Below, one piece after another: positions 1 to 64,000 of a DNA stretch of 64,000 nucleotides. The first letter of the stretch is position 1, and each line of letters opens with the position of its first letter. Below the pieces are notes generated by a model that worked only from the letters and a program-made list of their open reading frames with translations, was not told where the DNA came from and searched no databases. This DNA comes from Polytrichum commune (lineage: Eukaryota; Streptophyta; Polytrichopsida; Polytrichales; Polytrichaceae), in assembly GCA_950295325.1 (NCBI GenBank), contig OX485804.1, forward strand, positions 15,066,001 through 15,130,000, read 5' to 3'. Both the position numbers and the translations under genes were made by a program.

Positions 1-1199
1 ACAAAGTTAATTTAGAGGAATAGGGTCATCTAAGATATCCTTTTGATTCCTTAAAGGACATTAAGGAGTGTTGTCTTAATTATTCACCTTAGGATCAAGG
101 AATGAAAAGGACAACAAGAATCAATCGAAACGATCCCAAATTTTTTCCTCACACTCATCGTTCAAGTGTGTACCAATAGAACCAAATATGTGTTGAATAG
201 CAATTGCCCAACTTTACATGTGGCACCAAACATGTCCAAATATACATATACTCACGGCCACACGTAAAAGGAACGTCTAGTATTAGAATTGGACAAAAAC
301 ATTTATATGAATGGACACATGACACTTTTACCAAGGTACCAAGATACATAACAAGAAATAATTGACCACCAATGCACACCTAAATAGCAAAAAAATGCCA
401 CTGATGTGGCCTAGGGTTTAGGGTGATTATTAAATAATAATAAAAATCTTTCTTGATAAAGCTTATGAACTATCTACTTATTTATGTAAAATTTATTGAT
501 CAAATAATAGTAAATCACGATAAAAACCAAGATCAATGCGACAAAGTCCTTAAGTCCTTTGTCCCGAAAGTAGTACCCTGATCGTGAATGGCCCCAGCTA
601 TCTTTTTTGAGGCACTGAATTCCTACGTAGGTTTAGCTAGTTGGAGTATTTAGCTAGCTAAATAGTTGCCCACTTAGTTAGTTGTTTGAGGTATACATGA
701 TTGTATACGTGTCAAATTTTGAACCAACAACTTTTCATTTTCCCACAAACAAGTACTTTATAACATACAATGAGAATACAAGTTTGCTTACAAAAGCATG
801 TTGAGAGGGTTAAACCCCACTCTAAAGAAGACTTTGTCCAACTGCAACACAATGCTCCACCTACATTTCAAAATTTAGTAATGTCCAAAAAACAAACATA
901 TAACCATAAATTGATGGCCAGCCTCATTGCAAACATTGCCCGTTTTGCAAGTAGTTGTGAGATATGGTTGGCATCATGGAAACAAGACTCAAAGTTACTA
1001 CATGAGAAACAAACATTGGCCATGTGAGATTGATGGAGAAAAATACTCAATTTATTGGAATCAAGGAGTAAAATTAACATTCTGACACCTTTTACAGTGC
1101 CCTTGGATGACTTTGTATTATGCACTCCTAATTGTGGACATTAGTTAGAGTTTGACAAAGACATAAAGGCAATTACAAATTCCATTAATGCATTAACTA
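1..1199. other. No gene recognised
   Basis: I see no conserved protein here. Two overlapping open frames around 770-1125 on opposite strands have no recognisable motif and may be decayed remains of the hAT-like element whose readable piece follows immediately on the minus strand. Confidence 0.5.
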
Positions 1200-1200
1200 T

Positions 1201-1490
1201 TAAGAATCAACTCTAAAACAAATTAACTTCTTCCCAATCTCTTCTAGAGACAAGCCCCTCTGCTCTTCAAGAGCCAACAAAATCATAGCCTTCAAGTTAT
1301 CACTTGTGGCACCCTCTACTAATTGCTTGAGGATAAACAACAAAGGAGTCCTCCCCCACTCTTGCATTACATAACAATGAAATGACACCCAAGATTGTTG
1401 GTTTGAAGTAGTTACTTCATCACAAGAAATTGAAATGTACCTAGCCTTTTGAATTAAATCCCATGTCCTATCAAGCACAAACTGCAACAT
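1201..1490 (-). pseudogene. hAT-like (DUF4371 type) transposase fragment
   Basis: An open frame of about 96 codons reads ISISCDEVTTSNQQSW followed by VEGATSDNLKAMILLALEEQ. This matches, from my knowledge of the family, the DUF4371 section common in plant ZBED/hAT-like transposase proteins, where a Ser-x-Asp-Glu-x-Thr segment precedes a Gln-Ser-Trp motif. The family's next conserved segment (Cys-Phe-x-Ala-Asp-Gly) is replaced by CFRVDS and a stop. No zinc-finger N-terminus and no C-terminal dimerisation domain can be joined to it, so it is a dead remnant. Confidence 0.6.
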
Positions 1491-1497
1491 GGTTGTT

Positions 1498-1859
1498 GTT
1501 GCAAAATGTCACAAAGTACTAAGTGAAAAATCAACACATGACAATTGCAAAATGTTGCAAAGCACCAAGACCAAATTCAGAACACGTAGATTGCAGAATG
1601 TTGCAAACCACCAAGACCAAATTGAGCATATGCAGATTGCAGAATGGAGCAAAAAACCAAGACCAAATTGAGCATATGTAGATTGCATAATGGAGCAAAG
1701 AACCAAGATCAAATTGAGCATACGTAGATTGCAAAATGCTGCAAACTACCAAGAGAAAAATGAACAGATGCAAATTGCAGAATGCCACAACTACCAAGAG
1801 AAAAATGAGCACATGCATATTGTAGAATGCTACAAAATACCAAGAGCAAAGTGCTCTAA
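1498..1859. repeat. 46-bp minisatellite, about 8 copies
   Basis: Consecutive units of 42-47 bp begin ATTGCAGAATG and continue with a CACCAAGACCAAATTGAG-like segment. Central copies are close to each other; the outer ones are more diverged. Both strands are largely open across the array because the unit lacks stops in some frames, so the small open frames here are by-products of the repeat. Confidence 0.9.
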
Positions 1860-1902
1860 AGCACTAGCTATTGTTGTATTGGTCCCACACCCAATAACCT
1901 AG

Positions 1903-3003
1903 TGCTCGGTAATTCATAGACTTGCAAATTGCCCACAAGCACGTCCACACCTAGCACCCCCAAACACCCAATCTATATGGCGTGCAATCTACAAAATCAC
2001 AACCCAAACCCAACCAAACGAAACACCCAATGTTGGTTGATAAAAGCCAAATCCTAATGGCTATCCAAGTAAATCAAAGCCAAATGCTAATGGCTAGCCA
2101 GAGGAAGAGCAGGACTGCTTCATGAGGATGAGCACGATGAGCATTGGTGTTAGAGGATGAGCAAGACTGCCAAGGTTTTTGAATGGAAAAAAGAGGGAGC
2201 AGAATTTGTCCTTGGTTGGCAACAACAAAGCTCTCCCTAAACTAAACTTGGTGTGCTCATTGGCAAGTGATTACATGATCAATCGCCAAGCCATCCTTGC
2301 GAGTTGCCAACATCACCATCCTAAACATGCAACCACCCCATGCAAGCACATGTAAGCAAATCAACAAAGAAAATCAATCCCACATGGCCATGAAACATAA
2401 TGGACAAGCACAAAATAAATAAACAAAGGCGAGGCCTTAGGCAAGCAAGGAGAAGCAGGGTGACCTAGGTTTGGCGGAGGTAGCTCCACGCGGTGACATG
2501 ACTATCCCACAACTAGGGTTGTGTTGGCAAAGAAGTGAAATGTGAGAGGGAGATGGTGACCTCAACATCGTGGGAAGGAAGAAGACAACAAAAAAATTGT
2601 TTGAAAATCTTGGCACTTGTTGATGCCACGTGGCACGTATAGATAAGATTTTGGGCGAACGGGCGGCGGCTATAAGTAAGACTTTGGCAAATAAAAGGCC
2701 TTAAAAAGGCTCCCCTAAACACACATGGGTGTCTAAACCCAAATTTCAAGGTAAGTTTTTGCAAAATTTTGTGAAAAATGTTTTCACAGATACAAATATG
2801 TTGACATGGACGTCACGAACCTCGAGCCTATGGAAAGGGGTTACTGATAGAGGACTCAATGAAACCACTATATAAGGGAAACTTTCAAGTTCAAGTGATT
2901 GAGCCGAGTGATTATTATTATATGCGAATATTGTTTATCATTTTGCATGAATTGTGCTCTTCATATCCTAGGAGAAATGGGTGCATAAAGAAAAGTATTC
3001 ATC
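1903..3003. other. No gene recognised
   Basis: There is no supported coding sequence. At about 2940-2990 there is a short remnant resembling the 3' end of the R1 repeat (CATATCCTAGGAGAAATGGG), directly before a fuller R1 copy. Confidence 0.5.
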
Positions 3004-3377
3004 TAAGGTAGACGTGCCTAATTTCCACACAACAATCATATGGACACTTATATGTAAGTGGTATGTGGTTAGGTGTGGATCTAAGAATGGACACTAGAAA
3101 GACATGTGTTTGGAAGAGATTGGACTACGTGCTCAAAATATGCTAACTATTCTAGGCTAATAATCAACATGATTGGGGGGGGGGACCTATATGACCACTC
3201 AATGAGCTCGAGAATCTTTGCTTTGATAATGAATAAGATATTCATACAAGCTCCAAAAATTATGACACAAATGGATATGGCTACAATTCTAATCATCTCA
3301 CATTTATTACGTGTTTCATACCCTATGAGAGGTGGGTGCAAAGAGAGAAATATCCAAATAACACATGTCCACCTTGT
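3004..3377 (+). repeat. R1 MITE-like repeat, near full length
   Basis: This is one of the more complete copies of the ~0.4-kb R1 family. It begins TA-AGGTAGACGTGCC and ends near CCACCTTG. Internal landmarks shared by all copies are GTGGTTAGGTGTGGATCTAA, AGAGATTGGACTAC, TGCTCAAAATATG, AATCTT...TTTGATAATGAATAAG and CGTGTTTCATA. It has no coding capacity. Terminal inverted repeats and small size suggest a non-autonomous DNA transposon. Confidence 0.8.
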
Positions 3378-3399
3378 AAAGGCAGTAATAAGAATAGAC

Positions 3400-4380
3400 T
3401 AACTCAACAACCCAACAACAAGACCTAAGAATAGTGAGGCAAAGTAATGACAGACAACCAGGCAAAGCAAAGTTGCCAACAAAGGAGCTTGGAGTTTGTT
3501 TTAGGTAGCTGGAAATTAGAATGACATGTAGTTTTTAAATATGGCATTTTAAATATATGAGAAGCGAGCAAGAGAAATGAAAGGGGGTCTTGTGTATGAA
3601 TGAGTCCCCATCTTTTGTATTTGGGACCCATTAGGGAAGGAAATTAAAGGAAGCTCTTGACTTATGAGTATATGTTGTATAAGAGCTTAGAAAGTTAGGA
3701 AGTCATGTTAGTCAGGCAAATGAGAGAGACGAGACAACATGTTAGGATAAAACCTAACGGGACTTGGAATCGGAAACCCAAGACCATGAACCTTGTACGA
3801 CTTCATGACATACCTAAAGAAGAACCAACCACACAACCAGGCCAGAGATGAGCAACCGGGCCTCAAAACCAAGAGAGGTACAATGCTTGCCACGTAATAT
3901 GTTAGAAACAAGAATAGAATAAGTCCCCATGCAGTAAACACAGCCGGGCTAGGGGAGGGTTAAGTAACCCCCTAAGGATAGGAGGGTGTAGAGAAATTAA
4001 CCAAAAAGGACACTAACCAGCTGAGGGAGAACGGCAAGGGGTTAGAGGACAGCGGTTAACATACCTTTGCACCATCTACCTTAGTCCCTGCGCTGTACAT
4101 TAATCTAATTATTGTACATGTGCTCTGATGCTTAAAAGGACAATTACCCATAGACATTGTTATCGTAATTGCTGGGTTATGAAAAACAAGTTTGTCGTAT
4201 AAATCGCCTATTTCTGAATGTCCTCCTGGCTTGCAAAAGGGATGTAATTTGGCAGGAGGCGGAGCACATGGGCTTGAAGGCTTCCTTCCTGTCGGCTATC
4301 AAGGTTTTTTAATCGACTGCCCACATTGAAGAAGAGCGGATTAAGGCACCACACAAAATCCGTGGTTATGGTATCTAAGG
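3400..4380. other. No gene recognised
   Basis: No conserved protein frame is visible on either strand. The minus-strand frame at 3708-3941 is hydrophobic but resembles nothing I know and lacks gene context. Confidence 0.4.
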
Positions 4381-4381
4381 G

Positions 4382-4915
4382 GCGCTTCATACTATGGCCG
4401 AAGGTCGAGAGGCCATCGATCTCCACCAATCAAATTGCAAGAAACCAAGAGTTCGGCCTCTGGACTCTTCACACTATGGCCAAAGTTCAAAGGCCGTTGC
4501 AATATAAAATGATTACTTTTTGAAGAAGGCGACGGGCTCTCGAAGAAAGTTTGGGTCAGACAGGAATGGAAACCCAAACTATTGTCAAGAGGAAAAAATC
4601 AATCATTAACAAGATCTTGGCCGTTAAATTGGAGGGGTTATTTTGAGCAAGGAATAAAGTTGGATGCTCCTTTGGGCTCGGCCTTTGGAGGCTTCACACT
4701 ATGGCCGTCCAAGTTGAGAGGCTGTGAGAGTTCATGGCCAAAGGTTTGGACGTTGGGCTTGGCCTTTGGAGGCTTCACATTATGCCCGGCCGAAGGCTCC
4801 ACTTACTATATTTTATTAGCTATGTATTTTCAGCCCATTTCTTTGGACTCTCAACAAAGTTTGGCCACTCAATCCCCCGGCCTCTCGACTTGGACGGCCA
4901 TAGTGTGAAGCGGCC
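4382..4915. repeat. Dispersed short repeat with an inverted last copy
   Basis: A ~33-bp motif built on CTTCACACTATGGCC, followed by GAGAGGCC, recurs at about 4382, 4466, 4686 and 4767 on the plus strand. It recurs in inverse orientation at 4879-4915 (GGCCATAGTGTGAAG). The 4686 and 4879 copies are close inverted complements and could form a hairpin with a ~160-nt loop. Confidence 0.75.
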
Positions 4916-5164
4916 CTAATCCACATGCGTCTGTCTAGCCTGCTCATTGATTTACAATTTAAGACGGTGTCATACACCTACCTTATTACCTGCAATATGC
5001 AATGGAAACTGGCTAATTACAATGTAAGTATCCAAGGCCTCGGCCGGTGCAGAGAAGCACATGGACTATCATTGATGGGTCTTTGGAGTGACACGCACTT
5101 TTATGTCGACATGATCGAGATTATGACATGAAACCATACATAGATTAACATATGAGGCACATGG

Positions 5165-5360
5165 GAACTATGATCGGGGAGCACCGGCAGTTAGTTACAG
5201 ATGAACCGGTTGAGTTTGAGGAATAACCGGTTGAAGTTCAAGACTGTAGGAAAAGTACCGATCGTTTTAGAGGAATTTATAGAATATACCCCAATTTAAT
5301 AAAGGAAAACCGAATGATGTGAACATGTGACCGGTTGGACTTGCAAACACTAGGATCTCA
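5165..5360 (+). repeat. Dispersed repeat family T
   Basis: A ~190-bp segment marked by ACAGATGAACCGGTTGAGTT, AATTTATAGAATATACC and GGTTGGACTTGCAAACACTA. Copies occur at 8565-8745 (-), 33230-33395 (-) and 62990-63155 (+). It has no coding capacity; its class is not clear. Confidence 0.75.
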
Positions 5361-5504
5361 ACTGATCTTCATGCCGTTGCACACGTGTAACGTAATTGTT
5401 GATCCAAATAAAACACTGGATAATTTGTAAGGATTAGGGAAGGGACCGTAGTGATAGATGCTTCTAACTCATTGGGCATTACATGGTCACTCTTCTTGAT
5501 TGGT

Positions 5505-5660
5505 CTACTTATGTTTGAGTGGTATGTGGCAAGGCTTGTACTTCAGAATGGACACCAAAAGACACGGTGTTTAGAATGGGATTGAACCATGTGCTCAAAA
5601 TATGTTAACACAAATGGGAGGGACTACGTGACCATTTAAAGAGACAAAACCTTCACTTCG
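5505..5660 (+). repeat. R1 repeat, 5' part only
   Basis: It matches the first part of R1 (TTTGAGTGGTATGTGG, CATGTGCTCAAAATATGTTA) and then loses similarity in the region after GACCATTTAA. Confidence 0.7.
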
Positions 5661-5699
5661 ACCTCCCATAAGTTTTGCATGTAACTCCAATCTTGAAAC

Positions 5700-6837
5700 T
5701 TGAGAGTGCAATTACTATGATTCATAAATATTAACAAGATGCGACAACATGTTTTTACTCAATCCAATTGTCCAAATTAATGCACATGGAGTCGAAGTGC
5801 CCACAACAGGGCCGCAAAACCTTACATTGCATTACAACCCACACAAAGCAAGAAGCACACAATTGGTATTGTTTCGGCATTTTATATTATGATATCATTC
5901 ATTAAACGTGTTGAACATCCACACTACAAGCATATGAATCATGTGCAATTATCACATGTCACTATTTTTTTTTTCAATAAACTTCCCACTCTGGTAGATT
6001 TCCATGTTTCTTCCACTGACCCATACCAAGTGCCTAGCTAGGACTCAATGCTGATAATGTTGTGTCTGCAAAATACATTAATTGCCACAAATTAACAACG
6101 ATGCAGATTAGAATCAAGTGCGCATGCAGTAAGTTAGATCCAATGCATTGACACAGGTTGACATTTCTAAAACAAATCATGTTCTTCGGGGCCATCAAAA
6201 AACAAGGGCTTGCTTTTTTATTTCAGGCTTGAAAAGGCTTCAATTGTTTATGATCTGGCTATATATAAAGCTGCGTCTCTCAAAAGCATATTCTTGGTTA
6301 TAAGTTTTACAGTAAAACACTGTACTTCCAATCAAGGAATTAAGCACGAGGCCTGCACACACCCAGCCTTATTATTGAATGAAGTCGTGTCTTTTACCTT
6401 TGTAAGTTATTCGCACAATTTGGTACTCCTCAATCGCATCATGCCTTCACCTTTCATTCACACAATTGGGTCAGGATCATCATCCAAAACCATCATCGCC
6501 CTCAATCTAAGCTGCTAGTGATCTGACTCAATGAATAAAACTGTTGAAGATGAACAAAATAGAAGCCTAAATATAGGAATATATATAGGAAGCCATGATT
6601 GGCATTACAACACCACCGGAGAATTCTACCTGCATTGGATTGCCATGGTAACAATTAAGGCCACCTCAACTTGGATCCATTGGAACAATGCCATTGACTT
6701 GTGTGAGCTTAAAAGCATGTCAGTCATGTAATACAGCTACTACGTACACTGATTATATATCCCAATCATTGTGTGTTACTATCCAAAGTTACACAGTGTT
6801 ATAACTATTTATTGAGAATGTAATATTCTACCAAGCA
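5700..6837. other. No gene recognised
   Basis: Two plus-strand open frames (6210-6518 and 6531-6731) have no recognisable domain or flanking splice signals that would make a gene. Confidence 0.4.
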
Positions 6838-6980
6838 AAGTCATTTATGTTCTATGATGTCCCACCAACCTATTGAACTTTCGTTAGTAAGTATTGAACT
6901 CCCGAGTAAGACGTTATTACACTGCATGACTTTGGATAAAAACACTCACTAATTGGGATTAGTGTAGTATGGTTGGTGCA
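6838..6980 (+). repeat. Repeat shared with 8035-8170, copy 1
   Basis: About 140 bp containing CCTATTGAACTTTCGT and GAACTCCCGAGTAA, repeated with moderate divergence 1.2 kb downstream. Related fragments with a TGCATAAC core occur near 34340 and 62760, so it is probably an old MITE. Confidence 0.65.
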
Positions 6981-6999
6981 CCTGTAATATGTAGGCAAG

Positions 7000-8034
7000 T
7001 GGGTGAATTCATGGTGGGTAAGTAGTTGGGCGATTGAGATATTTTTATTGGTTTGGTTTCCTAACACCTACTGAGGAGGTAATAGTACAAACTGATCTCC
7101 TATAGGTTGGTTGCCAATTCATCCCAATTTAAGTACACTAGAGTAGTTCGGAGTCTTTGACCTTGAGTCAGGGGATAAATTAACTTAAAATAATAGATCC
7201 TAGGCTCGACGGTCATAATCAAAGTTTTCCCTTTCCCTTCCCCTTGGTTTGCTCTCCCCCTTGGTAGGTGTTGTGAACACCCTATTTTAATCCTTAAATG
7301 CATACAAGGACATGAGGGGTAGTGTATTTTTCGAAAAATTGTTCCAAGATTTGCTAGAGAACTCCCACAAAAAAGGTTGTGAGGCACAACTTTGATTTTT
7401 TGTATCCTGACCCGGACATCACACTAAATAATCCTATTAGTGTGGAAAAAAAAATAATGTGGTCCACTTTAATTGTCTAGTCGGTTGTTGGGGTCAATCC
7501 ATAGCATTTAACTCAAGTTATGATTGCATCAAACCAACAGAGAAAAGAACATAAATAACTTAGCCACAATCTAAAGACCAAATCTCAACATAGCCCATGA
7601 GCGCTCCAAGAGCCTCTACTTTGTAAACCTAGAACCCAAATACAAACCCTAACAAGAAGGTACAAGATAACCACGGAGGAGTATCACCATACGAGAACAA
7701 TGGATGAAAAACCAACACATGCACTGTTAATTTCTCTAACCTTAGGGCCCCCTTTGGTACATTTACCTTTACTTCAAAATTCTTAATAGCCTTCTCAATG
7801 TGACATACTAGAGAAAAAGAACACCTCGCTTTTATGTATACTATGTACGTTAAGGCCGCAAATTTCTTACACTCGTGTTAGTTTGCATAAAGAATCCACC
7901 TCAAAGAGTACATATACATTTACTTTTCTCTCTCTAGAAATTGATCGTACATAGGGGGTTTTATTTCATAATGACCCACACACGCCATTGAGGTTTCCAA
8001 TGAAGAGTCTTACCCTCCCCCCCCTCCCAAAGGA
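7000..8034. other. No gene recognised
   Basis: I see no supported gene or RNA here. Confidence 0.4.
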
Positions 8035-8170
8035 ATCATTTATGTTCTACAATGTCCAAACAACCTATTGAACTTTCGTAAGTAAAAATTAAACTCCCGA
8101 GTAAAGACGTGTTGCACTGTGTAACTCCGAATAGTAGCACACACTTATTGGGATAATCGGCGTAGTAGCT
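8035..8170 (+). repeat. Repeat shared with 6838-6980, copy 2
   Basis: Same landmarks as the first copy (CCTATTGAACTTTCGT, CTCCCGAGTAAAGACG). Confidence 0.65.
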
Positions 8171-8564
8171 AGCTTGATTTTGTGCAGTTTGATGCAACCC
8201 AGATCACGAAACACGAGGACGAGAACGGCGCAAGTGCAGCGGCTGAGGATGCGAGTCAGAGGATTGCACATGGAACCCAATCATAGTCTCAGGCCAAAAC
8301 CCTAGAACGTACCAGTCACTTTGGATTTCATGCTCGAGATTGGACTGTGTGTTGGATGTGTTGAGCCACAATTTCAGAAGCTCTCCCTTCACCGGTAAGG
8401 ATTGGATGTGGCAATCCCAAGTGTTTTTTTTGTCATAGATATATAAGACATCTTCAGTACGGAACAGGTTGAATTTGACAGTGAGCTATCCCGTTGGTCT
8501 AGAGATGAATTCCAACCAGTGCCCGGGTAGCTTTTGCTCATAGTCGGTCAAGATCGTAGTGATT

Positions 8565-8745
8565 CGAAATCCAACCCGTTACATGTTGACATCTCCCGGT
8601 TTTTCTCTATTCATTTGGGGTAAATTCTTCTATAGATTCCTCTTAAATGAATGGTAATTCTCCTGAAGTCTCCAACTTCAACTGGTGATTTCTCAAACTC
8701 AACCGGTTCATCTGTAACTAACTGCCGGTTCTCCCCAAGCCCTGA
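8565..8745 (-). repeat. Dispersed repeat family T, inverted copy
   Basis: The complement of the 5165-5360 repeat: CAACCGGTTCATCTGTAAC and GGGGTAAATTCTTCTATAGA are shared. Confidence 0.75.
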
Positions 8746-8749
8746 TTCC

Positions 8750-10278
8750 AACCAAGATAAGCGAGCCTTAATAGATCACTTTTAGCGCTGCGCTCGCCAC
8801 TTCTTGAAGGATATGAAACTGGCATGCAGTTGGTGCGAGATGATTAGCATATCAGAGATGCCATACAGGAACGGGAAGTGGCAAGAACCATGTGTTTCTT
8901 CAAGTGGCAGGACTATCAAAATGTTTTACTTCATCGGTGTGTGCATACTTCCTGGAAAACGTAGAAACAAGCATGTTTGAAGTTTTTACGATCGAGCTAT
9001 TGGAGGTGAATCGTGACAGACAACGTCGATAACTCTGTGTAAGAAAAGCATTTGCTGAGCACAAATCTATCCATTTGAAGAGTCGAGCATGGCCAGGTTC
9101 TAATAATACGTTACCTTCTCGCGAGCTGATTCAACTTCATGTGAAGCCTGGGGTTACTGCAGAAACTCGATGCGTACGTTCATGAAGTTTGGAAGATAGC
9201 AGTATTGTGCAGGCAAAGTTGCGAACTTGAACTGGGTTATTTATACTTACGCCATTTGTCGTGAAATTCTTAGTATGTGATCCAGAAAATTGTCAACATC
9301 AAGATTAATCACCACACATCGTAGCTTATGTTCCAGTGTACATATTGAAGTATGTTAAATATACAGAGTGCTAATCAGTTCAATCAACACACTGCAATTG
9401 TCGATGATATGGGGATGTATCATTCATAAAAACTTAGATGTACTCTGACCAAGAAATTCATGAGCCTCATGAATGAGCCAAATCAATAATCGAAGTCAAT
9501 CACAACATGATAAATGTACGATAAATGATGTAGTCTCAATGGGCATCCGGTGCACAGCTAAGAAATTAGTTATTGGACATAAAGACTTATGGTCTCAAGC
9601 CCGGAGCCGCCATGTCAACCGATGATGGTGGAATTGCTGCCCTCACAATCTTGTAAGAGGTCCAGGTTTGAGTGATTTGATGCCTCTTGGTGGATGAAAA
9701 CAAGCTTTGGATTCTCATTTTACTTCCTCCGCCACCTACCATCTTGCTTTTTCTATTTGATTAAACCTCAAAAGTTTTTGGGTACGACACATGAAATTCC
9801 AACCACTGCCTAGATGTTTGAGATAATCTTCATTGATTTTTTTATATTATTATTATTATTTCGGGTTGGTTGACATGAAGGAAGCTTGGGGGTAGATGAC
9901 TATCTCGGTGATTATGATGTTCGATTTGATCGGTTTTCTTAATCTTGTCAATCCTTCTTCTAGTAAGCATTCTATGATCCATTTATGGACCTCACGTTAT
10001 GTTTTGTAGTTCTTAGAACTGAAAATAAATAAAATTGGTGCTCAAAATTTGCCTATGGTAACTTCACCTATAATTGTCCTTTCCAACATTTGACGTTGTT
10101 GCTATTGTCAAATTACTTAAAATTTTGTTGAGTCTCATTGGCATTCAAAAAGGAATTTCAACACATGATCTTTGCATGTAATTGAATGAACATTATATGG
10201 ATAAACTTTGAATATTTGTATATCAATGTGACCACAACTGACCTAGATTCTCATGTCCAAACCATGTTCATATAGAAG
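8750..10278. other. No gene recognised
   Basis: No conserved frame. It holds a short ATT microsatellite at about 9846-9860. Confidence 0.4.
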
Positions 10279-10955
10279 AGAATTTGTAGGAGTTAATTCT
10301 GGATAAGAGGTGACAATTTGGAGTAGTTATTGTAAATGATTAAAAATAAGTGAATACTATAAGAGGAAACATCCCACCGTCTTTCATTATATTAAGGTAC
10401 AAGCGACGGGGGCCAATTCTCCTTGGGCCCTAAGTACAAATGCTTACACTTGAGCCAATTTGCACTATAATTCCGTTTTAATTGCCATTGATCATTTAGA
10501 CAAGAATTTCTAGGAATCAATTAGGGGTAAGGGCCAAGATTTGATGTAATCACTATAAATGTTTGAAGACAATTGAATATTTCTAAGAGAATATATCCCC
10601 CAACTTTCATCATATATAGATACAAGTGAAGGGGGAGCAATTCCCTTGGCCCCTAAGTACAAATGCTTACACTGAAGCCACTTTACATCATAAATTTGGT
10701 TCTCTTGCCAACGATCGTTGAGACAAAAATTTGTAGGAATTGGTTTTTGGATAAGGGTAACAGTTGGATGTAATTACCATAAATGTTTAGAGATGATTGA
10801 GTATTTCGAAGAGGATACAATCCCCCATAATTCATCGTATTAAGGTACAAGTGAGGGGTTTGGGGGGGGGGGGGGGGGTGGCAATCCTCCTTTGGCCTTT
10901 GAGTACAGATCCTTACACTCGAGCCAATTTGCACCGGAATTTTGTTCTTGTATGT
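10279..10955 (+). repeat. Tandem triplication, ~225-bp unit
   Basis: Three head-to-tail units start at about 10279, 10504 and 10728. Each runs from AATTTGTAGGAAT through GTACAAATGCTTACACT to a GAGCCAATTTGCA segment. The third unit contains an 18-base G run near 10862. No coding frame persists through all three. Confidence 0.9.
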
Positions 10956-10979
10956 CTTGCTAATGAACACAAGCATAAG

Positions 10980-12490
10980 CAGAGTGCGTCACATCTTTGG
11001 ACACTGTATGTAAATGGACAAAGGGTACTTGTATTTTCAACAATACCCTTAGCCTTAGACTGTTCTTAATGTCTTGATTTCTATGATCGATTGTACTGAG
11101 CAAGATTAGTGCCTCCATGATAACTAAACGGGTCATAATTTCCTTTCTTTTGGAAAGATGTGACACTACTAGCACACGAGTCCTATGCAATTGTCCCATG
11201 TTGATGAAAGAACGATGCAAATCTACCACTGCACGTTGTTAATTTTCTAGTTATAGAGGACAAGTTTCCAGTGACATAAGTCAAGTTTCCAATGACGTAG
11301 TTATAGGAGGAGATGAGTTACTTGGTGAAGTATTGTATTTCAAATAAAAACTTATAACAACTTGTAACTCCATACGGTAACTCACACTAATAGGATAATG
11401 TTCCATTCTCTAGCTAGAGACCCAAATTGAACTTAGCGGAGTACCCAACTCTCCTTTTTTGCGTGCACATGCCAAATAATTGTTTGTCAAATCAAGCCAT
11501 GGTTAAGAGGAAAACACCTACCACACCCTTTCAACATATCATCGTATTTTGCCTTTGCTTGATTTATTTTCACAACACCTACCAACATCCTTTTTAAAAA
11601 ATGTCACCACATACCGGGCATCAATGTTAAGCTTTAAGTTCGACAATAGACGAGTCAAAAGAGACTAAATTTTTTGAGCTTTGCTATTCTGCAGAGTTGT
11701 TAAAAACTTGGCTTTCATATCCATCACGTAATCCAAATTTCTACAGATGATTTATTTCCATCAAGTGTACTGTCTTGCATCTGCATGCATGAATCCTACA
11801 ATTAATCATCCAAAATCAAGTTTCACCTTCCACTTTCCCAAACCACAGTAGGGTTTACAGTGGTTTAGGGTGTCCCCTAGTGCAAAAGTTGAATAGAAAA
11901 CACTCGAAATGGCTTTGTGCCAACAACCAGGATCAATCGCCTTCAAGTCACAATAAAAATGACGACACCACAGGAATAGTCTTATATTTGAGCACAAGTA
12001 GGTAATAATGAGTCAATCTAAAAGGGCAGCCATTGAAGAGACAAATAATAATGATAAGTAGTAAGCATTCTTGGATGGCCTCGTAAAGTTAAAACTCGCA
12101 AAGTTGTGGCCAGCTTAAATGAGCACCAATGGACAAGTCCTTTCACAGCCTGTTAAAATGGGGTAGTACAAAGTAAAAGGTACAAAAGCCCATTCCTCAT
12201 GCTCTGCAAGGACTCCTGTCAAGAAGTATCATTATATTTAGTGGATCTCTCTACGCCCTTTGTTGAAAGTTGAAAGGTCACATAAATCAAAATCATAAGG
12301 GCAACAGTAGTACCTTGTAAGAATTGTACATTATTTCTGGAAGTTTCCCAAACTGCATTTTTAAAAACATTTTCTGCCATGTTGATGATGGATAACATTT
12401 CAGGGCATCTATTGTATCAGTTCACGCACTCAAACATAGCTAAAGTTGTCCCATTGTGCCATAAATGTTTTTTTTTGGTTGGTTCTTCCA
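10980..12490. other. No gene recognised; downstream flank of the AASDH-like gene
   Basis: There is no supported coding sequence. Part of the interval nearest 12.9 kb may be 3' flank of the minus-strand gene. Confidence 0.4.
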
Positions 12491-12491
12491 T

Positions 12492-12760
12492 ATAAAGGGA
12501 TAAGGAAAGTGAGCTTAATTCGGTTACTTATCTCGATCAGACACCTACATTTGAGTAGTGGGTGGTTAGGTGCAGATCTAACATCACAAAGGCGTGTGTT
12601 TAAAAGAGATTGGCCTACGTGGTCAAATTTTGTTATCTATTCTACACTTACTAGTCAAACATTATGGAGAGGGATCTATGGGCTTCTTATGGCTCACTAT
12701 CAGTGGACTTTGATGATTCATAACAATTCGAGATTAGCTCCAAAACTTCTAGAACTGATC
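12492..12760 (+). repeat. R1 repeat, 3'-truncated
   Basis: It begins TA-AGGAAAGTGAGC and keeps TTTGAGTAGTGGGTGGTTAG and AAAGAGATTGG. Its 3' part (GGCTTCTTATGGCTC) resembles the variant subfamily at 18207 rather than the common form. Confidence 0.7.
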
Positions 12761-12915
12761 CTGGCCTATTCAGATACATTTTGTGGACACACAGGAATTT
12801 CAACCTTGCAAATCTGAGTAGTATAAGGTAGCAAGGAACAAAAAGTAACCAAATGAGGCCCATCTTCGTTATTTATTGCTGAATAGACTGAAAAGAAAGG
12901 GATGCATAAACTAAA

Positions 12916-15900
12916 TTATATCAATAAATCAAGGCAATAGAGGTAATCATTTCGACAACCAACAAAAATCCTGCCACTCATCATTACTGGTGACGAAAAC
13001 ACTTCACCTGGTAGCGTCACTTGAGCAACTGGTGGAATAAGTTCTGATTTTTTGCTGTCTACTAAAGAATGCGACTTGTCCGAGCTGATGTTAATGTGGC
13101 TCCTCTTTGATGGAGCTTGAAAGACACAAAGTGTCCCAGAAGTACTTGCAACACACACAAGCCTGCAACCACAAAAGTTTAGTTGCTAATGTTACATTCA
13201 GCAGTGCTATACTGCAAGCTGTAGATTGTAGTAAAATTTAACTAAATAACCCAAAAACTTTCATCTCTACTAACCAACGCTAGAGTACAACTGAGAACAG
13301 TGATTCTGCATTGCAGTTTCCTGTTAGCTTCTTGGGATATGGTTTGAATATAATGTATAGCAAGCCTTAGAAGGACACTTTAAGCTCTGCACCCATTTCT
13401 AATAGGATGTGAAACACGCAATTAGTGCAAGATGAATAGCAAATCCAAATTGTGCCTGCAGAGATTATCCTCATAATTTTTGGAGATTGTATGAATATCT
13501 TATTCATCATCAAAGTGAGGTTTCTCGTGCTCAATAACTGGTTATATAGGTCCATCCAAATTATGTTGACAATTGAGCCTAGAATGGTGAACGGATTTTG
13601 AGCATGTAGTCCGATCTCTTTTAAACAAATGATGCCTTTGTGGTGTCATTTCTTAGTTTCACACCTAACCTCACACAACCCAAATTTAGATGTCTGATTA
13701 AGTAACCGAGTGAGGCCCTCATACCATACTCTAAACAAGATCTCCCAGGCTACCTCCCTCTCTCCAATACTTAACCATAATTAAGGTGGAGAATCACAAC
13801 ACTAAGTCAACCTGTCATCACAAAATAAACATGATACTTTGATGTGTGATATTTTCCTCTGATGACTTTCTCTCCATGGAAAGTCTGATGGCTTGTTCTT
13901 TCTATTTTGTGCAAAAAGGTCTTTGAACTTAAACTTGACAGCAAATAATTTGCAGGGTACAACAAAGTGACAAGTTGCATGAATCAATAAGGTACAATTC
14001 CAAATGTTATTACAAATAGGTCATCTTGAGTTGATATTGGATATAGACAAAAAGATTCAGTGGTATACTGCCAAGCAGTCTGTCAGATACACACCTCTTA
14101 GTGAATATCTTGTCTGTGCCATCATCACTGGACAACACCAAATTCTCATCAACATACGCAGATGATGTGATAGGATAGCCCACATTGTGCTTCCATTCAA
14201 TAACTCCATCTTCCTACATCCATTCCATTCAAAAGGATAAGAGTTATGGTAAAGTCTTGGGATCAAACTCCTGGGGAGTTGGCTAAAACTTGAGTTTGAG
14301 AGCTAATCTGTACAGTCATCCAAGTTCCCCAAAGGCTTAATTAACATGCTAAGAGTAGGCTCGGGCTATAAATAAAACCCAGCTTTCTAGTTTGTCATAT
14401 TTCGATCGGTGTGCCAAGGTCTTAATAGAAAAAGTATCTCAAGGAGGGACCAAACTTGGAGGTACTTTACACATAACTCTAATACTAGCACACTGATTGT
14501 TTGATTCTTGGTACATGCAAATCTTCCACTTGCACTAAGTATCTAGACCTTGACTTCAACTCCATGAGCTACGAAACCCAATTCCTGATTGGCTTGCCAT
14601 ACGAATAAAATTAAAAGATCCACCACAAGCACCCAATGAGGAAGTAGAGAGGAGTACCAAGTTAAGACAGTATACATGAGAGTCGCCTGAGCACACCAAC
14701 ACCTGCTCAAAAACATTTTCACCTTGTCAGGAACCCTAGAGGTGGTACAAATTGGGATGATCTCTTGTAATGCACAAATAAAATCAATGTAAGAAGCATA
14801 CTTTGACACACTGATAGACCAGACAAAATATATTCATCTGGGCCATATTTGCCAAGACCAAAGAAGTATACAACAAATTCCATGGCAATAGACTTTACCC
14901 TTTAAGCTCAATGAAACTTTTGATCATGAATTCATTGTTTTGCATACAACACCTTCCATGTTCGGTATGTTTTTGGTGCATGCTTGGAGGCAGTGTGGAG
15001 GTCCAAACAAAAAACATTCTATATAGGTTCATTGAGGGTTAGAGTCATTTTGGGATGCCAAAAGGTGCTAAAAATGAGTATGGCCTTCAATGAACCGAAA
15101 TAGATTGCTTTTCATTCAAATTCAATCACTACCTCCAAGTGCACACAACAAGTGGAAATAAATCATTGATATTGTATACAAAGAAACCAACGGAAAATCA
15201 TAAGGGACCAACTCCCGATGAAATGTCCCACTGAGTTGAGGATTAATCTAGTCACTAGATGACTTTAAGCTTTAACCAGGGTCCATACATACCTGGGTAG
15301 GGAGGGCAGAGGAGATGGTGGCACCAGCAAAAATTGGACCATCTGTTTTAACCTAGCAAATCAATGTGGAGCAATGGTGATTTATTGCACTAAAACTTGA
15401 ATCAAACTCATATGAAAGCTGTAGCAGAGCCAGAGGGTTTGACAGTTCATAGTGCAAAAGAAGCATCAAGGAGTTTATGTTAATTTAACATTGAATATTT
15501 CTTAGTCAATAACAACGGTTTATTGATTCAAATGGGTTTTTAGAAGGGCACAATTAATGGGAATGTGGAGATACCTCCCAAACACGTTTTCCATAGGCGT
15601 TCAGACCATATACGCTCCCATTAACTGATGTGCATATTACTGCTCCCAAGTAAAATAACCACAACAAGGAGATTAAATTTTTGCCAAGTTTTGCTGACTG
15701 AATCTTCATAAGATAAAAACAGTGTTGACTGATGGAAAAAGTTCAATGCTGGTCAAGTGGTTCAAATACATACTCATTTCTGTAGAAGGGTCTACAGCAA
15801 GAGATCCAAAGATTGGTGTCCCAACTTTATATGTCCAGATCACATGAATAGTTGGCTGACAAAGTCCAATTCAGATATCAGTTGTTTTCTGGTAGTCATC

Positions 15901-18900
15901 ATTCTTATTGAGAAAGTAGAAAGTGATTTCACTGGGGATCTATTTCCATACAATCCAATATGAACATGCTTGAATGTAGAGTATTGAGAAGTTGAAGGGT
16001 AAGAAGTACCTTTGATTTGATGGCAATAAGAGTACCATTTGTGGTAGCAATGAAGACAATATTCTTACCCTACACATGTCAAACAAACACCAAACAAACT
16101 TAAGGGAATGTAATTTTCAATCTCTTAAATTCTTTGAGGGGAGGAAATTGCTTCTAAGGTCACCATTACAATCTCAAATACACTTGTGAGCTAATAGAGT
16201 TACACTTTCACTCAATGGGACTTTCTGTCGGGAGTTAGTCCTTTCCATTGGTTGTTTTGCATAAAATATCAATATTTCCTTTCCAGTTGTGGTGCATGCA
16301 TGGAGGTAGTGTTTAAGTTTAAACGTAGAGCAACCTATTTTGGTTCATTGAGGTCAGATTTATATTAGCACCTCTTGGCATGCCAAAATGAGTTTGATCC
16401 TAAATGAACCATTATAGAGATTTGCTGTGCAAACCTTCACAGTACCTCCAAGCATGCACCAAAAACTTACTGAACATGGAAGGTGTGGTATGCATAACAG
16501 CCAACTCCCAATCAAAAGTCATGTTAACAGATAGCTCTAGTAAGCAGGGACAATAAGGGAAAGCAAGGATAATTCAAGTAATATGTAAGAACAAGGACGA
16601 ACATAATGGACTGTTTGCAGCAAAAAAATAAGTAAGCTGGAGACCTCATCAAAAGCAGGGGCTCCAAAAATGCTGCCACCACAGTCATGCTGCCATACAC
16701 ATTTTCGAGCAGATGTGTCCAAGACATATATATGGTGGTCATGTGATCCACACCTGGAAAATAATTTAAGGGCATCAAAAACTTGACCAGTAAACCTTTC
16801 CTAAGTCACCCCTCTTCTCCAGCATCAATTTCTACCATCACACTGATGAACAAGGAATATGCAGAAAAACAGAAAATAATCTCAGTAAACTCAGCTAACA
16901 AGAGTATGCATGAAAATATGACTAGCTGGACAAATAGATCCTCCACTTACCATATCAATCCTGTCCAGGGGTCCAAAGTTGGTTGGCACTTGACCTGCCT
17001 CAAAGTCTCAGTTGTGAGTATTAAAAACCTGATGGCACTCCCGAAAATGATTTGATGCTTAATTGTGATCACAACATTTGGATCACTAATGATGTCACCT
17101 CTAAATTGGAGGAACACTTTGAGATTCACTCATTAGAATGTATAACAGAATGGATGTCACTGAAATACAAGGCCCTGTATAATAAATTTGTTTAAAGAGA
17201 TACTCAGCTTCCACACCTAAATCTTCAAAAACAATGTTAGATTCATATGCAACAATAAGAATTTTGTGAGAATGCCAATGTATTCTACCTCTCCACCAGT
17301 CTCAAAGCTCCACACTACTTGACCATCCCAGAAATCAATGAAATAGATCAACCCATCATAGCAGCCAACCACCACCTGAACATGCACAGAAAGACACTGA
17401 TGTTGAGACATATATTAAAAAAATATAGAATTCAAAAAACAAAATCTCTAACTCCACATTCTCTTAAAAATAAAAGCTCTAATTGCTCGGGAGTTGGTAG
17501 TCTTGCATACAACACCTTCCATGTTCAGAAAGTTTTCGGTGCGTGCTTGGAGGTAGGGTGGAGGTTTGCATGAAGAACATTTGATATCAGCTCATTGAGT
17601 GTCCAATGCATTTCAGCATGCCAAAAAGGTCCTAAAATGAGTTTCACCCTCAATGAACCAAAATATGTTGCTCTTCATTAATATTCAAGCACTACCTTGG
17701 AGCACGCACCATCACAAGTGGAACGATTTTACTGAATTTGTATAGAGAACAACCAATGAAAGAAAATTGGGGACCAACCCCTGATGCAAGGCCCCATTGA
17801 GTTAAACAAGAACTTGACTGCCTTCAAAAGAATCTAAAACCAAATGATTCTGGGGCAAAAAATGATGCCACAATAATGGTTGACTTTGATGAGGAATGTA
17901 GGATACCTCAGATGAGTCTTGGGTTATAGTTGCACTAGATTCAATGCGCCCTCTTAACTGAGCCTCCCAAATTACTTCACCACTGTTGATAAGGCCCACA
18001 TAACTTCAATCATCAGAAATTCAGACTACAAAGACATCCAGCGAGTGCAAATTTAAGTAAGAACCTTTACAGTACATAATAACCTAATAAAGCACAATTA
18101 AAAGAGAAAAGCAACATGTTACTTGAGAAACTTCAATAACTGGGAGAGCACATCATTGACTAATTATTTCCAGCGGGCATTCTGTTTTTTGAAGGTATGT
18201 GTTGTATAAGGTAAATGTGTCTAATCTGGTTACTTTCCTTAATCAGACACCTATATTTATGTGGTGTGGGGTTAGGTGCCGATCTAAGAACAGACACCAA
18301 AAGGACATTTGTTTATGAGAGATTGGACTACATGCTCAAAATTTGTCAACTATTCTAGGTTTAACAGTCAATTGGGAGCCCTAATTGGTCGTTTTATGGC
18401 TCCGGCACTTTTGACTTTGAAAAATCATAGCAGCAAACAGAGGAGCTCAAAAAAATCCACAATTCACTGCTTAGATCTCATATTCCATTCAAAGATCCAA
18501 GAAAGATCTTAACTCTGAAATCCAATTCAAGAATCATGGCAAACAGAAAAAACCTAACCATTTAGGGCACGTTTACCTTAGTTGATTATTATGCAACAAG
18601 GTAAGGAGCAAACCTGGTTGCATCCACACTCAAGAGATTGTGCGAATGAGACCCAATGAAGAGTCGGTATACATTTTTATGCCACACTAATAAAGGTGAA
18701 GCATCCACACAAGATCGTAATGAAACCCTCCAGCGCTCTTGAATGCACCACTTTTTGTTGTTGAGGGTTTGAATTTCCCATGGCACAGTACTTTTGTTAG
18801 GAGGCAAAGTTCCCTCTCTTGATGAAACCATCAAGTGAACCATCCTATTGCACCTTGTAAAGGCCACATCTATAAAATTAGACACACGAGAGGCCCATTC

Positions 18901-21900
18901 TTTGTTTGCTTTAATCTCATCAACTGCAATATGGTAGTCAAGGTGTTTCCTCTTTAGAGAATTCAATTGACATACCAACAAATCAGTACCAGATCGTACA
19001 TCTAGACTGCTTGAAACTTGGTGACTATTTACATGTTCCTGTGTATGATGTACAAAATTTCTATTGACATGATCAATCTCATCTGCGGTCGTCATATCCC
19101 TAAACATTCCATTTTTGTCTCCAATGGCACTATGAAGTTCGATGGCCGATGGATGCGTGTACAAGACCCGCATGTCAATACCAAGAATGTGCGAAGCATG
19201 TGCAGCAGATATAGATGTTCCACCAGCTGAGAAAAAGTCTTCTGTCGGTAAGAGATTCTCTGTTCTCAGGACCCGGGCAAACACCTGAAGAGAATTATGC
19301 TGAAATCTGTTAATAATTTATGCAGAAAACATCTTTCAGAGTAAAAGTAACCCAATAGACTCAACTATACCAAAAAAAAAAAACTACTTCAAAACTGTGC
19401 CTATTTATTGCCAATATGCCCAGGCCATTAGAGTTATCCTCAAACTCAAGATGACGTTTGGCAGAGAGTTGGTTGTTTTGCATACAACAACTTCTGTGTT
19501 TGGTAAGTTTTCAGTGCAAGCTTGGAGGTAAGTGTGGAGGTTTGAACGAAAAACATTCTATATTGGTTCATTAAGGGTCAAAATCATTTTGGCATGCCAA
19601 GAGGTGCTAAAATGACTTTGGCCCTCAATGAACCGAAATAGGTTGCTCTTGTTCAAATTCAAACACTGAGTCTAGGCATGCACCACAAGTGGAAAGAAAT
19701 TATTGACGTTGTATGCAAAGCAACCAATGGGAGACTAACCCCCAACCAAAAGTTCCATTGAGTCAAAGGAACATGCTATTACATAAAAAGATTTGAAAAG
19801 TTTACCCTCCATCCATGCTGGCACTATATCACACACCAATCCTACCTTCTCGCAGTCCTTAACAATGACCTTGTTAAAGAGAAAAAAGGACAAACGAAGG
19901 CAAATTTAGGAGCAACATCAAACAAGACAATTTAAAAGTTAACAATCGCGAGAATGTTAGCAATTCTCAGATTTTGGACATTTACCTTTCTTATGTACTC
20001 AACGCCAGGTAGATCATGTTCTGGAGGACTTTGTGCTGAGCTGGCAACCACGTCTTGTACTCTGAATGTAGTGGCAAGAGTTTTATAATCTGTTTTCCCT
20101 GAATTGATCATGGGCAGATTTGCTAGAAAGACAAAAGTCTCCGGAACCATAACTGGTGGCAGTCTCTCTGCGAGCCATATCTTCAACTCGGTCTCAAGTG
20201 ACATATTTCTAACACCCACGACAGCAATTGTTTGCAGTTCTTCTTGCTTTAAGATGAAGTTAGAATTTTGACCTTCAGGGACCACGTACGCCACCATGGT
20301 CATTTCGTCGCTACCCAGGCGTACACGTGGAATAATCGCGACACTCTTGACTTTTAAGTGTTGCTCTGTGTTGATTTCAATTTCCTCCAATGCTATCCTA
20401 TGTCCTCGAATTTTTATCTGCCGGTCCTTCCTACCAAGTAATACGAAATTTCCATTTGCTAACATTTTGACTATATCACCTGTTTTGAAGACTCGTACTG
20501 ACCTCTCATCAGAAGTTTCAAATTTCCTGAACTTTGTTGAACCCAAATTTCCTATGTTTGATTGCATGAGCTTTTTCAGTTGCCGGTAGACCAAAGATCC
20601 ATCATCCTCATTATCATCAGACAAGTTGATGAATTTTTCCCTTGTGCCACTCAGATCGTCCAAGTAAGAATGTGCAACTCCAAGACCACCAACCCAAAGT
20701 TCACCTTCTTCCTCAATACCTGCTAACTTGCTTTCATCCACAACAATGAAGTAAAAACAGCCTGTAATAGGCTCTCCAATGGGTAATGTAAAAAGTGGAG
20801 ATTTCTCTGAGAATTTTGTAAGAGTGTCTGAATCCTCCAACAAATTTGTGCAATTGAAGCACGATGAATCACCCGACAGCTGCACCAACACAAACACAGC
20901 AAATTTTCTGGGATTGGAAATATAAGTTAAGTGGGTCTAAAATAGACACTATTTTGCCGATAAGCCCACTTCGTCTAGGATATTGAACATGCAATGATTA
21001 GTATGAGATAATTAGCAAATCCAAATCAAAGCCATAGCCATTTTCCTCATTGATTATGGAGCTGATATGAAGATCTAATTTAATATAAAAGTAAAGATTC
21101 TCTTGCTTCTTAAATGATGATTGTGTTAGATATTGAGCCTAGAACAATTGACCAAATTGAGCACATAGGTCAATCCCTTTTCAACACATGTATTTTTGGT
21201 GTCTGTTCTTGAATCCACACCACTCAAATATAGGTGTCAGATTAAGAAAGGTAACCGAATTAGGCCCATTTACCTTAGTGGGAGAGAAAGTAAAGAGGAC
21301 ACATTCACTGCAGGACAGATAATTGATGTCATCATATATTAAGGAGCATGATTATTTTTCTTCAATTAATGATGATGAACTTGCTTATTTCCCGTAATAT
21401 ACTACTTTAAAATAGGCTCATGATGCTTGAAGGGGTGGTATCCTACCTCTGTGCTTCCGTAAAGATTCAAAATAGTGGTGTCGCCTAAAATACTTTGAAG
21501 CTGTTTCCAAACCTCCCTTGGCAAGGGCTCTCCACTGAGAACAAGAACTCGCAACAAGGTTCGCAATTGGTGGCATCTCGATTGCAAGGCAGGAAGTAAG
21601 GCTCGTATTAAAGATGGAACTGCTGTTAGTCGAGTTATCTTGAATTCCTGCAGGTTAAGAAAGACATAATCATGATAGACATGTAAAAAAAACTCTCAGG
21701 CATAGAGATAAAAAAAGATTTGGTACCAAACACTTTGGAGCAATGAATTGGATTATCCACACCAAAGTGACAAACTTGTGGTGATATATGCACTGAACCA
21801 CATAATGTGTAGGTTTCATATTGGTTCTTCGAGGGTCAAACTCATTTTGGCATGCCAGTAGGTGCTAAGATAGTTAGGCCCTCAATGAACTGAAATAGGT

Positions 21901-24900
21901 TGACCTTCATTCAAATTCAAACACTACCTCCGAGCATGCACCACAAGTGGAAAGAAGTTGTTGATATGGTAGGCAAAATAATCAATGGAAGATTATAGGG
22001 ACCAACTACCAAAGGAAAGTCCAGTTGAGTGAAAGGATGACTCTAATTAGATTAATTGAAAAATTCATGATGATATCAATATCTGAGCTGACTTGAAAGT
22101 AAGACACAAATGCACCTTCGGCTCACCTCAATGAATTTGATGAGAGAAAGTAGATTTTCTTTGAGGATGTCGGGAGATGGTATGACCAAGGGCACTCCTA
22201 TGAGCAAAGGGCCAAGTGCCTCCGTTAAGTGATCAACAAATCCAATTGCAGTCTTGAAACAACCCACATCTTCATTTACATGAGGATATGCATTCTCCAT
22301 CCATTGAAGCCTGTTTAACAACCCTGCAGATGGCAACACGTACAGTCTCAACAACAATTCATCTCCTTCAAAATAAACATCATGCAACCACCAGACTAAA
22401 CCACCTTTCAGAACGGTTTTAAGTAGTGTACTTAGTGGGTATTCTCCCTATACAAGCCTCTAGGAGAGTACACACTCAGTGAGATCCTTTTTGGCAAGGT
22501 CTTTCAAGTTGAATCTTGGTAGATGGGTGAAGGCTTTGTCTGAGGATAAGAAACAATGAAGCGACGACTAAGGTATGCGGTCCTTTCATTGTCACTTTTT
22601 TTGGTCAGACAGCTATATTTGAGTGGTGCGTGGTTAGGTGTGGATCTAAAGCGGACACCAAAAAGTCATGTGTTTAAAAGAGATTGGACTGCATGCTCAA
22701 AATTTGTTAAACACTCTAGGCTCAATATTCATCATACTTGGGGGGTTAATGAGCTCAAGAATCTTCACTTTGGTGATGCATAAGATATTCACATGAGCTC
22801 CGGAAATTGTGAGGCAAATGGCTATGGACACGATTTGAAATTGGCAATCATCTCGCACTAACTGAGTTGTTTCCCATCGTAGGAGAAGTGGGTGCAGAGC
22901 TAAAAGTGTCATTTAAGGTCTGCTTACCTTAATGAGAGCTTGCCCACTGGACTATACTTGGCATTCATGCATGTAACTAAGGCTGTTGATACTTGGATTT
23001 ATTTTTGAAGTTAGAATAATAAGAGAACGCCCTTTAACATGCTTAAGAATACTATGTTTGCACTCAATACAACTGAGAAAGAGACAAATCTTTGAGTGAA
23101 TACCTTTTTCAGTTCCACATACGCCCTTCGGAGTGCCTGATGACCCAGAAGTATGAAGGACATAACACCACAATCTTTGGTGTTGTCTGGCACATTGCCC
23201 ATCGTCATCATCAATTCGAATAGCATCATATTCCTTATTGCAACTCTTTATGTAATCTTCCGGTAACCACAAAACTCGACAACCCGCAGCCAATTCCAAT
23301 TCGTGTAACTTTGTCAAATCCAAGCTGTGAGGGGCCCAGAGGGAGTGTTTGCAACCAAGAAGGAGCTCCAGCTTTGCACTCTGAAGTACTCTCTGAAGCC
23401 TTCCCATCGGCCAAGAAGGATCTAAGGGGATAAAAATAAGCCCTGCTTTGAGTATTGCCAATATAGACACCAAATATTCACATGATTGCACCATCCAAAC
23501 ACCCACTCTTTTTGTGACATGCCTAGTCTCCGAGTTTTCCACAGGCGATCTAGCCATCTTCTCATTTCGCACATTGCAATAAGAAGTTGAGTCGTACTTA
23601 AGACGTTTAACTTCATTTTCTTGTGCTTTGGGAGTCGAATTTTGTACAAAAGAAGGGTGTGGGGCCAAAACCTGCTCACCTGCCATGATTGGACCATTAA
23701 GTGCTCCACAAATATGGAGGATTATGAAAACATGATGCTCTTGGCATTTGTAATACAATGCAAGTGACACCTAACTTGCAGAAACACACAATTAAATCCA
23801 TGGTCAAAAGTAAGTGGAAATATCAAGTCCCTGAAACCCCCCACCTTAAACCCTAATCCTCAGCAACTCTAACTCCGTGCTCATTTTACAAGGATCTAAT
23901 ACCTCAACAACCCCACATTCTTCTCTTTCTCATCTACGAGCAACTCCTGTGGTCACTGGAAAATAATTCTCTCAATAAACATTGGCTTTCTAGGGTTTTT
24001 TTGGGAAAGGCCGCAATGCCGCCCCCCCCCCTCACAAAGCCCAAATCCATATTAGCCACCAACTATTAAGAGAAGAGAGTCAACCCTCTAAACCCCTTCC
24101 CACCCTCAAGAATTGAGGGTCAAAGGAGCCTTAACTTTAGAGGGTCGTCTCTCTCTAAATAATCATTGGTGAGCGATCAATGAAGATTTATGATGTACAT
24201 GGATTTTATGTGGGAGATGAATGCAGCATTCACCCAAAAGACTTTGAAAGCCAAATATTGAGAGTCAATTTTCAATGACCATAGGACTTGCTCCAAAACT
24301 AAAACTCACGCCATGCTTGAGAAACCTCAATGCCGTTGACGTTGGAATATAATGCAAGTAGCACATAAAAGTGCATTCTAGGCATACAATCCAGTGTCTA
24401 ACCATGTGAAATTTTTCAAGTCCCTCAACCCAGCACCTTAAACCCTAATCCTTAGTAACTACAAGTCCGTGCTTATACCAGTTTTGCTGCAACCCCAACA
24501 CCTCTCTAAACCCCTTCCCACTTTCAAAGATTGAGGATCAAAGGACTCTAACTTTAGAGGGTCGCCTCCCTCTCAATAATCATCGGTGGGCAATCAATGA
24601 ATATTTATGATATAAATACATGAATTTAATGAGGAAGAGTATGAGGAGACGGGATTGGCCCCAAAAACTTTAAAAGATGCTGATTATCGACAGAAATCAT
24701 TTTACTAAATCATAGCACAAGAAGCATCAAAGTAGGTATGACCCACCTCCAATTCCCCCAGCTGCCAATCTATTGCCTCCTGCTGCAATTGAAACTTCAT
24801 ATCCAAGGCGGATGGCTAATGATTCCACAGCTCCTTGGATCTCCTGAAATGTGTATGTAACATCTCCAATTGGAACCCTAACCCTCTCTCCTGATGCATT

Positions 24901-25188
24901 CAATTTCGCATGAGTAGTTTTAGTTCTTCTACCTTCAGCTGGTGATGACTCAAACTCCTCCACATCAACATCAACACCATCTCTCTCGCTTCTCCCATTT
25001 TTGGTATCATCCTCCTCGGCAACCACCCCACCTTGATTTAAGGTGGCATCTGCAGAGCGTGAGGTGGCATGGATGACAGCAACCTTGTGAGGGTTAAGTG
25101 CTGCGACATGTGAGAACACATGAGCCAGGCAACAAGGCGTGTCCAGCAGGGGCTTCACCATGGAAGAAGAAGAAGAATCATCCTCCAT
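12916..25188 (-). CDS. AAE19: AASDH/AAE19-type acyl-activating enzyme (AMP-binding, carrier, PQQ propeller)
   Basis: Seventeen exons join in frame to 1,324 codons plus stop: 25188-24747, 23679-23104, 22323-22127, 21647-21447, 20879-19986, 19284-18614, 17982-17907, 17375-17289, 16994-16951, 16753-16645, 16069-16010, 15855-15774, 15639-15575, 15352-15293, 14702-14658, 14213-14095, 13162-12916. Visible motifs are adenylation A3 SGSSGTPKG (~325), A5 NLYGSTE (~466), A7 TGD (~606), A8 GRKDRQIKIRGHR and A10 NSGKTDYK; the carrier motif DFFSAGGTS with its acceptor Ser at ~794; then propeller blades from CVDASPLLVW onward. Family knowledge: plant AAE19 and animal AASDH adenylate an amino or carboxylic acid, load it on a pantetheine arm, and have an unexplained PQQ-like propeller. 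No key residue is missing. ATG at 25188 is the first in-frame start. The exon-13 acceptor has an alternative three bases upstream. The symbol is by homology. Confidence 0.9.
13367..13730 (-). repeat. R1 repeat in intron 16 of the AASDH-like gene
   Basis: Minus-oriented R1 with GAAACACGCAATTAGTGC, AATCCAAATTG and CAAATTATGTTGACAATTGA. It is near full length and noncoding. Confidence 0.8.
14927..15238 (+). repeat. Foldback element FB, copy A (intron 14)
   Basis: A ~310-bp element with imperfect terminal inverted repeats around TGTTTTGCATACAACACC. Its centre is palindromic: GGTTCATTGAGGG pairs with the later CCTTCAATGAACC, and GCATGCTTGGAGG with CCTCCAAG. No coding frame. Confidence 0.85.
16211..16520 (-). 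repeat. Foldback element FB, copy B (intron 10)
   Basis: Same family, opposite orientation to the other four copies. It contains CTCAATGGGACTTTCTG, GGTGCATGCATGGAGGTAG, the GGCATGCC centre and CCTCCAAGCATGCACC. Confidence 0.85.
17488..17802 (+). repeat. Foldback element FB, copy C (intron 7)
   Basis: It contains GGGAGTTGGTAGTCTTGCAT, GCGTGCTTGGAGGTAG, GGCATGCC-like centre and CCTCAATGAACC. It ends with CCCCATTGAGTT. Confidence 0.85.
18207..18579 (+). repeat. R1 repeat, variant subfamily (intron 6)
   Basis: TA flanks AGGTAAATGTG at the left and GTTTACCT at the right. The 5' half is standard R1; the 3' half is different and shares AATCATGGCAAACAGAAAAA with the copy at 44503. Confidence 0.8.
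19455..19765 (+). repeat. Foldback element FB, copy D (intron 5)
   Basis: The best preserved copy: GAGTTGGTTGTTTTGCATAC at the left, TTGGCATGCCAAGAGG at the centre, and AAAGTTCCATTGAGT at the right. Confidence 0.85.
20927..21277 (-). repeat. R1 repeat in intron 4
   Basis: Minus-oriented R1 ending ACCGAATTAGGCCCATTTAC with a TA flank. The middle is an AT-rich diverged stretch. Confidence 0.75.
21815..22035 (+). repeat. Foldback element FB, copy E, 5'-diverged (intron 3)
   Basis: The central palindrome (TTGGCATGCCAGTAGGTGC, CCCTCAATGAACTG) and right end are kept; the left arm is hard to recognise. Confidence 0.75.
22571..22929 (+). repeat. R1 repeat in intron 2
   Basis: It starts TA-AGGTATGCGGTCC and ends CTGCTTACCT-TA, so both terminal inverted repeats and TA flanks are readable. 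Confidence 0.8.
23818..24625. repeat. Direct duplication within intron 1 of the AASDH-like gene
   Basis: Two related blocks, about 23818-24215 and 24411-24625, share CCTTAAACCCTAATCCT, CTCTAAACCCCTTCCCAC, AACTTTAGAGGGTCG and an ATCAATGAA-ATTTATGAT tail. The second is shorter. Confidence 0.75.
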
Positions 25189-25249
25189 AGCTCCAGAAAA
25201 TTTGCCAAACTCCAGATTGCCTTGAAGAATTTTGATTGCCTCCACCAAT

Positions 25250-28200
25250 CTCCTCCACTAGAAATGCATTCCATGATCATAATATGCAGTTACAGAAACG
25301 CAGGGATGCTATCAAACTCCTCAATCTCAGTTACTCTCCAATTCAACAATCTCCACAGAGAGTTTACCTATCTTAGTACGCCGTTTATGGCAGTTAGTGT
25401 GACATGCATAATAGTGTCACTTATCCTTTTTTGAGGCGTATGCTAGGTTACAATGACAACAAACAACCTCACCATAAATGTCACATAAAGACACTTGACA
25501 TTCAAGGGCACTCACTAATATATTTGCATGAGCATGTTCAATAGCATTATGAGGTGCATGGTTATGTTACACAATGGTTTACAAGTTGACTAAAGTGTAC
25601 ACAAATGATACTTGTCTTTAGTGTGTTCAAGAATATCTTTCTCTTGCATACTAGAATGTAAACATCTAACATTTGCCATTAGTAAGTTCAAAAATATTTT
25701 CCCCTTGCATACTAAAATGCAAGACAAACTATCATCTAATATATCTCAATGTGCTAATCGAAATATCATAATGTATATATTTTTTCACCTAAAGAAGTTT
25801 TCAATGTTGTTGAATGGAATCATATTGGCAATTAGCAAGCATGCCATTTTGAGACCTCTAGGCATCTAATTTAGGCCCTTTGCGAATAGTGTACATGACA
25901 CTACATACCATCAATGGTGTAGTGTTGTGTGTTTCGTTCTCTGTAGATATACCAAGTGAATGTAGCTCTTAACATTCAAGTGTTGAGCAAAATAACTTAT
26001 GCATTGAGTGGTAACTATGCAACGAGACCTTTGTTGAACACCATTGCGGTGTACAATGGGAATTGCAGGAAAAGTTTGATAATGGGAATATTGATATAGC
26101 TAAAAATACGTAAATAGGTACATGTTACACATTGTGAAAGTGTGTAGTGTGAATTTTGTTCGTTTGGCCAAAATCTGGCATCAAATAGACACACATACCA
26201 TAAAGACCCGAGTTGAATTTCCCTTTGTAATAGTTATGTATTACTTTTGATGTGCACATATTTCAAATTCATGTCCCTTTGTCATGAGCATTGATGTTTA
26301 AATTTATGAACTTATAAAATAGTGTCAAGTTAAAAAAAATTATCTAACCCCAAGAATCAGGGCATATGATTTTTAAGATTATGAATTTTAAATTTTAAAT
26401 ATAGCAAATAATGTAAGATTTTATTAATTTTTTTATAGAAAATCAAATCAAACATCAAACAATTCAAATTAAATTAAACATTGCATTTTTGTGAATTAGA
26501 ATATTCCACTCAAATTTGGCAATTTTGTCAATTTTAATTTGATAAAAAATATTCATGATAAAGAATGCTTTGAGAATAATTAAATAAATATTTGTATGAG
26601 AATAATGGATTTTTTAATTAATTGAATCTAAAATTAGATTATAAAGAATCATTTGAAAATAATATAAAAATTGTATGAAAATAATATTTTTTAATTAATG
26701 TAATCTTAAAATTGAGCATCAATTGTTTTTAAATAATTGAAAACAAATTTTGCATAAGTAATGGTATATATACAAACATATTCGAAATAAAAATTGTGAT
26801 CATATGATATGCAATATTTTACATGTTGAAAAGCCGCATGAATTCAACCTCGGGTGGCTTAACCTCAAAGTTTGCACGAAATTCAAAATATGCCATTTGT
26901 TTTAAACCACCCTAGTAACATAAACAATTTGTACATCCAATCATCCATTAAAACAATGCATCATCATTATAAGTGTAGAGCATTGTGAAGTCCTAGTGAT
27001 AAATAAAATTTTAAATACAAAACTCCCAAAAATTCATGCACGCAAGAATAAATTGATTACATGTGGCAACAACTTTTGAATTTTAATAGTCTTTTAGTAA
27101 TTGAAAAGCCCACATATTCCTAGCACTAAATATGATATTGCGCACATTGCATTTCCATCAATTTAACGAATATCCATCTTTGATCTCAAAATCAACATTC
27201 ATGAACTCAAAGTTCATAACAATCTTTTGCTAGATCTTCCAATGAACGATAGATAATTTGCACGAATATTTTATATCGTATGAACCCATCCGTTCATGTA
27301 ACACAACATACACAACTTGAACAAGTTCAAACACATTTTGGTGCCCATGTTTCAACATTATGTTCCTCTACCAAAGCGTTTGAATGCCAAGAGTGATTGG
27401 CATGTCGACACCCAAGAAATCAACTTCGCATTATTTTTTCTTATTCCATAAGCAAAATATGGAATCAAAGTTTTTTTTATCCTATACAAAAGCCCTTTGC
27501 ATCATTGACATGCATATAATAAGTCTCCATGTTAGTATTCGTGTCATATTGTAAACATTCTCTTTTGACATGAACATATGGGACAATTCTCATGACGTGT
27601 CTATGATGCCCTTTATTTTGTTGATGTTTCACCATGATTTGAATAATTAATGAACCCAAACGAAGTTGTTTGACACAATGCTTGCCATATGACAAGTGAA
27701 TTGGATTTGAAAAGCATCATTGCTCGCAATATATCTAGAGCAATGGATTATTTTTTACCCTTCATTGTTGACATGAGTGATATATGGGAGAAATATTTGC
27801 GATACATGTCGTTTGACTTGAAAGCTACACAAACACCCTTAAATGCTTTTATGATGCATATACATGATTTAGGCCCTATATCATTTTGGAACTAAGTGTC
27901 CCTTGAAGATTAAACAAGTTCTTAGTTGTACCTAATTATAAATTCAAAGAGTTTAGCCTCCAAGACGAAAGAATATCATTGAGTTCATAATGCGAGATTA
28001 CCCATGATTTGTTGTTTTAGTGACTGATCGCATTTTATCTAAATTAATGAATAATGAATATAATTGCTACGATCTTCAATTACTTGGGTAGAATTTTATA
28101 TGAATCACTTATAGTCTAGATAAATTCAATTCAAAGGCATTGACTTTCAACTTCATTAGTTGAAAGTCTTAATCGAACTCTCTACCACACATCTACATAA

Positions 28201-30140
28201 TTGGTGGATATTAAATTGTGTATTCCTTGTTAAGTATTAAGTTGAAAGATGTAATCTATTGTTTTGAATTTGGATTGCAATAAATATATAAACATAATTA
28301 TAAAACTTCGTATTTGAGGATTTAAAGGTTTTAAATTTTTAAATTTTAATAGGTATTTTTTTATCTTTGTGAAAGCCGCCCTAATACTATGTGGTATTGA
28401 AGGTGAACTTTATAAAATAATTGATTTATAAATTTTAATATATTTATAATCATAAGGGACATGCATTAAAGTAAATTTTTTTTTTGAGGAAGATTCAATT
28501 GGCTTGAACGTATGCTCAAAGATAAATGTTTTTGAGTAACAAGAAGTGGTGTTTCAAAAGTTTGAAGTTTTGAAGGTGTTAATGCACCCTAAATAGAACT
28601 TTCGATTAGCTTTGAGGCTAGTAATTTTGGAATTTCTATATGAAAACTATTTTATATTGATTGTTTTGACTAACACATGAAAGACAAGATGCACCTACAA
28701 ACACCGAATAGATACTCATGACCTTGTAAATACATTTTTGTTGACATTTTTTTTTGGTACAAAAATATTACATAAATATACTTACTGTGACCAAAAAATG
28801 AATTGGCTAAAATATGCCAAGGTTGAGAGTGTATCCAACAAAGTCAACCAAGTTTTCTTAAGGCTTTGATTAACATGCTTAACCCTTAACATCCCTATGA
28901 AATTTTGTTATGAGTGCATGTGTCTCATTGTTGGTTGTGTAATTTCCATAGACAAGTTTTGAAGATTAAAATGGGACATATATTGCAGGATCTTGAAGCA
29001 TGAAATAGTAGCTATTTTAGGGGACAATGGGCATGAGTGACCTTTTGGATATGTAGATCATAGCAATCAAAGGAAGTGATGCACAAGAAAATGCCTTGTT
29101 TTATATCTCCGGAAAGACCTTTGACCAATCAAATTTACTTGGACAATGAATGGAATGATAGGAAAAACTCAATAGTTAAGTACTTCCACCGATTATCATG
29201 CCAAAATATGCAAACCACATTAGGCTAGTCACCTTGAATTTGGAGTATGTAAATTGTCCTATATTTCTAACCACATATAGGTAAATAATTCTTTTAAATT
29301 CAAAGTATGTCCAAATATCAAACTAAATGGTCAATGTGAGCACAAAGCATGTTTTAAATGAGATAAATAGATTATTTCATTTTTATTAGAATAAATATAT
29401 TTGATGTTCATGAAAACTTTGCATTGGAGTGGCAACCATTGATTGTAGTCAACACCCTTGTGATGAGCTCCCAACACAACAAAAACATAACCACTTCCCA
29501 ATTTGACATTTTTGACACATTCTAGTCATCTCCGAATTGCATGGATCACGAGTGTATGATATCCATGTTGGCTTGATGTTCACATATATTTGATTACAGA
29601 TGAATGAGCTGGGTGGGCTTAATGTAGGGAAGTAATCATCCATCAACCATAAATCAGTTGTTTGGGAAGTTATGGGTTAAAGAGTTGTACCGAGCTATTA
29701 AAAACTAGGTTTTTAACTTGTCATACTAAAATGCACTGGCTAAGCATACTATACAAATGCCATATGGGATTTTCGGCAGTGGTCCTCACTAGGATCAAAA
29801 ACAAGAAAAATTCTCTTAATTTCTCTCAATGTTTTTGAAATGATAAACAAAGGTTTGAGAAGTTTCACCCAACTTTCAAATTCATACTTTGATGCACAAT
29901 GAGTCAATGGAACCTTAATAGGAAATTCTCAATAAAATGAACCAAACCCACGGTTTCATCCTTCCTTGAGGGACTTTACGCAAAACTCTAATGTAAACCC
30001 ACCCTTTTAGTCCCATCTACACTAATTAGACATTTAGGCCCTCAATGTATTTACACCAAGCATAAGTGCCCCTCAACTGCCTTGGAGAAGGGAGGGCCTT
30101 AGTAAGTTCGTTCTCCGCCGCTCTCGTGCGTTCCCTGTGG
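25250..30140. other. AT-rich intergenic region, no gene recognised
   Basis: This is the spacer between two divergently placed genes. The 26.3-28.6 kb part is strongly AT-rich. The frames at 27477-27695 and 27689-27895 show no known motif. A block at about 25600-25990 resembles one at 32870-33190 (shared GAGACCTCTAG-CATCTA), which is another dispersed repeat. Confidence 0.5.
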
Positions 30141-30156
30141 CAGGTTCCCAACGAGA

Positions 30157-30208
30157 TTAGGGTTAGGGCGCGGGGCTAGGGTTTGGAGAAGAGGCTCCTT
30201 GAGGCCCA
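30157..30208 (+). promoter_or_regulatory. Telo-box and site II-like motifs upstream of RPL35
   Basis: TTAGGGTTAGGG at 30157-30168, CTAGGGTTTGG at 30175-30185 and GGCCCA (complement of TGGGCC) at 30203-30208 sit 75-126 bp before the start codon. Plant ribosomal-protein promoters commonly pair telo boxes (AAACCCTAA) with site II elements (TGGGCC/T). The transcription start is unknown, so part of this may lie in the 5' leader. Confidence 0.6.
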
Positions 30209-30282
30209 GCCAAGCCCTGGGAGCTCCCTTTGCACCTCGTGCCCCATCGCTTGCTCGTCTCCGCACCTCCCCGCCCTCCGCC

Positions 30283-31882
30283 ATGGGTAAGCAAATTTCT
30301 TTCACATCTCTCCTACGATCAATGCTCCTCAAGTACACGTCCTCTCATGTAGCACATGCTAGGAAATCTCGCTTCTACCATGCCCTGGCCATATTGTGAG
30401 TGTCAGGGTTTCGCCGTGGGGTGCATTAGAGCTGGAGCTCTGCTTGCCTGTTCTGTTGACATGCTTATTAGAGTATATTAAGGCCAGCTTACGGTGTCGT
30501 GGAATGTGTCGCGGTGATGATCATCGTTTCTGTCTGTTTTGCAGCCAAGTTCAAAGTGCATGAACTGCGAACCAAGGGCAAGAATGAGCTCCTCAACCAG
30601 GTCTGTTAATCTCTTTTTTTGTTAAAGTTTACAGATGAATTTGTTGGAGCTTAGTAGGTCTGGGAACTGGTAATTTTCGTATGTTCTCCTTATTGCCATT
30701 TCGTCATCAACTAAATTCAATTCATCCAGATTAGGGTTTAGTGTATTTTGTGAAATGTTCGCTGCCCTTCTGCATAACATAGATCTTCATTAGAGTTTCT
30801 GACATGTCAGTATGTTCCCTGGTCCTGGTATTGCAGTTGAAGGAGCTTAAGGCTGAGCTCGCTCTTTTGAGGGTTGCCAAGGTGACCGGAGGTGCACCCA
30901 ACAAATTGTCGAAGATGTATGTCATCCCTCTCATTATTCACCATGATCTACTTTAGCTGAGGGCTATGTTCATTGTTCCTCCGAAGTGGCAGTTTTAGGG
31001 TTTGATGAGGCACAATGTAAGGAATTCTTGGCTTACAGATTCTAATTGTTTGTCTGATGATATTACCTTCACCTCGTTACACTGAGAATCCTTCTTCTGC
31101 TCAGCAGGGGTTCACTGGGGCTGGAGGTTTAGGGTTTTAGGGTAACACCTTGCGACTAGGTCATGTTCACGATTAAATGAACTGTACCTTTATTCCTGTT
31201 TCTTCTTTGGCTTACATTCTTGTGGTATAAATTTGGATGTGCAGCAAGGTGGTGAGGCTCTCCATTGCACAGGTCCTAACTGTGATCTCCCAGACACAGA
31301 AGGCCACTCTTCGTGAGGCATATAGCAAGAAGAAGTACATGCCCCTTGACTTGCGTCCCAAGAAGACCCGTGCTATTCGCAGGAGGTTGACGAAGCACCA
31401 GGTTCTTTCCCTTCCATGGCTTTCTCATTCCAGTTTCTTTAAATGGTTCACTTGGTTAAAGATATATCCTTATAGTGGCATCCCTTGGGAGGTAGATTTC
31501 ATTTTGTTTGGCCAATTGAACTCCAAGACATTAGAGATCCATAGTTACTGGTGATGAGCACCGTCCTTAATCCATCGAATTTGTTTCAATTAAATCATGG
31601 ACATATCTGTTCATGTGCTTGCATTATATCACATTCTACTCATCCATCTCACTCAATTTACTTGTCTTCGCAGTTTTGTTCAGATAGGCCTGTCATCTTA
31701 CAGTAGATCACTATGTAGACAGATCGTAGTTTCTCCCTCTTATAGCTGATTGGATATCTTGAAGAGAACAGGTTGGTTTGTATTTATGGTGAGATTCTGT
31801 TGTGTAGGCTTCAATGAAGACGGAGAAGCAAAAGAAGAAGGAAGCTTACTTCCCCATGAGGAAGTACGCAGTGAAGGCCTAG
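30283..31882 (+). CDS. RPL35: 60S ribosomal protein L35 (uL29)
   Basis: Five exons (30283-30286, 30545-30600, 30837-30916, 31245-31401, 31808-31882) give exactly 123 codons plus stop, the usual length of eukaryotic L35. The product begins [20 protein letters not shown] and ends [10 protein letters not shown]. It includes [20 protein letters not shown] and the basic segment [19 protein letters not shown], both family hallmarks. L35 sits at the exit-tunnel side of the large cytosolic subunit. The first coding exon carries only ATG plus one base, a layout frequent in ribosomal-protein genes. All junctions are GT-AG with consistent phases. No defect is visible. Confidence 0.98.
30997..31092 (+). 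ncRNA. Possible box C/D snoRNA in RPL35 intron 3
   Basis: Box C-like TGATGA at 31003, C'-like TGATGA at 31055 and box D CTGA at 31082 lie within about 96 nt. AGGGTT just before box C can pair with AATCCT just after box D (one G-U pair), as expected for a terminal stem. The base before box C is T rather than the usual purine, and I could not identify an rRNA target. Ribosomal-protein introns commonly host such RNAs. Confidence 0.35.
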
Positions 31883-34800
31883 ACGTCTCTCTGAGTTTCA
31901 GGCTGCATCTATCGACCAGTTGGTGCATTTATATCTTGTATTTCCAATTTTAATTGATGGGGTTCAGGCCTCAGCTTGATAGTGGCTTTGGAATCACTCC
32001 ATTTTGTTTTGGAAGCACCTGCGTTAAATGTACCGAGAGTTTTGTTATGGAGCACTAAAGGTTACCTTGTGTCTTATCAGTCTGATTCTGAACAAAGTTT
32101 CTTCAATCCGATTTCTGGGTCTCCCAATCGAATCTAAGTTGGGATTGCAATGTTCCTCTATGTGTTGTTGACCTGTTAAATCTCAATTTGCTCTAACCAC
32201 TACGTATCCAAATTGTACCATCCTTATTCCGCTGTAATTGTTCTACTATCAACTACAATAGGTGTGTATATAACCTTTCCGCAAATGACATAACAGTTAA
32301 GGCTATCATTCGATTGTAATCCTACCTGAGGGGCCCTTGAAGTTTTGCCCGATAGCTCATGTTGCTAGGTGCAACAACGACAACATTAATGCATGTTCCT
32401 TCTGGAAGTCTAGCTATGTCGAAATGTGAGGTTTAGGGCTGTATCCTATTCATATGTTCGAGGCTTTCATATTTTCCACAAGCACATTTGCATTTTGGTA
32501 TTGTCTCTATAATCTCAAATCAAAGCTGAGTGGACTTAATTGTGCATGCAACATTTTAGGCTGGCTGAACTTAGGCCGACCTTTTGACATAATACCGTAG
32601 GTACGTATTTGAGCCTGAAATGTCGATACCTGGAAGTAAACTATTTGAGTAAATCTATAAGCAACACTTCAATAATGTTCGAGATGTTCACCTGACGGCT
32701 TTTCATTTCGATTTACCCGCTAGCAAGTAGGAGTATCTTGTTGGGCAGGTCGGTGGAAGTAAGCAAACCACCAATAACAAGGGTGTAGAAAGAGAATCTT
32801 CCGCTTGCACATTAAAGCGACCTGACACTTTCCATTGCCATGCTCAACTTTCTTTTTACATACGGAAATGTATACACATGACAACAGTTGTTAGTATGCT
32901 CAATAATATCTTAGGCCTTGCACACTCAAATGTACAACTATCATTTCAAGAATGGGCTATGCTAAATGTCATAATGTGAGAACAATTCACCTCAAAAAGT
33001 TACTTGTGTTCATGAATGGTACCGTGTTGATAATTGACAGATGTGACACTTTGAGACCTCTAGACATCTAGTTTGGATTGCTCGTCAATAGTTTGTGACA
33101 CTTAGAATTATAAACGGTGTATTGATTTTGGTTATTGATCCCATGCATTCACATACATACCGGTGCAACATTGATATATACAACTGCAGTTAGTGTCTGG
33201 GAGATTGTTGACGATAATCCGTTGAGATCCTAGTGTTTCCAGGTCCAACTGGTTACATGTTGACATCTTTCAGTTTTTCTTGGTCAAATTGGTGTATATT
33301 CTATAAATTCCTCTAAAATGATGGGTAAATTTCCTGGAGTCTTGAACTTCAACTGGTTGATCTGTAACTAGCAGTGGATTCTCCCCATTCATTGACTGCA
33401 GTGCCTACCACAGTTGGTATTCTTCGCAGTTTAGGTGAATAACATGAACTCTGTGCCCTCAATGCCTGCAGTCCAGTCCTATTCAGTCCCCAATTGCAGT
33501 TCAACACGAACTCAATATATGGCTTTATAGGACACATGGCACAATGTGTTTCCTTGATTGCCTCCACAGTAGACACATGTATTCTTAAGTTCTTTCCATA
33601 AGTCCATTTTTAGTTACCAGCATGTTAGATATCTCTTGATTCTCCCATTAGCCACTCATCAAAAATCAAGGAATTTTGAAATTATAAATTATTGGGATAT
33701 ATAAGTTTTAGATAAATTAGAATTTAAACTGCATGATAATTAAATTTTGAAATAAAGAGGTAAAATGTTCTTGATATAACATTCTTAACATAGTAATTTA
33801 TTTACACTTATGTAAAAAGATGATTGTAGAATGTTCTTGAGGTAAATATTTGTATGTTTTGAAACTGCATACAAAACTTTCAAATTCAAGTAGAGCTTTG
33901 TTTTTTAGACTTTTCGAGTCTAAAGTTTCCAAACTTGATGAATTTGATAGGTGGTGGTGTCATAGATAGTTGAGTGCTCGGCAGAGCAACTTGGTTGTTT
34001 ATTGGATGGACAATGGTCCAGTGATGGATACTATTACTTAGGTATCACGTGGGCCCTTCGTTGCTAGGGTTGTCCTTTGTAGGGTTGTCATTTTCTTAGA
34101 AGAATTAAAAAGAAAAAGAAAGAGAAAAGAATCCAAGCTTCTTGCGTCTAGAAATAAACAAAACAAAAATCCAGTACACCATTTATTGAGGCATTTACTA
34201 AGTGTCCCTTACTAATTTAGATAGACAATGTTATAAAATTTTGCTATGGATTTCATATTTATTACCAACAAAGATTAAATGATTTTTTTTGGATATTATG
34301 CAACACAAATAACTTTACTTGATAAAAAACTTAGATTCTTCTTAAAAAGTTGTATCACTGCATAACGTCGAATAGTGAGTGACACTAAATGCCACAAAGG
34401 GTGTAATGGATTCATATATAAGTAGCTCGCCCAACACGTGACTTAAAACTACAGGGAGTGGTTAGGTTTATGCTTAGCTAATGCTAACTCTAGTTAGGCC
34501 TCCAATTCTAGTTAACTTTACCATGGCCCCTAATTTATGGGCGGTGCAGCCAAATTCACTAACCTATCCCAAATTCCAATGTAGTGCAAAAGATCTTTAA
34601 AAAATGCCATAAACACGTGTCACCACCTCAACAGCCAATAACAAAAAAGGATGGAACTGAGCTGCTATAGCAGTATTTGAGTACTGAGGATATTCGAGTT
34701 ACTAGCAGTGGCTTCAAACAATCGCAGTTTGCGATACCTTACATGTGGAGTTTGGAGGAGATCGGGGGCTCTTCGGAAAGATCCCATCTTAAGCTACAAG

Positions 34801-36013
34801 ATTAGGTCCTCAATTTCTCCAATTGACTCAGATTTGGGGTCATTACAAGTGAATAAGACAGGTGTGTGCATAATGTCCAAGTTTTGTTGCACCAAAACTC
34901 TTTGCCATGGCTTGTGATTGCACACTTGGGGAGTTTGGTGAAACTTTTGGACTTGTTGGAATGCAATTGATATTCTCTCCAAGAAGATGTGCTTTCTTAA
35001 CGGATTCGATTAAGATACGGTGAATTATTAAGAGTAAGGTTACAGACGTGTATGTATGTGTGCAGAGGCTAAGGTTATTTGTGTTGCATTAGAATCTGTT
35101 GAATGATTTAGATTTTAGGGTTTGATGGTAGTTTGATGCAGGTTTTGAATCTTTGAAAGATTTGACATTCTTGAGCTTCTTTAAAAGATGAAGAAGAGAG
35201 CTCAATCACTTGAATTTTGGAGGAAAAATTGATTGGATCACGCTTGAAATAGAAGCATGTGTGCTTACCTTGGGAGGTTTTAGGGTTTGAAAACTTGGGA
35301 GCTTAAAAGTCATTTGGGGTTTGTTGAAAATGTCTTGAGAGTCTTTCTGTAGGATTGAAGTTTTCACCTCTTTGAGTTGAGTGACATGTGAGATAGATTT
35401 GAGTGAAAACAAAGAAGGATGTGTGCATACTCGAAAACTCTGGTGTAGGGTTTGTAAAATTGGGAGTCTTGGGAGAGCTTTTGGGCTTGTGTGGGAAAAC
35501 TCTACAAGATGAAGTGCTTAGAACGATTTTAGTGGAAATCGAGTGAAATTCGAAGCATGTGTGGGAGGGATCAAGGATCCTGTTTCATCAGAAATCTTAG
35601 GAAGGTGGTGGTGTATCCATATTGGGGAATGGGGGTTTTGAGAGAGGTTTTTGGTTTGTTCATCGGCTTGATGTGAGTAAGGTTTGATTTAAATAGAAAT
35701 GGAAACAAACTGACTGAATTTGTTGTATGAGGATTTGATTGAATATAGCCTTAGATAATGACTACATTGTGTAAACTTAAATCTATAGAGATATTAGATT
35801 ATGTGGGAGTCGTATCAGTTTCAACCAAATCATCAACCCAGTCATCGTCTGGTAATTGTCAGAACTACATGCACTACCTAATTCACAATAACCAATCAAA
35901 GTTCCCGAGTTTTGATTCCAGGAAGTATCCAATCTGATTAAACAAAACATGATGGTATTAGGTGGTGAAAGCATTGAATCAGGTCGACTTCAAAGGGAGA
36001 GTGTGGTGGAAGA
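31883..36013. other. Intergenic, no gene recognised
   Basis: The first part is presumably the RPL35 3' UTR. It contains a dispersed repeat at 32870-33190 and family T at 33230-33395. The plus frame at 34708-34917 has no known motif. The 35.0-35.7 kb part has short internal similarities (GAAGCATGTGTG recurs) but no gene. Confidence 0.5.
33230..33395 (-). repeat. Dispersed repeat family T, third copy
   Basis: It shares AACTGGTTACATGTTGACAT and TATTCTATAAATTCCTCTAA with the copy at 8565-8745, in the same orientation. Confidence 0.7.
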
Positions 36014-39000
36014 ATGGGCCAAAAACGAGGATTGAAATTGAAAGTTTACAAGCACAAGGTATGCCTCCAATTTGATTTTTGAGTTACAAAAATGAGAAGC
36101 ATGTCTAGGTTAATGTTGCAAAGAGGAATACAATGTTCATGTACTTTTTGTGTCCTCAACTCAGATTGCAGAAGAGGATAATGATGTTGATCACTCTTCA
36201 TATGTGGCCTTCTGAGGAAAAAAAACAGATTTTCTTGTGTCCAATCTGTCATATAAGGAATATTTTAAATGTGGAAAAACAGAGCACTTCCAGCAGGAAT
36301 GTATTTAAATTTTCACTTAGGTAGACGTGCCTAATTCAGCTACTTATCTTAATTGAACACCTACATTTGAGCGGTGTGTGGTTAAGTGTGGCTCCAAGAA
36401 CAGATACCAAAAAGGCAAGTGTTTAAAAGAGATTGGACTATGTGTTCAAAATATGATACCATTCTAGGCTCAATAGTGAACATGATTGTGAGGGGGGCCT
36501 ATATGAACATTTAATGAGCAGGAGAATCTTCACTTTGATAATGAATTAAATATTTATTTGAGCTCCAAAAACTATGAGGAAAGTGGCTACGGCCTTGATT
36601 TGGATTTGCTAACCATCTTGTACTAATCGTGTGTTTCATATCCCAAGAGAAGTGGGCTAGCCGGAAAAAGTAACTATTTAAGACCTATCTACCTTATGTG
36701 CTGGTTTGGAGGAGTTTTTTCATAATTAGAGTTGCTGGAAAGATTGTATCTTCTTTCTTCTCGCATGAACTGTTTTTGTACATTGTGTGCAGGACAAGAG
36801 CAAGGATATTGCGAACTTGAATGAACAATTGACTCTACTGGGCTTGAAAGTTGTTCCTGTTACAGCTGATGGTAACTGCTTTTTCAGGTTCATCTCAAAG
36901 CTTTTGATGTGCCAGAAAAGAAATGACTTTGGTTCTGTTTGGATGCCTTTTGTGAGAGCTGAAGAAAGTTGTAAGTAGGTTATTTGGATTGGTTAAAGTG
37001 CAACATTACAATCCAGGAAATATATTTGGAAATGAAAAATTGATCAAATATGTGTTTATGCAGAGCTGTTGCAGATCAACTAGAGGGAGATGAAGAACAA
37101 CATGCCAAATACCGTCAATTAGTGGTTGATTACTTAGAGGTTCGAAACTCATCACATTTTTATTTATTTAACCTGCGATAATGTGCATAGATTCATATTT
37201 TCAATTGAACTTTGGTATCAACCAGTATTGTCCTGGTATCGTCTTTTTTTGATACCACTTGGGTATCTGTAATGAGGATAGCACATTACTCTAATACTAA
37301 GTAGGGTATGGGTCTTTGACGGTATTTTTGTTTTTGATACCATTTAGGTCTATATACCATGCAAGAACCTCTATACCTAGGTAAAATCGCCCATACATCA
37401 ATATAGTTTATTATGGTATCGACCCAAATAATAACTCAGGTATACAAAGATTCGCTTACCTTGACATACCCACCAAATATCAATATTTGATTGGTATTAC
37501 AAATTTTGATACCCACGGGTAGGTTCTTTGATACCATTATTGATATTGGTTATTAGTACCCATGCATTCACCTACACACCAGACCAACAATGGTTCCAAC
37601 CATTTTTATTGATTAGAATGAACTAAATGCATATGATTGCCTCAAGTATAGGACCATCAAGAAGAGTTTGAGCCATTTGTAGAGGACGAAGTGCCCTTCA
37701 ATGATTATTGCAAAAGTATGCGAGAGGATGGCACATGGGCTGGCCACATGGAGCTTCAAGCCTCATCATTAGTCAATCGTTGTAACATCTGCATTCATCA
37801 GGTATGAAGAATTCAAGAGGGTACCTTCACAATTCATATAGAAAGACATTTTATTATTATTATTATTATTATTGTGAATATGGCCCCATGTTTGCAACAT
37901 TGACTCAAATTTTATATTTTCATAGGGAAGGCTGGCTATGTACAAAAGTCTAGCAATGATTACAGTAAAACATGTATCTCTAAGTGCAAATTGTTTCACA
38001 AATATTTGACTTCTAAATAGTATATGTGTTCACTCTTGGAGAATAAATTGTCTGACCTTAAAGACACATGTGTTTGTTTGAGGGATGAAATGAAATCACC
38101 AGAGTTTTGTGTCTTGACTCATGATTATCTGGGGTTTTCTGCAGCTAATGACCCCACGGTGGCACATTCGCAATTTTGATAGCGTCGATACAACAACTAT
38201 TCACTTGTAAGTTTTGGCTTGTTCTTGGGGTGTATATCCTAGAAGTCTTTGATAAACATCATCACTTTGATCATTTTTGAGATAGAAAACAACTGGGTAC
38301 AGTGATGCATACAAGCAAGTACCTTCTGTTCTTTGTGTTCCTTGATGGCAGGTAGTAAGTATCAGATTTTTTTATTTTGTACTTCTACAAATAGGAGATG
38401 CTTGAGGAAATGTCATCTGAGAGTGGAGAAACCTGTAAACAAATTACTCGGTGGTTAAAAGAATTAACAAAGTTGAATATGGATGCGGTTTTGGGTGGCA
38501 GATCTTATCATGATGGTGAGCACTACAACAGTGTCCGCAGACAAGACGACATTGGACTTGGACCTGCAAAACCTATCATTATTGAGGTGATGCTCATTTT
38601 TTTACTTGATTGATACAAGTCCACGGCTAGCCTGAAGATTTAGGTCTTTCCACAAATATTATGAAACAAAAAGAGGTCGATCTGCTTTGTGAAGCTTTAC
38701 TGTAATTTCCACTTTTGCAATGTACGGTGATCCATGGTAGTTTTAAAGATTGATTTTTTTTCTTTTTCTTTTTGTTCTCAGCTATGCCATATCAATTTCA
38801 TCTCACACTTGACCTACATAGCTAATCTTTCTGTGCTCTAACAGTATTCTTTGTATTGATTGATATGAATCCATGGCTAACCTCAAAGTCTATGTCTCAT
38901 CAATCACAAATATTATGGAGCAATGTGGTTGATGTTGCACTTAAAAGAGTATATTTGCTTTGTGAAGGTTTACTGTAATTTCCACGTTTGCAATGCATGA

Positions 39001-41561
39001 TGATCTGGTAGTTTCAAAGATTTGTTTTGTTTTACTTTACTCTCAGTTTTCTAATACCAATTTCATCTCGTACTTGAAACCTAGATCGCTAATCATTTTG
39101 CTCTCTAATACTGTTTTGAAGGGGGATGCTACCCCTATTACCAAGCCGCCACCGATGAAGGGCAATGTAAAGGATAAGAACAAAGACTTGGAAGAAGCCA
39201 AAATTAAGATTGTTATTGCAGGCAGTGGCTGTACAAGTGAGGCGCATGTACGAAATGTGAGTGCAGTTGGCCTTTTTGACATTCCTTTTCACCTACATAA
39301 TGATTTTACTTGTGTTTGGGGTCAATGGCCAGGTGACAAATTCCTAGCACAAGAACCTAGTATACTGACAGATGAAATGAATCACTGAATTTTAATGTGG
39401 GTCAATTGATATGTTGATGTTTCTATATTCATTTTGGTACTACTGAGGCCATAAACCCTTAAAGGTCTGAGAGGTCCATGCTGAGCATCAAGGTGTCATA
39501 CAGAGGGGTTTAATATTACTCGATATTTGCAGTTAAAAGTGTCAAAAGAAACCCTATGTAAATTTGATCCATTTATCTAATGGATGAGTTCAATCGGAGT
39601 GTATATGTAAAATGAATTATAGGAAGATGTGAGCTTGTATAAATTACCCAGACTCAAATACATACCACGTATATCTAATCACTATTGCCACATATGACTT
39701 TAATTTCACTCTCTTTTTAATAGGTTGTGCTAGAAATGGAATCAATATCATAGGACAAAGGGTGGCTCGAACCCAAGGCCTTAACCTGGATCCCATAGGA
39801 ACTCTCAGGTTAAGCTGCCTAAGGCCGGAAGAGTACTTGGATGGGTGACCTTCCTAGCACTTGATTTCCGGTGCAGCTAATCATCTATGGTCAAACCCAA
39901 TCATAGTAGGGTATGTAAACGGGATGTTTTCAATCAACCATGTGGGAATCTAGAGACTTGTTCTTGGGGGAAAATAGGTGCTGGCTGGCTTGTCCGCACT
40001 CATTGAAGGTGATCACCTTCAAAAGGAAGCAGTAGTCTTGGAGGCCTTTAATTCTCGTGATGCCTGTTTGGGGATTACATATAGATTTAGAAGCAACACC
40101 ATAATGCAAGCCAGTGGTAACATTGAAGTCGTTTTTCTTTCTTTCTTTCTTGCTCATGAGAACAAATCAAGTCTCATTTCAATATTTGTTGGGGGTTTGT
40201 ACAAATTGTCACGTATTTTGTATAAACTCACTCCCAGTCCTTCAAGGGTGAATTGGTTGAACGACTCTGTAGGTTCTGCGGGATATGCGCGGTGATGCAG
40301 ATATGGCCATTGAATATTTAATTGCTGAACAAAGTGGTGAACCCAGCCCTGTTCGCTCTTATGGAAGTGATTTAAGTGAATCGAGGGCCAATGGTATTCT
40401 CAATTATCCCTTGGCTTGCTATGATTTTCTTGCATGATAAAGGTAATGAATTGGTAGGTTTTAGCTAAATATCTTTCTTTGTTGGAGCAAACTTATTCCA
40501 TCGGAATAAAATTTATTGTAGTATTATTTAAAGTGGTGTTGTCATCAGGACCAAGTGAACAGATCAATCCGCTTAGGATATCTGCATTAGATGACGATGA
40601 CTCTACCATACTGCCGGCCTCTAATTCTACAAGTGAAAATGGAGGCGATCTTGGCACCAACAATCTTTCAACTGCAACTTTTGAGGTAACCTTCCAATTG
40701 GCAAATCTGAACACGTTGCATGAGACAATAATCCAAGAAGATTAACAATGTCAGTTGTGCATAGAGGATGATAGTTACAAGGCTTTCAAAGTAATGGTTT
40801 AAAATGAAATCCTTGCATCTTGAGCTCAAATATGGGTTGGAAATGGTTACTTTTTCTGACTAGGATATTAAAGATGCGATTGAGATGGTTAGCAAGTCCA
40901 AATTGAGGCCATAGCCACTTTCCTCACATTGTGATCCGTAAGCCAAGTGTGTTCATTGCATCTTAGAAATGGGGTCTGTGAATTACCGCTCTCTAATTGC
41001 TTAGGACATAACCCATAATGCGCAAATTCCATATTTGGATCCCTAAACCTTGAACTAGTGTGATTGGATATATCATAATTTTGGATTAATTCTACTGTGT
41101 TTCGCTGCATTTCTTTCAACATACAAGTACAGTCATTGGGAATTGCCTTAAATATGTAAGTGTCACCTTAGCTAAGACTTTCTTGGATGATGATGCTGAT
41201 TAAAATGGTTGTGCAACTACAGAAGGCAGCCAGGAATAAAGCATGCCCTTGTGGCTCGAAACGGAAGTACAAATCTTGTTGTGGCACATCCAAAACCAAG
41301 ACTACTCTTGCTTATGTTTCCAGGTGCATATTCCTATTTGAGCATCATTTCTAATTTCCATATCTTTGTGTACTATTTTTAGATTCAAATTGTAAATGCT
41401 GTGTTTAACACGAGTCTTGGCACACATGTAGGGCCGAGGAGACTCTTTCAAATAAATTAAGGAAACAAAACGTAAAAATTGCGAAAGGTGTTCATCCCAC
41501 AAGTGAAGTGGGGCGCAATCATCCACCTGAGGTTCTTGACATGGGGGCCCTTTGTATTTGA
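36014..41561 (+). CDS. OTU-domain deubiquitinase with SEC-C motif (OTU7-like)
   Basis: Eleven exons join in frame to 378 codons plus stop: 36014-36058, 36793-36887, 37064-37139, 37652-37801, 38145-38206, 38502-38586, 39122-39256, 40273-40393, 40549-40685, 41223-41323, 41432-41561. The OTU cysteine-protease core is intact: VTADGNCFFR carries Asp41 and catalytic Cys44, and YHDGEHYNSV carries His150. LMTPRWHIRNF and EDGTWAGHMELQA are typical of the OTUD3/OTU7 branch. A UBA-like helix region follows at ~200-245 (GCTSEAHVRNVLRDM). Near the end, ACPCGSKRKYKSCC (~309-322) is a SEC-C zinc motif. Arabidopsis has an OTU protein with the same architecture and similar length. Exon 1 (MGQKRGLKLKVYKHK) is inferred from phase, a good GT and its basic composition, and is the least certain part. 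Confidence 0.92.
36317..36696 (+). repeat. R1 repeat in intron 1 of the OTU gene
   Basis: A near full-length R1, TTAGGTAGACGTGCC at the left and CTACCTTA at the right, standing between the first and second coding exons. Confidence 0.8.
38600..39121 (+). repeat. Tandem duplication in intron 6 of the OTU gene
   Basis: Two ~260-bp units, about 38600-38855 and 38856-39121, share GATTGATA, TTTACTGTAATTTCCAC and CAATTTCATCTC. The second unit ends at the real acceptor of exon 7; the equivalent place in the first reads GTGCTCTAACAG, an acceptor-like decoy. Confidence 0.8.
39760..39877 (+). other. 5S rRNA-like sequence in intron 7 of the OTU gene
   Basis: GGATCCCAT (39788) is followed at 5S-like spacing by GGTTAAGC (39808) and GTACTTGGATGGGTGACC (39833). 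These correspond to the box A and box C regions of the plant 5S internal promoter. The 5' and 3' arms align weakly. CTTAACC (39780) pairs perfectly with GGTTAAG (39808). It is flanked by CTCTCTTTTTAATAG at 39709-39723 and GG-GTATGTAAAC at 39911, which look like splice acceptor and donor. It could be a 5S pseudogene, a SINE3-like or Cassandra-type retroelement remnant, or an exonised structure. Confidence 0.7.
40880..40925 (-). repeat. Short R1 fragment in intron 9 of the OTU gene
   Basis: GAGATGGTTAGCAAGTCC and GGCCATAGCCACTTTCCTCA match the 3' third of R1 in inverse orientation. Confidence 0.6.
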
Positions 41562-43533
41562 ACTATTAGAAATTTTGCCTCAATTCGGCTTCATATATGT
41601 ACAAAATGTTAAGTTTAGCTTCAGGCATTCTTTGTACCCTTTCCTACTTTGTAGACTTGTTCACATTCCATGGAGCAATTGTTTGCCTCAACATTCAAAG
41701 TTGTTTCCATCTACCTTTTTTACTTTGCAGACAATCCAAATTTTGTTAGGGCGGAAAAAATGACTTAGAATTTGGTTCGACACTTCTCAGGAACTTATCT
41801 GAATTATGGTACATCAAAGTTTGTACCATTATAGCTTGTGATGACATTTTACTGGGGCTAGAATAAAAGAATTCAATACACTCCTAGTATAGATTCCAGT
41901 TTTGTCTGATCAAGAGATTGTCATTCACCTTTTCAGTGTCATGGTTTTGATCCACAGTCGACAAGGTCAAATACTGAACATCTTCATTTGGACTTATTTA
42001 TGTTGTCAAGGTTGAAAGTTTGTTGATCCTCTCCTTCCTATACACATAACTGCACCATGGCTTCACCAACTACCTCTGATTGAAATGAAATGGAATTAAT
42101 ATTAAAGTCTGGGAAGCCAAAGGCTTATGGGACTAAAAGTACATCAAGATGTTGATAAAGAGGCTAGTTCTCTAAAGTAATAGAGTACAGTCGCCTCCAT
42201 GAGACAGAGGCTAGTATCAACTTGATGATCCAATTGGAAGAAAGTTTTGAGATTTCCTAGTACTTCATTTTGAAATAGGGAAGGGAAACCTATTTCTAAT
42301 AGAATTGTAGAGGGGGGGGGGGGGGCATTCCACCACAAAGTGTCTCATTTTCAATTACATTGCAAGAGCAAAAGTGACATAATTTTTTTATCTCTAGATA
42401 TTGGGATAGTCAATCACCTGTCAATTTCAATGGCGAGCTTATGATGTGAGTGCGGTAAGCATCGATGATTTTGCATTGGCATGGCGACAATGGTTGCTTT
42501 TGAGTATGTTTCACATTCACAGTTGAAAAAGTCCCATGGAATTCACAAAGTTATCCCACTATGTAAATCTCTAAAGCTATCAGTAATTACATTCTCTTGA
42601 CACCCAGAACCTCCCAAATATTGCTGTACTGGTTTTGAATCATTCTAGGAGTGCTTTTGCAGCTCGTGTCTACAGTGGACTCATGAGTATCATACTGCTA
42701 GCCCAAAAATGAGGCTTGGCATTTTAGATAGCATTTCAAATGGCCATTCCTGTAAAAATAACCTGACCCAACCCAAAAGGGAGATTTAAATATATGTGTT
42801 ATATTGGTGCCTGTAGCAGGTGAAAGAGCCGCCACAAATGTGTGGCTCCTAATCTTCCTGTTCAAGTATGCTGTTTACACACCATCAGCAAGAATGTACT
42901 CAACGTGGAGAACAGTAAAAGATGTACACAAGGATTAGCTAGACTTTTACGAAACCGGAAATCTCTCAAACTCGAAATCATGCAACACTCTTTAGCAAAA
43001 ATTACAGTCAACACCACCACGTGCTCCTCCTGTGACCAATGGGGGTGCATCTTGTGGGTTGGTCATCATCAACAGTCTGTAAGCTCCACTTTGGAGTACA
43101 CAATTCATCACCATCCAGATAATTCCAGCTGCTGCTGCTGCTAGACAATGACGATGATGATGAATGCGTTGTCGTCGAATCGAATCACTTTGCGGTCAAT
43201 CACATGGGACTTAACATTACTCAACTCATATTCGGGGATAAAGCCATCTTTCAGATCCCCCATCTTTCAGTCTTACATCTGGAAGTGATGGGAGGTGGAT
43301 GGGGGTAAATCCAGGTACTATCCTCCGAATAGAAAGAGAATGGAGTTGCAAGTTTGAATAATGTGATGTCACTCTGGAATGAAACCTGGAATTCATTCAA
43401 GCCTCAAACCTTTGTGCAGGGTTGAGTAGTCACCCTAACCCTCAAGTGGCAACATGAAATTCGAGTCTCATGTTGACTATTTGTACATGACAGTATCATC
43501 GTAACTACAAAATATTACACAAGGCTCGAATCT
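41562..43533. other. Convergent intergenic region
   Basis: Lies between the 3' ends of the OTU and WRKY genes, so both 3' UTRs should fall here. I see no other gene. There is a G run at about 42312-42325. Confidence 0.5.
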
Positions 43534-44975
43534 CTAAGACTTGATAGGCACGTGTAGGCATGGGGATAAGTTGGGTGTGTCCATGATTTCGAGCCACGAC
43601 AACGGCTCCTGAAACGCAAAGGCAGATTGTTGGTGCTGCGAGCTGTGGTCAAGGTAGCCAGAGTCCGCATCGATCAATGTGGGTTTAGTTAATTCGTGTG
43701 CCCCGTTAATGCTAACGTAGCTGCCTGCATTCTCCCCATTGTGATCCTGATCCCCTCCTTGACTGCACTCGCTCGACCGCGTGGCCCGGCTGCTCTCTTC
43801 CACCTCAGAGCTGCCTGGTCCAGCAGCTGGCACCTCCCACACACACATGGCGGTGGTTGTGGTGCAGGCCCTGGCTTCCTTGGTCACGGTGGAGGTGGCA
43901 GCCTGCTCTTGATCAGGTGTGGACCCGGTCCCGGGCTGGCACCTATCTGTAGCACCCGTAGGGGTCAGTGTCTTTAGAGCTTGGTGTGGAGTTGCTAAGA
44001 CATTTTAAAGCAGAAAGTCACTTGTGGACTCAGTTCTCGGTCTAACCTCGCACAGTCAACGAATATCCTTCAAAGAAAGTATCCTGTCAGTGAGATGTCG
44101 CATCGTGCTTTTCGTATTCAATACATAGTTTGGGAGTCCGAGAATACATACAGAACTGTTCCAACACAATTTTCATGTTGTTCAGGGGTCCACAACACTT
44201 CTACACATGGCTTAGTAATGTTATGAACATTGTTTTGTAGTTTTTGTCGCATTGTAAAGAATTTGTAAGATAAAGAAATCCTAAGAAATGTTTCTAGGGT
44301 CTCTACGTTGGTACACATGCTTGCTTCAGAGGGAGAAAGATTTTTTAATTTTTTAAAAATAAAATATTTGAAAGTGTTAAATTACCTTTTATAATTCATC
44401 CATAAATGCCATCAGTGGGTTCCTCTCAATGTCCCCTCTCTCTCCAAGTATGTTGCTATGCCTTTTTGTGTTCTAACACATCGTCTATTCAATAGAAGCA
44501 TTATGGTAAACATGCCTCATTTGGTTACTTATCTTAACTGGACCACTATATTTGACTGGTGCATGGTTAAGTGTGGATCTCAAAACGAACACCAAAAAAC
44601 ATGTGCTTAAAAGAGATTGGACCGTGTGCTCAAAATTTGTTAACCATTATGGATTATGAACTCAATAGTCATCATAATTGGGGGACCCTACTTAGTTTTT
44701 TTATGACTCTGACAACTTTTGACTATGAACATCAATGCAGTAACACATGAAATTTGAAAAAATCTCTGAACTGTTGGTAAAATCTTACATCACATTTGCA
44801 GACCCAAGAAAATTCCTAACTCTGAAAGCCAAGTTGAGAATCATGGCAAACAGAAAAAAACTAACCATTAAAGACAAAGTTTGCCGTAGAAGTGATGTAC
44901 AGAGAGTTGATCTAAATTGGAGAGTTGCCCCCCTGAGTCTCACCTTTTTGCAAATCAATGGGAGCAGCAGCTGGA

Positions 44976-45007
<32 letters not shown>

Positions 45008-48000
45008 ATGGTGAGCTGCGGCTCGTGATCTGCTCTTGCGTTGGGATGTGCTGGAGCATGTGTGCTTCCCAACATAGGTCACTTCATACATGGTCGGGTC
45101 TTTGTCGGTGGGCTGAACCATTTTCTTCGCCTTGCACTCCTTGGCGCTGCATTTGTAGTATCCTCTGCATTGCAGGAAATAACAATGTTGGTTGGAGGTT
45201 AGTGAGCCTAAAAAGTGCACTTTTAGCTCTACATCCGCTCCTCCTAGGGTATGTAACACGCGAATAGTACATGATGATTAGCAAATCCAAATTGAGGCAT
45301 ACCCATCTTCCACGATTTTCAAACCTCCTATCAATATCTTACTCAGTATCAAAGTGAAGATACTTTTTCTTCCTAATTGATCATATGGGTTCTCCCAATT
45401 TGTTGAAGATTGAATCTAGTATAGTTAACAAATTTTGAACATGTGGTCTAATCTCTTTTCAACACATATTTTTGTAATATTTTTTTTGAATCCACACCTA
45501 ATCACACGCCACTCATATACATGTGTGTGTTTAAGATAAGTAAGAGCTAGCATTATGCTTGTCCCATGCCTGCTTACTTTGGAGGTATGTGGTCCTTTCA
45601 CGCGGTTGCTCTTTTTTACTAGACACTCATATTTGAGTAGTATGTATATGGTAAGATTGGTACTCAAGAACTAACACCAAAAAGATGTATGATACAATGA
45701 GATTGAATTGTATCAGAATTTAAACGCCATTCTAGATCCAATAGTAAACACACTTGAGAAGACCTATACGATCTTTCAAGAAAGAGAAAGATCCTTTGTT
45801 ATAACCTCTTATAATTTTTGCATCTGAGCTTGGATTGTGATGAAACTTGAAATGATTAAATTTGAGAATTTGCAATTGTGAAGTGGATATGAGAACTCCC
45901 ACTGCCATCCAGGGGCCAAAATTCTCTGTGAACTTGAGTGTATGCCCACAATAGGGCCACTACCCTTAGTTTTGCGTACACCAAAGACACAACCAAAATG
46001 AGCCCACCAGTCCAACTCCATTGTCACCCAGTCGATAAGGTGGAGTGTTATTTCCTATGGCCGATACGAATAACCCCAAATCCCCAAATCCCAAATCCCC
46101 AAAAATATGGCAAAAGAATGCAATTAATCGTCTCAGACATCCTAGAGATTCGACAGATGATAGACCTGACTTGGCAAAGTTGAACAGGCATGTTTGACAT
46201 TTCAAACTGAACCAGGAAATCCAACTCATCATGCAGCATGGTATGATTCCGGCTCAATGAAACCGTACTAGGCATCATAGTTTGGTTTGCTTTAATACCT
46301 GCAGAAAGTTGAATTTTGTATAGCTTTATTGCCGTATTTCTTCCAGCCTCGATGACCGTCATCGGGAATACCTTTCTTCGAATCGCTTCCCGGTTTCAGC
46401 TCCTGAAAGACCACCACTATTTTTGCATCTGGCTCGCCACTTGCTTCCCTGAGATTCAAATTACAAAAGAATCACACTCATCAGGATGACCTAATTGTAT
46501 ACTGCTTTAGCCCTCTTCAGGAAATCCCAAGTAAGTCGTATAAACAGGTTGCCACTACTTGAATCTGTGGTTTAGAGATTGGTTGTGGATCTACAATACT
46601 GGCCCACTTATGATCCTTTGAGTAGAAAATGGCCTACTAATCTCCCAAATCCCAGCAATCAATTTCCACATAGAATAACTCAATAATATAATATTCTACG
46701 AGAATTCATAAGCCATTGGCCTCCTGGAAAGGACAGAATGGGAGGTATAATCACCTCCTGCATTGACAATCTGACCCACACCTATCCAACCTGTCAGTTT
46801 CCATGTGCAATCTTTTCTTTTACTAAAAAGGATTTGTCCTGCACTGGGGGTAGTCGTGAGAGAACATGTTTCTCAGAAATATCGGAATATACTACTTGGG
46901 TTGGAGCATTCTTACTGTAACTATATCATTGTCCAGGCACGGCACCCTGAAATTAAACATTTTGGGCCAACGCCAAAACATGCCACATCTCGTGGCAAAG
47001 ATCTCCTGCAATGCTTCCCGATTGCAGGTATATCTATACACCAAGCAAACATGGGTCTAAACGACACGACCCACAAGTTATGACCATTTTGATACAAATT
47101 TGTCCCTTGCAAGCATGTCTGATTGACACGATGCCATTTTGGACCGTTTGCAAAGAACCATAACCGTAACCAAAGATTCGGTGGGTTGGTATTTCCAAAA
47201 AAAACATGGGTCCTAAATGACATGACCTTGAACAAGTTATCACTGTTTCGACATAAATGTGTCCCTTGTGAGCCAATATGAGTGGCACGATGTCATTTTA
47301 GTCCCTATGTGGGGAATCACAGTTGGAACCAATAATTGAGTGGGTTGGTGTTTCAATACATGTCATAAGAGGCAAACATGACGTGGTCCAAAACAAATTG
47401 TTGACACAAACGTGTTCTTTGTGAGCCAATCTAAGTGACATGACATTGTTATGATCATTTTGGATTGTTTGCAAGAAATCATATGTTACCAAGAATTGAG
47501 TGGGTTAGTATTTCAATACATGGATCAATAAATGACACAAACCAAAACAAGTTATTGAAACAAATGTGTCCCTTGCGAGCCGGTTTGAATGAAGTGATGT
47601 CATTTTGGTTGTTGTGGTTTGTTCACAAGGAATCATCACTGTAACCAAAGATTGAGAGGGTCGATGTTTTAGTGAATGAATCTAAATGATAGAACCCAGA
47701 ACAAGTTACTGACACAAACGTGTCCCTTGTGAGTTGGTTTGAGTGACATGATGACATTTTAGTCATTTTGATTCATTTGCAAGAAATCAAAACTGCAAAA
47801 AAATGTTGAGTGAGTACTAGTAGGATGGTGTTTTAGTACCTATCACGTTTCACGCCGGTTCTTGGTCGGATGGAACCGCGACTCCCTACCTTGGTGACGT
47901 AACTTTGATCTTCATTGTCCAGGTCTTTCAAGTCGCTGCCGTCGACATTAATATTTTTTTGACACGACGACGAGCTTTGATGTTGGTCAAGTGCAGTAAT

Positions 48001-50115
48001 AGCACCTGATGCCAGGGGGCCAACTGGAGGGAGATCGGAGATGGGTGTGTCAATCATGTTCCAGTCCGAATCCATGTTGAGGTTGGATTGCATTCCTGCA
48101 AAATTTTGATCTTGCCGGTGCTCCACATTAGAACCTGCTAGCATCTCCATCGGCTGCTGTGATGGGTCTTCCTCCCCTACACTCCACCCAACCCTCCATT
48201 ACCTTAGTAGTGAAGAAGAATTCCCAAACAACTCCCCAACAATTTCCTTCAACATAAAATATCATCAAATACTAGATGTTGCTAGGGAAAAAGCCAAGTC
48301 CAAAATATGTGAGAAAATAAAGTGGCACCATTTTGGCACATAACTTCCATACTTGGTTTTAATGCAAAGTTTGTCTAAGAGTTATTGGCTCCTAGAAACT
48401 CTCTCCCAAGATTTGACCTCAAGGTTCTCTCCCAGTGCCACATAGTAACTATAAACAAAATAAAACAAACTCAAAGAGTGTAAACTACAACCATTGCAAC
48501 CAATCACAACAACACCTTGTATTGTAGTTTGACACTTATTACACCACTCTCACACAAATGCTTGTCAACCATGTCTATTTTTGGTGGACAACGACCCTCT
48601 CAAGTTGGCCACCCCCATATTCAAAGAAATTCTATATGATGATGATCACAATCAACTAATTACTTGGTGGTTGTCATTTCGAGTTGGCAAGCTCTCAATG
48701 ATGTGTGATGAGTAGTGTATAGTAGTGGTTGTGGTTATTGTCAATGCACCTCATCTCTCCTCCCACAAAAAAATATCCAAAGAAAGTAAACTACAACCAT
48801 CACCAAGTGTGTAGATGTCCCTTCAACATGGACCTACCTGTGTGAGCGGATGGATGCATTAGGCTTAGTGGATTCTAGTGAAAACTTTGTCTAAGAGTGG
48901 TTGCCTCCTACAAATCCTCTCCCAAGCTTTGGCCTTGAAGTAACTACAAAAATAAAAATAAAAAATAGAACCAAAATAAATAAATTTAAAAATTCAACCA
49001 TTATCGCAACCCTTGCCAACTACAGTTTGATAAGTAGGAACAATTGTATCAATTGCGGTTGTCACCAATGCACCTTATCCATGAAAAATGGAACCAAAGA
49101 AAGTAAAATACCACCATCAAGTGCGTAAACACCTCTTCAATAATATGGACCTACCAACATCACATACTACCCATAGAAAACGGAATAGAACCACATAAAA
49201 TATTAAACTAAAACCATCACAACCACTCCCAACTACATTGTGTATCATAATTGACACATCTAAGAACAATTGTGGTTGTGGTTGTGATTAATGCACCTTA
49301 TCCCTCCTTATCCCTCAAAAACAGAAGCCCCCAAAAATTAAATTGCCACCATCAAGTGCGTAAGTACCCCTTCAATATGGACCTACCATTGTTACATAAT
49401 AACCACAAAATACAGAAAAGAACCAAAGAAAGTGAGCTACAACCATCACAACCACTCCCAAGTACACCTTGTATCAAAATTGGACAGGTGAGAACAATTG
49501 TGATTATAGTTGTGATTGTCATCAATGCACCTCACCCCTCAACAATGGGAACCAAAGAAGCCAAGTAAACTCCAACCATCATCATCAACAACCACCGTGG
49601 AATATACTATGAACCTCCTCGCTCACCTGTGTGATCGGATCCAGTCATGAGGCCGTGCGGTGTTTCATTAAACAAATTGTAGATTTGGGGACTCCACAAG
49701 CTGCCCAATCTGCCTGACGGAGTGGAAGGGCCGGTGAAAAGGTGAGGCGTTGAATTCCTCTCCTTTCTCGAAGCCACAATGAGAGGGCTCAAAGGGGTAG
49801 GCAGCTTCAACCTCGGAGACGGCTGGAGCAATAACATCGGAGCAGCCGGAGCTGATCCTTCAGTTTTAATGGCTTCCGACGTCTTTGTGTTGTAGGAATT
49901 CGAAAGAACCCCGTTGTTGGTGGTGGTGGTTGCAGGTTGTTGCAGGCCAGATTGCTGTGGTGGATTATTATTGTTGTTGTAATGGTGGTGGTCACTGCTG
50001 CCAACCCCTGCAGCTGGGGGGACAATCTCCTTGAGACGGCAGAGGGCTAAGTGGCACCAGTCCATGGAGTTTTCAAGCTTGGCTTTCAACGCACGTAGCA
50101 CGGGAGGGGAGATGG

Positions 50116-50149
<34 letters not shown>

Positions 50150-50371
50150 TTGATGTGTGTGCATGTTGCCCGTTGTGGCCAATTCCAAGGCCTGCTCAGC
50201 CCCGGCTCCCTGCTCGGGGGAGTGGATCATCAGCATGTTCCATAGATCCTCTTGGTGGAGGATGGCACGGCTCAGCATCTCCTCCACTTTCTGCACGCAC
50301 TGGGCGGACGACCATTGCCCCCCTCGCATCAGCGCTAGGCCGTGCCTCAAGTTGTTGTTCACTCCATCCAT
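43534..50371 (-). CDS. WRKY transcription factor, HXC-type zinc finger, variant heptapeptide
   Basis: Five exons (50371-49627, 48176-47840, 46448-46299, 45164-44944, 43946-43534) join in frame to 621 codons plus stop. The single WRKY domain spans ~390-447. It has DDGHRGWKKYGNKAI in place of the usual D-G-Y-x-W-R-K-Y-G-Q-K: one extra Gly before Trp396, Arg to Lys397, and Gln to Asn401. Zinc ligands are Cys416, Cys421, His445 and Cys447 (C-X4-C-X23-H-X-C), so HXC as in group III but with a shorter first gap. The intron inside the domain, just before GYYKC, is at the conserved plant WRKY position. The N-terminal exon is rich in Asn; the C-terminal side has a poly-Ala tract. WRKY proteins bind W-boxes in the nucleus. 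DNA binding may be altered by the heptapeptide change (inference). Confidence 0.9.
44503..44887 (+). repeat. R1 repeat, variant subfamily (WRKY intron 4)
   Basis: Standard R1 5' half (GTGCATGGTTAAGTGTGG, AAAGAGATTGGACC) joined to the alternative 3' half seen at 18207, with AATCATGGCAAACAGAAAAA. Confidence 0.75.
44977..45002 (-). repeat. Trinucleotide repeat coding for poly-alanine
   Basis: A run of (CTG)n on the plus strand is read as GCA codons in WRKY exon 4 and gives nine successive alanines, followed by further Ala-Pro residues. Confidence 0.9.
45199..45562 (-). repeat. R1 repeat in WRKY intron 3
   Basis: Minus-oriented, with TAACACGCGAATAGTACATG, TTAGCAAATCCAAATTGAGG and TTTGAACATGTGG. 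It starts about 35 bp inside the intron from exon 4. Confidence 0.8.
45580..45785 (+). repeat. R1 repeat, 3'-truncated, opposite to its neighbour
   Basis: AGGTATGTGGTCCTTTC and CATATTTGAGTAGTATGTA are R1 landmarks. With the 45199-45562 copy it forms a close inverted pair within one intron. Confidence 0.7.
47041..47839. repeat. ~153-bp tandem array in WRKY intron 2
   Basis: TGTCCCTTG(T/C)GAG recurs at about 47101, 47261, 47414 (as TGTTCTTTG), 47566 and 47719, spacing 152-160 bp. Each unit also has GAGTGGGTTGGTGTTTCAAT-like sequence. The last unit runs up to the splice donor of exon 2. Confidence 0.85.
48470..49600. repeat. ~225-bp imperfect tandem repeats in WRKY intron 1
   Basis: Four to five diverged units share CTACAACCATCACAACCA, CAATGCACCT-ATCCCTC, ACCATCAAGTGCGTAA and TTCAATATGGACCTACCA. 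Low GC, no coding frame. Confidence 0.8.
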
Positions 50372-50985
50372 CACGACGGGCAGGGCTAGCTCTGGAGTAG
50401 GGCCACAGATGTGATGACGAAGTGTGAGCAGTCAGCAAAACTGAGACCAGAAGAATTAATAGCCCTGGATCCAGTTCGTGTATATTGATCAATTCATAAA
50501 CGATTGCTGCCTGCCCTACTACCTCCACAATTGAACCTCGGAGGTTGACGCAGATTCACTCCATCCCTCGCGATGGTAGGGCTAGCTCTGGAGTAATGGA
50601 CCACCACCACGCATGTGATGACGGAGTGAGAGTAGACAGAAAATTGAAACCAGAAGGATTATTAGCCCCGGATCAAGTTTGTGTTTATCGATCAATTCAA
50701 CGATTTCTGCTAGTAACCTGCCCAGTTACTACACAATTGAACCTCGGAGGTTGAAGTTGCAGATACACTTCCATCCATCACGGTGGCAGGGCTAGCTCTG
50801 GACTAATATTATTGGACCACCACACATGTGGTGACGGAGTGAAGACAGAAATTGCAAACCAGAATTAGCCCTGGATCATCAAGTTCGTGTATATTGATCA
50901 ATTCATCAAAAATTGCTGCTAGTAACCTGCCCTATTACTACACAATTGAACCTCGGAGGATTGAAGTTGCAGATTCTGCACACAA
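50345..50985. repeat. Triplicated 5' region of the WRKY gene
   Basis: Three ~200-bp units read, on the plus strand, CATCACGACGGGCAGGGC-, GGGCTAGCTCTGGA-, GTGATGACG- and AATTGAACCTCGGAGG-like blocks. The first unit contains the WRKY start codon (ATG at 50371). The other two lie upstream of it in the transcript direction and contain counterparts of that ATG. Confidence 0.88.
50710..50778 (-). CDS. Possible upstream ORF in WRKY 5' leader
   Basis: An ATG in the third repeat unit, at the place equivalent to the main start (GTG-ATG-GAT-GGA context kept), opens 22 codons (MDGSVSATSTSEVQ...) before a stop. It is translated only if transcription starts upstream of 50778, which the sequence does not show. 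The middle unit's equivalent ATG reads ATG-GAG-TGA. Confidence 0.35.
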   Translation of the reverse strand: MDGSVSATSTSEVQLCSNWAGY

Positions 50986-51171
50986 CCTTGGAGAGGTTGA
51001 TGTCGGGAACAGGGTGAATTGCGTCAGTTCGCTAGTCACGATGCGACTGGGAAATGGCGAAGACAAGTTCAACGTTCTTGCTTATTCAACTCGACTCCAC
51101 CTCGCCTCTGTCTCTGTCTCTCCACTTGCAACGACCTTCAAACGATCACTGGAGACTTGATGTTCCTGGGC

Positions 51172-51213
51172 AGAGAGAGAGAGAGAGAGCAGAGAGAGAG
51201 AGAGAGAGAGAGA
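51172..51213 (-). repeat. GA/CT microsatellite upstream of WRKY
   Basis: An almost pure GA run with one C interruption. In transcript orientation it is a CT tract, a frequent feature of plant promoters and 5' leaders. Confidence 0.85.
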
Positions 51214-51219
51214 TCTAGG

Positions 51220-52876
51220 TACTAATTCCGAGCAATACGCGAAGGCTTATTGAATTCAGTCTAATTCCGGGCAAAAGGTGAAGGGTTTAGTTTTTCGATC
51301 GGAACTTGGGAATTAGTCATCCAAGGCGACTAATTTAGCAGCAGTACCGCTGCAACTAGGTACTAAGAAAATATACCACATGAACCAGCTGTGGACGCAT
51401 TTGATTGCGGGTTGGCCCTGTAACTCTTGGACATCCTAGACTCATTGCAGGAGATCAGCGAGGCATCCACGTACCACATAATCTCGGAATAGTTGTCGCA
51501 ATCCCCAAATTTTAACCAGCAGCAGTACTACTTTCAATTGTCGCGAAATGATCCTGCTAATATCCTCGGCAACGATATCGTCGCCCTTCACACTTCCAGG
51601 CTCACCGCCTTGTAATCCTTTTGGCTACTCACAAGTGCAGGCAATCTTCACAGCCTCGATCAGCACTAAACCCGTCCAATTGTCCTCTCTTAGCCACCCC
51701 CTCAAACTAATTCCCAATACAAACCAACCAAATGAAGGAGCTCCACGCTATATATTATTAGCCTGGACTACTCAAGGTATCTGAATCCTCCTTCCTGCCA
51801 CATGCACGAGTGTCCCGAGGTAATTTATCCTCTTTTGCCCCTCTCTGAAGATTAATTCCCAATACAAACCTACGGAATGAAGCTCTCCCGCAATTCCCCT
51901 GGACTAATACTTAAGGTATCTGATTCCTAATCCTAATATCTATCTGGTTCCTCGTCCTGCGAGCTCTGAATCCTTCTTTCTGCTGCGTCCGCAAGTATCC
52001 CGAGCCAAACCCTCTTCCTCTCCCTCCTCCACCACCAGCACCACCTTGCTTCCAGCCGACTGACAACACGGACACCATCATTGCTGTTGTTCGTTTCTTT
52101 ACTCTCCATTCATCCTTGGGAACCACCTGTGGAAAGTAGATTCCTAGAGCAATCAAACAAACAATCCTTGGGGAGCACGGAACGCGATATGGTACACCAC
52201 AGTGTTGATTATGATTATGATGATGGTTCGTCGTCACCTACATCCATGAGCTTCCAAACTGTCGAGACACTCCTGCCGCTCCCCTTATTTGTGTTCCTGC
52301 TGGTGATGGTGTGCCTCCAGCACCGGCTCGCTCCATGAAACCCGAAAGAGATCGCGAATCTGCCCAACCCAAGTGCAGCACGCGCTAAATTCCCGAATCC
52401 CACGCTATGTAGCTACCTCACGGTCGGACTCGTCAATCCCACCAAGCCAGCTCGAACCTTCCTCCTCCCTACCCGCCTGCCTGGGACGGGACTTTTCTCC
52501 AAGAGCGTAGCTTCATCACTAACCACGAGTGAGCCCCGCAGTTCCGGAGCGACGCAGCACCGAAAAGGATCGTGCTCAGGAAGCTGTGGCAGATCGATCG
52601 CATCGACGACCCAGCGAGCCCGGAACCCAGATCGACGGCCCAGCGCGGCCTTCTGCCCGCCCCGACGAGCCGGCTGGTGCTGGTCACGAGCTCCGTGCGT
52701 CGTGCGGAGACGGGCCCCGGGCTAGTGGGCCCTTTTACACATGCGGGTATTCGGAGGGTACTATCCGGGTATCCGGGGGTTATTAGGCGGGTATTTGGGT
52801 GTTATTAGGCGGGGTGGGACCGGGTGGTTGGGACAGCGGCCGCATGGCGTTGCGGGTGCCCTGTTCATTCCAGTGT
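51220..52876. other. WRKY upstream flank, GC-rich end, no gene recognised
   Basis: A diverged direct duplication covers about 51690-51790 and 51845-51935 (shared CCCAATACAAACC and AAGGTATCTGA-TCCT). From 52440 to 52860 the sequence is clearly GC-rich, which keeps several frames open on both strands; none shows a recognisable protein. It could include a noncoding first exon. Confidence 0.45.
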
Positions 52877-52939
52877 CTATAAGACGTGTCAAAATCCAAC
52901 ACATCAATAATTTGGACACCTATATTTGAGTGGTATGAG

Positions 52940-54045
52940 CAGTGCTCAAAATTGAAGCCCTCATATGAATTTCATTTTGAAGGGCTCTGAAATTTTAGCA
53001 TTGCAATTGAAGGGCATATCTAAATCTAGGACGTCAATGGAAAATTTTCAAAGAAATATAAAACTTACATTAAAATTATGCATGATTTGCATGGTACATG
53101 CTTCTAGTACAATGAAATAATGGAGAATCAACTATCTAACTCCACCTCTTGAAGTGACAATGCCCTACGCTTGTTGGTTACTGTAGCGATTTTCCAAGTG
53201 TCAAAAATGCCATTCCAATCCATGAATTCAACTCCCAAACTATTTAGGCTAACCCTCATCAATGCATCAAGTGTGTCAAGGTCTAGGCATGTTCTCCTTT
53301 CGCTCTTAACCCAATTCTGCTTTGAAAAACCACGCTCACAAACAACAGTGCTAGTAGGGATCACAAGTATGGCTTGCCATAGCGACATTAGGGTTGGCCA
53401 ATTAATCTTAAACTCTCAGTCACGGCCACAAAAAACCCAATCTTCATGCATACTTCGGTGTTGACAAGCTGAAGATAACATCTCCACAAATTCGAGCAAC
53501 TCTGCATTGGCTTGATGAACAAGAACAGAGCTCCACTTGAAATGTGTCACCAACCAGTTCAACCATTGGTCAGTTAAAGTGCCTCGATCCAATGCATCCA
53601 TGGGATAGTATTTTGGGCTGAAAAGCCTAGCCGCATTAAAAATGGGCAAGTCGGGGAAGCGATCATTTAGTGAGTCAATAACCTTTTGGACGTATAGTCT
53701 ACCAAGGGTGATGCAATCCTCCAACGAGCCCCCTACATCACACCCGGGCATAGAGTCATAGTGCAAAGTATGCACTTTCTCACAACCAAACCTATCAACA
53801 TACAATTCCCATCTGGACTAATTCCCATCTGAATATGAGATCTGGAGCCCAAAGTTAGACAGCCGGAGTTAAACGGCTACTTGAGATGATGAACAGTACT
53901 TGAAGGGCACTATTTATCCAGCACTTCAAGTGAAGGGAGCACTTAGACATGAGGATTATGTTTTGAAGGGTTGTTTTCCTTGAGGTATTTTTTGAAGTCC
54001 CAAAACCCATTTGAAGGGCACTGAAGACTTCAATTTTGAGCACTG
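52940..54045 (-). mobile_element. Non-autonomous hAT transposon with intact ends
   Basis: An 1,106-bp element with perfect 18-bp terminal inverted repeats CAGTGCTCAAAATTGAAG, flanked on both sides by the 8-bp duplication GGTATGAG (52932-52939 and 54046-54053). Eight-bp duplications and CAG-like termini are hAT hallmarks. GAAGGGC motifs repeat near both ends, as in subterminal transposase sites. Only the C-terminal part of a transposase remains inside. Confidence 0.93.
53128..53805 (-). pseudogene. hAT transposase C-terminal remnant, frameshifted
   Basis: The first frame (53805-53416) reads NAARLFSPKYYP; the second (53388-53128) reads IPTSTVVCERGFSKQNWVKS, the hAT dimerisation signature (Pro-x-Ser...Glu-Arg-x-Phe-Ser). 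The two are in different frames with a stop between them. The BED finger and most of the catalytic domain are absent. Confidence 0.8.
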
Positions 54046-54399
54046 GGTATGAGGTCCAGGTGTGGATCTAAAAACTGGTACCAGAAGGATCATGTGATTA
54101 AATAAGATTGGACTATATGTCCGAAATATGTTAAAACCATTCCAGGTTCAGTAAGTCATTGGTCAACATGATCAGGAGAACCTACATGACCACTTCATGA
54201 GCACGGAAATCTCCACTATAATACTAATGCAACAAAGTCTTCATACGATGTGAATGGGTATGAACATGTTTTGGATTTGCTAATTATCAGCTCACACTAA
54301 TTGCGTGTTTCATAACCTACGGAGAAGTGGACGGTGCTAAGAAGAGGGAAAGTGTCCATCGAAGGCGCGTCTGCCTCACTACACAGGTATGTGACACTC

Positions 54400-55925
54400 C
54401 TCTACTGTGGATGGGCATCTCCTTGTGCGGTCTTTATTTTTTACCTTGTTGGTTTGGGTTTTCTGTTCCTGGAGCATGACAAGGGGAGCCGTTTTGGAAC
54501 GACCACCCTTTGTCTGTTTGTACACCCAGCAGAGTATTGAAGGGTTGTTGCACGGGTCACAGGACATCACGGTGGCGGCTTGGCTTCCCTCCCCAGCCGC
54601 CCAGTGGCCCTGTGCTTTGGTTTGATAAGGAATGTGACCATATTGTGGGTACTTCTGAGGTACTTGCGAATCCACAGACAAATGTGGCCACCGGACCAGA
54701 CCGGACTGGCTCCGCAATTGTAATATGTGGATGGCAGTTGCAAATTGCAAAGATTGCCATTTTCAAGTTTCGGGATCCGAATTGAGATGAAAAAGTTTCA
54801 AACCTTGGACAACTAGCCAACTAATTCAATTGTTAGTTAACTACATTAAATATCATTAACCTTATGAAAGTAAGTAACGTTGAATGTAATCTCAAACACT
54901 AAATATCAACTATGGTAATATGTGGAAGTTACATGCACGAATTTTGTGTTAGTAAGGATATGAAACCAAAAAAAAAACAATGATAAAAGGAGAACGGAGG
55001 TGGCAGAATTGAAAATTAGTGTTGAGCAGGATAGGGTGGTAACAACACTGAATATAATCAAACACTAAATATCATATTTAGCGTAGTTGCCTTTCATAAC
55101 TAAAGTTGTTTGCGATTTGACCTGCCAAGAAATGTAGTTAACTACAGTTGTTTTAAATTCGGTTTGCCAAAAATCTAGCTAACTAAAGTTGAGCGTAGCA
55201 TGTTCATGGAGTTTTGTTGTAGTGTTGAAGTGTACTAGTGTGTTATTTGTGTTGGCGATGTACATGGAGGTTGTTCTAGAGCCTAGTACTGTGAGTGATC
55301 GTATGAAGGCATTTCTTGATGATCCTCAGTGGCCCGAGCATATTAAAGACCCTCAACTAAAGCAAATCAAGAGGCGAACTTCTTTGATTTTAAGAGAGAA
55401 CAAAGATTTTTTTGAATTTTTATTTTAGTTAACTATGGTTGTTCTTAAAATATAGTCTTAAATTATTATTTTGTTAATTATAGTTGTTCTTCAAATTAGT
55501 TTAAATTTTTCTAGTTAACTATAATTGTTCCCTAAAATGTATTGAAAAACATCTAGGTAACTATAGTTATTTTGGTAGTCGTTTGAGGTCTAAAAAGTTT
55601 GAAGGGGTCAAAATGTCGATTCCTTTTCTTGTTAACTGATCACATTATCTCTCTCAATTTTGTCAATTATTGAATTCATAGTGATTAGTATATCTCAAGT
55701 ACATAGCTCAATTTCATTGTAGCACATGTTTTTTTTGTATCCATTCCTAACTACAAGCCTTGCAATATAAGTACCACTCACATATAGGAGAGTGACCACT
55801 TGAGATACACATTTCTTAGAATCCATGGAACTTGTGGGGGCATTTCGGTCATTCCATTTTCTAAACGACACATGATATTGGGGGGTTTCATCGGCCATGT
55901 ATGTGTGATCTCCATGAGCGGTTGT
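54400..55925. other. No gene recognised; TAGTTAACTA-rich segment
   Basis: From about 55100 to 55590 the motif GTTAACTA(T/C)AGTTGTT recurs at irregular spacing, at least five times. It surrounds a short coding-like stretch at 55261-55425 listed separately. Confidence 0.45.
55261..55428 (+). pseudogene. Coding-like fragment of unknown origin
   Basis: The frame contains VSDRMKAFLDDPQWPEHIKD and ends at DFFEFLF-stop. The charged, helix-like composition looks like a real protein piece, but I do not recognise the family. It is enclosed by GTTAACTA-type repeats, which suggests sequence captured by a mobile element. Confidence 0.3.
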
Positions 55926-56182
55926 GGGACTTAAGGTAAGCGGGTGTTAAATGGTCAATTTAAGCTTTGCACCCACTTCTTGTAGGTTGCAAAACACACA
56001 ACTAGTGTGAGATCATTCCCAATTCCAATCATGCCTATAGTCACTTGTCTCATAATTTTCAAAGCTCGTGTGAATATTATGCTTTGGATCACAGTGAAGA
56101 TTCTTGGTGTGAATGAATGGTCATATAGCATCCTTCCCTCCTTCCCTCCTTTTCTATTTTTTGTTGATTGTTATTGAACCTA

Positions 56183-57757
56183 CAATGTCGAACAAAACTA
56201 AGTACATTGTACACAAATTCAACTTCAGCTCTCATTATAAACCGATTCAAATCATAAAACAATGTGATGAAATGATCAACGCAAGAGTCCAAGTAACCAA
56301 TTGCATAAATGTGAAACCAAAAAGTGAAAAGGATTTAGGGTTTTTAAAATAAGAAATGTCAAATTGGTTAGGGTTACAGTTTTTGTTTTTGTTCGCTGCC
56401 ACTCTTCCAACATTAACATCTTTGTGTGCATTGTGTAGTTAAGAATGTCATGAGGTTTCTTGTGCATTGTGTAGCCTTGGTTCCACAGTATGTGAGGTAC
56501 AATTTGTAGAATTGTTTGTAGTTGTATGCCTCCGTTGTTTCAAGAACAGAAACACCAAGCTTTGGTGCAACTTAGAAGCGGTGTTTCTACTCGCAAAGTT
56601 GTCACTTTAGTGGGCATGAACCAATCTCCTATAGTACATCTAAGGAAGGATGTAGGGGGCGAGATTGAGTGACAAAGAGGAGGGCGCCCAAAACTTCTTG
56701 TAGACCGAGAGAAAAGGCGTTGTGTCACTCTTGCTACTGAAGGTTGACTTGGAACTGCATCTACAACAACAAAACAATTTCGACATGAAACTGTAAATTC
56801 TTGTCTAACATCACTGTGAGGCGTGCTTTGAGAGAGGTTGCATTGGGTGCACACGTGCTGCAATGGAAGGCGTTTTTGAGTTGTAACCATGTTCTCGCAT
56901 GCTTGAGGTTTGCTCAAAGGTATGAGAATTGGACCATTGATGATTGGAAACACATGATTTTTGGTGACGAGACAAAGATAAATAGGTTCAACTCAGATGG
57001 TAGGTCATGGTGTTGGATTGGAGATGGAGAATGCATTGGACCTTAACATGTCCAACGGACCATAAAGCATGGTGGTGGGTCGGATGATTTTGGGATGCAT
57101 GACAACTTTTGGGCCGGGAGCATGGTATAGAATTGAAGGTAGGATGGATAAGCATCTCTACAAATTTATTTTTTGAAAATTTATTGTGGTCCACTACACG
57201 AAATTACAATTTGGATCCAGAAAGGTTGGTCTTTCAATAGGATAATGATCCCAAGCATATGGGCAAGATCGTGCAGGAATGGTTGGCATCATAACTATTT
57301 CAACTCCTTCAATGGCCTACACAATCTCTAGATTTGAAGCCCATTAAACACTTTTGGACACTTCTCAAACGGCACTTGAATGAATTTATGACACCTCCAA
57401 GAGGTATCCAATAATTGTGGGAGCGTATGTGTTCAATATCCCAATTTTAGTGATCAGGATTGCATAGCACTTGAAGACAACATGCCACAAAGAATTGATG
57501 TTGTATTAAAGAGTAGGGGTTAGTGGACCAATTACTAAAAAAATTGTAGGCAACTTGAACAAAATTGAGTATTTGTATATCGTTTCTCATTTGGCTTTGC
57601 AACATACTTTTCTTACTATCAATGTAATGTGACACATGTGCACAAGTTCGTGCAGTTTCGTATCCAATTTTCAAATTTGAAAAAAACATGTGAATTGTTC
57701 ATGGTTGTCTACTGAAGATGAGTTTGTTCAAAGTGTACTCAATACTGTTGGTCACTG
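56183..57757 (+). mobile_element. Tc1/mariner transposon, inactive
   Basis: The element is 1,575 bp, flanked by TA on both sides. Its ends are inverted repeats matching at about 31 of the outer 44 positions (CAATGTCGAACAAAACTAAG versus the complement CAGTGACCAACAGTATTGAG). Size, TA target and transposase remains identify the superfamily. Confidence 0.9.
56660..57420 (+). pseudogene. Tc1/mariner transposase, broken
   Basis: Readable pieces in order are RGGRPKLLVDREKRR (second helix-turn-helix region), WTIDDWKHMIFGDETKIN (first catalytic Asp), a frame-shifted FGPGAWYRIEGRMDKH, DNDPKHMGKIVQEWL (second Asp) and LQWPTQSLDLKPIKHFW. The last segment has Lys where the family has Glu or Asp. Several in-frame stops and at least one frameshift make it non-functional. 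Confidence 0.85.
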
Positions 57758-57905
57758 TACATTGGTCACCATATTTTGAGCACATTCTCCAATCTCTTTC
57801 AAACACATGTCTTTTTGGTGTGCGCTCTTACATCCACATCCAACCACAAACCGTTTAATATACACAGTTGTCCGACTTTAGAGAAAAGTAACCGTGAAAG
57901 ACTCA

Positions 57906-58150
57906 TCAAAATATGCTAACTATACTACATTCAACAGTCAACGTAATTGGGAGGACCTATATGAGCATGAGAATCTTCACTTTGATCTTGAATAAGACAA
58001 TCATGCGATCTCCAATTTCTCTCAAGCACATGGCTACGGACATGATTTAGATTTGCTAATCATCATGCACTAACTCCGTGTTTCATATCCTACCCGAAAG
58101 TGGGTCCAGAGAGCTTGTGAATAACACACATCCGTCTACATTACCTGACC
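57906..58150 (+). repeat. R1 repeat, 5'-truncated, plus orientation
   Basis: It abuts the previous minus copy head to head: CAAAATATGCTAACTAT, TTGGGAGGACCTATATGA, CGTGTTTCATATCCTACC. Together they form an inverted R1 pair. Confidence 0.75.
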
Positions 58151-58399
58151 TTGTTAGTTGGGTTCTTCTTACAGAAAAGCACACAGCCCACGAGGGAGGG
58201 AAGGGAGGCAGGGGCTGGGGCCGGGGCATGCCCAGGGTTTATTTCATGCAGGGCTTTACTCTACCTTGAAATGGAGCCTGGCCATGCAAGGCTCATTTGT
58301 TGAGGAGCTAAGAAAGGCAATGCTTTATAAGTTTACCGCCAAGAGAAGCACCGCCACATTCTCTTTACCACTCGGTGATGGGCTGGGCAGGGCGTAACT

Positions 58400-59222
58400 T
58401 GTGAACCATCTACCAATGGTAGAGTGTGTGCGTTGAAGGCCATTTTTTTCCCCTCCTAGGGATCATTGAGGAAGGACGATGTAGAGCATCGTTGACGTTG
58501 AGTCGCTTTGCAAGGATTTTGTATGTGGACTGGCCATTCTACATGTTTTTGTCTTTCAAGTTTCTAAAAATATATGTATGAGAACAAAGATCTTGCAACT
58601 TTGAAAAGATTCAAGCGTTGTGAAGTATTAGTGTTTATGCAAGGGGAACTACACTAAATATGATATTCAGTGTTGCCAATTCTAATCGTCTTGCTCAATG
58701 CTAGTTGTAAACCGCGGTGTAGTGTCACCCACACTAAATGTTAACCCAACATTATTTGTCATTGATTCTACCAATGGTAGAGTGCGTGCGATGAAGTGCA
58801 TTTTTTCCCCTCCTAGGGATCATTGAGGAAGGACGTTGTAGAGCAATTTTGAAAAGATTTTTTATTTTCATTTCTTTGATGAGATAAAAGGCCGACATGC
58901 CAGTGCCAAAGTACATGAGGAAATTAACCACGTGAAAAATTTTCCGTCAAGTAGAGAGAAAATTTTACAACCAGGAATCGAGCCGCCAACCTCTTCCTTG
59001 ATATTTGGGTATCTCTCCACCATCATCCGGTAGTTTAGGGTCAACTCGGACCAAACTTTGAAAAGATTCAAGGGCTATAAAGTATTAGCGTTTATGCAAG
59101 GGGAACTACACTAAATATGATATTTAGTGTCACCAATTCTAATCGTCTTGCTCAATACTAGTTGTAAACCGTGGTGTAGTGTCACCCACACTAAATATTA
59201 ACCCAACATTATTTGTTATTGG
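58400..59222 (+). repeat. Tandem duplication, second copy carrying a SINE
   Basis: Copy 1 (about 58400-58765) and copy 2 (58766-59222) share CCTCCTAGGGATCATTGAGG, TATGCAAGGGGAACTACACT and AACCCAACATTATTTGT. Copy 2 has an extra 209 bp made of the SINE and its target duplication. Confidence 0.88.
58860..59056 (-). mobile_element. Probable tRNA-derived SINE
   Basis: A 197-bp insertion flanked by TTTGAAAAGATT on both sides (58848-58859 and 59057-59068). On the minus strand it ends in an A-rich tail (T-rich TTTATTTTCATTTC on plus) next to the duplication. Its head contains GGCTCGATTCC, close to the RNA polymerase III B box GGTTCGANTCC. I could not place an A box with confidence. Confidence 0.75.
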
Positions 59223-59961
59223 TTTTTTTTGGGGGGGGGGTTGGGGGGGAGTATAGATTCTACAGTGTTGCAATTACTGTCACTTACCATGTATTTTTTC
59301 ATCCAATTTCAATCATCTATTACATTATTTCATCACAAGTTGTTGACAAGAGAAGGTAAGGTATTGGCCAATGGATGAACTCATCCATCATCCATGACAG
59401 TATTTGTTCACTCATTCATAAGTGTCATCTAAAATTTACCATAGTGACATTAAATACCATATGGCACTAAATATCAAATTCAGTGTACTGAAATCAAGGT
59501 TTTATTGATAGTGTATATTAGTGCTCATTAATAAATCTAATTGGTTAATTTTGATATATGCATGTGGAATTTTAAATTTGGAATCTGGAATCCATATACC
59601 TATTCGAGACATGGTCAAAATTCATTGACTTGGTGGTGGCGTGGGGTGGGGTGACTCTCATATTGAGCCTTGAGTGCTATGCTTAGGGGAGGTTGGGTTT
59701 TCAAAATGTTGCCCATAATGATAAGTCTATATTAGTTGTTTTACATGTATCATGGACGAGCAAACTTTTCATCTACCCTTAAGCCGACCTCCTACAAGCT
59801 CCAACCATGCATTGGAGGATCATACTCCTAACATTTAAAGTCAAATCATATGAGATTTTCATGAATCTTTGTTGGACCTCAAAGGAATGTGTTTTTCGAG
59901 AGAGGTGCCACCTTGTCCACTAGACGAGGCCATAAAATCGATTTTGTTAGGGAAAGAAGGT
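59223..59961. other. No gene recognised
   Basis: A G-rich run at about 59227-59248 and CACTAAATAT-type palindromic fragments near 59460, probably old MITE debris. Confidence 0.4.
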
Positions 59962-60330
59962 ATAGGGGACCTTAACAATCACTTTAAAATTTGCACCCAC
60001 TTCTTGTAGAATATAAAACCCACAATTAGTGCAAGATGGTAAGAAAATCCAAATTAGCGCGTAGCTACTAGCCATTTCCTCATAATTTTTGTAGCTCAAC
60101 TAAATAGTTTATTTGTTATCAAAATGAAGACCTTTGTTCTCGTTAAATAGTCATACATGCCCTGATACCTAATTATGTTGACTATTGAGCTAAAACAAAT
60201 TAACATATATTGAGCACATAGGACTTCCAATTTCTTCTAAACACATTAGTTTTTGATGCTTGTTATGAGATCCATACTCAACCACACACCACTCAATTGC
60301 AAGTGTCTACAATTTGGGTACTATTGGACT
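59962..60330 (-). repeat. R1 repeat, minus orientation
   Basis: GCACCCACTTCTTGTAG, AACCCACAATTAGTGCAAG and ACACACCACTCAATTGC are R1 landmarks. Confidence 0.75.
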
Positions 60331-60394
60331 ATAGGTATAGGATTGCACTTTTTTGAGGTTGAAAGGCTCGGGAGATTTGATTTTCAGCCATTCT

Positions 60395-61173
60395 CATATG
60401 GTAAGTAACCCTCAATTCGTTATTTATCTTATTCAAAAAACTTATTTTTTAAAGGTGTGTCATTAGGTATGGATTTAAGTATAGATAGGTGTTCAAAAGA
60501 GATTCGGTCCTACATAACATTACAAATGCAGGGTGTTGCACCCCTAGTACCATGAATCATGGGAGCATCATGCCCCCACTTATGTTGGGCCACCCATGTA
60601 AAATGAATAGGTTTCAACCTGAGTATTATACATTTTACAAGAGTGAACCAACAACTGGTACAGAAAATATGGGCTTGCTTGCTTCTTGCATTTCATATAT
60701 AATGCCAAATATATCAAAATATATAATTTTCTTGATGCCGGGGGTCCCTTTGCGATGGCGCACCTACATGAGAGGTTGACACCATGTACATGTAGTTGAA
60801 AAGTATCTCAAGCCTGCAAATTAGGGCATGGGAAAAACACCTACTACTAACCTCAACCCCCTTTGTGAAAAGGACCCACAAAAATAAGATTTGTAATGTT
60901 ATGTACATGCTTAAGACTTGTGAACCATTCTAAACTCAATAATCAACAAGATAATTGGGGGAACTTCTATATCAAATAATTCAAAAGAAAGAGAATCTTC
61001 AATTCGATAATGATAAGACATTCGTCAGAGCTTCGACAATTATGAAGAAAATGGCTAATAGATACACACTCGATTTGGGTTTGCTAGTCATCGTGCACCA
61101 ATCACATGTTTCATAAGACTCAGAGCAGTGGGTGCTTAGCTTAAAATGTCCATTCTAGACCCGCTTACCTTAG
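60395..61173 (+). repeat. R1 repeat split by a TA-flanked MITE
   Basis: The 5' part runs to AAGAGATTCGGTCCTA at 60512 and resumes at 60906 with CATGCTTAAGACTTGTGAAC, ending CGCTTACCT-TA. Confidence 0.85.
60513..60903. mobile_element. 391-bp MITE nested in R1
   Basis: Perfect 15-bp terminal inverted repeats CATAACATTACAAAT, flanked by TA (60511-60512 and 60904-60905). TA target and small size suggest a Stowaway/mariner-type MITE. No coding frame of interest. Confidence 0.9.
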
Positions 61174-61257
61174 ACGTGCATGTGACAACAATCTCATTAA
61201 AGCCTCAACATTACGATTTACTCCATTTTTGGAACCTTACTCCCCAGTCCGGATCTC

Positions 61258-61520
61258 TCTAAAAACCCCCATCGAGCGTGGCTCGGAGGCCAGGTTCGGG
61301 AGGGGGTGGCAGGGTTGGGATAAAACATGCCCCCTATTTTTTTAATTGGGTGGGGCCTTACTTGATCTCATAGCGGGCTTCCTAGAGTAATTTGGGGCCG
61401 CAGGACCCAAATTTAGCAAAAAAAACCAAAAAAAAGTCCCCAAGGGGCCAAAACGGGGAGGGCCAGAAAAATGAACCCCACCGAACCTAGCCTCCGAGCC
61501 ACGCTCGATGGGGGTATTTA
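61258..61520. mobile_element. GC-rich foldback element
   Basis: Inverted repeats of about 41 bp at 61259-61299 and 61481-61521 differ at only two positions (core CATCGAGCGTGGCTCGGAGG). The right end is cut exactly by the next element. Confidence 0.88.
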
Positions 61521-62499
61521 GGGCCGGTTTACACTACGGTGGAGAAGTCCACCGGTCATGAAAAAAGGGCGTTTCTCAATTGTGATTGGTCGAAAATGCA
61601 ACTCTTGACCGGTGGGTGTTTACACTAGGTGAAGAAAACAATGGTGGTGAACTTTTCTCATGGATGATAAAATGACATGGCCGCCTACATGGCGGCACTT
61701 TTTGGAGTTGGGCTTCTCCGGAGGAAGAGTTTCTTGTCCGGCCTCAAGAGGCCGGAGAAGCCCAACTCAATAAAAAATTGTGACACATATCCACTTGGCC
61801 GGTCAAATTTCCACACCACCCTCTCCTTGCTCCTAAACAAAAAATATGCCATCATCATAATTGAAGCATTATGGTGATATATGATGGTTTTTTGTATTGC
61901 CATAGTTGAAACAATAAAATACTTCAAAACCATAAAGATCATAAGAGAGCACAAAATCTCTCTTCTTCGATTATCCATGATTGAAGATCAAAGATAAGAA
62001 GAGAGAAATTGATGAGGATGATTAAGAGGAGAGCATGTCTTAAATAATACCAAAGAGTAGTGCTTTGTCCAATGTGTATGGGTTTTCCCCTCTTCATTCT
62101 TAAACACCCAAGGAGACATTTATTTCCTACATGGGCCAAACTTGACAATTGGCAATTTGGCAATTTTCATTATCTTTTGAATAAAATTGAACGTTATATT
62201 ACACAATTCTTATGAACACAATTCTTGTTGAAATCTTTTGATACAATGTGAATGTAGAGAATTATGGTTTTTTATCACAAAAAATCTTGACCATTAGGTG
62301 AACTTCTCTTCACCGGTGGACTTCTCTGCTAAACTTCTCCTCTAGGTGTTCAGACTTCAACTGGTCAAGACTCCTTAAGAAATATTTTATTGCCTTTAAT
62401 TCTTCTCCGGCACATCCACCATTTGCCTCATATAACCATGTCTTGGCCAAGCATTCTTGACCGACCGGAGGCCTTCTCCACCGTAGTGTAAACCGGCCC
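61521..62499. mobile_element. PIF/Harbinger-like element, TTA target
   Basis: A 979-bp element with terminal inverted repeats GGGCCGGTTTACACTACGG extending imperfectly to ~37 bp. It is flanked by TTA at 61518-61520 and 62500-62502. The three-base TTA duplication and G-rich ends fit PIF/Harbinger. It has no transposase; CTTCTC...ACCGG-type motifs recur inside. Confidence 0.88.
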
Positions 62500-62502
62500 T
62501 TA

Positions 62503-64000
62503 GACCCACCCCCCCCCCCCCCCCAATCCCATCATTTATCCCACACACGAGCACTACAAGTGTCCAAGATCAAGTAAACAAGTATAATACACTAAAAATG
62601 ATATTTTTTGTCACTTACTATTTAAAACTACGCAACTCTATATTTATTTGATGTATATCTCAAATTTTACCAACAAATGTCAAACGAGTTGTCTGGACAT
62701 CATAGAACATCAACACTTTAATTGGCAAAAAAATATACCAATACTAAAATGATATAGCACTGCATAACTCCAAAAAGTAAGTGACACCAAATATTTAATG
62801 TAGTTAGCTGTTTCTAGAAGCTATTTCAACATCTACTACAAAGGGTAGATATTGATATCATCTCATGGAGAAGAAAACCAGCAGGAACCCATGGTATTTG
62901 CATCGAAATGTGGCATTTGCTCACAAGCACTCCTTATAGATTCTTATACAATATGAATATAAAATGCATGCAAGAGTCTAGTCGGGGCTAAGTTACACAT
63001 GACCCCATTGAGTTTGAGAAATACTGGTTGACGGTTCAAAATGTTAGGAAAATTACTGATCCTTTTAGGGGAATATATGGAATATACCTCAAATTAATAA
63101 ACAAATACCGAAATATCACAACATGTAATTGGTTGGACTTGGAAACACTAGGATTTAGGGCCACTGAGAGCCCGTGACCATTCCACTTCAAGCACTCTCA
63201 TTGGTGGAAAAGGTGGAGCCGGTCCAAGTTCGCTTCTTCACACTACGTTTGGGGACCAACAGAGTATGTGCATACAAGATGAATGTAAACTCTTCATGGG
63301 TTCCTACATGGCATCGAATGGATCATGTTTCATGGTCACTTGGATTATTTTCAAAAACCACCTCTTGCAAGTAGGCTTAACACAAAACTGGGAGACCATA
63401 CCACTTTGAATGCTCACAATCGTTGATTTATTCTATTTTATCATGTGTGAGGACTCTCATGAATAGAAATTCATTGAAATAGCATTTGGTTGAGGGCTCA
63501 ATCACATATGACTTCACAATACACTCAAGGATGCGTGACCACACTACATGATTTTGGAGGTGTGTTGGGACGGCCTTCGGACACTTTTACTTTGGGCTCT
63601 CACAATTTCATGGTCACGGCTCTTGGCTCGTGTGTGAAGTGGGCATTAGACCAATTATGCCCAAAACCCCCCCTGGACACTGTCTAGGGTCAGTTTTGAA
63701 TGCATTGTTTTTATGTATTGTCTCTTCGCTCTAATTTCTTCCTTGTATTAGCATCCACAATGCACAACCCTCCCCACGTTCTTTTGTAATTAACAAGCGA
63801 ATAAGTAACACAAATTTAATCATGTGCTTAGTAAACTTGCTTGAAGCTTAAATCTGAGAATCATGAAAGACATGGAAGGTTGCATACACTATTAACATGC
63901 TTCTTATAGATTTGTGGTTGATTCATCTCAATTGGATCTCACCAAACTAATTTGGCTTTCTGATGCTAATTTCAAGTTCAAATGTGAGAAAACTAAAAAA
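62503..64000. other. No gene recognised
   Basis: Holds a C run at about 62507-62524 and family T at 62990-63155. Plus-strand frames at 63174-63374 and 63490-63687 have no recognisable motif. Confidence 0.45.
62990..63155 (+). repeat. Dispersed repeat family T, fourth copy
   Basis: GAGTTTGAGAAATACTGGTT, ATATGGAATATACCTC and GGTTGGACTTGGAAACACTA match the copy at 5165-5360. Confidence 0.75.

Follow-up and report, generated by a model that had tools for sequence, protein, structure and literature searches.

The 5S rRNA-like sequence within intron 7 of an OTU7-like gene is very probably the 5S-derived head of an old insertion from a high-copy SINE family, whose 3′ end is shared by LINE-B, a large LINE in the same genome. 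The window, which is the whole 64-kb stretch of DNA that was analysed (C2:15066001-15130000), comes from a 408-Mb assembly, with 406.07 of its 407.81 Mb on seven contigs. A sequence-only reading had likened the feature to the P5SM exon and had offered a 5S-derived SINE3-type or Cassandra element as the simpler explanation; the genome bears out the SINE3-type retroelement, given the many copies, fixed borders, 5S head, simple tail and LINE-like 3′ end. The copies, their borders, target-site duplications detected as a set, 5′ truncation and the LINE-like end therefore identify a 5S-headed SINE (SINE3 class) rather than a Cassandra LTR or a P5SM exon.

The intron 7 copy and its relatives

Based on the sequence and its reading frames, intron 7 (39257-40272, + strand) lies between exons 7 and 8 in phase 0, with exon 7 ending at 39256, exon 8 starting at 40273, and the protein junction reading SEAHVRN followed by VLRDMRGDADMAIEYLI. 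We take the host-gene exons to resemble Arabidopsis OTU7 and name the gene on that assumption. An exon piece of the gene (41223-41324, +) encodes a SEC-C motif (Pfam PF02810, 7.6e-8), while Pfam matched none of three further short pieces.

The alignment of relatives defines shared borders for a full-length copy of ~394 bp with its tail, on the gene strand (39760-40153, +), and a SINE profile matches the window at 39759-40132 with 375 bits. The copy comprises a 5S rRNA-derived head (39760-39880, +), a body common to the relatives (39881-40097, +), a LINE-like 3′ end (40098-40132, +) and a (TTTC)n tail (40133-40153, +), the last evident from the sequence and from the tails of relatives. The 3′ end, recognised through the similarity of the family end to LINE-B 3′ ends, is decayed in the intron 7 copy; its family form is AATTCACGCCGGT...GAGTCGTC. 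By eye, the element is flanked by decayed candidate target-site duplications, TCATAGGACAAA on the left (39748-39759, +) and TCATGAGAACAAA on the right (40154-40166, +), which are unsupported for the intron 7 copy alone.

A genome search with 39700-39960 gave 41 matches scored among 1551 first-look candidates, the window itself included. The 40 others were 79-86% identical, and 37 of them start at query positions 52-63, which corresponds to the 5S start; a search with 39905-40160 likewise gave 40 matches scored among 1097 candidates. Few-mismatch patterns recovered 318 heads, 178 3′ ends and 395 longer 3′ ends from the genome (0 for each reversed control), and hundreds of relatives are dispersed across the assembly. 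Aligned copies share sequence from GGGTGGCTYGAACCC, at the 5S start, through AGTCGTCTTTCTTTC, and their flanks appear unrelated. Full copies lie ~15% away from the family majority (27 copies), indicating that the family is old. Elsewhere in the window, 26841-26912 (-) weakly matches the head part of the SINE profile, at 18.6 bits (E 9.6e-6), and is perhaps an old fragment.

Many genomic copies with target-site duplications, together with absent junction reads, had been named beforehand as the mark of a plain retroelement remnant; the many copies were found, and the duplications are present in the set, though not demonstrable for the intron 7 copy itself. We compared the upstream 16-20 nt of each copy with its own and with other copies' downstream flanks. 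Over 19 of 19 copies tested, the own-flank score was 6.87, against 4.95 when permuted (p = 5e-5, the floor of 20,000 permutations, in four settings), and the duplications are clear in the single copies L009, L005 and L024. For the intron 7 copy, the duplication was not significant; the script picked another alignment, whose score was reached by 22% of cross pairs. Truncation was assessed on 40 loci anchored at the 3′ end, a non-random sample drawn from the top of mismatch-sorted lists: 16 are 5′-truncated, starting 50-356 positions in, and the other 24, some of them gapped or carrying insertions, begin at most 13 positions from the 5′ end. When the upstream letters of nine truncated loci were compared, the only recurrent pieces were those of the SINE itself. 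Among 11 head-anchored loci (L002-L012), the 3′ half is missing in one (L003).

The 5S-like stretch reported for intron 7 proved real, yet weak for a single copy, with an Infernal match to RF00001 at 39761-39882 (+; 27.6 bits, E 0.003 for 1.2 kb searched). A whole-window Rfam scan at the gathering level listed nothing, as this score falls below the gathering score of 38. The head shows ~82% identity over 66 nt to the 5S genes of the same genome, with a range of 80-83% over 63-69 nt against intact genes. Genome-wide, RF00001 matches reach 109.6 bits, with 29 of the 33 listed matches above the cut-off; one of the four listed below it, C1:68696724 (34.3 bits), is a copy of the SINE, so the 5S likeness is a property of the family. 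In the opposite direction, a profile built from 19 SINE copies (the intron 7 copy included) finds intact 5S genes in all eight loci fetched (L013-L020), with a best match per locus of E 1e-14 to 1e-16. The support for a 5S origin is stronger at the level of the family than for the single copy, and the head would then supply an internal promoter of the Pol III type.

As for the surroundings of the intact 5S genes, 18S, 5.8S and 28S rRNA were not found in six of these loci with 1.5-kb flanks. At L018, two intact 5S genes are inverted relative to each other at a spacing of 1.2 kb (1501-1619, -, and 2700-2818, +). We also noted snoRNA matches no more than 1.5 kb from intact 5S genes, namely snoR31/Z110/Z27 at L013:1993-2085 (-) and Z159/U59 at L014:2222-2311 (-).

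The 3′ end and the LINE partner

The longest reading frame found in LINE-B spans 2372 aa. Pfam detected an Exo_endo_phos_2 domain (APE-type endonuclease, 1.8e-7), RVT_1 (6.8e-33) and RNase_H (6e-15) in one copy examined, and three other copies are interrupted after the RT. In RandI/Dualen LINEs, a single long ORF encodes both an APE-type and a restriction-like endonuclease, and this clade is a candidate placement for LINE-B, which we regard as a lead. On C5, LINE-B occurs with one very long ORF (L106:586-4101, L098:2-3499). A weak likeness to PCIF1_WW lies between the RT and RNase H (1.6e-6, 28.3 bits; curated cut-off 31.1), and Cys/His and RPD..E-like motifs can be seen by eye in the C-terminal part, where Pfam had no match.

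At its 3′ end, LINE-B has a conserved hairpin with a (TTTTC)n run behind it, or (TTTC)n in L114 (seen in L102-L105 and L108-L115), and the SINE family end, AATTCACGCCGGT...GAGTCGTC-TTTC, matches this end at a similar distance from the tail. This shared end occurs in 12 of 13 LINE-B copies, 11 of them located by script, and nine of these 11 score at least 17. The mean score of the SINE end against the 11 LINE-B ends is 19.6; the maximum over 5000 letter shuffles was 18.4, so that 0 of 5000 reach the mean, and 240 other SINE windows compared with the LINE-B ends gave at most 14.0. The 11 ends are not independent, as L103, L111 and L113 are 97-99% alike. Taken singly, the score of the L105 end was equalled by none of 5000 shuffles, that of L102 by 8 and that of L103 by 13; four of 988 LINE-body windows score at least 20. 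The ends of L108 and L109 (11, 12) and L104 (12) scored like chance, and L107 gave no end. At one pair of the 3′ hairpin, 50 sequences show 25 G-C, 16 G-T, 5 A-T and 4 other combinations; since both sites are CpG in the family, this covariation is no proof of the hairpin. From this agreement of the 3′ ends, LINE-B is the probable partner of the SINE.

Other candidate partners were tried and rejected. The 18 zf-RVT LINE loci of L1 type that were examined lack the SINE end at the point where their own shared sequence stops; L073 carries SINE fragments 3.6 kb beyond the shared end of the LINE, and L062 carries a head fragment. A poly(A) L1 group (four loci) scored 9-12, like chance. Upstream of the 3′ matches in L051-L055, we found no LINE reading frame among ORFs >90 aa, and these loci hold only SINE pieces, mostly short ends.

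We suggest that Pol III would transcribe the SINE from its 5S-type internal promoter and that the LINE reverse transcriptase, probably that of LINE-B, would recognise the hairpin and (CTTT)n at the 3′ end of the SINE RNA. Priming at a nicked target would leave a short target-site duplication, and the 5′ end would often be lost. One copy appears to have inserted in sense orientation into intron 7 of the OTU7-like gene and then decayed; it is probably removed with the intron by splicing, perhaps with low-level accidental exonisation, and its presence in the gene is likely neutral.

Splicing, folding and alternative explanations

The coordinates of the candidate exon in the sequence-only reading are exact: CTCTCTTTTTAATAG ends at 39723, the donor GT stands at 39911, and the interval between them (39724-39910, +) is 187 nt long. 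It comprises 36 nt of older intron, the candidate duplication included, and the first 151 nt of the SINE. The frame does stop after nine codons, reading VVLEMESIS and then TAG at 39751-39753. This TAG precedes the 5S-like part and belongs to sequence that was there before the insertion, as does the acceptor. In a rough scoring based on assumed site frequencies for plants, the proposed donor and acceptor reached 4.46 and 3.98, compared to 2.14 and 1.38 for the neighbouring real donor and acceptor. On the + strand of the window, 26 of 3536 GT and 49 of 3716 AG sites are equally good, and the same strand has five pairs of this quality spaced 50-300 nt apart, including one in intron 7. The donor, GTATGT, is private to the intron 7 copy and occurs in 0 of 27 aligned relatives, of which two (L083, L089) lack that place.

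The predicted fold of the intron 7 head is better than expected from shuffled sequence (z -2.61; 1 of 200 shuffles equally good). The CTTAACC/GGTTAAG stem of the earlier reading does pair in this predicted fold, but no consensus fold of note emerged over 24 heads (RNAalifold: 5 pairs, -0.55 kcal/mol, on the window copy plus 23 of the 27 full copies, with L026, L029, L077 and L085 excluded). The minimum-energy fold is not the 5S fold in the intron 7 copy, nor in two relatives. Complementarity of the 5S ends, GGGTG with CACCC, is present in the family majority letters and lost, by eye, in the intron 7 copy.

We also compared the rate of change in head and body. An earlier figure (9/121 vs 40/252) was set aside as biased, its comparison copies having mostly been picked by head likeness, and the comparison was therefore redone with copies picked by their 3′ part (27 full copies from 49 loci, with 22 truncated, split or partial loci excluded). 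The intron 7 copy shows 10 changes over 117 positions of the head and 37 over 247 of the body (Fisher p 0.096), the lowest head/body ratio of the 28 copies. Of the observations made, this difference speaks most for constraint on the head, though it is not significant. Within the body, a TTTT run lies in a well-kept stretch at 39923-39937, and at the same place in relatives (mean agreement 0.86); the run could be a candidate weak Pol III terminator.

Since the proposed splice sites score well, accidental exonisation of the SINE is possible, with a cryptic 187-nt poison exon entering part of the transcripts and sending them to decay, by accident and not by regulation; this would add to the SINE reading. 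We consider it unlikely, as the advantage of the proposed sites over the neighbouring real ones comes from a rough scoring with assumed frequencies, the stop belongs to sequence older than the SINE, and no aligned relative carries the donor. A regulated switch is far less probable still. P5SM is a 5S-like exon in plant TFIIIA genes, and the intron 7 feature recalls it in its 5S-like stretch, splice-like borders and a frame that stops; by analogy, the 5S-like exon would bind ribosomal protein or TFIIIA and control productive splicing of the deubiquitinase mRNA. The less-changed head and the fold that surpasses shuffles would also fit such a switch. However, the well-kept head is to be expected in a copy singled out for its 5S look, and the 5S part belongs to a repeat family in which another copy scores higher (34.3 vs 27.6 bits). 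The donor is private to one copy, the stop does not come from the 5S part, and the predicted folds are not 5S-like, with no conserved fold across the heads. Unlike P5SM, moreover, the element is repeat-derived and lies in another gene, one with a SEC-C motif and exons that we take to be OTU7-like. The proposed 5S-linked switch is thus unsupported.

A Cassandra-type TRIM or solo LTR, with the 5S sequence inside the LTR, would also place a 5S-like core and 5S-derived promoter in a plant mobile element. Cassandra is built of LTRs with a primer-binding site and the 5S within the LTR, and none of these features was seen in the intron 7 element. Its relatives share nothing upstream of the 5S start, where an LTR part would lie, and the primer-binding site TGGTATCAGAGC is absent from 39257-40272 at up to two mismatches; TGGTATCAGAGC matches in the window number five, with a chance mean of 4.61. 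A simple-repeat tail, 5′ truncation and a LINE-like 3′ end further argue against a Cassandra origin, which we judge very improbable. Across the genome, exact matches to the 12-base primer-binding site number 563 + 564 (control, 11 + 10), in keeping with LTR elements in general. Lastly, a lone 5S pseudogene would agree with the weak Rfam score of the intron 7 copy, but its relatives share ~250 nt more and one common 3′ end, making this the least probable of the explanations considered.

Comparison with known SINEs

The 5S-headed SINE of intron 7 most resembles the SINE3 class (animal SINE3, AmnSINE1 and HaSE3), with which it shares a 5S head followed by an unrelated body, a LINE-like 3′ end, a simple tail and target-site duplications. 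It differs from animal SINE3 in that its head resembles this plant's own 5S, its tail is (TTTC)n and, as far as known and compared by description, its body is different. 5S-related SINEs have reportedly also been found in Aspergillus fumigatus. In the excerpted text of Kojima 2024, SINE3 is the class of SINEs with 5S promoters, which arose several times, and the examples given there come from animals (PMC10886601). The vertebrate 5S SINEs pair with CR1-type or RSg-1 LINEs in the excerpted text of PMC3747384, and not with a LINE such as LINE-B, the probable partner here.

Plant SINEs such as Au, p-SINE, TS and ZmSINE are likewise short and of Pol III type, and Au and p-SINE end in T. The head sets the present family apart: among the plant families whose origin is stated in the excerpts of PMC3747384, it is tRNA-derived, as for two maize/sorghum SINEs and three Arabidopsis families, and here it is derived from 5S rRNA. 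In the same excerpts, the tally of Ohshima 2013 for flowering plants is three SINE/LINE pairs, and the only listed pair with a (CTTT)n end is Chlamydomonas SINEX-2_CR with its partner RandI-2 (PMC3747384). The present family resembles SINEX-2_CR, as described in that excerpt, in its (CTTT)n 3′ repeat and LINE-shared 3′ end, and differs in its 5S head, the two being compared by description only (PMC3747384). Among open-access papers, judged by title and the start of the abstract, we found no 5S-derived plant SINE; Repbase lay outside this search, and a described family may exist.

Among land plants there may be a lineage of 5S-headed SINEs that arose from a host-type 5S gene and was mobilised by a LINE of RandI/Dualen-like type, which would recognise the 3′ hairpin together with the (CTTT)n end; such a lineage may offer a plant example of the proposed source of the Cassandra 5S; we put this forward tentatively, as a possibility about which we remain somewhat more doubtful than confident. 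The excerpted text of PMC10886601 recounts a proposal that Cassandra arose by insertion of a SINE3 into an LTR, for which the present family would provide a plant sequence for testing. Maiwald 2024 suggests instead, in the part of the article excerpted, that the Cassandra 5S was taken from nearby 5S arrays, and cites animal SINEs to illustrate new genic promoters (PMC10853983). More broadly, a 5S-headed plant SINE widens the picture of tRNA-headed SINEs in plants and 5S SINEs in animals, and the probable SINE/LINE pair would add to the three counted for flowering plants in the excerpt of PMC3747384.

As a feature of the gene, an old SINE in an intron is ordinary, and the repeat family is of moderate interest. 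For the OTU7-like gene itself, the insertion has little consequence unless exonisation is shown. Elsewhere in the window, an open frame at 44912-45277 (-) resembles, by eye, part of a WRKY domain.
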